A stretch of 64,000 nucleotides of DNA from Saccharicrinis carchari. Lineage in GTDB: Bacteria > Bacteroidota > Bacteroidia > Bacteroidales > Marinilabiliaceae. The translations under genes and the position numbers were made by a program. The notes under the pieces were generated by a model. That model was given only the letters and a program-made list of their open reading frames with translations, did no database searches and was not told the origin of the DNA. Of this stretch, positions 1 through 64,000 are shown piece after piece. The DNA is taken from assembly GCF_900182605.1 (NCBI RefSeq), contig NZ_FXTB01000002.1, positions 62,001 to 126,000 on the forward strand, given 5' to 3'. Position 1 is the first letter of the stretch; each line of letters begins with the position of its first letter.

Positions 1-1
1 T

Positions 2-364
2 AGGATACTGCCCTGGCAGGAAGTGGATATGTTACCTTATTCACTTTCCTCGGCCGACTTGTCGATAGTGAGCCTAAGTGAAAATGCCAGTGCTCTGGCC
101 ATACCCAGCAAAGTTTTTAATTATATGTCGGTGGGGTCGCCTATATTGGCAATAGCGGGTTCCGGATCCGACTTGGAGAGTTTGATATTGGAGAATGAGC
201 TCGGAAAATCCTTTACTCCCGATCAGTCCGATAGAATAATTGCGTATATCAAGGAGCTGGCGGACAATAGTACTCAGTGCCACTTTTACAGCAACAATGC
301 ACTAAAGACGAGTGAAAAGCATACCGCACAAAATGTTGAACTAATAACACAATTTGATGTATAA
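2..364 (+). CDS. Glycosyltransferase (GT4-like), C-terminal part, cut by window edge
   Basis: The reading frame is open from base 2, so the gene starts before the window and only about 120 residues are visible. The visible part contains IPSKVFNYMSVGSPILAIAG, the pattern of the nucleotide-sugar-binding C-terminal lobe of GT-B glycosyltransferases (the PSK..EYM..G.P block of GT4 enzymes acting in exopolysaccharide assembly). It probably adds one sugar to a lipid-linked glycan at the inner face of the plasma membrane. The stop codon overlaps the start of the next gene by 8 bases, so the two are probably translationally coupled. Donor and acceptor cannot be told from this fragment. Confidence 0.75.
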   Translation, partial: RILPWQEVDMLPYSLSSADLSIVSLSENASALAIPSKVFNYMSVGSPILAIAGSGSDLESLILENELGKSFTPDQSDRIIAYIKELADNSTQCHFYSNNALKTSEKHTAQNVELITQFDV

Positions 365-947
365 ATTAATTTTTAAACCGCTTATCGATTTTTTCCTGGC
401 ACTGATTGCAGCTATTTTATTGATACCGGTTTTTATAGCAGTTGGTATAGCCATAAAACTCGAATCGAAAGGACCGGCCGTATTTAAACAAGCCCGTTTG
501 GGCAAAAACGGTAAAATATTTACGGTATATAAGTTTAGGTCGATGGTGAGCGATCAAAGCCGGATAAAAAAAAGCAGTACGGTTTACGAAAACGATCCCA
601 GAATTACACAGGTGGGTGCTTTTATACGCAAAACCAGTATAGACGAATTGCCACAGGTGTTTAATATTCTGAAAGGGGAAATGAGTTTTATCGGCCCCAG
701 ACCTCCGGTGCCACATTATCCTAAAAAATACAGTGATTACAACGAATTTGAAAAACAACGTTTTAGCGTTAAGCCCGGAATTAGTGGCCTGGCACAAATA
801 CGATGTCGCGAAATTCACGATTGGGACATTAACATACCCATTGATGTGGAATATGTAAATAACTATTCGTTTACCTACGATGCCAAACTGTTTTTTGCCT
901 CTTTTTTTACATTTTTTAAACACGATAATATTTATACGAAAGAGTAA
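357..947 (+). CDS. PglC-type monotopic phosphoglycosyl transferase
   Basis: A 196-residue bacterial sugar transferase that moves a sugar-1-phosphate from a UDP-sugar to undecaprenyl phosphate, the first membrane step of glycan assembly. The N-terminal reentrant hydrophobic helix spans about residues 8-33. It is followed by KFRSM, the catalytic Asp-Glu pair in [17 protein letters not shown], and GPRPPVP. It lacks the four-helix N-terminal domain of WcaJ/WbaP enzymes, so its length and layout match the small PglC class. ATG at 357 is preferred over a TTG three bases earlier. PglD-, PglE- and PglF-like genes elsewhere in the window suggest a diacetyl-bacillosamine-type substrate, but this is inference. 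Confidence 0.88.
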
Positions 948-1302
948 TCAGTAAACAGTTGGAGCGAAGCGACATCCCGTCACCTTATTATTATTTATTT
1001 TTTGACGGGAAAACAGTGAACGGTAATCAGTGAACAGTAATCAGTTGGACCCTTGTCTGTTGACAAACAGGGAAGAGGCAGCGTCCAGGATAGGACATCA
1101 TAAACTAACTATATGCGAAATACAGCTCCCCTCCTTTGTAAGGAGAACCTGTTCTGAACTTGCATTCGGGAGGTGGGTGATATGGAGGCACGAAATACCG
1201 GACGGGGTGCTTGTAAGGCTTTTACATTTAGGATGATATTATGAAAAGACAGAAATACAACCGTCAAACCATAAACCGAAAACCGTCAAACCAAATTGCA
1301 AC
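948..1302. other. Intergenic spacer with short repeats and hairpins
   Basis: This 355-base gap shows no convincing gene. It has an 8-bp inverted repeat (arms 975-982 and 1003-1010, tcccgtca/tgacggga, AT-rich loop), near-tandem copies of a word like aatcagtgaacagt (about 948-1046), a small hairpin at 1131-1145 (ctcctt/aaggag), and two copies of ccgtcaaacc near 1261-1290. The last word recurs near 25,515 in front of another envelope gene. This looks like decayed intergenic repeat material. No promoter matching TAnnTTTG was found. Confidence 0.5.
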
Positions 1303-1998
1303 ATGAACCAAAAAACAATAGCCATTCATCAGCCCAATTACCTGCCTTGGTTGGGTTATTTTTATAAGATCTATCAATCCGATGTGTTTGTATTGTTAGA
1401 TGACGTGCAGTTTTCAAACAAAGGAATGCACAATTACACCTACCTAAAAACATCCAACGGGCCGTTCCGGCTAAAGTACCCTGTAAATCAGAATTTTGGT
1501 GACCAAATAAAGCAAGTATCATCAAAAGATCAAATCAATTGGAAAAAGAAACATCTCGACACGGTAGCTGTTAACTATAAAAAAGCACCCAATTTTGAAG
1601 AGGTGTTTGAAGATTATAAAATAATATTAGAACAGCAATACAAGGATATAGTGGACTTAAATGCTGCTTTTATTTTATTTTACACAAAAAAAATGGGTAT
1701 CGATACCGAGTTTGTGCGCTCCTCGGAGCTAAATATTGCATCGACTCGAACGGAAAAAATAATTGATATTTGTAAGGCATTGGACGGTACGGTGTATTAT
1801 TCCGGCACAGGAGCTAAAGCTTATCAAACCAGTGAGGATTTTGATTCGCAGGGAATCGAATTGAGATACTCCCAATTTAACCCGGTGGAATATCCCCAGC
1901 TCTGGGATGGATTTCAATCCAATGTATCGGCATTGGATTATTTTATGAATTGTGGCTACGATTTTAAAACCATACGCGATAAACAGGAACAGAAATGA
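1303..1998 (+). CDS. WbqC-family protein
   Basis: A 231-residue protein of the WbqC family, found in O-antigen and polysaccharide loci. The N-terminal signature IAIHQPNYLPWLGYFYK (residues 5-21) and the following DVQFSNKGMHNY block are typical. The biochemical role of the family is not firmly established; members are usually suspected to modify amino sugars. No signal peptide or membrane segment is seen, so it is cytoplasmic. The stop overlaps the next start by four bases (ATGA, 1995-1998), implying the two proteins are made and perhaps act together. Confidence 0.85.
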   Translation: MNQKTIAIHQPNYLPWLGYFYKIYQSDVFVLLDDVQFSNKGMHNYTYLKTSNGPFRLKYPVNQNFGDQIKQVSSKDQINWKKKHLDTVAVNYKKAPNFEEVFEDYKIILEQQYKDIVDLNAAFILFYTKKMGIDTEFVRSSELNIASTRTEKIIDICKALDGTVYYSGTGAKAYQTSEDFDSQGIELRYSQFNPVEYPQLWDGFQSNVSALDYFMNCGYDFKTIRDKQEQK

Positions 1999-2969
1999 AG
2001 GAAATTGGCAGTTTTATTGGTCTCGACCTGGAAGGTACGCACGAATATTATAACAACGAACTCGATATGGCGCGTTTAAATTCTGCCAGATCGGGTATTT
2101 ACCACGCCTGTGGATTGTACGGCTATCATACCGTTTACCTGCCCTACTATCTGTGCCCGAGCGTAAACAAGTATTTGACCGATCACGGCATCAAGACCAT
2201 CAAATATCATATTAATGCGCATTTTGAACCAATTGATGTAAAACAGGAAGACAATAGTGCCTTTGTTATTGTGAATTACTTCGGCATACTTAGCCACAGT
2301 AAAATGAAAGCAATCGCCGGCAAGTTTCGTAACGTTATCGTGGATAACTCTGCAGCTTTTTATGCCCAACCGGTAGAGGACTGTTACAGCGTTTATTCGC
2401 CACGTAAATTTTTTGGGGTGCCCGATGGGTGCTATGTTATCGGACAATATGCCTCAAAAGGTATGGATGCCTACGCCCAGGATAGATCGGCAGGCACCTC
2501 CTCATTTTTATTTGCTACCATAGAGCAGGGCACCAACCTTACTTACAGCGAGCGAATGAAAAATGAGGAGCGTATCGACAAATCCGGGCCCTTACGTATG
2601 TCGGCACTTACGCAATGTTTACTCAAAAATGTTAACTATCCCAGGATAGCGGCTAAGCGAAAGGAGAATTTTAAGTATGCCCATTTTCATTTTAGCAAAA
2701 TAAACCAGCTCGATCCTTTGCAATCCTTCGACGATACTTGTGTTCCCATGGTATACCCCCTGCTTATAGAAAAAGAAGATCTCGATAAAAAATTAAGAGA
2801 AAAAAAGGTGTATGTGGGTAGGCTCTGGACAAGCGTGTTGCAGCAGGTTGACCCCGATACTTTTGAAGCCCGCATGTCGAAATATATGGTGCCGCTGCCC
2901 ATTGACCAACGGTATGGACGTAGTGAGATAAATTGCATGCACCAATACGTAATGGATGTATTGACTTAA
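1995..2969 (+). CDS. Divergent DegT/DnrJ/EryC1-like PLP-dependent protein
   Basis: A 324-residue protein with the fold signs of sugar aminotransferases of the DegT family but very divergent. Asp117 in VIVDNSA fits the residue that holds the pyridine nitrogen, and Lys138 in YSPRKFFGVPDG sits where the PLP-binding lysine is expected. The protein is shorter than the usual 370-400 residues. It may aminate a keto sugar, or use PLP chemistry differently. It is translationally coupled to the WbqC-family gene, so the two probably act on one substrate. Family assignment rests on motif reading and is moderate. Confidence 0.65.
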   Translation: MKEIGSFIGLDLEGTHEYYNNELDMARLNSARSGIYHACGLYGYHTVYLPYYLCPSVNKYLTDHGIKTIKYHINAHFEPIDVKQEDNSAFVIVNYFGILSHSKMKAIAGKFRNVIVDNSAAFYAQPVEDCYSVYSPRKFFGVPDGCYVIGQYASKGMDAYAQDRSAGTSSFLFATIEQGTNLTYSERMKNEERIDKSGPLRMSALTQCLLKNVNYPRIAAKRKENFKYAHFHFSKINQLDPLQSFDDTCVPMVYPLLIEKEDLDKKLREKKVYVGRLWTSVLQQVDPDTFEARMSKYMVPLPIDQRYGRSEINCMHQYVMDVLT

Positions 2970-3072
2970 TTTTTATAAGCGCTTTAGAATTAACATAGTC
3001 CTAAACTTTAATTCCTTAGGCAACTGCCTGTAAACATTAAATTTTATAAGCAATTATTAAACGTACCTAACA

Positions 3073-4215
3073 ATGAAAGAAGGGATACCCGTAAAGCAAA
3101 ACACAATATTAAAGAGGAAGATAGTAGTTACGGATAAACTAAAAATAACTGTGCATCCAATTACTGCGATAGATCAAAAGGAGTGGAATCATTTTTTAAA
3201 TAACACATCAGAATCTACTTTTTTTTGTACAACGGATTGGTGGAATACTTTCAAAGGATCTTTTCTATTGCAAATACGTGATGCAGAGGGCAAATTGGTG
3301 GGGGGAGTGCCTTTTCGAACTTTAACAGTGCTACCCATTGTAGGTAAATATTTTAAGTTTGCCTGGTTAGATTCGTCGGTATTGGTGCATCGGGAAAAAG
3401 AAGAAAAAGAAAAGGTAAGCATAAAAAAAAAGGTGTTTCTATTTTTAGCGGATTATCTGAAGCACAAGGGGGCTATCGTTATGTTTGTTTCCACCAAAAC
3501 CCGTTCCTTCGATAAAGAGCTTTACCAAGAATTGTTTCATGGATTTGAAAAATGTGCCACATTTATGAACGACCTCACCCCCGACGAAGATCAAATGTAT
3601 AAATCGTTTGCTAAGGGAAAAAGATATGCCATCCGTAGAGGGCGTAAATCGGAGGTCAATATCGAAATTTACAAGGGTAGATCAGGGCTTTCTAAGATAG
3701 AGGATTATTGCCAGTTACAAAACAAATTGTTTGAGCACAAAAGCGATTCGTATTCCGACATTTATTTTAAAACCCAACAACATCTTAAATCTATCTTGTC
3801 ATCCGAAAATGCATATATTGGCATGGCTTACCATAAGGGTCAGCCGGCAGCCGGAATTGTTAATGTGAGTCATAAAAATGTGATGTTTGGATATTTGGGA
3901 GCATCTGACAACGAGTTAAACAGAGCAACTGATGCCTCTACCCTTCTGGAGTTTGAGATGATGAAGTATGCAAAACAACAAGGTTTTGCCCAATACGATT
4001 TTGGAGGTACGCCCGTTGAAGATCCAGAAAAATCGGATCCGCTGTACGGAGTGCATATGTACAAAAAAGGGTATAACGGAGAGCATCAACAGTTCGATTG
4101 CACTACTTTTGTTCTCCGCAGTCACAGGTATCGTTTTGTTTGGTGGCTCCGTAAGTTTGAAACCAATCCAATGGTTCAAAAGATTTATAAAACGCTTAAA
4201 AATTATAGTAGATAA
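3073..4215 (+). CDS. FemAB/GNAT-type acyltransferase, copy 1
   Basis: A 380-residue protein resembling the FemAB-related GNAT family (Acetyltransf_6 type) common in extracellular polysaccharide loci. Visible blocks are SESTFFCTTDWWNTF (about residues 40-54), GGVPFR, AWLDSSVL, a basic stretch FAKGKRYAIRRGRK and the C-terminal acyl-CoA-fold piece AYHKGQPAAGIV...YLGASD. Relatives transfer aminoacyl or acyl groups to amines of glycans or peptides. There is no signal peptide. The following gene is a clear tandem paralogue 18 bases downstream. The acyl donor is unknown; the private ACP 2 kb downstream is a candidate. Confidence 0.72.
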   Translation: MKEGIPVKQNTILKRKIVVTDKLKITVHPITAIDQKEWNHFLNNTSESTFFCTTDWWNTFKGSFLLQIRDAEGKLVGGVPFRTLTVLPIVGKYFKFAWLDSSVLVHREKEEKEKVSIKKKVFLFLADYLKHKGAIVMFVSTKTRSFDKELYQELFHGFEKCATFMNDLTPDEDQMYKSFAKGKRYAIRRGRKSEVNIEIYKGRSGLSKIEDYCQLQNKLFEHKSDSYSDIYFKTQQHLKSILSSENAYIGMAYHKGQPAAGIVNVSHKNVMFGYLGASDNELNRATDASTLLEFEMMKYAKQQGFAQYDFGGTPVEDPEKSDPLYGVHMYKKGYNGEHQQFDCTTFVLRSHRYRFVWWLRKFETNPMVQKIYKTLKNYSR

Positions 4216-4233
4216 TATAATAACATCTGGTAA

Positions 4234-5322
4234 GTGAACAACATACACATCAGCATCCACCCTTTAAATAAGATAGACGAGGGTGAGTGGATCAGTTTTT
4301 TAAACAAAAACTCGGAATCTACATTTTTTTGCACCCTCGATTGGTGGAAGACATTCGAACATGCATTTATATTGCAATTACGTAATGATGAGGGTATACT
4401 GCTGGGCGGAGTGCCATTTCGTATCTTATCGGTGATGCCCTTAGCACAAAAATATTTTCAAAGTGCCTGGCTCGATTCATCCGTATTGGTGCACGATGGG
4501 GTGGAAGAAGGGCAAAAGTTAAAGCTGAAAAAGAAGGCAATAGAATTTTTGCTGGTTTACCTGAAAAAAATGCATGTAATAAACATGACCATCTCTTCCA
4601 AAACCAGATCGTACGACGCTGAGCTGTTTAAAGAGGTATTCGGGGAGAGTGAAAAATGCGCCACATTTATCGTCGATCTAAATAAGAATGAGGAAGCTAT
4701 TTTTAGAGCATTCTCGAAAGGCAGGAAAAGTGCAGTAAAAAAAGCGGAAAAAATGGGGGTTGAAGTAAAAATATTAAAAGGAGAATCCGGATTTGCGCTT
4801 ATCCCGGATTACTGCTTCCTCGAAAATAAACTATTTGCAAACAAGCGGCAATCCTACTCTAATATTTATTTTAAATCAGAAGGGTATTTAAAAACATTAT
4901 TGTCTTCGGATAATACCTATGTGGCCATGGCCTATTATAACGATAAGCCGGTGGCAGGTAGTATAATCGTAGCGCACCAAAAAAGCTTGTATTATTATTT
5001 GGGTGCTTCGGATATAGAATTAAACAGGGTAACCAATGCGTCCTCCCTCTTGATGTATGAGAACATAAAGTTTGGAAAAGAAAAGGGTTATCAAGCATTC
5101 GATATGGGGGGTATCCCGATTAAAGAGCCCGATATGTCGGACAGCCTGTACGGCGTATATAAGTTTAAAAAAGATTTTGGAGGCGAGCGTCAAGCGTATC
5201 ATTGTGCGGGTTATACACTCCATCCGGGGCGTTATCATTTCCTATGGAAACTGAGGAAGTACGAATCGAACCGGCTGGCACAAAGGGCTTATAAGATGTT
5301 AAAAGGCAGTAAGGGAATCTAA
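4234..5322 (+). CDS. FemAB/GNAT-type acyltransferase, copy 2
   Basis: A 362-residue paralogue of the preceding protein, aligning end to end: SESTFFCTLDWWKTF, GGVPFR, AWLDSSVLVH, SSKTRSYDAELF, KCATF, YLGASDIELNR and DSLYGVYKFKK all have counterparts. By eye about half the residues agree. It begins with GTG at 4234. The longer N-terminus of copy 1 is missing here, and alignment begins at IHISIHPL. Two diverged tandem copies suggest two acceptors or two acylation positions on one repeat unit rather than gene dosage alone. Cytoplasmic; acyl donor unknown. Confidence 0.72.
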   Translation: MNNIHISIHPLNKIDEGEWISFLNKNSESTFFCTLDWWKTFEHAFILQLRNDEGILLGGVPFRILSVMPLAQKYFQSAWLDSSVLVHDGVEEGQKLKLKKKAIEFLLVYLKKMHVINMTISSKTRSYDAELFKEVFGESEKCATFIVDLNKNEEAIFRAFSKGRKSAVKKAEKMGVEVKILKGESGFALIPDYCFLENKLFANKRQSYSNIYFKSEGYLKTLLSSDNTYVAMAYYNDKPVAGSIIVAHQKSLYYYLGASDIELNRVTNASSLLMYENIKFGKEKGYQAFDMGGIPIKEPDMSDSLYGVYKFKKDFGGERQAYHCAGYTLHPGRYHFLWKLRKYESNRLAQRAYKMLKGSKGI

Positions 5323-5367
5323 GTGCTTGATAAAAAAGTTTGAGTTTAAAACAAAATTAACATATCT

Positions 5368-6039
5368 ATGAAAAAGAACATACTGATCTTAGCCCCACAC
5401 CCCGATGATGAAGTGTTGGGCTGTGGGGGATTCATTAAAAAGAAATCGCAACAAGGGCATCGTGTTTACGTGCTGGTGGCTACACGCGGATCGGCAAAAC
5501 GTTATAGTGAAGAACGTGTGGCCAATGTGCGCAGGGAAGCCCTGGATGCACATGCACTGCTGGGTGTAAGCGAAACCGTTTTTTTGGATTTTCCGGCTCC
5601 CGATCTCGATCTGGTGTCAAAGGCCGATATGTCGGGCGAGATAGCCCATGTGTTGAAGAAGTTTGAGATAGAAGAATTATTTTTACCCCACCGGGGCGAC
5701 ATACACCACGACCATCAGGCTGTTTTTAACGCCGGTCTGGTTGCTGCACGGCCTGTGCACGGCAACACAGTGAAGCGTATTTATGCCTACGAAACGCTCT
5801 CCGAAACTGAATGGGCAGCTCCCTTTGCGGCTGATGTTTTTATACCTAATTATTTTGAGGAGGTTAGCGATACTTTTGCAGCTAAATTAGAAGCTATGAA
5901 GTTGTTTAAAAGCCAGCTTCGCGAATTTCCAAACTCCCGCTCGCTTCAAGCCATAGAGGCCTTGGCCAAATTTCGAGGGTGCACGGTTGGCTTCGATCGT
6001 GCCGAAGCTTTTATGGTTATTCGCGTAATAGAAAGTTGA
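5368..6039 (+). CDS. PIG-L family deacetylase (LmbE-like)
   Basis: A 223-residue zinc-dependent de-N-acetylase of the PIG-L/LmbE family. The metal-binding motif APHPDDEVLGCGG is at residues 9-21 and the second metal histidine lies in HRGDIHHDHQAV (about 109-120). Family members remove the N-acetyl group of GlcNAc-type sugars or related conjugates, leaving a free amine. Set between two FemAB/GNAT acyltransferases and an ACP/KAS III/SDR set, it could unmask an amine that is then re-acylated with another acyl chain. That pathway role is inference; the family call is firm. Confidence 0.9.
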   Translation: MKKNILILAPHPDDEVLGCGGFIKKKSQQGHRVYVLVATRGSAKRYSEERVANVRREALDAHALLGVSETVFLDFPAPDLDLVSKADMSGEIAHVLKKFEIEELFLPHRGDIHHDHQAVFNAGLVAARPVHGNTVKRIYAYETLSETEWAAPFAADVFIPNYFEEVSDTFAAKLEAMKLFKSQLREFPNSRSLQAIEALAKFRGCTVGFDRAEAFMVIRVIES

Positions 6040-6166
6040 TTTGGTGTAAAATATTAGAGCAATATTTGTTAATAGATATTAAAAACGAGCAAATTTTTTT
6101 ATATTCGGTTAACAATCTATTACACGGAAATCATATAATTGAAAACGCCCACTAAATTTTAATGAG

Positions 6167-6388
6167 ATGAAAGATAAATTTATTACAGCCCTGGCTGAAG
6201 CATTAGAAATGGACGAGTCGGACGTAAAAATGGCCGATAAATTCAGAGATTACGAAAGTTACGATTCCTTAGCCGAACTGTCGGTGCTGGCAATGCTCGA
6301 TTCGGATTTTGAGGTCGAAATTGAAATGGACGAATACAACAAATACCAAACTGTTGAGGAGCTTTATAAACGTATTTCTACTAAATAG
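6167..6388 (+). CDS. Acyl carrier protein, cluster-specific
   Basis: A 73-residue acidic protein of acyl-carrier type. Ser34 in YDSLAELSVL is the expected phosphopantetheine attachment site, set at the start of a helix as in ACPs, with further helices before and after. Its sequence differs from the highly conserved housekeeping AcpP (which has DSLDTVEL-like text), and it sits in a glycan cluster just before a KAS III gene, so it probably carries a specialised acyl chain for glycan modification. It needs activation by a phosphopantetheinyl transferase not present in this window. Confidence 0.85.
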   Translation: MKDKFITALAEALEMDESDVKMADKFRDYESYDSLAELSVLAMLDSDFEVEIEMDEYNKYQTVEELYKRISTK

Positions 6389-6623
6389 TAGCTATAAAAA
6401 AGCCAAAAACGGCGTTACGCTTGTCAGGAAAATTACGCATCCTGTAGGTGCTTTTTGTTGAGTTTAAAATAAAAACTTTACAAAAACGATAAGGGCACGC
6501 CGTTTTACCTGTGTTCACAAGCCTCTGCTAAGGCGGAACAGGTTTTGTCGTTGGCGTTTTTTATCGGGCAACACAAAAACATCCGAGTTTTCTTTGAAGT
6601 ACTAACCAGTAAAACCAAACAAT
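6389..6623. other. Structured spacer between ACP and KAS III genes
   Basis: This 235-base gap has nested inverted repeats. A 10-bp pair aaaacggcgt (6406-6415) and acgccgtttt (6497-6506) encloses about 80 bases. Directly after it, cctgt.ttc can pair with gaacagg across about 20 bases (about 6508-6542). No reading frame is evident. It may act as an intercistronic RNA structure that sets the ratio of ACP to enzyme, but no function is shown. Confidence 0.4.
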
Positions 6624-7682
6624 ATGGGACTGTTTAAATTTACCAACATAGGCATTTCGGGCATATCCGCAGCGGTACCTAAAAATGTGATAGATAATTA
6701 CGAATACGATGTGGTTTTTCCGAAGGAGGAACTGAAAGAGGTGGTGGACAAGATAGGAGTAAAGGAACGTCGGTTTGCCGACAAGGATACCTGTGCTTCT
6801 GATTTATGCTATGCGGCTGCTCAGAATCTTCTTGAGGATATGAAGGTAAGTCGGGAAGAAATAGACCTGCTGCTTTTTATATCGCAAACACCCGATTACC
6901 GGATGCCGGCCACGTCCATTATTCTTCAGCACAAATTAGGCTTATCCAGATCTGCTATTGCCTTTGATATAAGCTTGGGCTGCTCGGCTTTTTTGTACGG
7001 ACTCTCTGTGGCTTATTCCATGATCAGTTCGGGAGCGGTACGAAAAGCGCTGGTGCTGGATGGAGAAACCAGATCTAAGGTGTATTCGGCAAAAGATCGT
7101 AAAACAGCCTTTTTGTTTGGTGATGCCGGAGTAGCCGCATTAATTGAAAAAGACGAGAAGTTCGGTACAAGCTGGTTCTCACTGAATTCTGACGGGGAAA
7201 GGGAATCGCTCATTAAGATTCCGGCCGGGGGATATCGCAACATGACAAGCGCAGAAACACTCAAGGAAAAGGTGGTGGACGAATATGGAAATATGCGATC
7301 GGATGAACAGGGTTACATGAACGGTGCCGACGTATTCAACTTTGTGCTGCGCGAAGTGCCCAAGGATTTTAAGCGGCTTGTAGAATACGCCGGTGTAGAT
7401 ATTTCGACAGTAGATCATTTTGTGTTTCATCAGGCCAATAAATACATCAACGGACTGGTGGCCAGAAAGCTAAAGTTGCCTGCCGACAAAATACCTTCTA
7501 CCATTGAGCAGTATGGTAACACTTCCTCTGTATCTATTCCATTGACCATCGTGTCGAAGTTAAAAAACAAGCTAAACCAACCTACGCGATTGCTCCTTTG
7601 CGGTTTTGGTGTAGGGTTGTCCTGGGGAACAACCATCATTAATGTGGAGGATTGTTATGTGGGCGATGTGTTGGAAGTATAA
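6624..7682 (+). CDS. 3-oxoacyl-ACP synthase III (KAS III, FabH-like)
   Basis: A 352-residue ketosynthase III with a complete catalytic triad: Cys120 in LGCSAFLYGL, His269 in FHQANKYI and Asn299 in YGNTSSVSIPL. It should condense an acyl-CoA (often acetyl-CoA) with malonyl-ACP to give 3-oxoacyl-ACP. The dedicated ACP upstream and the SDR reductase downstream fit a short route to 3-hydroxyacyl-ACP. Clustering with glycan genes argues for a modification role rather than bulk lipid synthesis. FabH-like enzymes also occur in other secondary pathways, so the acyl primer cannot be told from sequence. Confidence 0.88.
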   Translation: MGLFKFTNIGISGISAAVPKNVIDNYEYDVVFPKEELKEVVDKIGVKERRFADKDTCASDLCYAAAQNLLEDMKVSREEIDLLLFISQTPDYRMPATSIILQHKLGLSRSAIAFDISLGCSAFLYGLSVAYSMISSGAVRKALVLDGETRSKVYSAKDRKTAFLFGDAGVAALIEKDEKFGTSWFSLNSDGERESLIKIPAGGYRNMTSAETLKEKVVDEYGNMRSDEQGYMNGADVFNFVLREVPKDFKRLVEYAGVDISTVDHFVFHQANKYINGLVARKLKLPADKIPSTIEQYGNTSSVSIPLTIVSKLKNKLNQPTRLLLCGFGVGLSWGTTIINVEDCYVGDVLEV

Positions 7683-7815
7683 AGGGGTATATTAGCATAA
7701 AGTATATGGCGCTTAGTGGTGTCATGCGTCCTTTTATTCCGAAGAAAAAGACGAGTGGTGAATAGAATGTGCTGAATTTAAAATGGTAATTGTTAACCGG
7801 TAGGCCGTGAAACGA

Positions 7816-7823
7816 TAGATTTG
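7816..7823 (+). promoter_or_regulatory. Putative -7 promoter element before the SDR gene
   Basis: TAGATTTG matches the Bacteroidota -7 consensus TAnnTTTG, 31 bases before the SDR start codon. A TTG at 7790-7792 lies about 23 bases upstream as a possible -33 element, slightly farther than usual. It would be an internal promoter after the 172-base gap behind the KAS III gene. Confidence 0.45.
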
Positions 7824-7854
7824 CACCTTGTGACCCGTAATCCAAATAAATTAT

Positions 7855-8622
7855 ATGCCTGAAAATCCGTTTAACCTAAACAATAAAGTAATCATCATAA
7901 CCGGTGCCTCATCCGGCATTGGAAGGCAATGTGCGATATCCTGCAGCGCAATGGGTGCCAGGGTGATGTTGTTCGGGAGGGATGCCCAGCGCCTGGACGA
8001 AACATTGCAGGCCATGGTAGATGTCAGTAAACACGAAACCTTTGCCGTGGATCTATGCGAGTACAAGCAAACGGCAAGCATCGTAAAAGATATCAGTACA
8101 CGGATAGGTCGTATAAGTGGCCTTATCAATTGTGCCGGCATATCTACCACACTGCCCATAAATGCTGTTTCGGCCGATAAGATGGAAGCTTTTTTTAAAA
8201 CCAATGTACTGGCCGGTATAAACCTAAGCAAGCAGGTGGTTGCTGCCTCCAACTTCTCGCAACAGGGAGGCAGTGTTATTTTTATTAGTTCGGTGATGGG
8301 TGTGGTTGGTGCCAAAGGAAAAACATTGTATTCCATGACCAAAGGTGCACTGATTTCTGCCACCAAATCATTGGCGGTGGAGCTGGCTGCTAAGCATATT
8401 AGGGTTAACGCCGTGTCGCCAGGTGTAGTGCATACCCCTATGTCAAAATCAGCTATTTATTCCCGAAATAAAGAAGCCCTCGACGTTGTTACAAAGCAAC
8501 ATCCTTTGGGCTTAGGCAAACCCGAAGATGTGGCCAATGCCTGCATGTTTCTCTTGTCCGATGCTTCGCGCTGGATTACCGGTACCAACTTGGTGGTAGA
8601 CGGAGGCTACCTGGCTAAATAA
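7855..8622 (+). CDS. SDR-family oxidoreductase (FabG-like)
   Basis: A 255-residue short-chain dehydrogenase/reductase. The nucleotide-binding motif GASSGIG is at residues 17-23, the NAG-equivalent is NCAG, and the catalytic pair is Tyr159 and Lys163 in YSMTK. The C-terminal TGTNLVVDGGYLAK is typical of FabG-type enzymes. Placed after an ACP and a KAS III, it most likely reduces 3-oxoacyl-ACP to 3-hydroxyacyl-ACP with NAD(P)H. It could instead reduce a keto sugar, since SDRs are versatile. It is cytoplasmic and may have its own promoter. Confidence 0.87.
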   Translation: MPENPFNLNNKVIIITGASSGIGRQCAISCSAMGARVMLFGRDAQRLDETLQAMVDVSKHETFAVDLCEYKQTASIVKDISTRIGRISGLINCAGISTTLPINAVSADKMEAFFKTNVLAGINLSKQVVAASNFSQQGGSVIFISSVMGVVGAKGKTLYSMTKGALISATKSLAVELAAKHIRVNAVSPGVVHTPMSKSAIYSRNKEALDVVTKQHPLGLGKPEDVANACMFLLSDASRWITGTNLVVDGGYLAK

Positions 8623-9106
8623 AATAATTCCCCTATAACATGTGAATTGCCTGTTGGGCTGTCGGCGGTTTTTTTGCCTAAAAAAAGCAGGAGCTCCTCC
8701 GGCTTTAGGAGGGTGAAGAGGGTGAAATAAGTAAAAAGGTTTCAAGTGATTGATTACGCTGATAATTCAGCCCTACCCGTTCTCCGTTCCCCTGTCGCCG
8801 AAGCTTTCTCCGACGGGTATAGCCTTACGCCAATGCTTAAGCGCAGGAGTTTGGCAAAGAACTTTGTATAGGAGCAAGGGCTTTTGTTGCTCCGGGAAAC
8901 CATTAGGCGCTTAATGGTAACTATCTCAGCATGTCGTTTGAAAGGTAGGCATAAAGAACACAATGAAGGCACCACAGTCACGAAGAAATTAAAAAATAAC
9001 CGTACAGGCACGAATAACGCAAAGGTACTTTGTGTACCCAGTATCTTTGGGGTAAACAAGTAGCCATGGCGCGAAATATTATCAAAACAGAATTATTTTA
9101 TTACTT
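8623..9106. other. Intergenic spacer, no gene recognised
   Basis: This 484-base gap holds no supported gene. The base composition changes and the text resembles decayed repeat or coding remnants; a frame on the minus strand (8754-9059) has no recognisable domain. A short inverted repeat lies near 8691-8711 (ctcct/aggag). The end of the gap carries a candidate promoter for the next gene. Confidence 0.4.
9042..9049 (+). promoter_or_regulatory. Putative -7 promoter element before the PglD-like gene
   Basis: TATCTTTG matches TAnnTTTG exactly, 58 bases before the start codon at 9107. No good -33 element is visible at the usual distance, so strength is uncertain. Confidence 0.4.
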
Positions 9107-9760
9107 ATGACAGAGCTTATCATTATTGGAGCAGGAGGACATGCTGCCGAGTTAAACGAATACATAAATTATGCACCCTGCCAATCGGAAGCACAACAAA
9201 TTAAAATCAAAGGTTTTTTAGATGATAATGCCAAAAGTTATGAAGCCTATCAGTTTACAGCTCCTTATTTGGGTAGTATAAATGAGCATATAATAGCCAA
9301 AGATACTTGTTATTTAATGGCTATTGCCAACCTAAAATACCGAAGACCTATTATTGAGCGTTTTTTGGCAAAAGGTGCTAAATTCATCTCCTTCATACAT
9401 AAAACCGCTCTTGTATCGCCGTCGGCAGTTATTGGTGAAGGATCGATCATTGGCCCCAATGTAAACCTTGGCCCTAATGTGAAAATTGGGGAGTTCAATC
9501 TGATTAATTCCCGATGCAGCCTGGGACACGACACCCGGGTAGGCAACTTTAATTTTATCAGTCCTAATGTGTGTTTCTCCGGATTTACCACTATCGGCCA
9601 CGAAAATTTGTTCGGAATAAATAGTGTTACCATACCTCAAATAACTATCGGTAACAACAATAAGATAGCTGCGGGTATGGTTATAGATCAAAACGTAAAA
9701 GACGATAGCACCGTGTTTTATCGTTTTAAGGAAAAAGTAATTGCTGTACCTAAAAAATGA
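9107..9760 (+). CDS. PglD/NeuD-like sugar O/N-acetyltransferase
   Basis: A 217-residue acetyltransferase with the NeuD/PglD layout. An N-terminal nucleotide-sugar-binding segment begins LIIIGAGGHAAELNEY, and a C-terminal left-handed beta-helix carries hexapeptide repeats (SPSAVIGEGSIIGPNVNLGP and on). His141 in SLGHDTRVGNF matches the catalytic base of PglD, which acetylates the 4-amino group of UDP-4-amino-4,6-dideoxy-GlcNAc using acetyl-CoA. A PglE-like aminotransferase lies 2.4 kb downstream. Acceptor identity is inferred from this company. Confidence 0.82.
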   Translation: MTELIIIGAGGHAAELNEYINYAPCQSEAQQIKIKGFLDDNAKSYEAYQFTAPYLGSINEHIIAKDTCYLMAIANLKYRRPIIERFLAKGAKFISFIHKTALVSPSAVIGEGSIIGPNVNLGPNVKIGEFNLINSRCSLGHDTRVGNFNFISPNVCFSGFTTIGHENLFGINSVTIPQITIGNNNKIAAGMVIDQNVKDDSTVFYRFKEKVIAVPKK

Positions 9761-9803
9761 TTCATCCATAGTTGCCCATCTGCTAAATTATTCGTACCCA
9801 AAC

Positions 9804-10667
9804 ATGAAGAGATTCATCATCAATATTTTTTTAATTACCCTATTGGTAGCCATTGTAAATGGTCTTTACCTTGCACTACTTTATTATGGCGATATTACTT
9901 TTATTAAACGTCACGAGTCATTGCATTTTACCGATCCTGATTTTGAACTTTTGGTGATGGGCAATAGCTTGGCTACTGATGCCTTTGATACGGGATGGCT
10001 TAGCGAACAGGGATTGAGTTCATATAATATGGCTATACCCGGTAGTTCCATAAAAACCAATTGTTTTCAATTAAACGAATATTTGTCAAATTACGAATCA
10101 AAGCCAAAGTATGTTATATTAGGGTTGGGTACATATACCGGATCTTTTGAGGATGAAACAATCCATCCCATCGTTGAATTTACATCTGTAGGTTACCGTT
10201 ATTCAATTGATGATTTACCCATGATAAAATTTAGGTGGTTGGCTATAGAGATGCTCAAGAAAATGGTGAGCAGTTTGGAGCGCAATGTTAAGTTATCTTA
10301 TGGCCAGTTTAAATTTCAAAAAGTTCAACCAGACAATACGGTTTATGGCGAAAACTATTTTGAAATGGACAGATACCTGAAGTCAAAATACATCCAAAAA
10401 ATAGCGGCCGTTTGTAAGGTGAATAAAATTAAATTGATATTAATTGAGATGCCTGGATTTAAGGAGGTTCAAAATAAAAATGAAATGGGGCCGTATTCTT
10501 TAAACTTTCCAGACGGCTCTGTCGGAATTTTATACAATTTAAATAATGTGGAATTTGGCAAGTTATTCGATGCGAAAAAGCATTGGATAGGAAATTCGCA
10601 TTTGAATGAGTATGGAGCCGTAAGGCTTACTGAGGAAATGTATCAAATTATTTTTAAGAACAAATAG
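9804..10667 (+). CDS. SGNH/DltD-like membrane-anchored protein, partner of MBOAT
   Basis: A 287-residue protein with one N-terminal membrane anchor (FIINIFLITLLVAIVNGLYL) and an exported SGNH-like domain. Ser55 in MGNSLATDAF fits the nucleophile and His266 in NSHLNEYGAVRLT fits the catalytic histidine. The Asp usually three residues before that His appears to be Gly, which is odd. Such proteins work next to MBOAT acyltransferases, moving acetyl groups to exported polysaccharide. A TTG at 9741 would give a longer form overlapping the previous gene, but the ATG at 9804 places the anchor at the N-terminus and is preferred. Confidence 0.7.
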   Translation: MKRFIINIFLITLLVAIVNGLYLALLYYGDITFIKRHESLHFTDPDFELLVMGNSLATDAFDTGWLSEQGLSSYNMAIPGSSIKTNCFQLNEYLSNYESKPKYVILGLGTYTGSFEDETIHPIVEFTSVGYRYSIDDLPMIKFRWLAIEMLKKMVSSLERNVKLSYGQFKFQKVQPDNTVYGENYFEMDRYLKSKYIQKIAAVCKVNKIKLILIEMPGFKEVQNKNEMGPYSLNFPDGSVGILYNLNNVEFGKLFDAKKHWIGNSHLNEYGAVRLTEEMYQIIFKNK

Positions 10668-10741
10668 ATATTTCTATTTCGGCAAAAGAATGAACTCGTA
10701 ACTAATTGCCCAAGATTCGTCGAAAAACACATTCATAACGT

Positions 10742-12190
10742 ATGCTTTTTAACACCATTGACTTTGCTGTATTTTTACCAGTTGTTTTTTTATTGTATTG
10801 GTTTGTTGTCAATAAAAATTTAAGAAATCAAAACCTTTTGATTGTTGTGGCCAGCTATGTATTTTACGGTTGGTGGGATTGGCGGTTTTTGTCTTTAATT
10901 ATATTTAGCACCCTTGTTGATTTTTCCGTTGGTAGAAGGCTCGCCGTTGAAGAAAATAAAGCTAATCGGAAATGGCTGTTGTGGACTAGTATTTTAGTAA
11001 ACCTGGGATTTCTCGGCTTTTTTAAATACTACAATTTCTTCCTCGATAACTTTATTACCGCATTTTCGTTCTTCGGAAAAGAGATACAGGCCAATTCGCT
11101 GAATATTATCTTGCCCGTAGGCATTAGTTTTTATACCTTCCAAACCCTTAGCTACACCATTGATGTGTATAAACGTAAATTGCAAGCCACGAATGATCTT
11201 GTAGCTTTTTCGGCCTTTGTGAGCTTTTTTCCGCAGTTGGTGGCCGGGCCAATTGAAAGGGCAACGCAGCTGCTGCCGCAGTTTTACAGCAAGCGAAACT
11301 TTGATTATGCCAAGGCGGCCGATGGAATGCGGCAAATCTTGTGGGGCTTGTTTAAGAAGGTGGTGGTGGCCGATAACTGTGCCGAGTTGGCTAATCAAAT
11401 ATTTAATAACTCTGCCGACTATTCTGGCAGTACCCTCTTTTTGGGTGCATTGTTTTTTACATTTCAAATTTATGGCGACTTTTCGGGTTACTCGGATATC
11501 GCCATCGGCACTGCACGACTTTTTGGTTTTAACCTGATGCAAAATTTTAATTTTCCGTATTTTTCACGTGATATAGCTGAGTTTTGGCGACGCTGGCACA
11601 TATCGCTATCTACTTGGTTTCGAGATTATTTATATATTCCACTCGGGGGGAGTCGTGGCGGTACCTGGATGAAAGTACGAAATACCTTTATTATATTTGT
11701 GGTGAGCGGGTTTTGGCATGGTGCCAACTGGACTTTTATTATTTGGGGTGCATTAAATGCCATCTATTTTTTGCCACTTTTGCTAACAAAAAAGAACAGA
11801 AGCAATATAGACATTGTTGCTAAAGGTAAGCACCTACCTAATTTAAGGGATTTTTTTAGTATGATGGTAACTTTTCTACTCACCGTGCTGGCTTGGATTT
11901 TCTTTAGGGCCGACAATGTGGGGCATGCTTTAAATTATATTACAACAGTTTTATCCGCATCCCTTTTTACAATGCCCCACTTGTTTGATGTATATTCAAC
12001 CCTAATTGTTGGTTTTATGGTTATGGTTTTAGTGATTGTAGAATGGCTCGGTCGCGAAGGGGAGTATGGTATAGCTAATTTATTTACAGGTTGGAGTCGT
12101 CCCTTGCGTTGGAGTGTTTACTTAACTATTATATCAGTTATATTCCTGTTGGGTGGCAAGGAGCAGGAATTTATTTATTTTCAATTTTAA
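10742..12190 (+). CDS. MBOAT-family O-acyltransferase (AlgI/DltB-like)
   Basis: A 482-residue multi-pass membrane protein of the MBOAT family. Conserved blocks are EFWRRWHISLSTWFRDYLYI (His286) and SGFWHGANWTFIIWG with the expected catalytic His326. About ten hydrophobic segments are visible, starting at the N-terminus. By analogy with AlgI and DltB it carries acyl groups, probably acetyl from acetyl-CoA, across the plasma membrane for O-acylation of the polysaccharide, with the preceding SGNH-like protein as periplasmic partner. It is downstream of that gene with a 74-base gap. Confidence 0.9.
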   Translation: MLFNTIDFAVFLPVVFLLYWFVVNKNLRNQNLLIVVASYVFYGWWDWRFLSLIIFSTLVDFSVGRRLAVEENKANRKWLLWTSILVNLGFLGFFKYYNFFLDNFITAFSFFGKEIQANSLNIILPVGISFYTFQTLSYTIDVYKRKLQATNDLVAFSAFVSFFPQLVAGPIERATQLLPQFYSKRNFDYAKAADGMRQILWGLFKKVVVADNCAELANQIFNNSADYSGSTLFLGALFFTFQIYGDFSGYSDIAIGTARLFGFNLMQNFNFPYFSRDIAEFWRRWHISLSTWFRDYLYIPLGGSRGGTWMKVRNTFIIFVVSGFWHGANWTFIIWGALNAIYFLPLLLTKKNRSNIDIVAKGKHLPNLRDFFSMMVTFLLTVLAWIFFRADNVGHALNYITTVLSASLFTMPHLFDVYSTLIVGFMVMVLVIVEWLGREGEYGIANLFTGWSRPLRWSVYLTIISVIFLLGGKEQEFIYFQF

Positions 12191-12194
12191 CAAT

Positions 12195-13343
12195 ATGAAT
12201 ACACAATATAAAAGAGTTTATCTGTCAAGTCCTCATATGTCGGGGCACGAACAAAAATATATACAGCAAGCTTTTGAACAAAACTGGATTGCGCCCTTGG
12301 GGCCCAACGTAAATGCTTTTGAGGACACCCTGGCCGCTTATTGTGGCGTAAAGCATGCTGCTGCCCTTAGTTCCGGTACTGCAGCCCTGCACCTGGCATT
12401 AATTATGCTTGGCCTTGAAGCGGATGATGAGGTGCTGGTATCCACTTTTACCTTTTCGGCTACAGTAAATCCAATTGTTTATCAGGGAGCTAAGCCGGTA
12501 TTTATCGATAGTGAAACGGATACCTGGAACATGGATCCGGTACTATTAGAACAAGCCTTAGAAGAACGAAAAGCAAGCCATGTTTTGCACAAAGTAAAAG
12601 CTATTATTGTGGTTCATTTGTATGGTATGCCAGCAAAAATGGATCAAATTATGGAGCTGGCCAATCGTTACGGTGTGCCAGTAATTGAAGATGCTGCCGA
12701 AGCTTTGGGGAGTAAATACAAGGGCAAACCTTTAGGCTCATTTGGTAAAATGAGTATTTTGTCGTTCAATGGGAATAAAATCATCACCACTTCGGGTGGT
12801 GGTGCCTTATTGTGTAATGAGGAAGCCTATGCTATAAAAGCGCGATTCCTGGCTACTCAGGCTCGCGACCAGGCTCCGCATTATCAGCACAGCCAAATTG
12901 GCTACAACTACCGCATGAGTAATGTGCTGGCCGGGATTGGTAGAGGGCAGATGGAAGTAATTGACGAAAGAGTTGAAAAGAGAATTGAAAATTTTAATTT
13001 CTATAAATCTGGCCTGGCTCATATAAAAGCTTTGAGTTTTCCAGAGTTACCCAACGAGCAATTTTTCTCCAACCGCTGGTTAAGCACTTCGGTTATCGAT
13101 TCCGAACAAACCGGGATTACCTACTTGCAGGTGCAGGAAGCTCTCGAACAACATAATATTGAAACACGCCCCTTGTGGAAACCGATGCACCTGCAGCCCA
13201 TATTTAAAAAGTACAAAGCATACCTCAATAATACCTCTGAGACCCTTTTTGCAACCGGAATTTGCCTTCCATCAGGCTCTAACCTTTCAAATGATGACCG
13301 AAACAGAGTGCTTGAGTTGATAGCCCAATGCTTTTTAAAATAA
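12195..13343 (+). CDS. PglE-like sugar aminotransferase (DegT/DnrJ/EryC1)
   Basis: A 382-residue PLP-dependent aminotransferase. Asp166 in VIEDAAEALGS and the PLP lysine Lys195 in SFNGNKIITTSGGGAL are in the positions and wording seen in PglE-type enzymes, which transfer an amino group from glutamate to UDP-4-keto-6-deoxy-GlcNAc. The ATG at 12195 is chosen because homology begins there; an upstream in-frame ATG at 12153 lies inside the MBOAT gene. A PglD-like acetyltransferase and a PglF/WbpM-type dehydratase in the same window support a bacillosamine-type product. Confidence 0.85.
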   Translation: MNTQYKRVYLSSPHMSGHEQKYIQQAFEQNWIAPLGPNVNAFEDTLAAYCGVKHAAALSSGTAALHLALIMLGLEADDEVLVSTFTFSATVNPIVYQGAKPVFIDSETDTWNMDPVLLEQALEERKASHVLHKVKAIIVVHLYGMPAKMDQIMELANRYGVPVIEDAAEALGSKYKGKPLGSFGKMSILSFNGNKIITTSGGGALLCNEEAYAIKARFLATQARDQAPHYQHSQIGYNYRMSNVLAGIGRGQMEVIDERVEKRIENFNFYKSGLAHIKALSFPELPNEQFFSNRWLSTSVIDSEQTGITYLQVQEALEQHNIETRPLWKPMHLQPIFKKYKAYLNNTSETLFATGICLPSGSNLSNDDRNRVLELIAQCFLK

Positions 13344-13382
13344 TTTTATTTTCAATACTTTTGGTTATTTAAATACAGTAGG

Positions 13383-14399
13383 ATGAATAAAACAAAACTC
13401 ATATTTAAAACGGGAATACATAAACTATTCAAGCCATTTTATGGAGGTATGGGTCATGCTGTGATGCTGCATAGAGTTTACAACGAAGATGAGAGATTAA
13501 TCACCAGGGGTTTGCAAGTAAAGCAAGATTATATCGAAAACGTAATTAATTATTTTATTACTAAAGATATCGATATCGTATCATTAGACGAGTTTTACGA
13601 AAGGATTACATCGAAAAATAAAACCAAACGATTTGTTACTTTTACCTTCGACGACGGTTACTTAGATAATCTCACGCACGCCCTACCGGTATTTGAAAAG
13701 TTCAATGCTCCATTTTCCGTTTTTGTATGCACGGGTTATGTCGATAAAACAGCTTTTTTATGGTGGTATCTGCTTGAGGAGATAATGCTGAAACAGGATC
13801 ATATTCAATTCAGCTTCCGGAATAAGGATTTTGTGTTTAAAACCAAAACCAACGAAGAAAAAAGGATAGCTTTTGCTAAAATAAAAACCATGATTTTGGA
13901 GTGTAATAATTTGAAGGATTATAACATGTTGATGGAGCATATTTTGAAAAATTCGGGATTGAAGCACTATGACCTCAACGATAAACTAATAATGACTCAA
14001 ACACAAACCAAAAAATTAGGTGACCACCCTCTTGTAACGCTGGGCGCGCATACACTTCATCATTTGGCCTTGCGTAAACTGAGCGAAGAGGAGGTGTACA
14101 CGGAAATTAAGGGTTCGGTTGAAAGGTTAAAGGAGATAACGGGTAAGCCTGTTGAGTATTTTGCATATCCCTATGGCACTTCCATAGAAGCGGGCAGGCG
14201 GGAATTTAGTATAGCCGAAAAATGTGGTTTAAAAATGGCTTTTACAACCGAGAAAAAAAATATCTCACGTAAGCAATCCAACAATCTTTTTTCCATTCCC
14301 AGGGTAGGTATCAACCCCAGGATGGAGCTGACCCACCTCGACCTCTATATGAACGGTTTTAGTGTGGCCGCCGATACAATTAGAAACCTAACTTATTAG
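13383..14399 (+). CDS. Polysaccharide deacetylase family protein (NodB-like)
   Basis: A 338-residue protein with a carbohydrate esterase 4 domain. TFDDGY (Asp90-Asp91) is the catalytic and metal motif 1, GAHTLHHLAL provides the metal-binding histidines, and AYPYG is motif 3. Such enzymes remove N- or O-acetyl groups from sugars. No clear signal peptide is seen, so it may act on a lipid-linked or cytoplasmic intermediate, as polysaccharide-cluster members often do. It is 22 bases upstream of an acetyltransferase, suggesting joint tailoring of the glycan. Confidence 0.83.
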   Translation: MNKTKLIFKTGIHKLFKPFYGGMGHAVMLHRVYNEDERLITRGLQVKQDYIENVINYFITKDIDIVSLDEFYERITSKNKTKRFVTFTFDDGYLDNLTHALPVFEKFNAPFSVFVCTGYVDKTAFLWWYLLEEIMLKQDHIQFSFRNKDFVFKTKTNEEKRIAFAKIKTMILECNNLKDYNMLMEHILKNSGLKHYDLNDKLIMTQTQTKKLGDHPLVTLGAHTLHHLALRKLSEEEVYTEIKGSVERLKEITGKPVEYFAYPYGTSIEAGRREFSIAEKCGLKMAFTTEKKNISRKQSNNLFSIPRVGINPRMELTHLDLYMNGFSVAADTIRNLTY

Positions 14400-14420
14400 C
14401 CCAAATTAAAGCGTAGCAAG

Positions 14421-14993
14421 ATGAGAACAGCAAAGGAATTTTTAAATGTAGCGTTAAATGCGATACGCTGCATTCCTCATGTTATTATATTTATGAGCCT
14501 TAAAAATAAATCACGCATAAAAGCCGATATCGAAAGTAGCCTAAAAAACTTAAATAAAGATTACAAAACATACTTTGGCCTCCTGTATCTGCTTTCATTT
14601 TCGCGGGGATTCAGAAGTTTGTTTTATTACAGAACCCGGCCATATTCCTTTTTTCTCCCTTTTATCTGTCCTGGCCAATCTAACCTGTACATTCAAACAA
14701 AACAAATTGGAGAAGGAATGAAAATTATGCACGGTTTTGCAACTGCCATAGGTGCCGAATCTATCGGCAATAACTGCACCATTTACCAACAGGTTACCAT
14801 TGGCGGTACCGATGCCGGGGCGCCCACTATAAAGGATAATGTTACCATTTATGCCGGCGCAGTTATCTTTGGAAAAATTACTATCGGGAATGATGTAACT
14901 ATCGGAGCCAATGCAACGGTTTATACTAATGTGCCCGATAACAGTAGTGTGCTGCCGGGAACTTCGAAAGTTTTTCGTTGGAAGAAACGTTAA
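14421..14993 (+). CDS. Serine acetyltransferase-like hexapeptide protein
   Basis: A 190-residue acyltransferase of the CysE/left-handed beta-helix type. Hexapeptide repeats run from about residue 95 to the end (GAESIGNNCTIYQQVTIGG, then GAVIFGKITIGNDVTIG). His in KIMHGFAT is the likely catalytic residue. The N-terminal helical part is shorter than in true CysE, and the position at the end of a glycan operon argues for sugar O-acetylation rather than cysteine synthesis. Acceptor not known. Confidence 0.75.
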   Translation: MRTAKEFLNVALNAIRCIPHVIIFMSLKNKSRIKADIESSLKNLNKDYKTYFGLLYLLSFSRGFRSLFYYRTRPYSFFLPFICPGQSNLYIQTKQIGEGMKIMHGFATAIGAESIGNNCTIYQQVTIGGTDAGAPTIKDNVTIYAGAVIFGKITIGNDVTIGANATVYTNVPDNSSVLPGTSKVFRWKKR

Positions 14994-15599
14994 AATAAAC
15001 AGGGGGAGTAGCCTCTGAAATCATAACGGCAAATTAAAGCATCCAGATATGTAGTGCATTGTTTCATTTCAATAAATCAACAAATGACGAAGCATAAGCG
15101 ATAAGCTGGATCGATTGGAGCTTGCTGAAGTGCGCCATTAACGACATCAAGCTGTGCAGTGTGTGGTAACTATTCCAAAAGTAGCAGCTTAAATTTATAT
15201 CTCGTTGTGAGTTAAAACCTGCTACGGTTCATACACGAAACTGTTGCAAGAAGTGAGGCCGGAATCAAGCTTGCTTGTATTACCCTGAACGAAGCAATTA
15301 TATAAATAGCTTAGATGACACACAGCACTTCATCGATAAACACCTTCTGAATAAATATCGTTTAAAATTGATCTAAAATCGCTTGGTCAGATCCTAAATG
15401 CTTGTAATAATGAAGCTTAAATAAAGGATATCGCAGTATTTTATTTTTATTTTTTATGGAATTTGATTAAATTGGATATTTTCTTTTTTCTCTGTCAATT
15501 TATAATAGTAATATTTGGTCTTACTGTTGCTGTAATTACACTGGCGCTTATGCTATCGGGCAGACCGAATTAGTGTGAAACTTAATACCATATTTAATC
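14994..15599. other. 606-base intergenic region, nothing recognised
   Basis: No reading frame, RNA gene or terminator hairpin could be supported here. The last 200 bases are AT-rich and probably hold the promoter of the secreted protein gene; a near match to the -7 element (AATATTTG near 15511) is weak. The first 350 bases may be decayed coding DNA, but frames are broken by stops and resemble no family I know. Confidence 0.4.
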
Positions 15600-16883
15600 A
15601 TGAAAAAAATTACTTTTTTGTTGTTGCTAGCCTCCATTTGTCATTTGTCGTATGGTCAGGTTATAGCCGATCATACCGTAGTGGATAAATATACTGATAT
15701 TCCTCAATACTGGATAGATATTGTTAAAACAAAATGGGTTTCTATATTAGGAGCATCCCATGCTTCAGCTTACCATCGGGGGTTCCAAGAGCTTCAAAGT
15801 ATAAATCCTAATTATCCAGTATCTATACAATATGGTGGTGCTCCATTACCTGCGCAAAGCAATGCTTTAAGAAGTAACGGTGCCGCATGGGGGAATTATG
15901 AAAACGCAACGGGCTGGGTTGAGGGGCACAGAATGGAGCGGGATGATTGGTGGACAAATGATTTGGCCAATGAGCGGATAAAGGCTTATTTGCAGTATTG
16001 CCATGATAATGGGCCTGAACTATTTGCCACCATGTACGGATGGTCTTTTGATGCGAATTTTGACCATGCGTATGGAAATGGCCCGTATGGTGATGAGGAC
16101 CCTGTTTATCACGTGAAGTGGGCAGGTAGTACAAGAGGTGGTGAAGATGGTAATTTACCTTTCGGTTTGGATATTGAAGATGCTACGCTTATTGGAAATC
16201 GGGTGAGTATGGATAATTATATTGCCAGCGTTAACGCATACAACAAATATTGCGAAGATAATGGCATTGCAACTATTACTATGTTTTCTACCGGGCCGGT
16301 TGATGATAATGATACGCAAGGATGGAATATAAATGAAAGGGGTTATCAACAGTATTTAAAATGGCAGTACGTTAGGGACTATGTAAAAAGTAAAGGGAGT
16401 GGATACCTTTTTGACCATGCCGATATTTTAAGTTATAATGATGCAGGCGAATATGCTACCACTACATGGACAGATCATAGCTCAGTGCTTCGTACATTCC
16501 CTTTAATTCACCCCGACAATATGGGAGGTGATTATTTTGGCCATATTGGAACAGTAGGGGCTGTAAGGTTAGCAAAAGCCATGTGGTGGATGTTGGCTCG
16601 AATAGCCGGATGGGATGGTGAACCGATATCAACCACCCTACAAAACAAGGAGGATGGAGCGGGTATTGTGGTTACAGAACAGGATGGACTTATAGAAATG
16701 AAATCAAAACAGGACATGAGCGGGAACACAATGAGTTTAATAAGCGTGAGTGGACAGGTGGTGCAAAAAAAAATGATAGACGGTAATACTTGTCAGCTTA
16801 ATATGGATAGTCTCCCCAGCGGAATGTATCTTCTTGTAATTAATTTGGACTCTCCATACAGTAAAAAAATCATTAAACATTAG
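15600..16883 (+). CDS. Secreted SGNH-like protein with T9SS sorting domain
   Basis: A 427-residue exported protein. The signal peptide ends near SYGQ (residue 20). The N-terminal ILGASHASAYHRG and a late GHIGTVGAVRLAKAMWW look like the first and last blocks of an SGNH-type hydrolase fold, but this match is by eye and weak. The last 70 residues (SLISVSGQVVQKK to SGMYLLVIN...KKIIKH) form a type IX secretion sorting domain, so the protein is exported across the outer membrane and attached or released. The substrate is unknown; its neighbours suggest a glycan. Confidence 0.65.
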   Translation: MKKITFLLLLASICHLSYGQVIADHTVVDKYTDIPQYWIDIVKTKWVSILGASHASAYHRGFQELQSINPNYPVSIQYGGAPLPAQSNALRSNGAAWGNYENATGWVEGHRMERDDWWTNDLANERIKAYLQYCHDNGPELFATMYGWSFDANFDHAYGNGPYGDEDPVYHVKWAGSTRGGEDGNLPFGLDIEDATLIGNRVSMDNYIASVNAYNKYCEDNGIATITMFSTGPVDDNDTQGWNINERGYQQYLKWQYVRDYVKSKGSGYLFDHADILSYNDAGEYATTTWTDHSSVLRTFPLIHPDNMGGDYFGHIGTVGAVRLAKAMWWMLARIAGWDGEPISTTLQNKEDGAGIVVTEQDGLIEMKSKQDMSGNTMSLISVSGQVVQKKMIDGNTCQLNMDSLPSGMYLLVINLDSPYSKKIIKH

Positions 16884-16940
16884 AAGATGTAACAACATCA
16901 GCCAAGCTTCTGTTGAAGTTGGAATATACATAGTAAAATA

Positions 16941-16970
16941 AAAAAGCCGGCTTGTACCGGCTTTTTTTTA
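16941..16970. terminator. Bidirectional terminator between convergent genes
   Basis: A 10-bp stem aaaaagccgg/ccggcttttt with a six-base loop (cttgta) lies between the ends of the T9SS protein gene and the minus-strand lipoprotein gene. A-rich and T-rich flanks give a U run in both directions. Confidence 0.9.
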
Positions 16971-17858
16971 TTGAAGTATTTCTCCTGTCAGGGTGGTTTT
17001 CTTCCCATCGTTTTCTACCACATCAATAATTCGGTTGGCAAACAAGCGTGAAACTCTTTTTGAGAAATCACCGCCGGGATGAGAATTGTACGGGGTAAGT
17101 GCGTAATCGTCTTTGAAATAAAGGCCTCCTTCGGTTTGTAAGGCATATAAATCCCAAAGATAGATGTTGTCATCTTCTTCGTTCCACTCGTTTATGGTCC
17201 AATCATAAAATGCTTTGGCTCTTTTGGCCTCATCTTCCGGTAAATAATATTGTACCTGTACGGCGCCGGTGAACAAGATAAACTTGGTGTCGGGAAACTC
17301 ATGTAATTTCTTTTTCAAGGCATTGTATTGCAGCTTGTAGTTGGCCAAGGTTCTGACATCCGAATTAATGTCTGCTGAATCCTGGTCGGGTTGTATGTTG
17401 CTGGCCGGATAACAGTGTTTAAATATGATGGTCTGGTAATCTTGAGTTAACATTTCCAGGGTGGGTTCTTCCATGTAAGGTTTTATACCCGCATTTTTTA
17501 CCCAAATATTGTAATAATCATAAGGGTAATTGTTCCACCCGTAAGGTGACTTCTTGGGGAAGGGCAGCTCAGTAATGCGATAATCCGTGTTGTGTTCTGC
17601 ATTATGCGCTTGGATATGGAAGGGTATCCGAGGACTTTTTGTCATCATATCCGAGAGTCGATCGCTAATTCTGCTGGCTACCTTATGAAAAAAAGTCCGT
17701 TTGGTGCCATTCCAGATGTAGCTACCGGTGCTGTGGTGTAAAAATACAATATTCATGTCTGAACTCTTTGTTGTAATTGTGGTTTCTTGTTTCTTATTAC
17801 ACGAAATTAAGATAAGGAACATTAGCCCCAAAACAAAAGAAAACAATCTAATATTCAT
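16968..17858 (-). CDS. SGNH-like lipoprotein of unknown function
   Basis: A 296-residue lipoprotein; the lipobox LISC puts the lipidated cysteine at residue 20. IVFLHHSTGSYIW after the signal and YNSHPGGDFSKRVSRLF near the C-terminus look like the Ser and Asp/His blocks of an SGNH hydrolase, with His in NSHPGG as the catalytic candidate. It sits convergent to the secreted SGNH-like protein just described, so the two may act on the same envelope glycan. No substrate can be named. The stop lies within the shared terminator region. Confidence 0.65.
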   Translation of the reverse strand: MNIRLFSFVLGLMFLILISCNKKQETTITTKSSDMNIVFLHHSTGSYIWNGTKRTFFHKVASRISDRLSDMMTKSPRIPFHIQAHNAEHNTDYRITELPFPKKSPYGWNNYPYDYYNIWVKNAGIKPYMEEPTLEMLTQDYQTIIFKHCYPASNIQPDQDSADINSDVRTLANYKLQYNALKKKLHEFPDTKFILFTGAVQVQYYLPEDEAKRAKAFYDWTINEWNEEDDNIYLWDLYALQTEGGLYFKDDYALTPYNSHPGGDFSKRVSRLFANRIIDVVENDGKKTTLTGEILQ

Positions 17859-17995
17859 AACGAAGAAAATTTAAATGGATAAATATCGAATTTCCCTAAA
17901 AAACCACCCACTAAAAAACAGTAGAATGGTAGACGGTTAAGAAACAAAGTTACAACATTATTGTTTATCGAGTCGGGTTTTACGAGCTGGAATAG

Positions 17996-18029
17996 AAAAA
18001 GCCGGCCACAATATTGTGGCCGGCTTTTT
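17996..18029 (-). terminator. Terminator of the beta-helix gene, perfect palindrome
   Basis: A perfect 34-base palindrome (17-bp arms, starting aaaaagccggccacaat) ends in a T run on either strand. It lies 38 bases past the stop of the minus-strand beta-helix gene. Its core is the same as the terminator at 16941-16970. Confidence 0.9.
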
Positions 18030-18067
18030 TCAAATTGTACAACTTTTAATTAAAAGGTAGTGTGATT

Positions 18068-20041
18068 TTATTGCTTGGTTACAGCGGTGCTAATTATTTC
18101 CCCGTTATTATTTAGGCTTATTCTGTAATTCCCTTTTTCCAATGGAGCTAAATTCAACACCATTTTATTTATATCCGGTTTTGCTGCGTAAAAATCCGAC
18201 ATAACTGTCTCTCCTGTTTCGTCCGAAACGGTTACTGCAATATTTGCTGTTTCGGCGCAAGTGAATTGAATAGCAAACAAACCAACGGTGGGATTTGGAA
18301 AGTTTTTAATGATTTTAAATGCTACATCAATGTCGCCCGGTATTTTGGTAACACTGCATGATGTGGTAGAGTTGCCATCGCTAAGGCGAACCGTATACGC
18401 GCCTGCCGGCAGACCGCTAAGGTCAACTTCTACTGTGTTGTTCTGACCAATCGTTGCCTGATGGTTTGTCGAAATAAATTGGGTGCCTGTTTCATTTACA
18501 ACAGTAAGTGAAACGCTACCTTCCTCCGGTGAATAATAAGTAACGGAAACTATATCCACCGTTTTGTTGGGTGAATAATCTGTTATTTCTAAAGGTTGAT
18601 AATTGTCCGGTCTATACTCGGCATATCCTATATCCGGGGCATTGCCATAAAAAGGTAATCCAACATCAGTACCAGCATCAATCAGGTCGCTCCCCGGGGC
18701 AGGCTTCATAAAGGTGATATCGGGCAAAGAACCGTCTGCTTTTCTGGGACGAGACAACTGAGACATATCCAGTGATACAAAATCGTTATCAGAAACTGTA
18801 ACTGTTGATGGCTGCCACCAAGGTAAGCTGCCGACTGTATTGTTATCGGCAAATTCCCAATTGTTGTGGCTTGCAATGTACGTATTTGTAACAGATAGCT
18901 TGTAGGGTCTTCCGCCTGCATCTCTTTCAACTGGCTTGTATACAATGTTATTTTTGTAAATACTTGGATTAACACCTTCGTAATCATCGTTCACGTATAT
19001 TGAGATACCAATCCCATTAGCGTAAGCAACATTATTATAAAATCTGGCCTGATTGGGATAATATGGAGCATAAGCCAGCTCATAAAAGCCGAAGCCGGCG
19101 TTGCCTGCTGCGATGCAGTTTTGAACAATCTTGCGAACCCCGGGAACATTGGGGCCTACATGGGTGTGCCCCTCCGAATCCTGGGTGGCGCCGTGCCCCC
19201 GGTTGGCACCAAATTTAAAACCATTGCCATCTAATGCACCTGGCATATTGTGTCCAAAAGACCAACAATTATCAAATATGGTTAATCCCGGTCCGGAAAT
19301 GTCAAAACCATCGTCACCACAGTTCCACGACCTGCACCCATAAAAGTAAAGATAACCTGCACTCTCATTGTCTAGTTTCCAACCGTCTGATCCATTGCCC
19401 GGTACGGAACTCAACAAGTCAATACAGTTATAAACATCGCAATTGATGTATCGTGTGGTGTCTGTCTTGATTTCTGGTACTTGAGGGTGTCCGGCTACGC
19501 CCCAATAGCTCATGCCTCTACCTCCCACGTCATGTACCGTTAAATTTTCAAAGGTCATATTGCTGCAGGAGCTGGCACCAACTCCACTGGCAAGTTCGCC
19601 GGATTCGGGTTGCTGAACATTCCTTATTGTCAGACCCCTAAGGTGTATGTAATGTGTGTCGCTGAAACTAAGTGCCCCGTTAAATCTATTGCCCGTCATA
19701 TCAACCTGCGAGCAGTCCAATACGGGGTTTTCGCCCGGGTAATTGAAAAATCTGATAGGATTGTCAGCCGTTCCACTATGCCCTATGCCATCTCCCGTGT
19801 GTATTTCCACAATGGTATTACCTCTTGAGTGATCCTGGGGATACCATACACCGCCTCTAAAGTAAACGGTTTCGCCTGCTTTGGCAGTAGAAAAAGCTTT
19901 TTGCCATGTGCCCCACGGCCTGTCGTAAGTGCCGGGGCCCGAATCATCCCCGCCTACTGCCACATAATAATCGCCCCCTATGTCCTGTGCTGATAAAAGC
20001 ATTGGCACCGACATCAATAAAGTTAATAGTAACTTCTTCAT
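18068..20041 (-). CDS. Secreted right-handed beta-helix protein with T9SS sorting domain
   Basis: A 657-residue exported protein. A signal peptide ends at LLSAQ (residue 19). DYYVAVGGDDSGPGTYDRPWGTWQKAF and AGETVYFRGGVWYP are the usual opening of pectate-lyase-like parallel beta-helix proteins, with helix repeats up to about residue 440 (GNRFNGALSFSDTHYIHLRG, NCWSFGHN and so on). A beta-sandwich region follows, then the T9SS sorting domain from about residue 580 (NFPNPTVGLFAIQF). It probably binds or cuts an acidic polysaccharide as a lyase-like or surface protein; catalytic residues cannot be assigned. Confidence 0.8.
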   Translation of the reverse strand: MKKLLLTLLMSVPMLLSAQDIGGDYYVAVGGDDSGPGTYDRPWGTWQKAFSTAKAGETVYFRGGVWYPQDHSRGNTIVEIHTGDGIGHSGTADNPIRFFNYPGENPVLDCSQVDMTGNRFNGALSFSDTHYIHLRGLTIRNVQQPESGELASGVGASSCSNMTFENLTVHDVGGRGMSYWGVAGHPQVPEIKTDTTRYINCDVYNCIDLLSSVPGNGSDGWKLDNESAGYLYFYGCRSWNCGDDGFDISGPGLTIFDNCWSFGHNMPGALDGNGFKFGANRGHGATQDSEGHTHVGPNVPGVRKIVQNCIAAGNAGFGFYELAYAPYYPNQARFYNNVAYANGIGISIYVNDDYEGVNPSIYKNNIVYKPVERDAGGRPYKLSVTNTYIASHNNWEFADNNTVGSLPWWQPSTVTVSDNDFVSLDMSQLSRPRKADGSLPDITFMKPAPGSDLIDAGTDVGLPFYGNAPDIGYAEYRPDNYQPLEITDYSPNKTVDIVSVTYYSPEEGSVSLTVVNETGTQFISTNHQATIGQNNTVEVDLSGLPAGAYTVRLSDGNSTTSCSVTKIPGDIDVAFKIIKNFPNPTVGLFAIQFTCAETANIAVTVSDETGETVMSDFYAAKPDINKMVLNLAPLEKGNYRISLNNNGEIISTAVTKQ

Positions 20042-20510
20042 TTTTGTTTAATTTTTTGTTGTGTTGTGTTAAATTTATAGTGTTGAATTTGTGTTGCAAG
20101 ATTGGAAAATTTATTTCGTTTTTAGTTATTACAATATCCAATCGATAACTTTTTAAGAACTTTATCTCTGCAAAAGATTCGCCAAATTTACGAGTTTTAT
20201 TTCTAAAAGGTTTCAAACATCCAAATAATCATGTATATTTAACTATTCGTCACTATTATTTTACGTTTGGTGTAAGTGCGGTAATTTCGATTTTTTCAAA
20301 TATAAAATTTACTTAAGCCTTTACTAATTTATATAATTTTAGGCTTGTAAGGGGGGCGACGTTATTTTTGAGTGAAGTATTTTTTCATCCTTTCCGTAAG
20401 AAAGCTTTTTAAATTTCATCAAGTAAAAATAGATACTTGTCAATAAAATGCGGGTTTTGAAACAGGCATTCGTTAAATTGTGGATAAACTAATTATAAAC
20501 CATAATTACC
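20042..20510. other. Divergent intergenic region between secreted-protein genes
   Basis: This 469-base AT-rich gap separates the minus-strand beta-helix gene from a plus-strand lipoprotein gene. It contains a promoter candidate on the minus strand and a weak inverted repeat aagcct/aggctt (20315-20320 and 20341-20346). No gene is seen. Confidence 0.45.
20183..20190 (-). promoter_or_regulatory. Putative -7 promoter element of the beta-helix gene
   Basis: On the minus strand the bases read TAAATTTG, an exact match to TAnnTTTG. A TTTG at 20217-20214 is about 23 bases upstream as a possible -33 element. The predicted leader would be about 135 bases long. Confidence 0.45.
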
Positions 20511-21314
20511 ATGAAAAAAATATTAACTGTATTAATAGCCATTAGTGTCATCGGATTGGTTTCTTGCGAAAAGGATTCGGGACCTTCGGAAGCCCCGGGT
20601 AATATACCGGGTTTTAGTAAAAACAGCACTGAAAAACCTGAAGTAAAGGAAGAGTTTGTAATGCCGGATGATATTATTTTAGAAGGCAAGATTACCGGTA
20701 CTGACAATTTAAAATCAACTAGTGCATCCAGCAGTTTTGTATATGGTAGCGGGGGTGATGTAAAACTCAAGCTCACTTTAAAAAATACATCCAATAGATC
20801 ACGTACCATTTTTTTACCTAAAGGACTCATTTGGGAATCAACTTCAGCCGAATACCAGCATGGTATACAGCTACAAACCATCTGGATAAGTTTAATGGGA
20901 AAACAGACGAAAGAGGTAGTTATTAATTTGTATTGTGCCAACTTCCACCTATTGCCTGGTCCTGATCATAATATTGTTTACCATATTTTGGGTGTAACAA
21001 GTTCCAGAATTATCTGGAGGTTTTTGGATATGATTGGGTGGAAGATGATTAATTATGAGATGTTTGCAGGTAATCAACCGAGTCCTGGTAGTCACCTTAA
21101 GTCGGGAGAAGGGCCATCAATTGATGTAATTTCTGCAAGATTGCAATCAATTCTGCACAAGCTTACTGATAACGGCTCGCCAATAACGGATGAAGACATT
21201 AGTTTTATTGAAAGTATACCGGATGTAGAGAATGAAGACGCACGAAATGTGTTAGGCAAAGATGTTGATTATCCGGAATATTTGGAGGAATACAGCGAAT
21301 TAGTTAAAAAGTAA
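20511..21314 (+). CDS. Lipoprotein of unknown function
   Basis: A 267-residue lipoprotein with lipobox GLVSC (Cys19). After a low-complexity linker, residues 75-160 form a beta-rich segment with KLTLKNTSNRSRTIFLPKGLIWES and later VINLYCANFHLLPGPDH. The latter includes a lone cysteine followed by a Pro-Gly-Pro turn. The C-terminal 70 residues are acidic and helical. I do not recognise a named family. It stands alone, between the divergent promoter region and a hairpin terminator. Likely periplasm- or surface-facing; no activity is suggested by motifs. Confidence 0.65.
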   Translation: MKKILTVLIAISVIGLVSCEKDSGPSEAPGNIPGFSKNSTEKPEVKEEFVMPDDIILEGKITGTDNLKSTSASSSFVYGSGGDVKLKLTLKNTSNRSRTIFLPKGLIWESTSAEYQHGIQLQTIWISLMGKQTKEVVINLYCANFHLLPGPDHNIVYHILGVTSSRIIWRFLDMIGWKMINYEMFAGNQPSPGSHLKSGEGPSIDVISARLQSILHKLTDNGSPITDEDISFIESIPDVENEDARNVLGKDVDYPEYLEEYSELVKK

Positions 21315-21317
21315 AAC

Positions 21318-21350
21318 AATTGGGTAAATCTGGTTCAGGTTTACCCAATT
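21318..21350 (+). terminator. Hairpin terminator after the lipoprotein gene
   Basis: An 11-bp perfect stem aattgggtaaa/tttacccaatt (arms 21318-21328 and 21340-21350) lies four bases past the stop codon. The T run after it is short, so termination may be partial. Confidence 0.7.
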
Positions 21351-21449
21351 TCGATAAGATACTATCCTGACGAATTTCATTAATTTTACTGACTATCAAA
21401 ACCTATGGCCAACCCGGATAAGTAAGTTTTATTAACATTAGTTTAAGCA

Positions 21450-23351
21450 ATGAGAACTTTTCTTTTAAACGTATTCAATGGTCGGGTAGTTTCCCCGTGG
21501 TGGATATTGCTGATTGATATGGGTATATGTATTAATGCCTATATTATTGCATTTGTGCTTAGGATTAATGTGCAGTTGTCGTATTATTCCGTTTCGGATA
21601 TGGTGCTTGGTGCTACGGTGGTGCAGGTAGTCTATTTAGCTTCTTTTCTTTTATTTGGCTCTTACAGGGGGGTAATTCGCCATAGCAATTACAATGAGTT
21701 TAGACAATTAACCATAGCTTGTTTTACAGCTTTTTTGGTGCTCATATTGTGTCATGCAGCTCTGCAATATGTAGGATACCAGTGGTTTAATACGCCTCGA
21801 TTGGTGTTGGTATTCCATTTTTTGCTGACAGCCATGTTGAGTTTTTTGTTTAGAATGCTGGTAAAAGAAACGTATAGTTCCTTAACAAAAAAAAACACTT
21901 CTACCAACGTTTTTATTTATGGTGCCGGCGAGATGGGACAGATAACCCTGGAGGCTATCCGTAGCGATAAAGAAAATCAATACAACGTTGTGGGCATTAT
22001 AGATGATAACTTGAACAAATGGAACATGGTTTTGCATTCAGTTCCTGTTATGAATTGGGAAAAAGCCCTTAAAGTGGGTAAAGCTAAACGTGTGGAGGTG
22101 GTGATTTTGGCTATCAACCACATATCGGTACAACGTAAACATGAAATTACAGATGCGTGTTTGGATAAAGGTTGGAAATTAAAGGTGATGCCCTCTGTGG
22201 GTAATTGGGTGAATGGAATCTCCAACCAAAAACAAATCCGGGATATAAGAATAGAGGATATATTGGGTCGTGAAGAGATAAGACTCAATCAGTTGCAGAT
22301 AATGGATGCGTTGGCAGGTAAAGTGGTTGCAGTAAGTGGGGCAGCCGGTTCCATAGGATCGGAGATTGTACGCCAGCTATTGCGTTTTCCGGTCCGAAAA
22401 ATAGTGATGGTGGATATTGCCGAGTCGGCATTATACGATCTGCAACAGGAGTTGTTGCTAAGCCACAGCGATGCGCCGTTTAGTGCTATTTTGGCCGACG
22501 TGACCAATGAACAACGGATGCGAGAAGTTTTTGAGCAGCATCGCCCACAGATTGTTTTTAATGCGGCTGCATACAAGCATGTACCCTTGTTAGAGGAGTT
22601 TCCTTACGAAGCCATACGGGTAAATATTGGTGGTGTAAAGACCCTGGCCGATCTGGCCATAGAATACCAGGTTGATAAATTTGTGATGGTATCCACCGAT
22701 AAGGCAGTTAACCCTACCAATGTGATGGGCGCTTCAAAGCGAATTTGTGAAATATATATCCAGGCTTTGTCGCAGTTAAAAAATACGAAAACGGAGTTTG
22801 TGACAACGCGTTTTGGCAATGTATTGGGCTCGAATGGTTCGGTGGTGCCCCTGTTTAAAAAGCAAATAGAACGGGGGGGACCTATAACGGTTACCCACAA
22901 AGAAATTACCCGATATTTTATGACTATCCCTGAAGCTTGCCAATTGGTGCTGGAAGCCGGTTTTATGGGGCGGGGAGGTGAAATATTTGTATTTGATATG
23001 GGCGATCCCGTCAAGATTGATGACCTGGCTAAAGAAATGATTCGTTTGTCGGGCTTAAAGTTAGGCGAGGATATTACTATCGCCTATACCGGTCTTCGGC
23101 CAGGTGAGAAACTTTATGAGGAACTTTTGGCATCAAAGGAAAACACTATGCCTACACATCACGAAAAAATAATGATTGCCAAAGTGCGTGAATATAAATA
23201 CGCATCGATTAAAAATAAAATGGACGAGCTGCTCCTCGCGCTCAAAATGGAGAACAATGAGCATTTGGTGTCGCGTATGAAAGACCTGGTGCCTGAATAT
23301 AAATCTCAAAACAGCCTTTTTTGCCAATTGGATAAAAAACTGGTTCATTAA
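21450..23351 (+). CDS. Membrane nucleotide-sugar 4,6-dehydratase (PglF/WbpM/CapD-like)
   Basis: A 633-residue protein with about four N-terminal membrane helices (residues 13-130), a first Rossmann segment (VFIYGAGEMGQITLEA) and the catalytic SDR domain with GAAGSIGSEI near residue 295. The active-site position normally held by Tyr is Met426 (VMGASK, Lys430), the mark of the WbpM/PglF/FlaA1 class, which makes UDP-4-keto-6-deoxy sugars from UDP-GlcNAc. The full length matches WbpM/PglF. It would supply the substrate of the PglE-like aminotransferase at 12195. The product stereochemistry (C5 epimerised or not) cannot be told. Confidence 0.87.
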   Translation: MRTFLLNVFNGRVVSPWWILLIDMGICINAYIIAFVLRINVQLSYYSVSDMVLGATVVQVVYLASFLLFGSYRGVIRHSNYNEFRQLTIACFTAFLVLILCHAALQYVGYQWFNTPRLVLVFHFLLTAMLSFLFRMLVKETYSSLTKKNTSTNVFIYGAGEMGQITLEAIRSDKENQYNVVGIIDDNLNKWNMVLHSVPVMNWEKALKVGKAKRVEVVILAINHISVQRKHEITDACLDKGWKLKVMPSVGNWVNGISNQKQIRDIRIEDILGREEIRLNQLQIMDALAGKVVAVSGAAGSIGSEIVRQLLRFPVRKIVMVDIAESALYDLQQELLLSHSDAPFSAILADVTNEQRMREVFEQHRPQIVFNAAAYKHVPLLEEFPYEAIRVNIGGVKTLADLAIEYQVDKFVMVSTDKAVNPTNVMGASKRICEIYIQALSQLKNTKTEFVTTRFGNVLGSNGSVVPLFKKQIERGGPITVTHKEITRYFMTIPEACQLVLEAGFMGRGGEIFVFDMGDPVKIDDLAKEMIRLSGLKLGEDITIAYTGLRPGEKLYEELLASKENTMPTHHEKIMIAKVREYKYASIKNKMDELLLALKMENNEHLVSRMKDLVPEYKSQNSLFCQLDKKLVH

Positions 23352-23428
23352 TACATTTACTTCCTGTCTTTTCTTCTTTTTTGTAAGCTTAGATTATTGA
23401 CTAAGTAGTACATCAAAGAAAATTTAGA

Positions 23429-23436
23429 TACTTTTG
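23429..23436 (+). promoter_or_regulatory. Putative -7 promoter element before the porin-like gene
   Basis: TACTTTTG matches TAnnTTTG, 53 bases before the start codon at 23489. No -33 element at normal spacing was seen. Confidence 0.4.
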
Positions 23437-23488
23437 TGCGGTTGGGTGAAAAAACCAAAATTACCGCTCACATAATCAATAAATATTT

Positions 23489-24715
23489 ATGAAACGTATT
23501 CTACTGTGCCTTACGGCATTCAGTATACTATGGGCCAATGGGCAGGAAAATGAGAAAAAAGTAACAGTAAAAACTTATGGGTTTATTGGATTTGATACTT
23601 TTTTCGATTCCCGGATAAGTGCTACCGCGAGGTCGTGTGGATATTTATATCCTTTGGGTTTTGACGGGGATGATGCAGGACATGATAAAAATGACAAGTC
23701 GAGATTTGATTTTACGGCCAACATTTCGCGCGTGGGACTGACCATACAAGGACCTGATGCTTTTGGGGCTGTTGCCACTGCAAAAATAGAAGCAGACTTT
23801 GCCGGCACTTCTGGTAATGGAAGAGATTTTGTTTTTCGGTTACGCCAGGCTTTTCTTAATTTAAAATGGAGTAAAACAGCCGTGCTCGTTGGTCAAGCTT
23901 ATCACCCGATGTTTATTACGGAAAACTATCCGGCTACAGTTAATTTTGTGGCCGGGGTGCCTTTTCATCCACTTAGCCGTGCACCGCAGTTGCGCTACAC
24001 ATATCACCCAATGGATAAACTCTCTTTGTCGTTAAGTGCTTTATCGCAAGGCGATTTTGTTAATTCGGGGCCGGCAGATCAGGTGGAGCGATCAGAATTT
24101 CCGGAAGCTGTGCTGCAATTGAAATATGGTTTGCCGCAGGATTTTTTTGTAGGGGCTACCTTTGGGGTAAAGCAAGTAGAGCCGGCTAGGGTAGACGATT
24201 TCAATAACATTGCAAAGAGTAAGCTTACCACCATGCACGGAAACCTATCGTTAAGATATTCCACTCGGGCGCTTACATTTAAAGCCGAAGGTATTTATGG
24301 GGGTAACATGACCAACTTGGTGATGATTGGCGGATTGGCACGTAAAGCCAAAAATGGTACGGCATTAAACGCACAATACGAAGCCATCCGAACCGCAGCG
24401 CTATGGGCCGATATACATACCAATGCGGCATCAGTTAATTTTGGCGTGTTTACCGGAATTACGACCAACTTAGGTACGGCCAACGAATCCTTAATAGTAA
24501 TCGCTGAAAAACAATATACCAGAGGGAGTGATATCGAAAAAGTGTATACTGTTTCTCCACGGGTGACTTTTGCTTCCGGACCGGTATATATCGGCCTTGA
24601 GCTAAATCGCACCATCGCTTTTTATGGTGCTGATTGGGATGAGAAATCAAAGCCTATTCATACTACCCTTTACGCCAATAATCGTTTGTTGATGAGTTTT
24701 CGTTACAACTTTTAA
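23489..24715 (+). CDS. Outer-membrane porin-like beta-barrel
   Basis: A 408-residue protein with a signal peptide ending near WANGQ (residue 19) and a C-terminal aromatic residue (SFRYNF), as outer-membrane barrels have. Between them are alternating amphipathic strands (YGFIGFDTFFDSR, GLTIQGPDAFGAVATAKIEA, RLRQAFLNLKW). This resembles short-chain porin-like proteins in which a porin fold is built of strands joined by short turns. It has no TonB box or plug domain. It may serve uptake of small molecules or export of glycan; no ligand can be named. Confidence 0.75.
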   Translation: MKRILLCLTAFSILWANGQENEKKVTVKTYGFIGFDTFFDSRISATARSCGYLYPLGFDGDDAGHDKNDKSRFDFTANISRVGLTIQGPDAFGAVATAKIEADFAGTSGNGRDFVFRLRQAFLNLKWSKTAVLVGQAYHPMFITENYPATVNFVAGVPFHPLSRAPQLRYTYHPMDKLSLSLSALSQGDFVNSGPADQVERSEFPEAVLQLKYGLPQDFFVGATFGVKQVEPARVDDFNNIAKSKLTTMHGNLSLRYSTRALTFKAEGIYGGNMTNLVMIGGLARKAKNGTALNAQYEAIRTAALWADIHTNAASVNFGVFTGITTNLGTANESLIVIAEKQYTRGSDIEKVYTVSPRVTFASGPVYIGLELNRTIAFYGADWDEKSKPIHTTLYANNRLLMSFRYNF

Positions 24716-24799
24716 TGTTGGAAGAATACTAAACCCTCCATAAGGCGGAATGCTGCTAAAAAAGATATAAATTTGAAGCTGAAATAAACCCAAGTAGTA

Positions 24800-24970
24800 G
24801 TGAAAAGATCAATCGGAATTATTGGAGCCGTGGCTATTGTTATTGGCTTTGGAATGATACATGGCAGCTATAAAAACGCCGAAATTTATGGCGGCAGCCT
24901 CATCGGTTTGGGCTGTGTTATTTTGTTGTACCTATTGTACACCTCGGGCAAAGATAAAAATAAGGAGTAG
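24800..24970 (+). CDS. 56-residue small membrane protein
   Basis: A short gene starting with GTG at 24800 and ending one base before the next gene. Its product has two hydrophobic helices, IGIIGAVAIVIGFGMIHG (about residues 5-22) and GSLIGLGCVILLYLLYTSG (about 33-51), joined by a short polar loop (SYKNAEIYG), and a basic C-terminal tail KDKNKE. This is a hairpin membrane protein. The one-base spacing and the sensible hydrophobic pattern make it credible even though it is short. Function unknown; probably cotranscribed with the DUF4268 gene. Confidence 0.7.
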   Translation: MKRSIGIIGAVAIVIGFGMIHGSYKNAEIYGGSLIGLGCVILLYLLYTSGKDKNKE

Positions 24971-24971
24971 C

Positions 24972-25442
24972 ATGTATTCGAAAAATGAGGAAAAAGAACT
25001 CAAGCTTGAGTTTTGGCGTAAATTACATAACCGAACCCGTAGAATTCCCGGTCAACGTGGTAAAGCTAAAGCATGGATAGGGGATAAAACCGGTATAAAG
25101 GGGGTGGATTTAAGATTTGATGTGAGTAGAAAAAAAATTATTGTAGCGCTCGAAATCAATATAAAATTCGAAGAAAGAAGGTTGATGATTTACGAAAAAT
25201 TGGAAGCTGCAAAAAACATATTTGAAAATGAGTTTGGCGAACCACTCATATGGGATTTTGCCTATGAGAAAGAACATAAACAGGAGGTTTGTCGCGTTTA
25301 TAAACAAATGGAAGGCGATTATCTGGTATCGGAACAGTGGCCGGCAATTTTTAATTTTATGATAGACAAAATGCTTCGTATGGAAAAGGCTTTTAAGGAG
25401 GTGCAGGACTATTTGAAGTACGATGAATTAGGGAAGGGTTAA
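24972..25442 (+). CDS. DUF4268-family protein
   Basis: A 156-residue protein with the pattern of DUF4268 proteins, found in Bacteroidota and often linked with restriction or nuclease-like folds. The core runs LEFWRKLHNRTRRIPG, later GVDLRFDVSRKKIIVALEI and DEFGEPLIW-like text. ATG at 24972 is chosen: an earlier in-frame ATG at 24861 would read through the small membrane protein gene in another frame. No signal peptide. The true activity of the family is not settled; a DNA-binding or nuclease relation is only a suspicion. Confidence 0.75.
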   Translation: MYSKNEEKELKLEFWRKLHNRTRRIPGQRGKAKAWIGDKTGIKGVDLRFDVSRKKIIVALEINIKFEERRLMIYEKLEAAKNIFENEFGEPLIWDFAYEKEHKQEVCRVYKQMEGDYLVSEQWPAIFNFMIDKMLRMEKAFKEVQDYLKYDELGKG

Positions 25443-25562
25443 GGGAGATTAGTGAAGAGGAAAGAGCACATAAGGTTAAGCGTAAATTGAAAATTGTAAA
25501 GCATACAGAAATTCCGTCAAACCGTCATACCTGTTCCATCACCCATAAGTAATCATACTAAA

Positions 25563-27188
25563 ATGCAACATACACACAAAATAATCCTACTTCTGCTGAT
25601 GGTAGCTACTGCTACGTATTCGCAAAAAAAGGTACAGATTAATCTGGAATCTAAAATAGTGCTGTCCGGTAAGGATAATCTGTTGCCGCATTATCAATAC
25701 ACAAACCAATGGGGTGTTGTAGATCCATTTGAACAAAAGCAGGCCTTGGTGCTGGCAGGGGCTAAGTATAAGGTGTTGGATGCGAAGCGTATACGATTGG
25801 ATGCAGGTGTTTCTGGTGTTTTTAAACACCAACTGGACAAAAGTTTTTTGCACGAGGCTTATGTAAAGGGAGAGGCTTGGGAGTATATCGGTTTTTTTGT
25901 GGGGAAATATGCCTTTACGCCCTTGTCCTATAACGATGAGCTAACCATTGGTGGGTTTTTTATGAACAGCAATGCCCGTCCGATACCAAGGGCTACAATC
26001 GGTTTGTTTGATTATTTTCCCTTGCACTTTCTGAACGACAGAATAGAAATAAAGGGCGGAATATCACAAGGTATATTGAACGACAATCGAACTGATCAAG
26101 GCAAAAGCAATAGTGTTGACAGACCCTTGTTACACGAAAAATGGGCATACATGCGTTTGGGCAAGGCCAGGTGGCAACCCTATATGGGGCTGTCACATAG
26201 TGCCATTTTTGGAGGTGCTAGAATCAATGGGAAAAAAATTCCGATTGACTTTTGGCCTACCTTCACTGCCCAGGGCTCCGAAAAAATTGGTGGAGGTGAA
26301 GCTACTAATGCTGCCGGGGCACACGAAGGCTTTTGGGATTTCGGTATTTATGCAAACACCCAATGGGCCCGCTTGCACTTTTATGTTCAAAAGCCCTTTG
26401 CCGATGGCAGCGGCATGAAGATATACCGAGGGAACAACAGGGATTATAAAATTGGGCTGCTCTCCAATGTTACTAACGGAACTTGGCTCCGCAACCTGTC
26501 TATAGAAGTATTTAAAACCGATTATCAGTCGGGGCAAGGCATACCCGATCCTTTGTACCCAAGCGGAAGTGCTTCGCAAGGCATTATATGGTTGGACGAA
26601 ATACCTGATTACGATGCCTTTATGCAAGAAAACTTTGGCGTGCAACAAACCGGCTGGAATAAACAAAAAGTGTTAAAATATTTGCAGGATAAACTTAATC
26701 AGGGCAATAAATACGGGGGCAGAGACGATTATAATAATAACGGTTCGTATTACAATGGCTGGACTTATCATCAACAGTCGATGGGTATGCCGCTGTACCA
26801 TACCTTTTGGCAGGCAGGAGCGTACGCACCGGAATGGAAACCCAATAACAGTGTTGTGTTTATGAATAACCGGATTAAAGGTTTTCATGTTGGATTACAC
26901 GGAGCGGTATCTGAAAATATCACCTACCTTTTAAAGGCAACCTACACTTATAATAAAGGGGCCTATCCCGAACAGTATATTCGCCGGTATAGTTGGGAAG
27001 AGGATCCTGATTTTTTTTACAAGGGTGGAAAAAAACAAACCTATACTTACCTATCGCTAAATTACACCCATCCAAAGTGGAATTGTTTCAGCTTAAGCGG
27101 CTCCGTATCGTTCGATGGCGGAGCATTATATAACGCATGGGGGGGTAGCCTGGGAATACGATATACCCCGTCGGTCTCATTTTTATAA
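25563..27188 (+). CDS. Wzi-like capsule assembly outer-membrane protein
   Basis: A 541-residue protein with a signal peptide ending near TYSQ (residue 20) and a barrel-like body. Blocks such as WEYIGFFVGKYAFTPLSYND, KGGISQGIL, LLHEKWAYMRLGKARWQPYMG-like text and GLSHSAIFGG resemble the Caps_assemb_Wzi family, whose members tie capsular polysaccharide to the cell surface. A few residues after the barrel core, GGRDDYNNNGSYYNGWTY is an exposed-loop candidate. It fits the neighbouring glycan genes. The gene comes 121 bases after the DUF4268 gene, with the short repeat ccgtcaaacc in that gap. Confidence 0.82.
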   Translation: MQHTHKIILLLLMVATATYSQKKVQINLESKIVLSGKDNLLPHYQYTNQWGVVDPFEQKQALVLAGAKYKVLDAKRIRLDAGVSGVFKHQLDKSFLHEAYVKGEAWEYIGFFVGKYAFTPLSYNDELTIGGFFMNSNARPIPRATIGLFDYFPLHFLNDRIEIKGGISQGILNDNRTDQGKSNSVDRPLLHEKWAYMRLGKARWQPYMGLSHSAIFGGARINGKKIPIDFWPTFTAQGSEKIGGGEATNAAGAHEGFWDFGIYANTQWARLHFYVQKPFADGSGMKIYRGNNRDYKIGLLSNVTNGTWLRNLSIEVFKTDYQSGQGIPDPLYPSGSASQGIIWLDEIPDYDAFMQENFGVQQTGWNKQKVLKYLQDKLNQGNKYGGRDDYNNNGSYYNGWTYHQQSMGMPLYHTFWQAGAYAPEWKPNNSVVFMNNRIKGFHVGLHGAVSENITYLLKATYTYNKGAYPEQYIRRYSWEEDPDFFYKGGKKQTYTYLSLNYTHPKWNCFSLSGSVSFDGGALYNAWGGSLGIRYTPSVSFL

Positions 27189-27237
27189 CCACAGTTTTTG
27201 ATGACGAAAAACATTGTTAAATAACCGGGCTATTTTA

Positions 27238-27245
27238 TATCTTTG
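27238..27245 (+). promoter_or_regulatory. Putative promoter of the WcaJ-like gene
   Basis: TATCTTTG matches the -7 consensus exactly, and TTG at 27214-27216 is about 21 bases upstream as the -33 element. The start codon at 27272 follows 26 bases later. Confidence 0.6.
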
Positions 27246-27271
27246 CATTCAAACAAACAAAATATGCATGC

Positions 27272-28666
27272 ATGTTAAAAGAAAAAGAGAAAGTTGTTAA
27301 TAATTTTTTGGCGTTTGTTGAGGTTGTAATTGCTTGGCTGTCATTTAATATGGCCATGTTCTTCTGTTTTGGGCATTTCTCTTTCCTTAAGTATAAAGAT
27401 TCCATTATTATTCATTTAATCATAGGATTGGTATGGTTTATTCTGGGTAAATACTTTAGGCTTGCCCAGCTGCACCGATCCAGACCCTATTCGGCTATTC
27501 TTTTTAATTGCGTGGTCCTGGTACTAACCGGAACGTCCCTGCTGGGGCTGGCCATATTGGGGTTCGAATTAGATTATATAGGCTTTAACCCATTGCCCTA
27601 TTTTGGATTTATCAATCTTTTTTTAATGTTCGCTTTTAAGATTGCGATTTATTCCTCTTTTAAACGTGCCCGCGTACATGGCCGCAACACCAGGTCTATT
27701 ATCATAATTGGCGACTATACCGCTACATCCTTTATCGAAAAACTATTAAAGTATAAGGAGTGGGGTTATAAAATTGTGAGCATCGTTGGCAATAATGATC
27801 TGGCTCGAATTTATCAAAATGTAATCCCGGTTTTACCGCCCGACACGGATGTAGCAAAATTATTGGAACATAAAACCATCGATGAGGTTGTGTTTATCAA
27901 GGAAAGAATGCATGTTGACGAGGTGGAACAGCTTACCCATGCATGCTCAGAGGTGGGGGTAATATTTAGGATGTATTCGCCTTTTTTTAATATGCTCAAA
28001 AGCAAAGCTCATATTCACCATTACAATACCATGCCTTTGCTTACCATATCCAATACGCCTACGGATTACCTTGCCATGAAGGTTAAAGCGATATCGGATT
28101 TTGTCATCTCCTTATTGGTGATTATTTTAGCCTCGCCTGTTTTTGTGCTTATCTCGATATTGATAAAATTTACGGACGGAGGGTCGGTTTTTTTTAAACA
28201 AAGAAGAGTGGGATTGCGCGGACGGAGATTTGATGCCTTTAAATTTCGTACCATGGTGGCCAATGCCGAAGAGCTCAAGCAGGAGTTAATGGACGAAAAC
28301 GAAATGGAAGGGCCCGTTTTTAAAATAAAAAATGATCCTCGCATTACCAAAATAGGCCGCTTTTTGCGGAAAACCAGCTTGGACGAATTACCGCAATTTT
28401 TTAATGTGCTTATGGGAGATATGTCCATCGTAGGCCCGCGGCCACCGGTACCTGAGGAGGTGCAGAAGTACGAGCGCTGGCAATTACGCAGGCTGTCTAT
28501 GAAGCCGGGTATCACCTGTACATGGCAGGTGTCCGGACGTAATGATATTCCATTTGACGAGTGGATGAAAATGGATTTGGAATATATTGACAATTGGTCA
28601 TTAAAACTTGATTTTGTCATTTTTTTAAAAACCATTCGCACCATGTTATTGGCCGATGGACATTAA
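27272..28666 (+). CDS. WcaJ/WbaP-type phosphoglycosyl transferase
   Basis: A 464-residue enzyme that transfers a sugar-1-phosphate (often glucose-1-phosphate) to undecaprenyl phosphate. It has an N-terminal four-helix membrane domain with a CoA-binding-like segment (about residues 1-250), then the sugar transferase domain with KFRTMVANAEELK, SLDELPQFFNVLMGDMSIVGPRPPVPEE and CTWQVSGR. It is the long class, in contrast to the short PglC-like enzyme at 357, so the window encodes two initiation enzymes. The upstream promoter and a new transcription unit suggest a separate glycan from that of the first cluster. Confidence 0.9.
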   Translation: MLKEKEKVVNNFLAFVEVVIAWLSFNMAMFFCFGHFSFLKYKDSIIIHLIIGLVWFILGKYFRLAQLHRSRPYSAILFNCVVLVLTGTSLLGLAILGFELDYIGFNPLPYFGFINLFLMFAFKIAIYSSFKRARVHGRNTRSIIIIGDYTATSFIEKLLKYKEWGYKIVSIVGNNDLARIYQNVIPVLPPDTDVAKLLEHKTIDEVVFIKERMHVDEVEQLTHACSEVGVIFRMYSPFFNMLKSKAHIHHYNTMPLLTISNTPTDYLAMKVKAISDFVISLLVIILASPVFVLISILIKFTDGGSVFFKQRRVGLRGRRFDAFKFRTMVANAEELKQELMDENEMEGPVFKIKNDPRITKIGRFLRKTSLDELPQFFNVLMGDMSIVGPRPPVPEEVQKYERWQLRRLSMKPGITCTWQVSGRNDIPFDEWMKMDLEYIDNWSLKLDFVIFLKTIRTMLLADGH

Positions 28667-28695
28667 GTTAGCGCTATGCGGTATAAAAAGTAAAA

Positions 28696-29484
28696 ATGAT
28701 GACAAATAGGATGGTATTTTGCGGCATGTTGCTGGCTTACTTTTTTGTTGCCTGTAATCCGAATAGGGTGCCCAAAGGATTTCCGGAAGAAGAAGAGTTT
28801 GCCCGAATATTAGCCGATGTACACTATGCTGAGGCTACCATAGGTCAAATTCGGATAAAGGACAGAGGCGTTGATAGTACTGCCAATACTTACTACCATT
28901 ATATTTTGGCCAGGCACAATTTAACACAGCAAAAGTTTGACACTGTGGTTAGTTGGTATCTTTCGCATCCCGAATTATACCAGGAGGTGTACGATAAAGT
29001 GATTGCCCTGTTGAGCGAACAGGAGGCGCATTACGAAAGAGATATTAAAGAACAAGAGGAAGAAGAGGAGAGGGTACGAAAAGAGAAGCAGGCACGTAGC
29101 ATATGGAAAGGCGAAAAGAGCTATTTCATCACTAAGGCGGATACTTTTGACAGACGGATTCCTTTTAGCATAAGTGTAGATACTATTGTGGCACAAGGAT
29201 ACCAATTGAGCGCATTCTACCAATTTTTAAAACAAAGTAGTGTTAAAGAACCCTTGATGGAGGTAATTGCACTTTACGCCGACAGCACTACGGATACTTT
29301 ATATTACAATCTTCCAGCTACCCATATCAATTCAAAAGCAGCCTTGATGATAGGTTTTGAAAAAGAGCAGCAAGTACTTCAAATGGAAGGTTTTTTGGTG
29401 AAGCACGACACGACAGAGCAAATTCGTGCACGTATAAATAATATTGAGTTTGAATATATACCCGTAGCGGATTCAGTAAGATGA
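28696..29484 (+). CDS. DUF4296-family lipoprotein
   Basis: A 262-residue lipoprotein (lipobox FFVAC, Cys20) whose first part after the signal, PKGFPEEEEFARILADVHYAEATIGQ, followed by YYHYILARHNLTQQKFDTVVSWYLSHPELY, is the DUF4296 pattern. A glutamate-rich coiled-coil stretch follows (about residues 115-135). The function of the family is unknown; it is widely kept in Bacteroidota. Its stop overlaps the next start by four bases (ATGA at 29481-29484), so it is translationally coupled with the amidohydrolase-like protein. Confidence 0.85.
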   Translation: MMTNRMVFCGMLLAYFFVACNPNRVPKGFPEEEEFARILADVHYAEATIGQIRIKDRGVDSTANTYYHYILARHNLTQQKFDTVVSWYLSHPELYQEVYDKVIALLSEQEAHYERDIKEQEEEEERVRKEKQARSIWKGEKSYFITKADTFDRRIPFSISVDTIVAQGYQLSAFYQFLKQSSVKEPLMEVIALYADSTTDTLYYNLPATHINSKAALMIGFEKEQQVLQMEGFLVKHDTTEQIRARINNIEFEYIPVADSVR

Positions 29485-30044
29485 AAAAAATAGCTGCGCA
29501 TTATTGGTTGCGTCCAGATGGCACGGTGGGTAAATTCCCCGTTATCACTTTCCACAGCGACAATAGGATAGCACAAATACGCGAAAGAGAATCATTTGAA
29601 GAGGAGGAAGCGCTTTTGCTGGTCAATGGTTTTTTGATTCCGGGCTTGGTGGATTATGCCATCTGCAACCCATTGGCGTTAGATAAAAACGCACTTAAAA
29701 AATATTTAAACAGGATAACTATTGCCGGCATCAGGGGGCTGGGCGTACCCGAAAATATGTACATCCGCCTGCAGGAGGTGAACCCGGGAAATTTAATATT
29801 AATTGAGACCTTGACGGCCATGGATAGGCAGGAGGATATAATGGGTTTTGAGAAAATTAAGGCGGCAAAGGATTCCATGGCCGAACTAAAAAAACTAACC
29901 GTCAGCAATGCCCAGTCTTTGGGTGTGAATCAAATGCTGGGGTCATTGGAAGTGGGCAAAGCACCCGGATTGATGGCCATAAGTAAGCTGGATTATTCTA
30001 CATTTTGTGTGGACAAAAAGAGTAAATTAAAGATAATAATGTAA
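29481..30044 (+). CDS. Amidohydrolase-like shell without catalytic core
   Basis: A 187-residue protein made only of pieces that flank the catalytic barrel in amidohydrolases. LLVNGFLIPGLVDYAICNP mirrors the usual PGxVDxHxH entry, but both metal histidines are missing. The C-terminal LTVSNAQSLGVNQMLGSLEVGKAPGLMAI mirrors the usual GSLEVGKDADLVV finish. The central barrel is shortened to about 110 residues. It is therefore probably not a metal hydrolase, but a structural or binding relic kept between DUF4296 and CysQ genes. Reading frame and coupling (four bases with the previous gene, one base with the next) argue that it is expressed. Confidence 0.7.
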   Translation: MKKIAAHYWLRPDGTVGKFPVITFHSDNRIAQIRERESFEEEEALLLVNGFLIPGLVDYAICNPLALDKNALKKYLNRITIAGIRGLGVPENMYIRLQEVNPGNLILIETLTAMDRQEDIMGFEKIKAAKDSMAELKKLTVSNAQSLGVNQMLGSLEVGKAPGLMAISKLDYSTFCVDKKSKLKIIM

Positions 30045-30883
30045 TGGATAGTTTGTTACATACAGCTATAAAAGCGTCCGTAGCGGCAGGGAAAGCCATT
30101 TTGGAAGTATATGAATCAGAAAATTTTGGCGTGGAAGCTAAAGCCGACAGTTCGCCGCTAACATTAGCCGACAGAGCTGCCCATGATATTATTGAGGCCT
30201 ATTTGCTCAAATCAAATATCCCTATTTTAAGTGAGGAAGGAAAACATGAGGGTTACGATACAAGGAAAAAATGGGAGCAATTATGGATTGTTGACCCCCT
30301 GGATGGTACCAGAGAGTTTGTAAAAAAAACGGGTGAGTTTACGGTCAATATTGCCCTTATAAATAATGGTTTACCCGTATTGGGTGTTGTTTTTGTTCCC
30401 GTATCCGCTGTGCTCTATTATGCCGTTAAGGATGAGGGAGCGTTTAAAGTTACACTGGAAAAAGATTGGGGTTCAACTGAAGATGTTCAATTCCTTCATT
30501 CGCAGCGGTTGCCGCTGTGTAATAAAAACGAAAAATTCCGTATTGTCGCCAGTGTAAGCCATAGGTCGGCTGAAACCAATCAGTTTATCGGGGCTTTGGA
30601 AAAAAAATTCGGGCAGGCCGAAGTAGTGTCGGTAGGGAGTTCTATTAAGCTGTGCAAAGTAGCCGAAGGAAGTGCCGATGTTTATCCTCGTATGGGACCA
30701 ACTATGGAATGGGATATTGCTGCAGGACAAGCCATTGCCGAAGCTGCCGGTGCGCATGTGACAGATTGGGATACCGGTAGCAGAATGGTGTACAATAAGG
30801 CCAGTTTGTACAACAACTGGTTTGTGGTGAGTAAAAATGAGCTATGGCGCGATAGGGTGCTCTCTTTGGCCCGCTTAAAGTAA
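30044..30883 (+). CDS. cysQ: 3'(2'),5'-bisphosphate nucleotidase
   Basis: A 279-residue magnesium-dependent phosphatase of the inositol monophosphatase family, CysQ type. PLTLADRAAHDII, LSEEGK, WIVDPLDGTREFVKKTGEFTVNIAL (metal-binding Asp and the LDGT loop) and MEWDIAAGQAI are all present. It hydrolyses adenosine 3',5'-bisphosphate to AMP, removing an inhibitor made by sulfate and phosphopantetheine metabolism. The start codon overlaps the previous stop by one base (TAATG). The sulfate link is known for the family; other phospho-substrates cannot be excluded. Confidence 0.9.
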   Translation: MDSLLHTAIKASVAAGKAILEVYESENFGVEAKADSSPLTLADRAAHDIIEAYLLKSNIPILSEEGKHEGYDTRKKWEQLWIVDPLDGTREFVKKTGEFTVNIALINNGLPVLGVVFVPVSAVLYYAVKDEGAFKVTLEKDWGSTEDVQFLHSQRLPLCNKNEKFRIVASVSHRSAETNQFIGALEKKFGQAEVVSVGSSIKLCKVAEGSADVYPRMGPTMEWDIAAGQAIAEAAGAHVTDWDTGSRMVYNKASLYNNWFVVSKNELWRDRVLSLARLK

Positions 30884-30923
30884 GTTATATCCTTTTGTAC
30901 GGGTTTGTTTTGTGCCCTTAGTA

Positions 30924-31868
30924 TTAGCCCAGCTTACAGTGTTGCAGAATTTCTCGCACGTTTGTCTCATCAATTTTTAATTGTTTTATCAAGCCATCTA
31001 TACCGTCAAACTTTTTTTCGTCCCGTATCTTTTTTGTAAATATCACTTCAATCTCTTCGGAATAAATATCCCGGTTAAAATCTAAGATATGAACTTCCAC
31101 GCTCAGCTGATTAAGTTGCGTAACAGTAGGGCGAACACCAATATTGAGCATGCCTCCATAGCGTTTACCCATAACGTGTAATAGGCACGCATATACGCCA
31201 AAGGAAGGAATAAGCTTGTAATTTTCGTTGGGTGTTATGTTGGCAGTGGGATAACCCAGTCTGCGTCCCAGTTTTTGTCCGCCGGTAACCGTTCCATAAA
31301 TCGAATAACTATAACCCAGCATTCGATTGGCTTCTTCTATTTTACCTTGATTTAGCAGATTACGAATTAAAGTTGAACTGATAGCCGTGTTGTTGGAATA
31401 TACGGCACCTACACGCGACAGTCCAAAGCCCAGCCTTTTGCTTATATCTGCATAGGTATGGTAATCGGCCAGGCGGTCTTTACCAAAACGGTGATTATAG
31501 CCTACCACCAGGTGACGCATGCCCAGCTTTTGTATCAGGATTTCGCGGATAAAGCGTTCGGCGGTATAATTAGCCAGCTCTTGGCTAAAGGGCAGTAGTA
31601 TCAGAAAATCGATACCGTAGCTGCTTATTTTTTTTGTTTTTTCATTCAGGGTAGTGATAAATTTCAGCTCCTCAGCCTGCTTTTTTTTGAGCACCAGACG
31701 AGGATGAGGCCAAAAGGATAAAACGGTTGATTTACCTCCCGTTTTTTTAGCGCGGTCCACTACTTCTTCTAAAAGCTTTGCATGCCCCCGATGTACCCCA
31801 TCAAACATACCAATGGTAAGCACCACATTGGTGGCTGAAAATGTATCGATTCCGGAATATATTTTCAT
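30924..31868 (-). CDS. ribF: Bifunctional riboflavin kinase/FAD synthetase
   Basis: A 314-residue enzyme making FMN and FAD from riboflavin. The N-terminal adenylyltransferase part has the nucleotidyl motif GMFDGVHRGHAKLL (residues 22-35) and VGYNHRFGKDRLADY. The C-terminal kinase part has GRRLGYPTANITP and GMLNIGVRPTV. Length is normal. The start codon (31866-31868) overlaps the stop of the upstream ABC transporter by one base on the minus strand, so the two are cotranscribed, although no functional link is known. It converges with cysQ with no clear terminator between. Confidence 0.93.
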   Translation of the reverse strand: MKIYSGIDTFSATNVVLTIGMFDGVHRGHAKLLEEVVDRAKKTGGKSTVLSFWPHPRLVLKKKQAEELKFITTLNEKTKKISSYGIDFLILLPFSQELANYTAERFIREILIQKLGMRHLVVGYNHRFGKDRLADYHTYADISKRLGFGLSRVGAVYSNNTAISSTLIRNLLNQGKIEEANRMLGYSYSIYGTVTGGQKLGRRLGYPTANITPNENYKLIPSFGVYACLLHVMGKRYGGMLNIGVRPTVTQLNQLSVEVHILDFNRDIYSEEIEVIFTKKIRDEKKFDGIDGLIKQLKIDETNVREILQHCKLG

Positions 31869-34800
31869 TATACTTTGCTTAAATGAATCCTGAACCTCCG
31901 TTTCAACCTAAACTTCTCAAAATAAATAATAATACGGCGCAACACATCAAGGTAAAGTGTTACATACAATAGCCAGGTACTAAACCAGATAACCAACATA
32001 TTAAAAAATGGAGTAGGAATAGTGATACCCGCAAATTTTTTGGTGGGGGCAAAAAAATGCGCCCTTCCCCAATCCGAGGTGCCGTCTCTTAAAACAGGAT
32101 CTTTTTTGGGGATGTACTCGCCATCCATAAGTACCAGATGTTTAAGTTCTGTTTTGTTTAAAAGTTGTGCTGCAAGGCTGTTGTTGTGGTACTGCTGCTT
32201 CAGTTTAAATAACGCGTCTGCCCCTCCCATATTATTGGCCAGTTGCTTGTAAGTAGCATCTTTGTTGCTACGGGCTTCCTTATATTTATTTTGGTATATA
32301 ATGGCCAGGCTGTCTAACAACAGTTCAGTTTGTTTTGTATAGGATTCATCGGGTAGTTCACCCTGATAAGGTGCATGTTTAAAATCAGCCGATAAATCCT
32401 TGTCCATTTTGGTCAGTTCGGTTTCAATGATGCTGCGATGGGCTTGGGCTTCTTCTGTTTTATTTTCCATCAACAAGCTGTTTATTCTTGCGTTATGTTG
32501 TTTAAGCGCGGGTATCAGTAATGAGTAGTAATACGATGACTCGCTTATCGTTTGGTCATCCTCAAAAAAGTTACGCTCGTAGCGGTTTTCGGCAAACTGA
32601 TTTACCGCCAGTGCTTCGTAGGCCCATCGCGAGGTCATCATGTCGGCAATGCGGGGAACATAATCCTTGGTTTGAATTGAGTTGTGCAGTTTGTCGAAGT
32701 TAACGATTACCCCGCTAAATAGCAGCTGTGGAATCAGTATCAGAGGTATTAGTATGTAAATAGATACCACTGATTTTATGCCACTGCTAATGTTAAGGCC
32801 AAGCATATTGGAAAAGCAGGCCGCCGAAAACAATATCATCCAGTAACTGGGGTTTAAACCTTTAATTTCCAGGATGTAATTGCCAATAAGCACAAAGCTT
32901 AAGGTTTGGATGGCCGAAATGAAAAATAATATAGTTATTTTACTGTTTAAATAGCTAAAACGGCTTAGGTTCAGAAATTTTTCGCGTTGCAACAGTTTGC
33001 GATCCTTGATAATTTCCTCGGCACTAACGTTGAGTCCAAGGAACAGGGCAACCGTTACAGCCATGAAAAGGTAGGCCGGGATATTGTCGTTTTGGCTAAA
33101 AATATATTGGTTGGGATCGCTGGCCGTACCCGCCATAAACTTGGTGAATAAACCGAGTATCAGTGCTAATATCGGTGCTTCTAAAAAGGTTATTAGCATA
33201 TATTGCCTGTCCTTATATTTGGATAGGGAGCCGCGAAGCGTGTAAATAACGAATTGACGAAGCCTGTTCGGGATATTGTAAAGGTTAGGCGGCAGTGGCT
33301 CAACTTCATCGGGCTGGTCTGTTTTTTTCCATTCAAATTTTTGCTCAATTTCATTTTGGTATTGATGATACCATTCAACGGGTTTTGTTTTGCGTTTTCG
33401 TATTAATCGGCCGTCGGGATTCACCATTCGGGCTTCGATAATACTTAGTGGCTGTTCAACTTTTACGCTACCGCAAAGGTAGCATTCGCTGTCTTCGGGA
33501 TTAACGTAATTGGCCTGTTGCTTGAAATATACGATGGCATCCATCGGGTTGCCGTTGTAAATGATATAACCTCCTTTATCGATGATCAACAGTTTATCCA
33601 GCATTTTGTATATGTCGGAGGAGGGTTGGTGGATATTGAGGATGACCAGCCTACCCTTGAGTGTCTGCCGCTTTAGCAAGGCCATTACTTTTTCTGAGTC
33701 CATTGATGAAAGACCCGATGTGGGTTCATCTACAAATAAAATAGACGGTTCGCGCATTAGCTCTAAAGCAATGTTCAGCCGTTTACGCTGTCCCCCACTC
33801 AGTGTTTTGTTTAGTGGACTGCCCACTACCATGTCGCGTGCTTCAACTAAATCAAAGTCTTTTAGTGCCGATTCCACCAGGCTGACAATCTCCGGTTTGG
33901 TGAAGTCGCTAAAGCAAAGCTCAGCATTAAAATACAAGTTTTCGAACACGGTAAGCTCCTCAATTAACAAATCTTCCTGTGGTACGTGACCAATCACCCC
34001 CTTGAGAGCTTCTTTTTGCTCATGGATATCCAGCCCGTTGATATGTATGGAACCGCTCGACATACGGTAGCTACCGTTGAGCACATTCAGAAGGGTTGAT
34101 TTTCCGGTTCCGCTACCGCCCATAATGCCTACAAGCTGACCCGACCGCCCTGTAAAACTAAAGGCGTGGATGCCAATTTGTTTGTCGTTGAACTTATATA
34201 CTACGTCGCGCGCCTTTAGCATTATCCGGCCACTCTCTTTCTTTTGCACAAACACCTCTGAAACTTTTCCGTAATAAACGGGGGGCATTCGTGAGGTTTT
34301 AATTACGGAGCCTACACTTAGTATATAAGCGTTATTCCGTTCAACTTTATGCCCGTTCAGGTATAGGTTCCTGTCGCCCGAATATCGGAAAATAAAGGTG
34401 TTGGTGCTTTGTATATATAAAATCCAAACAAACACCTGTTGCTTAGGATTGTAAAGGTGCTTAAAGTTGGGTAAGGGGGGCTCTTCTTGTCCGCTGATAA
34501 CCAGCACTTTTTGCGGATCGCTGACTTCCTTGGGGTCAACTAATATAAAGGTCTTTAACAAGGCGTAATCCACCGGGTCTATCATCATGCCTATCGATAA
34601 TTTATCAATTACCTCATTGGCTATGGTGCTGGTTTTTTCTTCTTTGCGCATGAACTCCAGTAGTTGGACAAAAAGCCATATTTTAGACTCTCTCTCGAGT
34701 TCTTTGTTTAACTCGTCGCAAATGGAGTACAGCTGGTCGTAATTGTCAGAGGATTGTTGTTCTACCTCTGATCGTATTGGGCTGTAGGTGTATTTATGAA

Positions 34801-34975
34801 ACGATTGTATATAAAAATTAAATCGTTGGAGGTATTGATCTACGTATTCTTTATTAAAGTTACGGAGCAACTCCTGTTCAATTAAGCTGCGTGCACTGTC
34901 TAACCTGCTTTCTTTACGTACATTGGTTAGTAAAGCATAAAGCTTCATAAGTGCATCCAATAGCGTTTCGCTCAT
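31868..34975 (-). CDS. ABCG-like transporter with N-terminal FHA-like segment
   Basis: A 1,035-residue half-transporter fusion. The first 180 residues are helical and unlike the rest, and may be TerB-like. Residues about 195-245 (RYSGDRNLYLNGHKVERNNAYILSVGSVI split over two blocks) resemble an FHA-type beta-sandwich. The ATPase follows: Walker A MGGSGTGKSTLLN near 283, signature LSGGQRKRLNIAL near 393, Walker B ILFVDEPTSG near 413. The last 450 residues form an ABC2-type membrane domain. A long coiled, soluble loop (about residues 810-960) splits the last helices. The substrate is unknown; the type is often linked to lipid or glycan export. Confidence 0.83.
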   Translation of the reverse strand: MSETLLDALMKLYALLTNVRKESRLDSARSLIEQELLRNFNKEYVDQYLQRFNFYIQSFHKYTYSPIRSEVEQQSSDNYDQLYSICDELNKELERESKIWLFVQLLEFMRKEEKTSTIANEVIDKLSIGMMIDPVDYALLKTFILVDPKEVSDPQKVLVISGQEEPPLPNFKHLYNPKQQVFVWILYIQSTNTFIFRYSGDRNLYLNGHKVERNNAYILSVGSVIKTSRMPPVYYGKVSEVFVQKKESGRIMLKARDVVYKFNDKQIGIHAFSFTGRSGQLVGIMGGSGTGKSTLLNVLNGSYRMSSGSIHINGLDIHEQKEALKGVIGHVPQEDLLIEELTVFENLYFNAELCFSDFTKPEIVSLVESALKDFDLVEARDMVVGSPLNKTLSGGQRKRLNIALELMREPSILFVDEPTSGLSSMDSEKVMALLKRQTLKGRLVILNIHQPSSDIYKMLDKLLIIDKGGYIIYNGNPMDAIVYFKQQANYVNPEDSECYLCGSVKVEQPLSIIEARMVNPDGRLIRKRKTKPVEWYHQYQNEIEQKFEWKKTDQPDEVEPLPPNLYNIPNRLRQFVIYTLRGSLSKYKDRQYMLITFLEAPILALILGLFTKFMAGTASDPNQYIFSQNDNIPAYLFMAVTVALFLGLNVSAEEIIKDRKLLQREKFLNLSRFSYLNSKITILFFISAIQTLSFVLIGNYILEIKGLNPSYWMILFSAACFSNMLGLNISSGIKSVVSIYILIPLILIPQLLFSGVIVNFDKLHNSIQTKDYVPRIADMMTSRWAYEALAVNQFAENRYERNFFEDDQTISESSYYYSLLIPALKQHNARINSLLMENKTEEAQAHRSIIETELTKMDKDLSADFKHAPYQGELPDESYTKQTELLLDSLAIIYQNKYKEARSNKDATYKQLANNMGGADALFKLKQQYHNNSLAAQLLNKTELKHLVLMDGEYIPKKDPVLRDGTSDWGRAHFFAPTKKFAGITIPTPFFNMLVIWFSTWLLYVTLYLDVLRRIIIYFEKFRLKRRFRIHLSKV

Positions 34976-35163
34976 AACTTATTTTATAATCGTTTAACCC
35001 TTGCTTAATGGGTCTCCGTTAAATAATAACTTTAACGTACTTATTTCTATAACCCTATAAAAATAAACAAATTATAGAGGGCGGTACGTAGATATCTCAT
35101 TGCAAAAAAATATCATCTGCCGGTCAAATCAAGTTAACTTATTCAGATAAACACTGTTTCGCC

Positions 35164-35196
35164 AAAAAAAAGCGACCATGCAATGATCGCTTTTTT
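35164..35196 (-). terminator. Terminator of the minus-strand lipoprotein gene
   Basis: Stem aaaaagcga.cat/atg.tcgcttttt with one G-U pair on the minus-strand RNA, ending in a U run. It lies about 45 bases past the stop codon of the lipoprotein gene. Confidence 0.85.
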
Positions 35197-35241
35197 GTAT
35201 GGTGCAGGTGATTGCAGTTTTTTAATGGAAACGTCAAAAGT

Positions 35242-36072
35242 TTATTTGCTAGCCACAATTTTCTTTCGAATTTTCAGCGATTCTTCCGCAATTTTTCTCA
35301 TTTGTTCCAACGTAATTGCAGTTTCCTCGATACCATCATAAATATTGGCCATGGTGGATAAATCCTGAATAGTTTCGGCAACGTTAGGATTGCTCTTGTA
35401 GTTATCCATTATATCCATTAGCTTTTGTAAGGGATCTTTTTGCTTTAAAATGATGGTTACCATTTCTTTGCTGTTAAAAGTTTCTTCCGATATATGCGTG
35501 GCAATATAAAGTCCCTCTACCCAGGCGCCTGCCATAACCAGGGCCGATATGGGTGCCCTGTTATTACGGTTTAAGAAGTCGTAGGTGTCGTAAAATGAAT
35601 TAGTAATCAGTTGAACCAAAGCGTCCTTGTTGTCTTCGTTGGCTTCAATTTGTTCCAACAAATCTTCGCGCACGGCAGCCTCCAGATCCAGTCCTTCAAG
35701 CATTTTTTTTGAAGCATCGATAAAGTTGATGGTTTCTTGCTTTTGGTTGTAGGTGCTGGCATAGCTTAGGTCAGCTCCAAAAACACCCAGGTTTAGCGCC
35801 ATTGATTTCTCCGTTACGTATTTATCAGCATTGGCCGGGTTGTTGGCTAAATCAAAAATATACGAAGCTTCAATTTCATTGAGCATTTCAACAATTTCGT
35901 AGGAGGTAGGCAATGGATAAACAAACTCCCTCACTTTGGTTTCCACCTCTTCCTTGGCCATTTGTACCGTTTCGGTATTATCGCTTTTTTTAGAACAGCT
36001 GTTGCACGATGCAAAACCGATTATAATTGCGGAGAACAAAGCGGCTATTGCCAAAAATTTAATTTTTTTCAT
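35242..36072 (-). CDS. Helical lipoprotein of unknown function
   Basis: A 276-residue lipoprotein with lipobox GFASC (Cys23) followed by another Cys at 26. After that the protein is almost wholly helical and acidic, with segments such as MAKEEVETKVREFVYPLPTS, LGVFGADLSYASTYNQKQE, KMLEGLDLEAAVRE and ISALVMAGAWVEGLYIA. These resemble periplasmic lipoproteins found in Bacteroidota without known function. Standing alone with its own promoter candidate and terminator, it is a single-gene transcription unit. Confidence 0.8.
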   Translation of the reverse strand: MKKIKFLAIAALFSAIIIGFASCNSCSKKSDNTETVQMAKEEVETKVREFVYPLPTSYEIVEMLNEIEASYIFDLANNPANADKYVTEKSMALNLGVFGADLSYASTYNQKQETINFIDASKKMLEGLDLEAAVREDLLEQIEANEDNKDALVQLITNSFYDTYDFLNRNNRAPISALVMAGAWVEGLYIATHISEETFNSKEMVTIILKQKDPLQKLMDIMDNYKSNPNVAETIQDLSTMANIYDGIEETAITLEQMRKIAEESLKIRKKIVASK

Positions 36073-36480
36073 TTTGTGTAGGTATTACTTGATTAGTAAG
36101 TCAATAGTGTTAAATGTTTGCTAGCTGAACGCCAAAGCGTTGCTGTATCATCTTATGTAGTACAAATATAGTCGTTTTCAAAAACAAATTGAATGAACTT
36201 ATGCTATTTTTCTATAAAATAGGTTTTAATTAGATGTTGCTTAATGGATATTAGAATAAACTCTAGCTGTTTTATTTTTTAAAACTGCAATAAAGGAAAG
36301 CCATTGCAGTTAATTAAAGCCATTATGCAAGGAGTAGTAAGGGCCCTACCTGATAATAAAATTAATTTCTTTATAGCGTTGGTGAAATATATTTGGCCTT
36401 AAAAAGCTTAAGCAAATTAATAAGCAAAGGTAAAACAAATTTTGGCTTGTATAGCTTTGGAAGGCCAATGGAATAACACC
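36073..36480. other. Intergenic region upstream of the lipoprotein gene
   Basis: This 408-base AT-rich gap lies between the end of the PNP gene and the start of the lipoprotein gene, both on the minus strand. Apart from the promoter element of the lipoprotein gene, no hairpin with a U run or reading frame was seen. Confidence 0.45.
36163..36170 (-). promoter_or_regulatory. Putative -7 promoter element of the lipoprotein gene
   Basis: Reads TATATTTG on the minus strand, an exact TAnnTTTG match, about 90 bases before the start codon. A TTTG about 14 bases upstream is closer than the usual spacing. Confidence 0.5.
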
Positions 36481-37293
36481 TTATAATTCGGCCACCAGTT
36501 CCTTAATTACCATGGTCATGATGGGTTCGGCTTTGGCGGCCACTTGCTGCACTTCTTCGTGCGATATTTCTACTATCTCGCCCGGAACCCCCGAATCGGT
36601 TATGATGGAAACGCCAAAACAGGTCATATTCATATGGCGCGCCACAATAACCTCTGGAACGGTGGACATGCCCACCACGTCAGCACCCAAAATGCGGAAC
36701 ATCTTGTATTCGGCCGGTGTTTCGAAGGTAGGGCCTGAGGTGCCTACATAAACCCCGCGTTGGAGCTGGATATTGTTTTTAGCGGCTATGTCAAAGGCTT
36801 TGGCAATCAGTTTTTTGCAGTAGGGTTGGCTCATGTCGGGAAAGCGGGGACCCAGCTCGTCAAAATTTTTACCCATCAAGGGATTGTCGCCAAACATGTT
36901 TATTTGGTCCTCGATTATCATTACATCACCCACCACAAAATCGGGATTTAATCCGCCGCTGGCATTGCTTACCAGCAGGGTATTTATGCCCATCATTTTC
37001 ATTACCCTCACCGGGAAGGTAAGCTGTTTCATGTCGTATCCCTCGTAGTAATGGAAGCGACCCTGCATGGCTACCACTTCTTTACCGCCAAGTATTCCAA
37101 ATATAAGGCGGCCTTGGTGTCCTTCTACCGTAGAAACCGGAAAGTTAGGGATGGCATCATAATTAAGCGTGCTTTTAATGTCTATTTCACCTACCAAACC
37201 GCCCAGGCCGGTGCCCAGGATAATACCGATGGTGGCTTCTGTTTTGGATTGCTCCAAAATAAAATCAGCTGTTTCTTTTATTTTGCTTAACAT
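36481..37293 (-). CDS. Purine-nucleoside phosphorylase
   Basis: A 270-residue PNP of the trimeric family. IGIILGTGLGGL (about residues 22-33), HYYEGYD, VSNASGGLNPDFVVGDVMII, TSGPTFETPAEYKMFRILGADVVGMSTVPEVIVARH split over blocks are all present, including the glutamate and asparagine that hold the purine. It splits inosine or guanosine with phosphate to base and ribose-1-phosphate. Its start overlaps the end of lpxK by 29 bases. Length is normal. Salvage specificity (6-oxopurine) is expected from family but not proven. Confidence 0.92.
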   Translation of the reverse strand: MLSKIKETADFILEQSKTEATIGIILGTGLGGLVGEIDIKSTLNYDAIPNFPVSTVEGHQGRLIFGILGGKEVVAMQGRFHYYEGYDMKQLTFPVRVMKMMGINTLLVSNASGGLNPDFVVGDVMIIEDQINMFGDNPLMGKNFDELGPRFPDMSQPYCKKLIAKAFDIAAKNNIQLQRGVYVGTSGPTFETPAEYKMFRILGADVVGMSTVPEVIVARHMNMTCFGVSIITDSGVPGEIVEISHEEVQQVAAKAEPIMTMVIKELVAEL

Positions 37294-38344
37294 AGCTTAT
37301 AATTTTATCAGTGAACTCTGCTTGTTTATTATTTAGTATCTCTATTTGTATGGGTATGAAATAAATAAACCGGGCTATGGGGGTGCACGGGCTGAGTACC
37401 TGCTTAAACCGTACAGCATCCTTTTCGGTGGTTACAATAAATTTGTTTTTGCCATCTAATTCATCAAAGCGCTTACTTATCAATTCTACATCTTTTTGCG
37501 TAAACTGATAATGATCGGGGAAACATATACTTTGCATATGGGATGTTAAAGTTGCAATATGCTTTTCAAAAGGTGCCGGGTTAGCAATTCCGGTAACCAC
37601 CAAAGCGCTTGCATCTGAAAGGCATATCTTTTTAGCATTCTGCTGACCGTTAAAAAGCATACGTGGCTTTTGGTAAGTTACCGTCGAAAAATATACTTGC
37701 TGATGGGGGAGTGGCTTTATTTTACGGGTCAACTCCAGCTGCTTCGCTTCGCTTAACTGCCTTGGGCACTTGCTGAACAAAATAATTTCGGCTCTTTTTT
37801 TTCCTTTCATGGGTTCGCGGAGCTCACCCGCCGGGAGCATGATATCTTTCCAGAGGGGGCGTTTGTAGTCCACCACTAAAATACTCAGTCCCGGTTGCAC
37901 GTAACGGTGCTGATAGGCATCGTCCATTACAATTACATCAGGCGCTGCATCCAAAGCCAGTAAACCGTTTACACCGTGTACCCTTTTTTCGGAAACTGCC
38001 ACGGTAATATCAGCAAATTTATCCAGTATTTGCTTAGGCTCGTCGCCAATTTCGGATGCCGTTGATTGAGCATTGGCCAGTACCAATCCTTTGGTTGTGC
38101 GTTTATATCCCCTGCTAAGCAAAGCTACCTTGTAGTCCCCTTTTAATACGTTAATAATAAATTCGGTCAGCGGTGTTTTACCTGTGCCGCCTACGGTAAT
38201 GTTCCCTACCGAAATAATAGGCACCGGAAAACGCTCCGATTTTAAAATTCCTATGTTAAACATACAATTTCTGGCACGAACAAGCCATCCATAAAGTAGG
38301 GCGATGGGAAAAAGTAAAAGCCGTATGTGTTTTATCGTTTTCAT
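37265..38344 (-). CDS. lpxK: Tetraacyldisaccharide 4'-kinase
   Basis: A 359-residue membrane-associated kinase that phosphorylates the 4' position of the lipid A precursor. The N-terminal hydrophobic helix (IRLLLFPIALLYGWLVR) is followed by the P-loop GNITVGGTGKTPLTEF (about residues 47-62), and VIVMDDAYQHRYV carries the conserved acidic pair. Length agrees with the Bacteroidota form. Its start lies seven bases past a terminator-like hairpin that follows sppA. Its end overlaps the PNP start by 29 bases. Confidence 0.92.
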   Translation of the reverse strand: MKTIKHIRLLLFPIALLYGWLVRARNCMFNIGILKSERFPVPIISVGNITVGGTGKTPLTEFIINVLKGDYKVALLSRGYKRTTKGLVLANAQSTASEIGDEPKQILDKFADITVAVSEKRVHGVNGLLALDAAPDVIVMDDAYQHRYVQPGLSILVVDYKRPLWKDIMLPAGELREPMKGKKRAEIILFSKCPRQLSEAKQLELTRKIKPLPHQQVYFSTVTYQKPRMLFNGQQNAKKICLSDASALVVTGIANPAPFEKHIATLTSHMQSICFPDHYQFTQKDVELISKRFDELDGKNKFIVTTEKDAVRFKQVLSPCTPIARFIYFIPIQIEILNNKQAEFTDKIISYVKQNKRNS

Positions 38345-38350
38345 ATCTAT

Positions 38351-38384
38351 AAAAAAAGGCCGTCTTAAAATAAAACAGCCTTTT
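38351..38384 (-). terminator. Terminator of sppA, next to the lpxK start
   Basis: On the minus-strand RNA a 14-bp stem with G-U pairs (arms 38384-38371 and 38367-38354) is followed by a U run. It lies between the sppA stop at 38415 and the lpxK start at 38344, so it could end sppA transcripts or act as a readthrough control in front of lpxK. Confidence 0.75.
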
Positions 38385-38414
38385 CAATATCTAACGTATA
38401 AAGATAGATAAACT

Positions 38415-40178
38415 TTAATTTATCTGCAATTCGTAGGGTAATCTTGCTTGTATTGGATCTACTTCTTTCAATCGGTTCAGTTGCTCAAAGTGCTCATAGC
38501 CAACTCCCAGAAACGATTCTGTTATATATGCTTTGGCTTCGCTTTTCATACCCTTAAACATTTCTTCGATAGGCGAAAGTTTTTCGGGCATCTCCTTTAT
38601 TCTGTACTTTTCGAGGCCTGCCTTTTCACGGGCAATTTGCACGGCGGTTTCTAATCCACCCATCACATCTACCAGCTGGTGTTCAATGGCATTTTCGCCA
38701 CTCCAGACCCGACCCTGGCCTATTTCGTCGATAGACTGCTTGGTCGTGTTTCGGCCTTCGGCGCAGCGTTTTAAAAACACGTCGTAAAACCTTTCTACAG
38801 AACTTTGAAACAAAGCTCCTTCGTCGTCATTGAGCGGCCGTGTGATGGCGGGCATATCAGCATATTTATTGGTTTTTACACCATCAAAGGTAAATCCCCA
38901 CTTGTTGGCCAGTGGTTTAATGTTGGGCATCATACCAAAAACGCCTATCGAACCGGTCAATGTAACGGGATTGGCCACAATGGTGTCGGCCACGCAGGCA
39001 ATATAATACCCACCCGAAGCAGCCAAATCGCCCATGGAAACGATTACCGGTTTAACTTCCTTGCAGAGTTGTACCTCACGCCATATAATGTCGGAGCCTG
39101 CACCGGAACCACCGGGGGAGTTTACCCGCAGCACCACGGCCTTGATGGTTTCGTCGCGCCGTGCATCGCGGATCGTCTTGCTTAGTTTCTCGGATTTAAT
39201 ACCCTCGTCATCCATTCCGTCTATTTCGCCCTCGGCATAAATAACAGCTATTTTATCTTTAACCAGCCCCTTGTGACCATCAGAAACATAAACCGACTTG
39301 TAGTTGGCAAGGTTAACTTGTTCAATATCTTTGTCTTCATCGGTGTTGGTGAGTGCTTTGAGCTCGCTTATCACCTCATCTTTGTACTTAAGACCATCCA
39401 ACATGTTTCCTTCCACAAAAATATCATTACTTAAAAACATACCACCGCTGTTGGCTATATTGTTTATTTCGCCTGCAGATATTCCCCTGGCTTGGGATAT
39501 GCCTGATACAATGTGGTTCCAAATGGAGTTGACATAGGTTATGGTTTGCTCTTTGGCGGGATCGCTCATGTGGTCGAGTATAAAAGGTTCTACAGCCGAT
39601 TTAAATTTACCATGTTTAAAAATCTGCATTTCTACCCCCAGCTTTTCCAATGCACCTTTATAAAAAGTACGCTCCGAACTGAGTCCTTTAAAATCCAACA
39701 TGCCCTGAGGAGGCATATATAATTTTGTGGCGGCGGAAGCCAGATAATAACCCTTTTGTGAATACATGGGGGCATAGGCATAAATAAATTTGCCGGAATC
39801 TTTAAAAGTGACCAGCGCTTCTCTTATTTCATTTAAAGTGGCATATCCGGTTATCGGATTACCACACTCTAAATAGATTCCCAGAATGTTTTTATCGCGT
39901 TGTGCTTTTTTTATATTTGCAAGCACATCGTTTAAGCCAATTTGGGATGAAGCAAAGGGTGTTTCGCCGAGTAGTTCGGCAAAAGGATCGTCTATGCCTC
40001 TATCTTTAATTATCTTATCTAAGTTAATGGTCAGTAGGGTGCCTTCTTTTATGTTGACTTCTTTTTCGCCCGAGGCAACCAAAGAGGCGATTACACCAAC
40101 AAAAAGAAGTACGATAAACAAAGCCGTAACAAAGGAACCCAATATCGTTAGGAGTAAAGATTTAAAAAATTTTGCCAT
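38415..40178 (-). CDS. sppA: Signal peptide peptidase SppA, 67K type
   Basis: A 587-residue membrane serine protease that degrades leftover signal peptides. An N-terminal anchor (LLLTILGSFVTALFIVLLFVG) is followed by two tandem S49 halves. The catalytic lysine is expected in FKHGKFKSAVEP (about residue 190) and the serine in GDLAASGGYYIA (about 387), with the nearby VNSPGGSGAGSD block conserved. This long, double-domain layout is the E. coli-like 67K form. It has its own promoter candidate and a terminator after it. Confidence 0.92.
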   Translation of the reverse strand: MAKFFKSLLLTILGSFVTALFIVLLFVGVIASLVASGEKEVNIKEGTLLTINLDKIIKDRGIDDPFAELLGETPFASSQIGLNDVLANIKKAQRDKNILGIYLECGNPITGYATLNEIREALVTFKDSGKFIYAYAPMYSQKGYYLASAATKLYMPPQGMLDFKGLSSERTFYKGALEKLGVEMQIFKHGKFKSAVEPFILDHMSDPAKEQTITYVNSIWNHIVSGISQARGISAGEINNIANSGGMFLSNDIFVEGNMLDGLKYKDEVISELKALTNTDEDKDIEQVNLANYKSVYVSDGHKGLVKDKIAVIYAEGEIDGMDDEGIKSEKLSKTIRDARRDETIKAVVLRVNSPGGSGAGSDIIWREVQLCKEVKPVIVSMGDLAASGGYYIACVADTIVANPVTLTGSIGVFGMMPNIKPLANKWGFTFDGVKTNKYADMPAITRPLNDDEGALFQSSVERFYDVFLKRCAEGRNTTKQSIDEIGQGRVWSGENAIEHQLVDVMGGLETAVQIAREKAGLEKYRIKEMPEKLSPIEEMFKGMKSEAKAYITESFLGVGYEHFEQLNRLKEVDPIQARLPYELQIN

Positions 40179-40214
40179 AATTTTGAGTTGTTAATATGAA
40201 TTGTTGTTTACAAG

Positions 40215-40222
40215 CAAATATA
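40215..40222 (-). promoter_or_regulatory. Putative -7 promoter element of sppA
   Basis: Reads TATATTTG on the minus strand, an exact match to the consensus, about 37 bases before the sppA start. No -33 element is obvious. Confidence 0.5.
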
Positions 40223-40275
40223 TTAAAACAATTGTTATCGTTACCATTAGAGTATAATATTTTAAAAAATAATAC

Positions 40276-40815
40276 ATGAACAGCGTTATACTACTTGTGG
40301 GCGGTAACGAGGGCAATATACTTAAGAACATGCAGGATGCCAAAATGTTGATAAGTAATAGAATAGGCGATGTGTGTATCTGTTCGGCTTATTACGAAAG
40401 CGAGCCTTGGGGTTTTGAGCATCAACAAAATTTTTTAAACCGGGTGATTGAACTTTTAACGGATCTATCGGTAGACGAAATTTTACTTAAGGCGCAACAA
40501 ATTGAAAAAGAACTTGGACGTAAACCCAAAACACAAAAGGCCTACGAAGGCCGAACCATGGATATAGACATCCTCTTTTTTAATGATGAAACAATTGAAC
40601 TTCCCCGGCTAAGTGTTCCACATCCTAAAATTCAGGAACGAAAATTTACTTTATTGCCTTTAGCAGAACATTGGGGCGATCTGGTTCATCCGGTATTGGG
40701 TAAAACAATCAAGAGCTTATTGCGTGAATGTCAGGATCAAGGTTGGGTGGAAAAAGTGGAAGACCCTTATCGGCCTGAGGGCACACGAGAATCTCCCGAA
40801 TACGGGTCGTTGTAA
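40276..40815 (+). CDS. folK: 2-amino-4-hydroxy-6-hydroxymethyldihydropteridine pyrophosphokinase
   Basis: A 179-residue folate pathway enzyme that moves pyrophosphate from ATP to 6-hydroxymethyl-7,8-dihydropterin. LLVGGNEGN at the start, YYESEPWGFEHQQNFLNRV, and EGRTMDIDILFF (catalytic metal Asp pair) with LSVPHPKIQERKFTLLPLAE are all standard. About 20 extra residues at the C-terminus (EDPYRPEGTRESPEYGSL) are not part of the fold and may be lineage-specific. It is transcribed divergently from sppA and converges with the receptor gene. Confidence 0.93.
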   Translation: MNSVILLVGGNEGNILKNMQDAKMLISNRIGDVCICSAYYESEPWGFEHQQNFLNRVIELLTDLSVDEILLKAQQIEKELGRKPKTQKAYEGRTMDIDILFFNDETIELPRLSVPHPKIQERKFTLLPLAEHWGDLVHPVLGKTIKSLLRECQDQGWVEKVEDPYRPEGTRESPEYGSL

Positions 40816-40882
40816 CGGAGATAAGCGGTTGGAGAGGATTTTTTAGTTGGATTATAGGTATTTTGTTTCGTGCCAATACAAA

Positions 40883-43279
40883 TTAAAACCTTGCACTTAT
40901 CGAAATAATCAGATTACGCCCGGGTGCGCTGATGGCTGAGGCAAAAGTTTTGTAGTGCCTGTCGAGTAAATTTTCTGCCGAGGCTTGCAGTGTTACAGCT
41001 TTTATTAACTGGTATTGCGCAGCAACATTCAGACTTTGCCAGGCCGGAAATCCGTTTGCGCTGCCCTCCTCCTCATTGTCCTCGCCATAAGGCGACATGT
41101 CCCTCGCTTTTTTTTGGGCCTGATAATTCATGTAAAACGTTGCTTTAAAATTTTTGTGCCGGTAAGTGGCACCGATTTTACCAAAAAGTGGCACGATATG
41201 CCCCATGGGTTCATTGGTTGACACAACTTTACCCCGGGTATAATTAAGGCTTGCATTAAACGAAATATAAGATGCTGCTTGGGCATGCATTCCGGCCGAA
41301 AAACCATTAACAACAGCTTTGTGCTCATTGCTGTTAATATATACCCTGTATTTTTGGCCGTTGTATTCCACAGAATCTTTTCCTTGATAGGGTGCATATT
41401 TGCGTACAATGGCGTCGTACAGCCAGGTGTTATATGTGGTAATATTTAAGATTAGATTCTCATTTAAGAAACTCCTGGTAGCCGATAATTCTACGTTAAA
41501 GGCATATTCAGGTTTTAACAAGGGATTGGGCATGCTTATCTCTTCGTTTTTGGCGCGTATCTTTCCGTAATCGTCAACGTTGGGTGCCCTAAAGCCGGTA
41601 GCTGCCACCCCCGAAAATTTCCAGGTGCTACCGGGGCTATAAACCAGTCCGAAACTGGCCGAGGGGGCCTGGGTGTTCATGCTTAGCTCTGTGACCTCAG
41701 GATTGTCTGTAAATGTTGAATTAAAACTAAAAGACCCAAACCTCGCACCTAGATCTAATATTAACTTTGCGCTTATCGTTTTATTGTAGTTGGCGTATGC
41801 CGAGTAGGCCTGGAAAAAGCTACCACCGCCGGGATATCTGGTGGGTGCAGCTGAGCTGTTTCCGTTTTCAATGTTGGTATATTTTGCTTTGGAAGCCATG
41901 TCGTTAAAAAGCAACTCTATCCCATAATTAATTTTATTGTTGGTATTTATCTCCTTTACAAAATCCATGTTAAAACTATATATGTCGATAAACTCTTCCT
42001 GCGAAAGCCTGTTATTGTTGTTAAAAATACGGCTATGTCTCGATTCTTTGATTTTTTGATATGAGACGATGGTGTTTAAATGGTTAAACCATTGGTTGTT
42101 GCTTTTTAATCGACTGTTGAAGGAAATAAAAAGTCTTTTTTGTGGTCCGTAGTAATACTGTGCAAATTTTAAATAATCCCCATCGTAGTCATTTAACTGG
42201 TCAAAACGGCTGATGTTACTCGAAGTAGAATATTGCGCGTTGAGCACCAGGTCGTGATTTTGAGATGGCGAGTATTTCACTTTCTGCAGAAGGTCGTATT
42301 GCTGATAGCCGGTATTCATTTGCGTGTTGGGATTGCTGTTTACCATCATGCTGTCGCGTCCGTTGATTCGCCGTGCGTAATGAAACACCTTTCCCCAGTC
42401 GTTGTCCGTATTATCCGGTCGGTTTTTTCCCATTGTAATATTACCAAAATTGCTAAAGGTAAAGCTGCTTAGCGAGGCCCAATGTTTAAATCCGGCATTG
42501 ATATTTATATTGGTTTTGAGGGAGTTGCTTACGCTCAGGGTTTGTACCGACGCCTGATAATCCATCAGTGCTATGCTGTCGTTGGATAATACCGGATCCT
42601 TACTAAAATAGCTGACCACACCGCCCAGTGCATCGCTACCATAAATTACGGAGGAGGGGCCAAACAATACCTCGGTTTTTTCTAATATATTCGGATCAAT
42701 AGTTATGCTATTCTGAAGGTGACCACTGCGATATATAGCGTTGTTCATTCTCACCCCATCCATCACAAGTAGTACCCTGTTGGCCTCAAAGCCTCGCAAT
42801 ATGGGGCTTCCGCCACCACCTTGGCTTTTTTGTACGGCTACATATCCGGTAGTGCTTAAAATATCTGCTCCCGTGGGGGCATTATTAAATTCTATGGAAT
42901 GGGGTTTTATCGTTTCAACAAAGTAGGGTATCTTTTTTTTATTTTCACCGCTGCGGGAGGCAGAGACTACAAACTCGTCCAGGGTAAACATTTTAGGCAA
43001 AAGCTCAACTGTATTCGGAAGTGCTTGGCTGCCTTTAATAAAAAGCAGTTCGTAGGCGGGGTGTCTAAAATACAAATCTTCAGCACGGTTAAAGGCGGTA
43101 ATGTTTACTATGCCGTTGTTGTCGCTAATGGTCCAGAAGTTTTCCGACTCAGAAAAAACAACCACATGGGCAATGGGCAGATGCGTTTCTTTGTCGAAAA
43201 TTTTTATTTTTTGAGCAAAAGATACGGTGTGCAATAATAGTAGAGCCCAAAGGATGCAGGCCTTGTTTAGAGTGTGCAT
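40883..43279 (-). CDS. TonB-dependent receptor
   Basis: A 798-residue outer-membrane receptor. The signal peptide ends near VSFAQ (residue 23). A short carboxypeptidase-regulatory-like beta domain (about 24-105) precedes the plug with KSQGGGGSPILRGFEANRV and VLFGPSSVIYGSDALGGVVSY. The remaining barrel ends in aromatic residue Phe (SISARF). The plug wording resembles heme/hemoglobin or siderophore receptors more than SusC proteins. No SusD partner is nearby. It is 21 bases downstream of dxs and cotranscribed with it. Ligand unknown. Confidence 0.87.
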   Translation of the reverse strand: MHTLNKACILWALLLLHTVSFAQKIKIFDKETHLPIAHVVVFSESENFWTISDNNGIVNITAFNRAEDLYFRHPAYELLFIKGSQALPNTVELLPKMFTLDEFVVSASRSGENKKKIPYFVETIKPHSIEFNNAPTGADILSTTGYVAVQKSQGGGGSPILRGFEANRVLLVMDGVRMNNAIYRSGHLQNSITIDPNILEKTEVLFGPSSVIYGSDALGGVVSYFSKDPVLSNDSIALMDYQASVQTLSVSNSLKTNININAGFKHWASLSSFTFSNFGNITMGKNRPDNTDNDWGKVFHYARRINGRDSMMVNSNPNTQMNTGYQQYDLLQKVKYSPSQNHDLVLNAQYSTSSNISRFDQLNDYDGDYLKFAQYYYGPQKRLFISFNSRLKSNNQWFNHLNTIVSYQKIKESRHSRIFNNNNRLSQEEFIDIYSFNMDFVKEINTNNKINYGIELLFNDMASKAKYTNIENGNSSAAPTRYPGGGSFFQAYSAYANYNKTISAKLILDLGARFGSFSFNSTFTDNPEVTELSMNTQAPSASFGLVYSPGSTWKFSGVAATGFRAPNVDDYGKIRAKNEEISMPNPLLKPEYAFNVELSATRSFLNENLILNITTYNTWLYDAIVRKYAPYQGKDSVEYNGQKYRVYINSNEHKAVVNGFSAGMHAQAASYISFNASLNYTRGKVVSTNEPMGHIVPLFGKIGATYRHKNFKATFYMNYQAQKKARDMSPYGEDNEEEGSANGFPAWQSLNVAAQYQLIKAVTLQASAENLLDRHYKTFASAISAPGRNLIISISARF

Positions 43280-43300
43280 TTCTGTGCTTGCTGTTAATGA

Positions 43301-45205
43301 TTACAGGAACATGCTTTTGGCAGCTTCAATCATTCCCTGTTTGTCGAAACCACAATCGCGTTGCAGTTCTGTTTGAGTGCCGTGTTCTATAAATTTATCG
43401 GGTACACCTAACTTTTTAATATGGGCTACAAAGCCATTTTCCGCCATGAATTCAGTAATGGCGCTGCCCATTCCTCCTACAACAGTGCCATCTTCGACCG
43501 TAATAATTTTATTAAACTTATTGAATATCTCAAATAGCATTTCGGTATCCAGGGGTTTAATAAAACGTAAATCGTAAAGGGCGGTAGATATGCCTTGTTC
43601 GTCAAGTTTATGGCAGGCTTGCAATGCTTTATTGGCGATGGGTCCAATGGTGATAAATGCCAGGTCGGAACCCTCTTTCAGTTTTTGGCCCTTGCCAATT
43701 TTCAATTCTTTTAGCGGTGTTTTCCAATTAACGGCACAGCCCAGGCCCCTCGGATATCGAATAACAAAAGGTCCTTTGTCGGGCAATTGTGCGGTATACA
43801 TTAAATTACGCAATTCTTCTTCGTTCCGTGGCGACGAAATAATCATATTGGGTATAGGCCTGAAAAAAGCCAAATCATAAACGCCGTGGTGGGTAGCGCC
43901 ATCGGCTCCTACCAGTCCACCCCTGTCCAGACAAAATACTACGTTAAGGTTTTGCAAGGCCACATCGTGGATAACCTGATCGTAGGCGCGTTGCATAAAT
44001 GAGGAGTAGATGTTGCAAAAAGGGAGCATCCCGTCTATGGCCAATCCTGCGGAAAAAGTAACGGCATGTTGTTCGGCAATACCAACATCAAAAGCCCTGT
44101 CGGGCATTTTTTCCATCATAATATTTAAGGAGCACCCGGAAGGCATTGCCGGCGTAATACCTAATATTTTATCATTTTTTTCGGCTAACTCAACAATGGT
44201 ATGCCCAAAAACATCCTGAAAACGCGGAGGTCTGGGCTTTTTTGATATGCTGTCTAAGTTTTCGCCCGTGAGCTTGTTAAACCTGGCTCCCGGTGCATGC
44301 CAGGCGGTCTGGTTTTCCTCGGCCAACTTAAACCCCTTGCCTTTTTTGGTAAGGCAGTGCAATACCTTGGGGCCGGGTATGTTTTTTAAATCGTTGAGCA
44401 CTTTTACTAAATGGTTGATGTCGTGTCCGTCAACCGGCCCAAAATACCTTATATTGAGTCCTTCAAACATGTTGGACTGCTTGGTCAGCAGCGCTTTAAT
44501 GCTGTTGTTGATGGCTACAATTTTACCTCTGGAGTTAGGTCCTGTAATCTTGAGTTTTTCTAAGCCACGCAATACTTCACTCCGTACTTTATTGTAGGTT
44601 TGCGATGTAGAGATGTCGAGCAAATAATCGCTCAGTCCACCCACATTAGGGTCAATAGCCATCCTGTTATCGTTGAGTACAACCAGCATGTTCGATTTTG
44701 ATTTGCTCAAATTGATGATGCCTTCAAAAGCCAGCCCTGCTGTCATACTACCGTCACCAATTATGGCAACTACCTGTTTGTTTTTTTCTTTATTTTTTTC
44801 AGCAGCGATGGCCATACCCAGGGCTGCCGAAATAGAAGTAGAGGAATGGCCAACACCAAAGGCATCGTATTTACTTTCAAAAGTATTCGGGAAGCCACTC
44901 AAGCCGCCATATTTTCTGTTGCTATGAAAATCATTCTTTCGCCCGGTTAATATTTTGTGCCCATAAGCTTGATGCCCCACATCCCATACCAACTTGTCGT
45001 AAGGCGTATTAAACACATAATGCAGTGCAACAGTTAATTCAACTACACCAAGGCTGGCTCCAAAATGTGCAGGATTGCACGACACGGCATCGATGATGAA
45101 TTCTCTGAGCTCACCACAAATTTGCGCCAGGTCTTTCTCGCTGAATTTCCTTAAATCATCAGGGGTGTTGATCTGTTGTAGTAAGTTATGCCCTTCTTCT
45201 GTCAT
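43301..45205 (-). CDS. dxs: 1-deoxy-D-xylulose-5-phosphate synthase
   Basis: A 634-residue thiamine-diphosphate enzyme that starts the non-mevalonate isoprenoid pathway from pyruvate and glyceraldehyde-3-phosphate. [15 protein letters not shown], the thiamine-binding [14 protein letters not shown] (about residues 150-163) with the NDN that follows, [17 protein letters not shown] and the C-terminal transketolase piece [15 protein letters not shown] are all present. Length is standard. Followed by a TonB receptor gene only 21 bases on. Preceded by a good promoter element. The assignment is safe. Confidence 0.95.
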
Positions 45206-45237
45206 TCTGTGCTGTTGGTGTTAAAAACTGTTGGCCA

Positions 45238-45245
45238 CAAATATA
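45238..45245 (-). promoter_or_regulatory. Putative -7 promoter element of dxs
   Basis: Reads TATATTTG on the minus strand, an exact match to TAnnTTTG, about 33 bases before the dxs start codon. No clear -33 box. Confidence 0.5.
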
Positions 45246-45454
45246 ATGTTTTGGGACGAATTAAACTCCCATAAAAAATAGAACTTCTTTTTATTCTTGT
45301 TAAAATAATGGTGATATTTGAGCCCGGATAAAATAAGAAAAGATGAAACGAGCCATGAGAGTTTTCTCTCACAAAGGGGAATGATTATAATGGCGAGTTC
45401 CCCCGATAAAAAATCGGGGCAGGCTATATGGCAAATGAAATCAATTATAAACAT

Positions 45455-46471
45455 ATGAATAAGATTATTATTGCGATAATTGGAGGAATAGTGGCTGTGT
45501 GTACTTCTTGTATTCCCTTAAAACAATATCAGGAGTTGCAAGAAAAAGATAGGGAAAATAGTGCCGCCCTAAAGCGCATGGAAATGAACCACCAAAATAT
45601 GGAGGTAGAAAATAATGAGTTAAAAGCTGAGGTGAAACGTCTAAAGCAAAAAGTAGAAGCCTTGGAAAAAGATACGGTTCGCTTGGCCAGGCAGAATTGG
45701 AGCTTAAAAAATCGTAATAAGGAGTTGATGAACCAGTACAATGATTTTTTGCAAAATACCTCAACCGGCAATGCTTCGCCGGAATCGGCGGAGTTGCTGC
45801 AACATTTACAGCAATTGCACCAACAATTGCAAGATCGCGAGGATCAATTGTTATTAGCGGAACGGGAGTTGGCCATTAAAAAACAGGGATTGGAAAGAGC
45901 ATCGGCCAACCTGCGCTCGGTAGAGAAAGAGCTTGAAGGCAGAAACAAACGACTTTATGAACTGGAAAGGGCCTTGAACGAAAAAGATTCGCTCATGAAT
46001 GCCTTGCAAACTGCCGTGGCCAATGCCCTTACCGATTTTGGGAGTGATGAATTGGCGGTGCATATAAAAAATGGTAAGGTATATGTTTCTATGGAGGAGA
46101 AATTACTTTTTAAATCGGGCAGTTACCAAGTGAGTGAAGTGGGAGTGGGTGCCTTGAGAAAGATTGCCGGCGTGCTGGAGCAAAAACCGGACATCAAGGT
46201 TTTGGTGGAAGGTCATACCGACGAGGTGCCCTACAAAAGTACGGTGTTGTTAGATAACTGGGATTTAAGTGTGAAAAGAGCCACCTCGGTTACGCGTATC
46301 CTGCTACAAAACTCCAGTATCAGCCCTACACGGATTATAGCCGCTGGCAGGAGCGAATATGTGCCGGTGGATGCCTCGCCTACACCCGAAGCCCGAAGGA
46401 AAAACAGAAGAACAGAAATTATATTATCCCCAAATCTCGATCAGGTATTTGATTTATTACAAGCCAATTAA
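45455..46471 (+). CDS. OmpA-family lipoprotein with coiled coil
   Basis: A 338-residue lipoprotein; lipobox AVCTSC gives the lipidated Cys19 when the start at 45455 is used (an upstream ATG at 45428 would bury the signal). A long coiled coil of heptads (about residues 25-190, ELQEKDRENSAALKRMEMN and on) leads to an OmpA C-terminal domain (about 230-330) with VEGHTDEVPYKS, NWDLSVKRA and RKNRRTEIIL, which binds peptidoglycan. It probably bridges outer membrane and cell wall. The next gene overlaps its end. Confidence 0.88.
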   Translation: MNKIIIAIIGGIVAVCTSCIPLKQYQELQEKDRENSAALKRMEMNHQNMEVENNELKAEVKRLKQKVEALEKDTVRLARQNWSLKNRNKELMNQYNDFLQNTSTGNASPESAELLQHLQQLHQQLQDREDQLLLAERELAIKKQGLERASANLRSVEKELEGRNKRLYELERALNEKDSLMNALQTAVANALTDFGSDELAVHIKNGKVYVSMEEKLLFKSGSYQVSEVGVGALRKIAGVLEQKPDIKVLVEGHTDEVPYKSTVLLDNWDLSVKRATSVTRILLQNSSISPTRIIAAGRSEYVPVDASPTPEARRKNRRTEIILSPNLDQVFDLLQAN

Positions 46472-47489
46472 AAAGTTAGCAGCCCAGGTATATTTAGCCC
46501 AGGCTTATCTGCGCACACTTAGTTTTGTACGTTTAATAAATGGGGCAAAATTGTTAAGCTCGCATATGATTAGCTTACTGCTTAAAAAACCGTGTGTGTG
46601 GGGACAGCCTCTGGCGTTAAGTGTAGAGCCTATTAATATTTGCAATTTAAAGTGCCCGGAATGTCCTACCGGCATGGGAATACTGACGCGCCCTAAAGGT
46701 ATGTTAACGGTGGATAGCTTAAGAAACATGCTTAAGGGGACTGCTAAATCGTTGTGGCATTTAAATATATATTTTCAGGGCGAGCCGTACATGCACCCTG
46801 ATTTTTTTGAGTTGGTAACGACGGCTAAAAAAGCTGAGCTGGTAGTTGAAACATCCACTAACGCACAGTTCCTGAATTACAGGCAAGCCCAAAAAACGAT
46901 TCAAAGTGGTTTAGATGTAATAGTAGTATCGATGGATGGCAGTACACAGGGTGTTTACGAAAAATACAGGGTAGGGGGCGATATTGAAAAAGTGATTAAG
47001 GGTATTGAAAATTTGGTGAAGGCAAAAAAAGAAGCGCGTTCGCGGTATCCTCTCATCCGCCTTCAGTTTTTGGCTTTTTCTTATAATCAACATCAAATTA
47101 AGGAGATGAAGCAAATAGCATTTAACTTGGGTGTGGATAGTTTAGAAATTAAAAAAGCGCAGATTTATGGGGTAAATAATAAAACTGCACTGTTGCCTAC
47201 CCAAAAAAAACTATCGCGCTATGCTGTGCAAAGGGATGGTGAGGTGCAGCTCCAAGGTAAAGTGCGCAACAGTTGCTGGAAACATTGGAGCTCCGCCGTA
47301 GTTACCTGGCGAGGGGATGTGGTGCCCTGTTGCTTCGATAAAGATGCAAAATACGTGATGGGAAATGCCAATCAACAAAACTTGAAGGAGATATGGTATA
47401 AAACCGAATTCAAGTACTTTAGAAGACGGGTGTTGCAAGCGCAACAAGATATTGACATCTGTAGCAACTGTCCATTGAGCAGGAAATAA
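46449..47489 (+). CDS. Radical SAM/SPASM protein
   Basis: A radical SAM enzyme with the cluster motif CNLKCPECPTG (CxxxCxxC) and a C-terminal SPASM-like cysteine set (NSCWKHWSSAVVTWRG, VPCCFDKD, ICSNCPL). The start is uncertain. An ATG at 46359 would overlap the OmpA gene by 113 bases in another frame. A TTG at 46449 gives a 23-base overlap and about 55 residues before the cluster, close to what relatives have. SPASM enzymes mature peptides or act in cofactor and sugar chemistry; no substrate peptide gene was seen here. Confidence 0.78.
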   Translation: MIYYKPIKKLAAQVYLAQAYLRTLSFVRLINGAKLLSSHMISLLLKKPCVWGQPLALSVEPINICNLKCPECPTGMGILTRPKGMLTVDSLRNMLKGTAKSLWHLNIYFQGEPYMHPDFFELVTTAKKAELVVETSTNAQFLNYRQAQKTIQSGLDVIVVSMDGSTQGVYEKYRVGGDIEKVIKGIENLVKAKKEARSRYPLIRLQFLAFSYNQHQIKEMKQIAFNLGVDSLEIKKAQIYGVNNKTALLPTQKKLSRYAVQRDGEVQLQGKVRNSCWKHWSSAVVTWRGDVVPCCFDKDAKYVMGNANQQNLKEIWYKTEFKYFRRRVLQAQQDIDICSNCPLSRK

Positions 47490-47640
47490 ATATAAGTGGT
47501 TGATTATTTTCTAAAACGTGGTTATTACCGTAGCTGGAAAAATTCTTAAATTATCCGGATTAAATAGGTAAGATTTTACTAAGCTATTTTACAAGAATTT
47601 ATAATTTGACTCGACAGGAGTAGTTTTTGATGAATACAAA

Positions 47641-47670
47641 TTTGATATAAAATTGATTTTTTTATCTTTA
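47641..47670 (+). promoter_or_regulatory. Possible promoter of the hybrid kinase gene
   Basis: TTTG at 47641-47644 and TATCTTTA at 47663-47670 (one mismatch to TAnnTTTG) lie 18 bases apart, as in Bacteroidota promoters. The leader would contain the hairpin at 47703-47728. Confidence 0.4.
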
Positions 47671-47702
47671 TAGCTTAAGATGGAGCGTTTTTATATTAAT
47701 CT

Positions 47703-47728
47703 GCAGGGTCTATTTATAAACTCCCTGC
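47703..47728 (+). promoter_or_regulatory. Terminator-like hairpin in front of the kinase start
   Basis: A six-bp stem gcaggg/ccctgc with a 14-base loop is followed by ctttttattt, and the ATG at 47739 comes ten bases after the stem. It could be an attenuating or translation-controlling structure, or merely a weak terminator of the radical SAM transcript. Confidence 0.45.
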
Positions 47729-47738
47729 CTTTTTATTT

Positions 47739-49559
47739 ATGACAACAGAAAAAAGTAAAACTGCACGCAGACTTAACGTATGGGTTAAAAGGAAGTTGGG
47801 GCCAACAACGGTGCCTTCGGGGGGAGGTTTTCACTATTGGCGCGAAAGGGTTTTCCATTATTTTACCTTAGCCTTAATGGGTATTGGGCTGATGGCTTAT
47901 CTTTTTTACACCATCTCGTTTTTACAAAACAGCAACTACCTGTTGGCCGTAATAAGCAGCTTTATTTTTTTGAGTGTTGTATTTGTAGCTACGATAAAAT
48001 CCTTTCCTTTTCGCTTAAGGGTTATATGGGTTTTATTTCTGGTATATCTGGTGGGTGGTTTGCTTTTTGTTTTTCAAAGTCCTGCATCCCTTGGTCTGGT
48101 TATGTTGCTTTCGTTCTCTATGTTGTCGGGAATGTTGTTGGGGCGGATTGCCGGCATGTATTCGGTAATTTTTAACATGGCTATGTTGGTGTTGGTGGCG
48201 TTTTTGCACCATGCTCGTCTTATCACGGCCGTTTTGTTACTGAATGTGAGTTTTTCAGAGTACACCAATTTATCTATTATTTTTTTATTTATAAACATAG
48301 CTACCCTTTTTCCATTGGTTTCGTTTATAAATAGCATGAGCTTTAGCTTTAAAAAAGAACTAAGGTACCAGAATATACTTGGGCAAGAACGCGAAAAGCT
48401 GATGCGCGCCATTGTTAAAGCTGAGGAGTCGGATGTGTTAAAAAGCTCTTTTTTATCCAACATGTCGCACGAAATTCGAACCCCCATGAACGCCATATTA
48501 GGGTTTAGTAACTTATTGTCGCACAAAGAAATAAGTGCGCCCGAGAAAGAGGAGTTTGTAAACCTGATTAACCTAAACGTAAAAAATCTGTTAACCATTG
48601 TCGAAGATCTTATTGATATATCGAAAATTGACACCGGGCAATTGCAGATACGTAATACTGCCGTGTGTTTGCACGATTTATTGGAGGAGGTGCATGCTAG
48701 CTTTTCCAGCGATATAAAGCGAAGGGGGCAGATGAATATTAAGCTTTACCTAAAGGAAGGGATTGCCGACAAAAATACCATGGTACTCACCGATGGCCCC
48801 CGGTTAAAACAGGTACTGTCCAATTTAGTGGGCAACGGTATAAAATTTACGGAAAGGGGATTTGTAGAGTTTGGTTATGAGCTTAAAAACGAAGGACTGC
48901 TGCAGTTTTACGTAAAAGATACCGGTATAGGCTTACCTGTAGGTAAGGAAGAGCGTGTGTTTGAACGGTTTTATAAACTGGCCGAAGGGCGACACACTCT
49001 TTATGGTGGAACCGGAATAGGGCTTTCGTTGGTTAAAGATTTACTGAACCTGATGGGAGGTAAAATATGGATAGAGTCCGAGCCTAATGTTGGTACATCT
49101 TTCTTTTTTACACTTCCTTTTCATAAGGTAAGGAGCGCCAGTTACAAATACGAAGAAAAAAAGCCGGTTAATATTTATAATTGGGAAGGTAAAACGTTTT
49201 TAATAGCAGAGGACGAAGAGGATAATTTCAGGTATCTTGAGGTAGCTCTTTCTATCTCCAATGCCAGTTTAATATGGGCTCGTACGGGTGTTGAAGCGGT
49301 TGAAACGTTTAAGCGTATAGGCAATATCGACTTGGTACTGATGGACATAAAAATGCCCGAAATGGATGGCTATGCTGCTACGCGTGAAATAAAAAAAATC
49401 AATAATAAAGTACCTGTTATTGCACAAACAGCTTACGCCATGTCCGAAGAAAGGGAGAAATCAAGTGAGGCAGGTTGCGACGATTATATTGCCAAGCCTA
49501 TCGGTTATCATGATCTGCTAAATATTATCCATAAATATGTACCCGGAGGCGGGGAGTAA
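47739..49559 (+). CDS. Hybrid histidine kinase with receiver domain
   Basis: A 606-residue membrane sensor kinase. About six hydrophobic helices span residues 38-205 without an obvious extracytoplasmic domain. The HisKA box SNMSHEIRTPMNAILGFS has the phosphorylated His at about 245. The ATPase domain carries NLVGNGIKFTERG, DTGIGLP and GTGIGLSLVKDLL. A C-terminal receiver domain carries LVLMDIKMPEMDG (Asp near 536) and the conserved Lys in YIAKPIG. No output regulator gene adjoins it. The signal sensed is unknown. Confidence 0.93.
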   Translation: MTTEKSKTARRLNVWVKRKLGPTTVPSGGGFHYWRERVFHYFTLALMGIGLMAYLFYTISFLQNSNYLLAVISSFIFLSVVFVATIKSFPFRLRVIWVLFLVYLVGGLLFVFQSPASLGLVMLLSFSMLSGMLLGRIAGMYSVIFNMAMLVLVAFLHHARLITAVLLLNVSFSEYTNLSIIFLFINIATLFPLVSFINSMSFSFKKELRYQNILGQEREKLMRAIVKAEESDVLKSSFLSNMSHEIRTPMNAILGFSNLLSHKEISAPEKEEFVNLINLNVKNLLTIVEDLIDISKIDTGQLQIRNTAVCLHDLLEEVHASFSSDIKRRGQMNIKLYLKEGIADKNTMVLTDGPRLKQVLSNLVGNGIKFTERGFVEFGYELKNEGLLQFYVKDTGIGLPVGKEERVFERFYKLAEGRHTLYGGTGIGLSLVKDLLNLMGGKIWIESEPNVGTSFFFTLPFHKVRSASYKYEEKKPVNIYNWEGKTFLIAEDEEDNFRYLEVALSISNASLIWARTGVEAVETFKRIGNIDLVLMDIKMPEMDGYAATREIKKINNKVPVIAQTAYAMSEEREKSSEAGCDDYIAKPIGYHDLLNIIHKYVPGGGE

Positions 49560-49583
49560 CTTCTACATATAATAATCATTCAA

Positions 49584-50423
49584 ATGCAATTATTTAAAAT
49601 AGAAACCGGCAATTTTATGGCCGATGGCGGTGCCGTATTTGGTGTTGTGCCCAAGGTAATGTGGCAAAAAAAGTATCCGGCTAATGCGGATAATTATGTG
49701 AACTTAACGATGCGCTGCTTATTGATAAAAACTAACAATAAAATTGTTCTGATCGATACAGGGCTGGGTGACAAACAAAGCGATAAGTTTTTTTCCTATC
49801 ACCATTTAAACGGTGATGATTCATTGTATAAATCGTTAAAGGCTATTAATGTGAGCTATGATCAGGTTACGGATGTTATCCTTACCCATTTGCATTTCGA
49901 CCATTGCGGTGGTGCTGTGCAAAAAGGTGCAGATGGTAACTTGTTGCCTACTTTTGCCAATGCAAGGTATTGGCTGAGTGAAGCGCAATGGGAGAACTTT
50001 AATAATCCCAATGTGCGGGAAGGATCGGTTTATTTTAAAGAAAATATTCTGCCGATTCGTGAAGCAGGTCTTTTAAATCTAATTAAAGAAGATGGATGGC
50101 TTAGCCCACAGATAGAAATGCGAATTTTCAATGGCCATACCAAAGGACAAATCATACCAATAATAAAATACCATGATAAAACCATTGTTTATACGGCCGA
50201 TCTGTTTCCGGTGATGGCGAGTATTCCCGAGGCTTGGGTGGCGGCCTACGATGTAGATCCGGTTGGCTCCATGAACGAGAAAAGAGCGTTTTTAAAAGAA
50301 GCTGTGGAAAATAATTATATCTTGTTTTTTGAGCACGACCTTTACAATGAATGCTGTACCTTGGTTCAAACAGAAAAAGGAATACAGGCCGGAGAGCGCT
50401 TTAAGTTGGAGATGGTGTTGTAA
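49584..50423 (+). CDS. MBL-fold metallo-hydrolase
   Basis: A 279-residue metallo-beta-lactamase-fold protein. HLHFDHCGG (about residues 100-108) is the zinc motif HxHxDH, FNGHTKGQIIPI provides the next histidine and YTADLFP the bridging Asp. The pattern resembles quorum-quenching lactonase and related hydrolases, though the substrate is open. It has no signal peptide. It lies 24 bases after the histidine kinase and may be cotranscribed with it. Confidence 0.87.
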   Translation: MQLFKIETGNFMADGGAVFGVVPKVMWQKKYPANADNYVNLTMRCLLIKTNNKIVLIDTGLGDKQSDKFFSYHHLNGDDSLYKSLKAINVSYDQVTDVILTHLHFDHCGGAVQKGADGNLLPTFANARYWLSEAQWENFNNPNVREGSVYFKENILPIREAGLLNLIKEDGWLSPQIEMRIFNGHTKGQIIPIIKYHDKTIVYTADLFPVMASIPEAWVAAYDVDPVGSMNEKRAFLKEAVENNYILFFEHDLYNECCTLVQTEKGIQAGERFKLEMVL

Positions 50424-50439
50424 GCGTTTGTTGATTTAG

Positions 50440-50556
50440 GATGAATTTGCTGAAGATCGTTCTACTAAATACAATTACGAATTACAGGCTGCACAAAGTA
50501 ATTATCGTGAGCATGCCAAGTTGCATGCAGAGCGCATAAAAAGGGATGGTAATTAA
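50440..50556 (+). pseudogene. Possible C-terminal coding remnant, 38 codons
   Basis: From 50440 to the stop at 50554-50556 the frame is open and reads a helical, charged text (EDRSTKYNYELQAAQSNY, then REHAKLHAERIKRDGN). It has no start codon, and an upstream stop (50437-50439) is in frame. It looks like the tail end of a helical protein, left by a deletion. The parent is not recognised. Confidence 0.3.
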
Positions 50557-50586
50557 CTTGCCATGAAGCCAATTGATACCATCCCT
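50542..50586 (-). terminator. Inverted repeat after leuB, possible terminator
   Basis: A 10-bp perfect inverted repeat agggatggta/taccatccct (arms 50542-50551 and 50577-50586, 25-base loop) lies 53 bases past the leuB stop on the minus strand. No strong U run follows, so it may stabilise the 3' end rather than terminate. Confidence 0.4.
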
Positions 50587-50638
50587 AATTATTTAGCGCA
50601 TGTAAAAATTCTTACACTGGGCTTTACACGCTATGCCA

Positions 50639-51697
50639 TTATCCCGTAATATAACTGGCCAGCCAGTCGCCCACTTGCGAAGTCTTATATGGCTTTTCTT
50701 TGCTGATGTCTTCGGTAACAATACCTTGTTCCAGCGATTTATTGACGGCTTGACGAATTAGCTCGGCTTCCTCTAATAAATCGAAGGACTCCAGCAGCAT
50801 GGCGGCCGAAAGGACAGTAGCTACCGGGTTGGCAATATTTTTGCCTGCTGCTTGCGGGTACGAACCGTGGATAGGCTCAAAAACGGAGGTGTGCACACCA
50901 ACCGATGCAGATGGCAACAAACCTAATGATCCGGTTATTACCGAAGCCTCGTCGCTAAGGATATCTCCAAACATGTTTTCGGTTACCATTACGTCGAACT
51001 TTTTAGGCCATTGTATTAATTGCATGGCAGCATTGTCAACGAACATGTAATCTACTTCAATATCTTTGTAGTCCGGCTCCATGGCTTGCGCAGTTTCTCT
51101 CCACAAACGCGAGGTGGCCAGTACGTTGGCTTTATCAACAATAGTTAGCCTTTTGTTTCTTTTGGCGGCATACGCAAAGGCGAGCTTTAGGATTCGCTCA
51201 ATCTCGTCGGTGGTATAGGTACAGGTGTCAAAAGCTTTTTTTAAATCCTCAGAACGTCCTTTTTCGCCAAAGTAAATACCGCCCGTTAGCTCACGAACAA
51301 CCAGTAAGTCGGCTCCTTCCACGATGTCCTTACGCAAGGGGCTTTTATCCAACAGCGATGGAAATGTAGCAACGGGACGTATGTTGGCATAGAGCCCTAG
51401 TTTTTTGCGCATGGCCAACAAACCCTGTTCAGGTCGTACCTTGGCTTTGGGATCGTTATCAAATTTGGGATCGCCAATGGCTCCAAACAACACGGCATCG
51501 GAGTCCATGCAAATCTGATGCGTTGCCTCGGGGTATGGATCGCCTACCTGGTCGATCGCCGTGGCTCCTACCAATGCCGGTGTATAGCTAATTTCGTGGT
51601 TAAATTTGGTAGCTACGGCATTGATAACTTTTTGTGCCTGTGCTACAATTTCGGGGCCGATACCGTCACCGGCCAATACTGCAATGTTTAGTTTCAT
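50639..51697 (-). CDS. leuB: 3-isopropylmalate dehydrogenase
   Basis: A 352-residue NAD-dependent dehydrogenase of leucine synthesis that oxidises and decarboxylates 3-isopropylmalate. [16 protein letters not shown] at the start, [15 protein letters not shown], and [21 protein letters not shown] with [14 protein letters not shown] are typical. The start at 51697 is chosen over an in-frame ATG seven codons upstream because homology begins with MKLNIAVL. It also serves citramalate-derived 2-oxobutyrate synthesis in some organisms. It is the last gene of the branched-chain operon, 410 bases after its neighbour. Confidence 0.93.
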
Positions 51698-52107
51698 TAT
51701 GTTTGCTTTTAGTATCAAGATACAAGTATCAGGATATGCGATGATTTACATCTTAGATATATCTGATTAATTTTTCTCATTAATCAGCGTTTATTAGCCA
51801 ACTATTGGCTTTCTATTGGTCATTCTGCACTACCTATTTTAAGTCAGCAGCAATTGCACTATGCTAATCTGCTGTTCAATATATTTTTGCAATGCAGGCA
51901 AAGTATTTATTTCGTTTTTAGGTATAATCTTTTAATTAATTATTAGCCTGTTGCGACCTTTGCTAAGGTGATTGCGAGTATATTTTAAATACCGGTTCAA
52001 GTACCGCTTTACTTTTCATGGCAACCTCAATAGCCCTAATTATCAATTAATTATCTATCATAAATTTTGATATGATACGTTGTACTCATTTGCTTGGTAC
52101 TTATTTC
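51698..52107. other. Long spacer inside the branched-chain operon
   Basis: A 410-base gap between leuB and the leuA/cimA-like gene. It has no gene. A word like tagtatcaagatacaagtatc (imperfect, near 51709-51731) recurs near 56142 in the leuA-leuC gap. It may hold an internal promoter, but no clean TAnnTTTG element was found. Confidence 0.4.
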
Positions 52108-53664
52108 TCACTCCTCCACTTTCTCTTTCCAGGCTAATTTACGACCTACAGCGCCCTCTTCTATAACGTTAAGCACTTTTATGGTAGCTTCAATGGCCGA
52201 TTCAGTTTGATCGGCAGAAAGACCACGCGAAATGATTTCAGCACCTTTATAATCCCAGGTAATCACGGTTTCCACCAGGGCATCTGTTTTTCCACCCGGA
52301 GGTATGGTCACCCAATAATCCACCAAAACCGGATGCACTTTATTTAGTTTGGTATAAATTCGCCATAGGGCTCGCATAAAGGCATCGTACTGTCCGTCGC
52401 CTACAGCGGTTTCGTCGTATCTTTTTCCATTGATTTCAATGCTAATAGAAGCCAGCGGCCTAAGATCGTGTGCCAGCGAAAGGTTATAGTTACGTATTTT
52501 AATAGTATTGCGAACTGTAGAACTTTTTAAAACGTCGGAAATTATAAACGGAAGATCTTCAATCGTTACGGTTTCCTTTTTATCGCCCAATTCAATTACT
52601 CTTTGGGTAACTTTTTTCATATCCTCCGCATTGAGTTCAATGCCAAGCTCTTCCAGGTTCTTTTTAATGTTGGCCTTTCCCGAAGTCTTACCAAGGGCAT
52701 ATCTGCGGTTGCGCCCAAAACGTTCGGGCATCAGGTTATTAAAGTACAGGTTATCCTTGCTGTCGCCATCGGCATGTACCCCGCTGCATTGAGTAAATAC
52801 ATTGTAACCGGTTATGGGTTTGTTTTCGGGTATCCGCAATCCGGAGAATTGCTCTACCATTTTGCTTACCTGTGTTATCTTCGACTCGTTAATCTGATTC
52901 GGGAGTTTGAGATGATCGTTAAGTACGCCTATGACGCTGGCAAGTGGCACATTACCGGCTCTTTCGCCCAGCCCGTTTACGGTGGTATGGATGCCTTTGA
53001 TACCGGTTTTTAAAGCCGAAAAAACATTGGCGGCTGCCATATCGTAGTCGTTATGGGCATGAAAATCGAAATGGGTATCCGGAAATCGCTGTACCATATC
53101 AGTACAAAAATTAAATGTTTGATCAGGATTAAGTATCCCCAGGGTGTCTGGGAGCATAATCCTTTTAACATTCATTTTTTTCATTTCGCCAATCACGTAA
53201 TACACGTAATCGGGCGATGTTAGCATGCCGTTGCTCCAATCCTCGAGATAAATATTTACGCTAATATTCATCTCTTCGGCTTTACGCACTACCTCCCTCA
53301 CATCACTCATATGCTGTTCCGGGGTTTTTCGCAGTTGGCTTTTTACATGCTTTAGCGACCCTTTGGTAAGGAGATTGATAACCCTTGCGCCTGCATCGTG
53401 CACCCAATTAAGCGATACCTCGCCGTCTATAAAACCCAGTACCTCTATTTTATGCAGGCAGTTTCGTTTTTTTGCCCATTGGGTGATACGCTTCACAGCA
53501 GAAAACTCACCTTCAGAAACCCGTGCCGAAGCTACCTCTAATCGATCTACCTTTATTTCTTCTATTAAAAGTCCGGCAATGGCCAGTTTTTCACTTTCGT
53601 TAAACGATACCCCGGTGGTTTGTTCACCATCGCGCAGGGTGGTATCCATTATTTCAATCTTCAT
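52108..53664 (-). CDS. LeuA/CimA-like DRE-TIM synthase, second paralogue
   Basis: A 518-residue enzyme of the isopropylmalate/citramalate synthase family. The catalytic [10 protein letters not shown] (residues 7-16), FDFHAHNDYDMAAAN (metal His pair) and the C-terminal regulatory domain are visible. It differs clearly from the other paralogue (leuA, 56222-57715) in the same operon. One of the two could be a citramalate synthase feeding 2-oxobutyrate for isoleucine through leuC, leuD and leuB; the other then makes 2-isopropylmalate. This gene is the better citramalate candidate only by elimination. It could also be a redundant LeuA with other feedback control. Confidence 0.8.
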   Translation of the reverse strand: MKIEIMDTTLRDGEQTTGVSFNESEKLAIAGLLIEEIKVDRLEVASARVSEGEFSAVKRITQWAKKRNCLHKIEVLGFIDGEVSLNWVHDAGARVINLLTKGSLKHVKSQLRKTPEQHMSDVREVVRKAEEMNISVNIYLEDWSNGMLTSPDYVYYVIGEMKKMNVKRIMLPDTLGILNPDQTFNFCTDMVQRFPDTHFDFHAHNDYDMAAANVFSALKTGIKGIHTTVNGLGERAGNVPLASVIGVLNDHLKLPNQINESKITQVSKMVEQFSGLRIPENKPITGYNVFTQCSGVHADGDSKDNLYFNNLMPERFGRNRRYALGKTSGKANIKKNLEELGIELNAEDMKKVTQRVIELGDKKETVTIEDLPFIISDVLKSSTVRNTIKIRNYNLSLAHDLRPLASISIEINGKRYDETAVGDGQYDAFMRALWRIYTKLNKVHPVLVDYWVTIPPGGKTDALVETVITWDYKGAEIISRGLSADQTESAIEATIKVLNVIEEGAVGRKLAWKEKVEE

Positions 53665-54108
53665 GGTAATTTATTATTAGAATGATGAATAATGCTAAGC
53701 CAATAAGGGTTCGGCACAAATTAAGTTGATATCGATATATAATTGCATATCCATTATTAATGGAAATTTTACCCAATAGCAGGTGGCTTACTCTGTTGTT
53801 GAAGCATTGCACGAGGGCAATCGCTACTCTGCCGCGGCACTAATGCAAGCGGCCGAACATTGTATCCATATCATTTGTATTCCCGGGGGCAGCCCATTAA
53901 ACGCCTCTTTTTGTACCAACTGTTACGATAACGGCTACTTTTTACTATGTGAATTAGGTCCCTCAACCCTGTATTTAAAGCTGGGGTTGAGGGACTTGTA
54001 GTTCGGTTTGCATCCCGAATCGGATTCGGTTGTACTGCTTTCGTCGGTCGTATTAAGAGCGTTTATTACAGGCAGATATTATAGTGTAAATATCTTACTA
54101 TATACCTC
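53665..54108. other. Intercistronic spacer with strong hairpin
   Basis: This 444-base gap between leuD and the leuA/cimA-like gene includes a perfect 12-bp inverted repeat gtccctcaaccc/gggttgagggac (arms 53958-53969 and 53984-53995, 14-base loop). No U run follows on the minus strand. A plus-strand frame (53783-54001) overlaps the hairpin and has no recognisable content. No gene assigned. Confidence 0.5.
53958..53995. repeat. Perfect 12-bp inverted repeat
   Basis: Arms gtccctcaaccc and gggttgagggac are perfect complements around a 14-base loop. Lying between two operon genes it may stop exonucleases or be left by a small mobile repeat. Confidence 0.75.
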
Positions 54109-54693
54109 TTATGCCCTGCTTAACTCGTAATTTGCAATCTCATCTTTTATATTTAGTAGATAGTCAATATCGTCGAAGCCATTGATCAGGCAATTTTTCT
54201 TATATCCGTTAATCTCAAAAGACTCGGTATTTCCGTTTGCTTTATTGGTGATGGTTTGATCTACCAGGTTAACAATTACTTTGTTGTCGGCATCGGCATC
54301 GAACAATTCTTGCAAAAATTTTTCGCTTACAACAACTGGCAATACGCCATTGTTTAAGGAGTTATTTTTAAATATATCGGCAAAAAAGCTCGATACCACT
54401 ACTTTAAAACCATAGCCACGCACGGCCCAGGCGGCATGTTCGCGGCTCGAACCCGAACCGAAATTTTTACCGGCAACCAAAACCTCCCCTTTATATTGGG
54501 GTTTGTTTAAAACAAAATCTGCTTTAGGCGAACCATCTTTATTGTATCGCCAGTCGGCAAACAGGTTATCGCCAAAACCCTCTTTGGTGGTCGACTTTAA
54601 AAAGCGCGCAGGAATAATCTGGTCGGTGTCAACATTTTCTATGGCAAGCGGAACATAAGTTGATTCTATGGTAGTGAATTTATCTATTGGCAT
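54109..54693 (-). CDS. leuD: 3-isopropylmalate dehydratase, small subunit
   Basis: A 194-residue subunit of isopropylmalate isomerase. VDTDQIIPARFLK at the start and the substrate-binding NFGSGSSREHAAWAVRGYGF are typical. Works with LeuC, 18 bases upstream, to convert 2- to 3-isopropylmalate (and citramalate to 3-methylmalate in organisms using that route). Length standard. Part of the minus-strand ilv-leu operon. Confidence 0.95.
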   Translation of the reverse strand: MPIDKFTTIESTYVPLAIENVDTDQIIPARFLKSTTKEGFGDNLFADWRYNKDGSPKADFVLNKPQYKGEVLVAGKNFGSGSSREHAAWAVRGYGFKVVVSSFFADIFKNNSLNNGVLPVVVSEKFLQELFDADADNKVIVNLVDQTITNKANGNTESFEINGYKKNCLINGFDDIDYLLNIKDEIANYELSRA

Positions 54694-54711
54694 TTTTAAT
54701 TATTTTAAAAT

Positions 54712-56109
54712 TTATAAAGTACGAGGGTCAGTTATAACACCACTAGTTGCGCAGGCTGCTGCAGTTAATGGGCTGGCCAGTAATGTGCGTGCACCGGGCC
54801 CTTGTCTGCCTTCGAAATTACGGTTACTGGTAGCCACGGCGTACTTACCGGGAGGTACCTTATCATCGTTCATAGCCAGGCAGGCCGAACATCCGGGCTG
54901 GCGCAATTCAAAACCAGCGTCTTCCAATACATCTTTTATCCCTTCTTCAACTGCTTGCTTTTCAACTTGTTGACTTCCGGGTACAATCCAAGCGGTAAGT
55001 CCTTCTGCTTTTTTCTTACCTTTTACGGCATTGGCAAACACACGTAAATCCTCAATTCGGCCGTTGGTACAACTACCCACAAATATCCAGTCTACTTTTT
55101 TACCCAGCATTTCTTCGCCCGGTTCGTAGCCCATGTACTCTAAAGATTTGAGGTAGCTTTTTTGCGAAGATTCTTCGATGGAATCGAGCGTAGGTATGCT
55201 TTGCGTAATGCCAACGCCCATACCTGGATTGGTTCCGTAGGTAATCATTGGTTCAATGTCGGCCGCGTCAAAGTAATATTCTTTGTCGTAAACTGCATCT
55301 TTGTCGCTTGCCAGGGCTTTCCATTTTTGAACGGCCACATCCCAGTCTGCTCCTTTAGGTGCATACTCTCTGTCTTTAACATAGGCGAATGTTTTTTCGT
55401 CGGGGGCAATAAGTCCACCACGGGCTCCCATTTCTATACTCATGTTGCACACTGTCATACGGGCCTCCATGCTCAGGTCGCGGATGGCCGAGCCGGCAAA
55501 CTCCACAAAATAACCGGTACCACCACTCGCTGTTAGTTGTGCGATAACATATAGTACCAAATCCTTTGCTGTTACACCCTTATCAAGCTTACCATCAATA
55601 TTTATTTTCATGGTTTTTGGACGAGGCTGCAATATGCATTGCGTGGCCAGCACCATCTCCACTTCGGATGTACCTATACCAAAGGCAATACTACCGAAAG
55701 CACCATGCGTAGAAGTGTGGCTATCGCCGCAAACAATGGTCATGCCCGGTTGTGTGATCCCATTTTCAGGACCCACTACGTGTACTATACCATTTTTTGG
55801 ATGCAACAAACCAAACAACTTAATATTATTTTCTTCGCAGTTTTTGGTTAAGGTATCTACCTGAAAACGCGATATTTTATCGGCAATGGGTAAATGCTGA
55901 TTGATAGTGGGGATATTATGATCGGGGGTGGCAAAGGTTTTTTCCGGACGGAATACCTTTATGCCGCGTTCTTTTAGACCGGCAAATGCCTGTGGACTGG
56001 TTACCTCGTGAATCAAGTGTCTGTCTATATACAATACGGAAGGGCCATCCTTGATGGTCTTCACTTCGTGCATATCCCAAATTTTGTCGAAAAGTGTTTT
56101 ACTAGCCAA
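54712..56109 (-). CDS. leuC: 3-isopropylmalate dehydratase, large subunit
   Basis: A 465-residue aconitase-family enzyme with a [4Fe-4S] cluster. [34 protein letters not shown] and [14 protein letters not shown] supply the three cluster cysteines in family positions. It forms the isomerase with LeuD, which follows 18 bases later. The 112-base gap to leuA upstream contains the short repeated word also found in the leuB spacer. Length standard. Confidence 0.95.
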
Positions 56110-56221
56110 TTTATTTTCTGTTTAAAGTTTTTAATAAAAATAGTATCAAGTACAAAGTATCCGCATGTTATTTATTCTCAAGTGCATTATTATTGATACT
56201 TGATGCTAATACATTTATGGA

Positions 56222-57715
56222 TTAAACCACTTTAGAAAGGGCATCTAAATAAGCCCATACCGAAGCAGTGAGTATGTCAACGTTGGCTCCAAAGCCATGA
56301 ACCGTTCGGCCGTTGTCGGCGAGTTGTACATGTACTTTACCTATTTCGGACGAACCTCGTGTAACAGCTTGTACCAAATATTCTTCTAACACCACATTTA
56401 CGGGTATCATTTTTTTGATAGCGTTAAAAGCCGCATCAACCGGCCCGTTACCTGTGGCAGTTTCCGTCATTATTTTACCATTGTAATTAATGGTAACGGT
56501 AGCTGTTGGAATACATGATTTTCCACAAATTACCTGAAACTCGTCCAGCTTAAGCAGCCGTTCTTCCTTTTTTTCGTGTCCTACCAACACGTCTAAATCC
56601 TCATCCGAAATATCTTTTTTGGCATCGGCCAATACCAGGAAGTTTTTATATACATGATCCAATTTTTCGGGAGAGAGTTTATAGCCTAACACATCGAGGC
56701 GATGCTTAAGGGCGGCTCTTCCGCTTCTTGCGGTCAGTACAATACTCGATTCCTTCACGCCCACATCTGCGGGGTCAATAATCTCGTAGGTTTCGCGATT
56801 TTTCAGTACTCCGTCCTGGTGTATGCCCGACGAGTGTGCAAAAGCATTTCGACCCACAATGGCTTTATTGGCCTGTACCGGCATTCGCATCAAAGTAGAT
56901 ACCAATTTGCTGGTTTTAATAATTTGTTTGGCATCAATACCTGTTGTATAGTTGAGGTCTTTATGCGATTTCATCGCCATTACCACCTCTTCGAGTGCCG
57001 TATTTCCGGCACGCTCACCCAAACCATTTAATGTTACCTCTACTTGTCGTGCTCCATTTACTACTCCGGCCAGGGTATTTGCTGTGGCCATTCCTAAATC
57101 GTTATGGCAGTGGGTAGAGATAATGGCTTTGTCGATATTGGGCACATTGTTTTTTAAATAAGCAATTTTAGCACCATACTCCAATGGCAAACAATAACCC
57201 GTAGTATCAGGGATATTAACAACTGTTGCACCGGCACCAATTACTGCCTCAATAACCCGCGCCAGGTATTCGTTGTCGCTGCGTCCGGCATCTTCGGCAT
57301 AGAACTCTACGTCGTCTACAAATTTACGTGCATACGTTACCGCTGCAATGGCGCGTTCAATAATTTCGTCGGGATTGGAGTTTAATTTTTGGTAGATGTG
57401 ATAAGGTGAAGTGCCTATGCCCGTGTGTATTCTCCCTCGTTTGGCAAACTTAAGCGCATCAGCGGCTACTTCAATATCTTTTTTAACGGCTCTTGTAAGT
57501 GCACAGATAACAGGGTTGCTAACTGCTTTAGAAACCTCTACCACCGAATTAAAATCACCCGGACTTGAAATAGGGAACCCGGCCTCAATAATATCTACAC
57601 CCAATTTTTCGAGTTGCTTGGCCACTTCAATTTTTTCGATAGTGTTTAATTGGCAACCCGGGACCTGTTCTCCATCCCGTAACGTGGTGTCGAAAATATA
57701 AACTCTATTGCTCAT
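56222..57715 (-). CDS. leuA: 2-isopropylmalate synthase
   Basis: A 497-residue synthase joining acetyl-CoA and 2-oxoisovalerate. [16 protein letters not shown] (residues 8-23), the metal ligands in [36 protein letters not shown] and the C-terminal leucine-binding regulatory domain (about residues 370-497, beginning after [15 protein letters not shown]) are present. This is the standard LeuA of the operon, between ilvH and leuC, and the most likely isopropylmalate former. A second paralogue lies at 52108. Confidence 0.92.
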
Positions 57716-57773
57716 AATGCTTTTTTGTGTTTAAATGGACGAAGCCGGGATATGACCTCGTTCCTATCTTAAT

Positions 57774-58328
57774 TTAATATGTTTCTATGCCTTTAATTTT
57801 ATTGTCAATTCTCAGCTTCTTCAAATATTTTTCTAAAAGTTCTTCGCGAACTTTGGTAATGGCCACCCTGCCTGAACGAATAAACTGCAGTACGCCATAT
57901 TTATCTAACTTTACAAAAAGCTCTTGTGTTTCGGATTTGTGTCCTGTTTTTTGTATGACTGTATAATCGGGTGTTACCTCCATAATACGAGCACCGTAGC
58001 TGCGTACGAGCTGTTCAATTTCGTTGCCCGATAGCAAGGCCTCGGTGGGTACTTTGTAGAGTGCCAGCTCCTGATGAATTATTTCGTCGGTTGTGAACAC
58101 GAATACTTTGAGCACATCGATTTTTTTCTCCAACTGACCTCTCAGTTTTTCTATCTGCTCTCTGGTGGAATATACAACTATGGTAAATTTATGTATCCCT
58201 TCCAAAGCCGATTCCGAAGTATTTAAGCTTTCAATATTGATGCTTCGTCGGGTAAAAGCAGTTGTTATTTGATTGAGCAAACCTACGTGGTTCTCGGAAA
58301 ATATGGTTAAGGTGAATTCTTGCTGCAT
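57774..58328 (-). CDS. ilvH: Acetolactate synthase, small (regulatory) subunit
   Basis: A 184-residue subunit that gives the acetolactate synthase its valine sensitivity. The N-terminal ACT domain (FTLTIFSENHVGLLNQITTAFTRRSINIESL split by blocks, about residues 4-80) is followed by a second domain ending YLKKLRIDNKIKGIE. It follows ilvB by 31 bases. No ilvC gene is found between this gene and leuA, though many operons have it there. Confidence 0.92.
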   Translation of the reverse strand: MQQEFTLTIFSENHVGLLNQITTAFTRRSINIESLNTSESALEGIHKFTIVVYSTREQIEKLRGQLEKKIDVLKVFVFTTDEIIHQELALYKVPTEALLSGNEIEQLVRSYGARIMEVTPDYTVIQKTGHKSETQELFVKLDKYGVLQFIRSGRVAITKVREELLEKYLKKLRIDNKIKGIETY

Positions 58329-58359
58329 GGCATTTAATTTTAAATGTGTAACTGATTAA

Positions 58360-60093
58360 TTACTCCAAACGTATATCGGAAACGGAACTTCCTGCTGGTA
58401 CCATTGGAAAAACGTTGCCTTCTTTTTCAACTTTTACTTCGAGCAAGAAAGGCCCATCATGATTAGCCATACGCTGTATAGCTTCATCCAGCTTGTTGCG
58501 CGATTCCACCAGAACACTTTCGATACCGTAGCCTTTGGTTATCATCTGAAAATCAGGATTAACAAGTTCTGTTGATGCATATCTGCCATCAAAAAACAAC
58601 TCTTGCCATTGGCGAACCATACCTAAAAAGTTATTGTTGAGGATGATAATTTTAACTTTGGCTTTGGTTTGGAAAATAGTACCCAGTTCCTGTATAGTCA
58701 TCTGAAAGCCACCATCGCCAATAAAAACACATACCTCACGGTCGGGTGCCCCCAGCTTTGCCCCCAGGGCAGCCGGAAGTCCAAAGCCCATAGTGCCAAG
58801 ACCACCTGAAGTTACGTTGCTACGTGTTTGTTTAAAGTTAAAATAACGTGAAGCCATCATTTGATGTTGTCCTACATCGGTTACTAAAACGGCATCGTCG
58901 TTGAATGCCTTGGATACTTTATGAATTACCTCTCCCATTGTCATTCCTTTTTGTGTGGGGAACACCTCGTTGGTAATCACTTTTTCCGTTTCAATTTTAT
59001 CACAAGCCCTAAACTCAGATAGCCATTCGGGGTGCTTGTTTGGCTTAAGCTCTGCGGTTAACGCTGGCAGGGTGTCTTTTACGCTCCCCAGCACGGCCAC
59101 GTCGGCTTTGATGTTTTTATTTACTTCGGCCGGATCAATTTCTAAGTGAATTACCTTGGCTTGGGTGGCATAACTGCTCACATCGCCTGTAACCCTATCG
59201 TCGAATCTCATGCCAATAGCAATCAGTACATCACATTCGTTGGTTTTAAGGTTGGGCCCGTAATTACCGTGCATACCAAGCATGCCAACATTCAGTTCGT
59301 AATCCGTAGGCATGGCCGAAAGCCCCAGAAGAGTCCAGGCGGCGGGGATGCCTGTTTTGTCTAAAAAAGCTTTCAGTTCCTCTTCGGCATGTCCCAAAAT
59401 TACGCCCTGGCCAACCAAAGCCATTGGTTTTTTTGCTGCATTGATTAAGTCGGCTGCATCGTGTATCGATTCTATTTTTGTAACAGGTACCGGGGTGTAA
59501 CTTCTTATGTAGTTAATTTTTTTATAATCAAATGCTACCTTCCCAAATTGTGCATCTTTGGTAATGTCGATTACCACAGGCCCGGGACGTCCGGTGGTTG
59601 CAATGTAAAAGGCTTTGGCAATAACCTCCGGTATTTCTTCTGCATTTTTTACCAAATGGTTCCATTTTGTAATGGGTTGGGTAATGCCTATCACGTCAAT
59701 TTCCTGAAAGGCATCGGAGCCCAGAAGTGGCGAGGCCACCTGCCCTGTGATAACCACCAGGGGTGTGGAATCGAGCATGGCATCGGCTATTCCGGTAACC
59801 AGATTGGTGGCGCCGGGACCCGATGTAGCGAAGGCTACTCCCACTTTACCGTTTACCCTTGCATATCCTTGGGCGGCATGAACGGCTCCCTGCTCATGGC
59901 GGGTGAGCACATGGTGCAATTTATCCTGATAATCGTATAGGGCGTCATAAACAGGCATGATTGCTCCGCCCGGATACCCGAATATTAAATCTACACCCTC
60001 ACATAGCAATGAGCGAAGCACGGCTTCAGAACCGGAAAGTATCTCCTTTTCATTTTTTTTCTTCTCCATGAGTAATTGGCTTCGTGGTTCCAT
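58360..60093 (-). CDS. ilvB: Acetolactate synthase, large (catalytic) subunit
   Basis: A 577-residue thiamine-diphosphate enzyme making acetolactate and acetohydroxybutyrate. The catalytic Glu sits in RHEQGAVHAAQGYARV, the FAD-binding area in the middle is present, and the thiamine motif GDGGFQMTIQELGTIFQ is near residue 455-471, followed by NNNFLGMVRQWQ. The start at 60093 is used; a downstream ATG eight codons on is also possible. It is 38 bases after ilvD. Confidence 0.95.
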   Translation of the reverse strand: MEPRSQLLMEKKKNEKEILSGSEAVLRSLLCEGVDLIFGYPGGAIMPVYDALYDYQDKLHHVLTRHEQGAVHAAQGYARVNGKVGVAFATSGPGATNLVTGIADAMLDSTPLVVITGQVASPLLGSDAFQEIDVIGITQPITKWNHLVKNAEEIPEVIAKAFYIATTGRPGPVVIDITKDAQFGKVAFDYKKINYIRSYTPVPVTKIESIHDAADLINAAKKPMALVGQGVILGHAEEELKAFLDKTGIPAAWTLLGLSAMPTDYELNVGMLGMHGNYGPNLKTNECDVLIAIGMRFDDRVTGDVSSYATQAKVIHLEIDPAEVNKNIKADVAVLGSVKDTLPALTAELKPNKHPEWLSEFRACDKIETEKVITNEVFPTQKGMTMGEVIHKVSKAFNDDAVLVTDVGQHQMMASRYFNFKQTRSNVTSGGLGTMGFGLPAALGAKLGAPDREVCVFIGDGGFQMTIQELGTIFQTKAKVKIIILNNNFLGMVRQWQELFFDGRYASTELVNPDFQMITKGYGIESVLVESRNKLDEAIQRMANHDGPFLLEVKVEKEGNVFPMVPAGSSVSDIRLE

Positions 60094-60131
60094 AGTTATT
60101 TAGATTATTAGATTATTATCTTTTATCTTGT

Positions 60132-61958
60132 TTAAATCATCCTTACAGCTCCTTTATCGGCGGAGCTTACTAAGCTGGCATAGGCCCTAAGTGCACCGGT
60201 TACACGGCGGGGGCGGGGATCGGGTACATAGGCTTTATTTCCTTTGGCTTCTTCGTTTTTTCTCCTTTGCGCCAGTATCTCGTCGGAAACTAATACGTTG
60301 ATAGATCGCTCGGGAATATTTATTTCAATTTCATCGCCGGTATGCACCAGGCCTATGGCACCACCTGCTGCCGCTTCGGGCGACACATGGCCAATAGACA
60401 GGCCAGAGGTACCTCCGGAGAATCTGCCATCGGTTATCAAGGCGCACTTTTCGCCCAGATGACGCGATTTAATATAAGATGTAGGATAGAGCATCTCCTG
60501 CATGCCGGGGCCACCTCTGGGGCCTTCGTACACAATCACCACCACATCTCCGGCCTTAACCTCACCCGATAAAATTCCGTCGCAGGCATCATCTTGCGAT
60601 TGGTAAACCCTTGCTTTTCCTTTAAACTTAAAAATTGACTCGTCCACACCTGCCGTTTTAACCACACATCCATCAGTGGCAATATTACCCTTTAGAACAG
60701 CTAAACCGCCATCTTTGTTGTAAGCATTTTTTACTGATCGGATACAGCCCTTTTCTCTGTCGAGATCGAGCTTGGCATAATGGGTCTTTTGCGAGCCCAT
60801 GGTCAGGTTGCGAATACCCGCCGGGGCGCTTGTATAAATACTTTTTACTTTGTCGGAGATCTGAGGATTGGTAACATCATATTGTGCCATAGCCTGTTTA
60901 AGGGTAAGCCCGTCAGCTCTGCACACACTGCTGTCAATCAATCCACCTCTGTCGAGTTCGGCCAAAATACCCAATATGCCACCGGCCCGGTTCACGTCCT
61001 CGATATGATAGTCGGAGTTTGGCGCTACCTTTGCGAGTACAGGGGTGTTTCGCGATATTTGGTCGATATCATCCATGGTAAAATTCAGGTTGGCCTCGTG
61101 TGCAATAGCCAGGATGTGCAGTACGGTATTGGTAGATCCGCCCATGGCCACATCTAATGTCATGGCATTTTTAAAGGCACTGAGCGATCCAATATTGCGT
61201 GGTAATATCGAATCGTCGCCATCTCTATAGTATTTATAGGTATTATCAACAATTATTTTAGCAGCCTGTTCAAACAAGTGCTTTCTGTTTATGTGAGTGG
61301 CCACAATGGTGCCATTGCCCGGTAAAGCCAAACCAATGGCTTCGTTGAGGCAGTTCATTGAATTTGCTGTAAACATTCCGGAGCAGGAACCGCAAGTGGG
61401 ACAGGCGTTTTCTTCTACAGCCAACACTTCGGCATCTGAAACGGTATCGTCGGCTGCCATTACCATCGCATCTACCAGATCCAGCGCTTTGTCACCAACC
61501 TTTCCGGCTTCCATTGGTCCGCCCGAAACAAAAATTGTTGGAATATTCAAGCGCATGGCTGCCATAAGCATTCCCGGCGTTATTTTGTCGCAGTTGCTTA
61601 TACAAATCATGGCATCGGCCATATGTGCGTTGCACATGTATTCTACACTATCGGCAATTACATCGCGCGAGGGCAAGGAATACAACATGCCATCATGTCC
61701 CATAGCGATACCGTCGTCAACAGCAATGGTATTAAACTCAGCGGCAAAACAACCTTGTGCCTCTATCATTCGCTTCACTTCCTGTCCAATCTGGTGCAGA
61801 TGTACGTGTCCGGGAACAAATTGCGTGAATGAGTTAACGATGGCAATCATTGGCTTGCCAAACTGCTCCTCCTTAACACCGTTTGCGCGCCATAAGCTAC
61901 GCGCCCCGGCCATACGCCGTCCTTCGGTTGTTGTTGCACTTCTTAGTTTATTTTTCAT
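60132..61958 (-). CDS. ilvD: Dihydroxyacid dehydratase
   Basis: A 608-residue Fe-S dehydratase that gives 2-oxoisovalerate and 3-methyl-2-oxopentanoate. [29 protein letters not shown] (cluster cysteines), [14 protein letters not shown] and [14 protein letters not shown] are all present. It is the first enzyme gene of the operon, starting 15 bases after the U run of a terminator hairpin. Its expression therefore depends on readthrough of the attenuator in front of it. Length standard. Confidence 0.96.
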
Positions 61959-61973
61959 TGTAATGTAACATCT

Positions 61974-62010
61974 AAAAAAAAAGCCCTCCTCATACTATTG
62001 AGAAAGGCTT
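61974..62010 (-). terminator. Attenuator terminator in front of ilvD
   Basis: On the minus strand the RNA folds a 12-bp stem with G-U pairs (left arm aagcctttctca, right arm tgaggagggctt, six-base loop) followed directly by nine U. This is a strong intrinsic terminator placed between the leader reading frame and ilvD, hence an attenuator rather than an operon end. Confidence 0.88.
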
Positions 62011-62099
62011 AAATAAATTCTTGTAATAATTATTTTTTACACACCATCCTCAGTTCTGCTTGGTAATGACCAAGAGAATAACGTTAAGGACGATGAGGG
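61999..62099 (-). promoter_or_regulatory. Alternative pairings of the ilv leader RNA
   Basis: Segment 2 (tgaggatgg, 62052-62044, containing the leader stop codon) can pair with segment 3 (cctttctca, 62007-61999, left arm of the terminator) over eight of nine positions, which would block the terminator. Segment 1 (ccctcatcgtcc, 62099-62088, inside the leader frame) can pair with segment 2 instead over shorter stretches. This is the 1:2, 2:3, 3:4 logic of classical attenuators. Pairings were found by hand, not by folding software. Confidence 0.6.
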
Positions 62100-62121
62100 A
62101 AAATATATTTTTCATTTTCAT
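62050..62121 (-). CDS. Branched-chain leader peptide of the ilv-leu operon
   Basis: A 23-codon frame with ATG start at 62121 (second ATG two codons on) and TGA stop. After MKMKN come runs of Ile, Leu and Val; four Ile, four Leu and three Val make 11 of 23 residues, ending ITKQN. It is too short for routine gene finders. Its place between a promoter and a terminator hairpin shows its role: ribosome stalling at Ile/Leu/Val codons when charged tRNAs are scarce would favour the antiterminator and let transcription enter ilvD. The peptide itself probably has no function. Confidence 0.85.
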   Translation of the reverse strand: MKMKNIFSLIVLNVILLVITKQN

Positions 62122-62143
62122 TTCTACTGATAGGTAACGGTTA

Positions 62144-62173
62144 CAAATGTAGAGATTTTTTTTAATCTCCAAA
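62144..62173 (-). promoter_or_regulatory. Promoter of the ilv-leu operon
   Basis: On the minus strand, TACATTTG (62151-62144) matches the -7 consensus TAnnTTTG and TTTG (62173-62170) is the -33 candidate, 18 bases upstream. The spacer is an inverted repeat (gagatt/aatctc, 62152-62157 and 62164-62169) and could bind a regulator. Transcription would start near 62137, about 16 bases before the leader frame. Confidence 0.65.
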
Positions 62174-62404
62174 AGAAAAATGAAAAATTATACATTTTTT
62201 TTTCATTACCCACTAGTATTTTACTTGTTCTATTTTATGGGAGTGTCTATTTGCTTGTTGAAGAGGGCATTGTATATTTGTATAAATATACAGTTTTAAT
62301 GTTATTCACTTCAACTAACGGGATAAGAGAATGCATGACAGCAGTGATTTTAATACTGGGTTAAAATACTTTTTGCGTGTTTTAAAAGTACTTTGCTTAA
62401 TTTC
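62174..62404. other. Intergenic region upstream of the ilv promoter
   Basis: This AT-rich region of about 230 bases separates the ilv promoter from the end of the sensor-phosphatase gene, both on the minus strand. No gene or clear terminator hairpin was found in it. Confidence 0.45.
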
Positions 62405-64000
62405 CTATAATCGTACTCCCATAAATAGTACATCATCTATCTGATCCAAATCTCCTTTCCAATTGTTAAAGTAATCACCGATCAACTCGCCTTGCTTGTC
62501 CATTGGTTTTTCGTGTATTTTTTGGAGCAATTTAGTCACACCCACCTTCATCATTTTTTTACCTTTGGGACCACCGAACTGATCTGTATAGCCATCGGTA
62601 AAGAGGTATACAGAATCGCCTTTTGAGCAGTCGTATTCGTAGTTTACAAATTTGGTTTTTTCGGCTACTTTGTCGTCTCCAATGCTTCGGCGTGTACCGT
62701 TATAGGTAGTCAGGGTTTTGTTGATATATAAAAAAACCGGGCGTTTGGCAGAGGCCAATCTAACCTTTTTACTTTTTAAATTTATCTCAATAACTGAGAT
62801 GTCCATTCCATCGGGTGCATTATTCTCATTATCTTGTTGTAGCAAAGTGTTAATGTTGCTATCTAATTTTTCCAATATGTCGGCCGGCGATGCTATATCT
62901 CCTCTTTTGTTGATGTCGTTTAGCAGGGTAGTTCCAATCATTGACATAAATGCCCCTGGTACGCCATGTCCGGTACAATCGGCACAGCACAAAATAAACT
63001 TATCTTTATGCTTAGTGTACCAATAAAAATCGCCACTTACAATATCTCTTGGTGCAAAAAATATAAAGGATTCGTTAAAAGTATCTTTTAAAGCACTAAT
63101 CGGAGGCAGTATAGAACTTTGAATACGCTTGGCATAGTTTATACTTGCGGTAATGTCAATATTTTTGCGTTCAATTTCATTTTTTTGTTTACGCAAAATA
63201 ACGGTTTGTAAATCCACCTCTCTTTCCAGTTCTTCTTTTTGCAACCTCAATTGGCGCTCTCTGAGTTTAACTATCCAATAGAACAGCAGTCCGATAAAGG
63301 TAATGAGCAGAAGGTAAAACCAATATTTTTTCCATACGGGACTGGCTATTTCAATGGGAACGGTTATGGGAGTTATACTTGCTATGCCGTCGCCATTAAA
63401 AGCCCTGATCTTTAATTTGTACTCACCATCGGGTAAAAATTCATATTCCCTGAATTTGGTGTTTCCTATGTCTACCCAATCGGATTGATCTTCCCCTTTG
63501 GTTTCAAGCTTGTACTGGTAGGTTACGGCATTGGGATCTTTAAAGCTGATGCCGGTAAAATCGAATCGAAGCTTGGAGTATTTTTTGTTATACGGGTAGG
63601 GTAGTTTTATGGCTTGATCTAAGGGGTAAGGTTCGCCGGAAATTTTTATGCTGTTCAGATTAATTTTCGGGGGTGTCAGGTTTATTTTATCCCGATCAGG
63701 AATGTATTTGATTATTCCATTGCTTGAAGCAAACCAAATATTGTTTTCCTGATCTTCCCACAGTTTATAGAAGTCGCCACCCATTTGGTCATTGAAATCA
63801 TATTTTTTTATTTGATTGTTTTTTAAGTTAATCGTACTTATACCGGGCCAATGTGCCACCCATAGTTTTTGGTTTTTATCGCAAACTATATCGTAGCAGT
63901 AGTTTTTTGTGAGTCCATCGTTTATGTCGATAATCTGTATGATAGAATCCTGGTTATATTTCATCACGCCTTTACCCATGGTAGCGAGCCAAAAGTTACC
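62405..64000 (-). CDS. Sensor protein with Y_Y_Y and SpoIIE-type phosphatase domains, 5' end outside window
   Basis: The frame stays open to base 64000, so the N-terminus is missing. Visible parts in order: beta-propeller repeats of the two-component regulator type (LWVAHWPGISTINL, IWFASSNGIIKYIP), a Y_Y_Y-like beta domain (about 110 residues), one membrane helix (YWFYLLLITFIGLLFYWIV), a coiled coil, and a C-terminal PP2C/SpoIIE phosphatase domain with FFAPRDIVSGDFYWY and CCADCTGHGVPGAFMSMIG (metal Asp). It senses something in the periplasm and dephosphorylates a cytoplasmic serine/threonine partner. No partner is nearby. Confidence 0.9.
   Translation of the reverse strand, partial: GNFWLATMGKGVMKYNQDSIIQIIDINDGLTKNYCYDIVCDKNQKLWVAHWPGISTINLKNNQIKKYDFNDQMGGDFYKLWEDQENNIWFASSNGIIKYIPDRDKINLTPPKINLNSIKISGEPYPLDQAIKLPYPYNKKYSKLRFDFTGISFKDPNAVTYQYKLETKGEDQSDWVDIGNTKFREYEFLPDGEYKLKIRAFNGDGIASITPITVPIEIASPVWKKYWFYLLLITFIGLLFYWIVKLRERQLRLQKEELEREVDLQTVILRKQKNEIERKNIDITASINYAKRIQSSILPPISALKDTFNESFIFFAPRDIVSGDFYWYTKHKDKFILCCADCTGHGVPGAFMSMIGTTLLNDINKRGDIASPADILEKLDSNINTLLQQDNENNAPDGMDISVIEINLKSKKVRLASAKRPVFLYINKTLTTYNGTRRSIGDDKVAEKTKFVNYEYDCSKGDSVYLFTDGYTDQFGGPKGKKMMKVGVTKLLQKIHEKPMDKQGELIGDYFNNWKGDLDQIDDVLFMGVRL

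Follow-up and report, generated by a model that had tools for sequence, protein, structure and literature searches.

Does the short open reading frame in front of ilvD in Saccharicrinis carchari, with the hairpin that follows it, sense ribosomes on behalf of the genes downstream? The original prediction, made from the letters of one 64,000-nucleotide stretch of contig NZ_FXTB01000002.1 (hereafter the window), held that it is a translation-coupled attenuator for branched-chain amino acids (BCAA). Conservation, covariation and spacing lend that central claim good support, and we conclude that a ribosome-mediated BCAA leader-peptide attenuator very probably stands before ilvD, because its elements are in place and kept across relatives, the terminator stem (regions 3:4) covaries, loop and strand agree in the antiterminator (regions 2:3) and the spacing is compatible with a ribosome footprint. 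Its transcription start, stalling, termination and response to amino acids are predicted. Features and positions are collected in Table 1.

Table 1. Elements of the ilvD leader and the genes that follow, in window coordinates.
Feature	Position	Strand	Details
Promoter-like TTTG-N18-TACATTTG	62144..62173	minus	sequence read
Leader peptide ORF	62050..62121	minus	ATG 62121 to TGA 62050; 23 codons; peptide MKMKNIFSLIVLNVILLVITKQN
Region 1, within leader codons	62085..62095	minus	MFE partner of region 2 when the ribosome is absent
Region 2, antiterminator 5' strand TGAGGATGG	62044..62052	minus	includes leader stop codon
Region 3, CCTTTCTCA	61999..62007	minus	terminator 5' arm and region 2 partner
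Intrinsic terminator, regions 3:4	61974..62010	minus	12-bp stem 62010-61981 plus U-run; folding, covariation
ilvD, dihydroxy-acid dehydratase, first structural gene	60132..61958	minus	NCBIfam NF009103 1052.7 bits, TIGR00110 782.4 bits
ilvB, acetolactate synthase large subunit	58360..60093	minus	TIGR00118 711.6 bits
ilvN, acetolactate synthase small subunit	57774..58328	minus	TIGR00119 99.9 bits
leuA, 2-isopropylmalate synthase	56222..57715	minus	TIGR00973 694.7 bits
leuC	54712..56109	minus	TIGR00170 663.3 bits
leuD	54109..54693	minus	TIGR00171 194 bits
Citramalate/isopropylmalate-synthase-like gene	52108..53664	minus	best NCBIfam NF042433 635.6 bits, under cut-off 950
leuB	50639..51718	minus	TIGR00169 457.1 bits

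The leader frame, read from the minus strand, encodes a strongly hydrophobic peptide with Ile, Leu or Val at 11 of its 23 codons, exactly as had been proposed. Because relatives align only from its second ATG (62115), translation may instead begin there and yield 21 codons. No Shine-Dalgarno sequence is evident before the leader; starts that lack one are ordinary in Bacteroidota. Behind the leader lies a terminator of 12 pairs (including five G-C and two G-U) with a loop of six. The nine U residues of the prediction are also present, with the refinement that the first two T lie within the stem and seven follow it, the last at 61974 and 15 nt from the ilvD ATG at 61958. The terminator stretch 62014-61974 folds at -16.7 kcal/mol (z -5.0) and the whole 148 nt leader at -40.5 kcal/mol (z -4.64), values equalled by none of 200 shuffles in either case. 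The whole-leader MFE fold adds a hairpin that the prediction had missed, pairing CATCGTCCTTA (62095-62085) with TGAGGATGGTG (62052-62042). This 1:2 duplex reaches -15.4 kcal/mol in the window (equalled by 4 of 100 shuffles), and 11 of 64 loci have a 1:2 pairing that at most 5 of 100 shuffles match; the register of the window is not kept in the family alignment, where 54% of its cells are paired.

Of 71 genomes from the same family, 68 yielded ilvD, and for comparison we took upstream DNA from 68 loci in 67 genomes, one genome contributing two loci and G033, with only a fragment, being left out. The terminator stem covaries across this family: over 37 non-redundant sequences it is 93.4% paired, 6 of its 12 pairs change on both sides (reached by 9 of 500 shuffles), and double-changed cells number 40 against a shuffled mean of 13.8 (0 of 500 shuffles). 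Further pair types in these 37 sequences do not rise above shuffles, 110 of 500 reaching the same number.

The antiterminator proposed by hand in the original prediction, region 2 with region 3, is present with one T-T mismatch, and comparison across genera supports it. The region 2 core, (G)TGAG, is near-invariant in the family, and the 2:3 alignment columns are 81.1% paired against at most 58.3% in slid controls; covariation in these columns of the family alignment is not above shuffles, because region 2 hardly varies. Scored by a script that takes the best of several candidate region-2 motifs, and so somewhat favours the native strand over shuffles, the 2:3 duplex native to each locus averages -17.3 kcal/mol over 64 loci versus -10.0 kcal/mol for shuffled region 2, and in 47 of the 64 at most 5 of 100 shuffles are as good. 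The window itself has a 2:3 duplex of -10.8, matched by 9 of 100 shuffles and weaker than its 3:4 pairing (-16.2).

Region 3 strands and region 2 strands were also swapped between loci, looking at the bases mostly unconstrained by the terminator stem, that is, the terminator loop and the strand just upstream of the core. In this test, devised post hoc on sequences already seen and not blind, the 2:3 helix can be lengthened outward, mainly into the terminator loop, by an average of 5.00 pairs for native partners versus 3.89 for swapped ones among 19 genera, related and hence not fully independent, with one locus each (0 of 5,000 permutations as high). The outcome holds over 63 loci (permutation p 0.0000; L148 was left out, being without the anchor motif), over 36 non-redundant loci (p 0.0002), over 48 distinct strand pairs (p = 0.0002) and with random genus representatives (p at most 0.01 in 200 of 200 draws, the largest 0.007). 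Such loop-to-strand agreement supports 2:3 as the predicted antiterminator. The extension amounts to 1 pair in the window and 1-3 pairs in its own genus, and reaches GCAGAAGT with ACTTCTGC in L105, a locus whose antiterminator duplex (-25.6) is stronger than its terminator (-20.9).

The RNA was also folded in stalled and free states. If an E. coli-like ribosome is taken to cover 12 nt beyond the first base of its A-site codon, modelled stalls at codons 7-20 leave region 2 free, with P(2:3) of 0.87-0.97 in nascent RNA without region 4. At codons 21-24 P(2:3) is 0.12 or less, a ribosome at the stop covering region 2; P(2:3) is 0.26 at codon 6, the first Ile, and 0 at codons 1-5. A leader free of ribosomes has P(1:2) of 0.97. 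Ten of the 11 Ile/Leu/Val codons are positioned in the model to free region 2, Ile6 only partly, and with a stall at Ile19, the last sensor codon, the free RNA begins two bases ahead of region 2. In 60 of 64 family loci at least 13 nt separate region 2 from the last BCAA codon of the run; the separation is shorter in L087, L127, L148 and L149. In full-length window RNA at equilibrium P(2:3) is 0 in every ribosome position and 3:4 always wins; antitermination must therefore be kinetic, decided during transcription.

In the mechanism that we propose, the element would attenuate transcription through a ribosome that responds to the charging of Ile, Leu and Val tRNAs, and would thereby control ilvDBN-leuACD. 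When all three amino acids are plentiful, the ribosome would reach the leader stop and cover region 2, leaving region 3 to pair with region 4 as the terminator and ending transcription before ilvD. Shortage of any one of them would stall the ribosome on an Ile, Leu or Val codon among 9-19; region 2, left free, would then pair with region 3 ahead of region 4 synthesis, letting the polymerase continue into ilvD. A leader without a ribosome would form 1:2 and terminate by default.

The equilibrium fold, which disfavours 2:3 in the window, could also suit a leader that acts through translational coupling, re-initiation or Rho, with the hairpin secondary, and leader genes near structural genes are proposed in one paper to raise translation by re-initiation, with a peak also in Bacteroidetes (PMC4833913). 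With 91 nt between the leader stop and the ilvD start, however, the locus falls outside that paper's peak at 11-14 bp, a strong intrinsic terminator stands between stop and start, and the loop-to-strand agreement speaks for 2:3. We consider this account very unlikely.

The ribosome-mediated attenuator also makes sense of what is kept before ilvD in relatives. We scanned for ORFs of 12-40 codons that have 8 or more I/L/V in 12 and are followed, no more than 110 nt downstream, by a terminator. This detector finds leader plus terminator in 61 of the 68 family loci, or 60 of 67 once the window is set aside, against 0 of 680 shuffles. Its seven misses comprise three that pass a looser look (L088, L115, L127), two with a leader and a poor U-run (L137, L150) and two of the 68 with neither a recognisable leader nor a terminator (L146, L147). 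Bacteroides and Phocaeicola loci also carry an equivalent in front of ilvD. Among 80 loci on named contigs, the best 80 of a longer list, some truncated a short way upstream, with at least three (L003, L042, L044) seemingly from the same genomes as family loci, the pair is found in 36, against 0 of 800 shuffles. All 36 fall among the 57 loci labelled Bacteroidota by title, with 0 among the other 23; by eye, misses including L015, L025, L051 and L059 have cut or short versions of the leader, L015 being the only one of the Prevotella-labelled misses to show one.

These counts tell against an ordinary terminator of the upstream gene, which ends on the same strand at 62405, combined with a chance hydrophobic ORF and an ilvD promoter downstream of the hairpin. 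By chance the window does contain short ILV-rich ORFs (20 on one strand and 12 on the other, counting the leader), yet a chance pair would not be kept before ilvD as this one is, only 15 nt separate the U-run from ilvD, and a promoter-like TANNTTTG lies within the 110 nt upstream of the leader core in 60 of the 63 family loci with sufficient upstream sequence, versus 134 of 1,260 shuffles. We regard this explanation as improbable in the extreme. The promoter-like element of the window resembles the Bacteroidota-type pattern; a genome-wide count of that pattern barely exceeds its control and was dropped as evidence. Run on both strands of the window, the leader-plus-terminator detector returns two matches, the ilvD leader at -16.2 and a weak one at 5783-5890 (+) (-8.3 kcal/mol, 8 I/L/V in 12) that is probably chance.

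Among relatives the peptide differs in both length and sequence, L203 and L211 having long Ile runs, for instance, whereas its ILV richness and the RNA pairing partners stay. The leader stop also moves. Of 64 loci, 42 have it before the region 2 core and 12 at the TGA of that core; in the other 10 (L102, L105, L108, L112, L116, L118, L119, L120, L121, L123) the frame crosses region 2 and stops 13 nt beyond the core. Such a variable stop is consistent with selection on the stall position, not on the peptide. A functional small membrane peptide with an incidental terminator would fit the hydrophobicity of the leader, and has next to no probability given a peptide and a stop that change while codon richness and pairing are retained. 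A test of leader spacing modulo 3 (43 of 52 in one class) was muddled by the choice of motif and dropped. Codon choice in the 64 family leaders, which are related and so not independent counts, is CTC for 50% of Leu, GTC for 40% of Val and ATT for 90% of Ile, against 12%, 2% and 48% for the same codons in nine window genes. The bias may stem from pairing of region 1 (TTCTC with GAGAA) or from the sensing of tRNAs that carry the anticodons GAG and GAC; Leu-GAG and Val-GAC tRNAs were each found once among the scanned tRNA loci.

No Rfam family, T-box and described aptamer families included, reaches its gathering score in the window, and no Rfam leader family does so in 20 related loci, where the only two matches are to rRNA, both in L201. 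Matches at relaxed thresholds are of unrelated kinds, all sub-threshold and judged to be chance (best L10_leader, 27.7 versus 44); Phe_leader RF01859 scores 16.9 bits versus 55. A metabolite- or protein-binding riboswitch or a T-box in place of a ribosome sensor could explain a leader this structured, and we give it a negligible chance in view of these scores and of a structure accounted for by segments 1-4 plus the codon run. Leaders of the kind that we favour, ribosome-sensing and BCAA-rich, have probably been overlooked by routine RNA annotation, given that the 20 related loci gave no match to any Rfam leader family.

Downstream, ilvD-ilvB-ilvN-leuA-leuC-leuD form a closely spaced six-gene unit with intergenic gaps of 18-112 nt, and the six make the amino acids that the leader would sense. 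The prediction had spoken of a whole ilv-leu operon. That description holds for ilvDBN-leuACD and goes too far for the remainder, since the citramalate-synthase-like gene and leuB follow only after gaps of about 444 and 389 nt, so that their membership of the same transcript is uncertain, and ilvC is on another contig. Between leuD and the citramalate-synthase-like gene (gap 53660-54112) there is a strong palindrome, CCCTCAACCC ... GGGTTGAGGG, without a U-run. Upstream of ilvC and of the two Aminotran_4 genes in the same genome no attenuator was seen by eye.

How far such leaders spread was gauged with a covariance model built from the 37 family sequences, which at E 0.001 matched 57 of 296 genomes of the phylum, the window's own included. 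We examined the 30 loci with the strongest matches, one of them the window; by Pfam the next gene in the other 29 is ilvD (10), an ilvE-type aminotransferase (8), ilvN (2), leuA (2), trpE (3) or another gene (4), placing BCAA or trp genes downstream in 25 of the 29. A looser script (6 I/L/V in 12, run without a shuffle control) finds at least one leader with terminator in 22 of 22 BCAA loci, and two or three serial modules in 5 of 8 ilvE loci and 1 of 2 ilvN loci. Serial leader-plus-terminator modules occur in L213 (G327:C29), L206, L214, L223, L225 and L212; L213 carries three, of which the second and third encode almost the same peptide (MKTNSNIIIISIIIRSFE and MKTNMNIIIISIIIRSFE), and a second module is also visible by eye in L211 and L203. 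In L219 (G353:C89) a BCAA-type leader with terminator precedes a short ORF and a Fic/DOC gene, and is perhaps an orphaned attenuator.

Within the genome of the window we examined seven of the model's further matches (L230-L236, best E 0.005), and of these one has a leader: L234 (G000:C5:217205-217288 +), where a Trp-rich leader, MTAITNKIAMSNTWWWHWLFLNSER, and a terminator stand before trpE. That locus coincides with the genome's one weak match to RF01692 (Bacteroid-trp), at 33.8 bits and below 49. A small ILV-rich ORF at L235 was rejected, since it lies within the tail of the upstream gene in another frame and the model match there overlaps the next open frame. We tentatively suggest, at rather less than an even chance, a phylum-wide family of related attenuators, in many of which the core reads GTGAG / CTCAC. 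The family would have spread to ilvD, ilvE, ilvN, leuA and trpE by copying or re-tuning, with two or three members in series before ilvE in some lineages. If true, this would be an undescribed RNA regulon over much of BCAA and Trp synthesis, and comparative evidence of transcription-translation coupling in a phylum that largely avoids Shine-Dalgarno initiation.

Leader-peptide attenuation requires a ribosome closely behind the polymerase. A conserved, covarying BCAA attenuator would itself be comparative evidence for such coupling in Bacteroidota, a phylum absent from the list of phyla that a 2026 paper treats as 'runaway', or uncoupled (PMC13323073). The equivalents before ilvD in Bacteroides and Phocaeicola make this an easily tested locus in tractable relatives.

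The classical ribosome-mediated attenuators are those of E. coli ilvGMEDA, leuABCD and trpEDCBA. Like the E. coli ilv, leu and trp attenuators, the ilvD leader has a peptide rich in the regulating amino acids, exclusive 2:3 and 3:4 pairings, an intrinsic terminator and a first gene from the same pathway. Unlike them, it belongs to a different phylum, heads an operon that begins with ilvD, scores below threshold for every Rfam leader family, has no evident Shine-Dalgarno sequence and places its stop inside region 2 (as in 12 of 64 loci, the window included). Vitreschak et al. (2004) reportedly predicted attenuators for branched-chain operons, some cases lying in Bacteroidetes/Chlorobi, and Lopatovskaya et al. 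(2010) are also said to have predicted attenuators.

Our search of open-licence PMC papers found none on this ilvD leader. According to a paper on attenuator motifs, Rfam at that time had them for His, Leu, Thr and Trp only, and a gamma-proteobacterial origin is possible (PMC3766115). The Bacteroid-trp motif RF01692 is, from the parts of its source that we draw on, a cis-regulatory RNA of Bacteroidetes whose name points to trp genes (PMC2864571); the ilvD leader differs in giving no match to that model, even at a relaxed threshold. Two reports from the same phylum propose the same mechanism. A 2021 transcriptome of F. psychrophilum presents clues that leader peptides attenuate amino-acid operons, which are targets of the same class (PMC9723704), and leader-like sORFs are described in sections of a study of B. 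thetaiotaomicron (PMC7366714); in what we saw of their main text neither names the ilvD leader or gives covariation or a cross-family survey of such leaders. The original prediction had called the arrangement unusual for its lineage, a view contradicted by its presence in most family loci, in 36 of the 57 Bacteroidota-labelled loci and among model matches elsewhere in the phylum, and by the clues in the F. psychrophilum transcriptome. The ilvD leader is most likely a standard mechanism that is not exceptional for the phylum.
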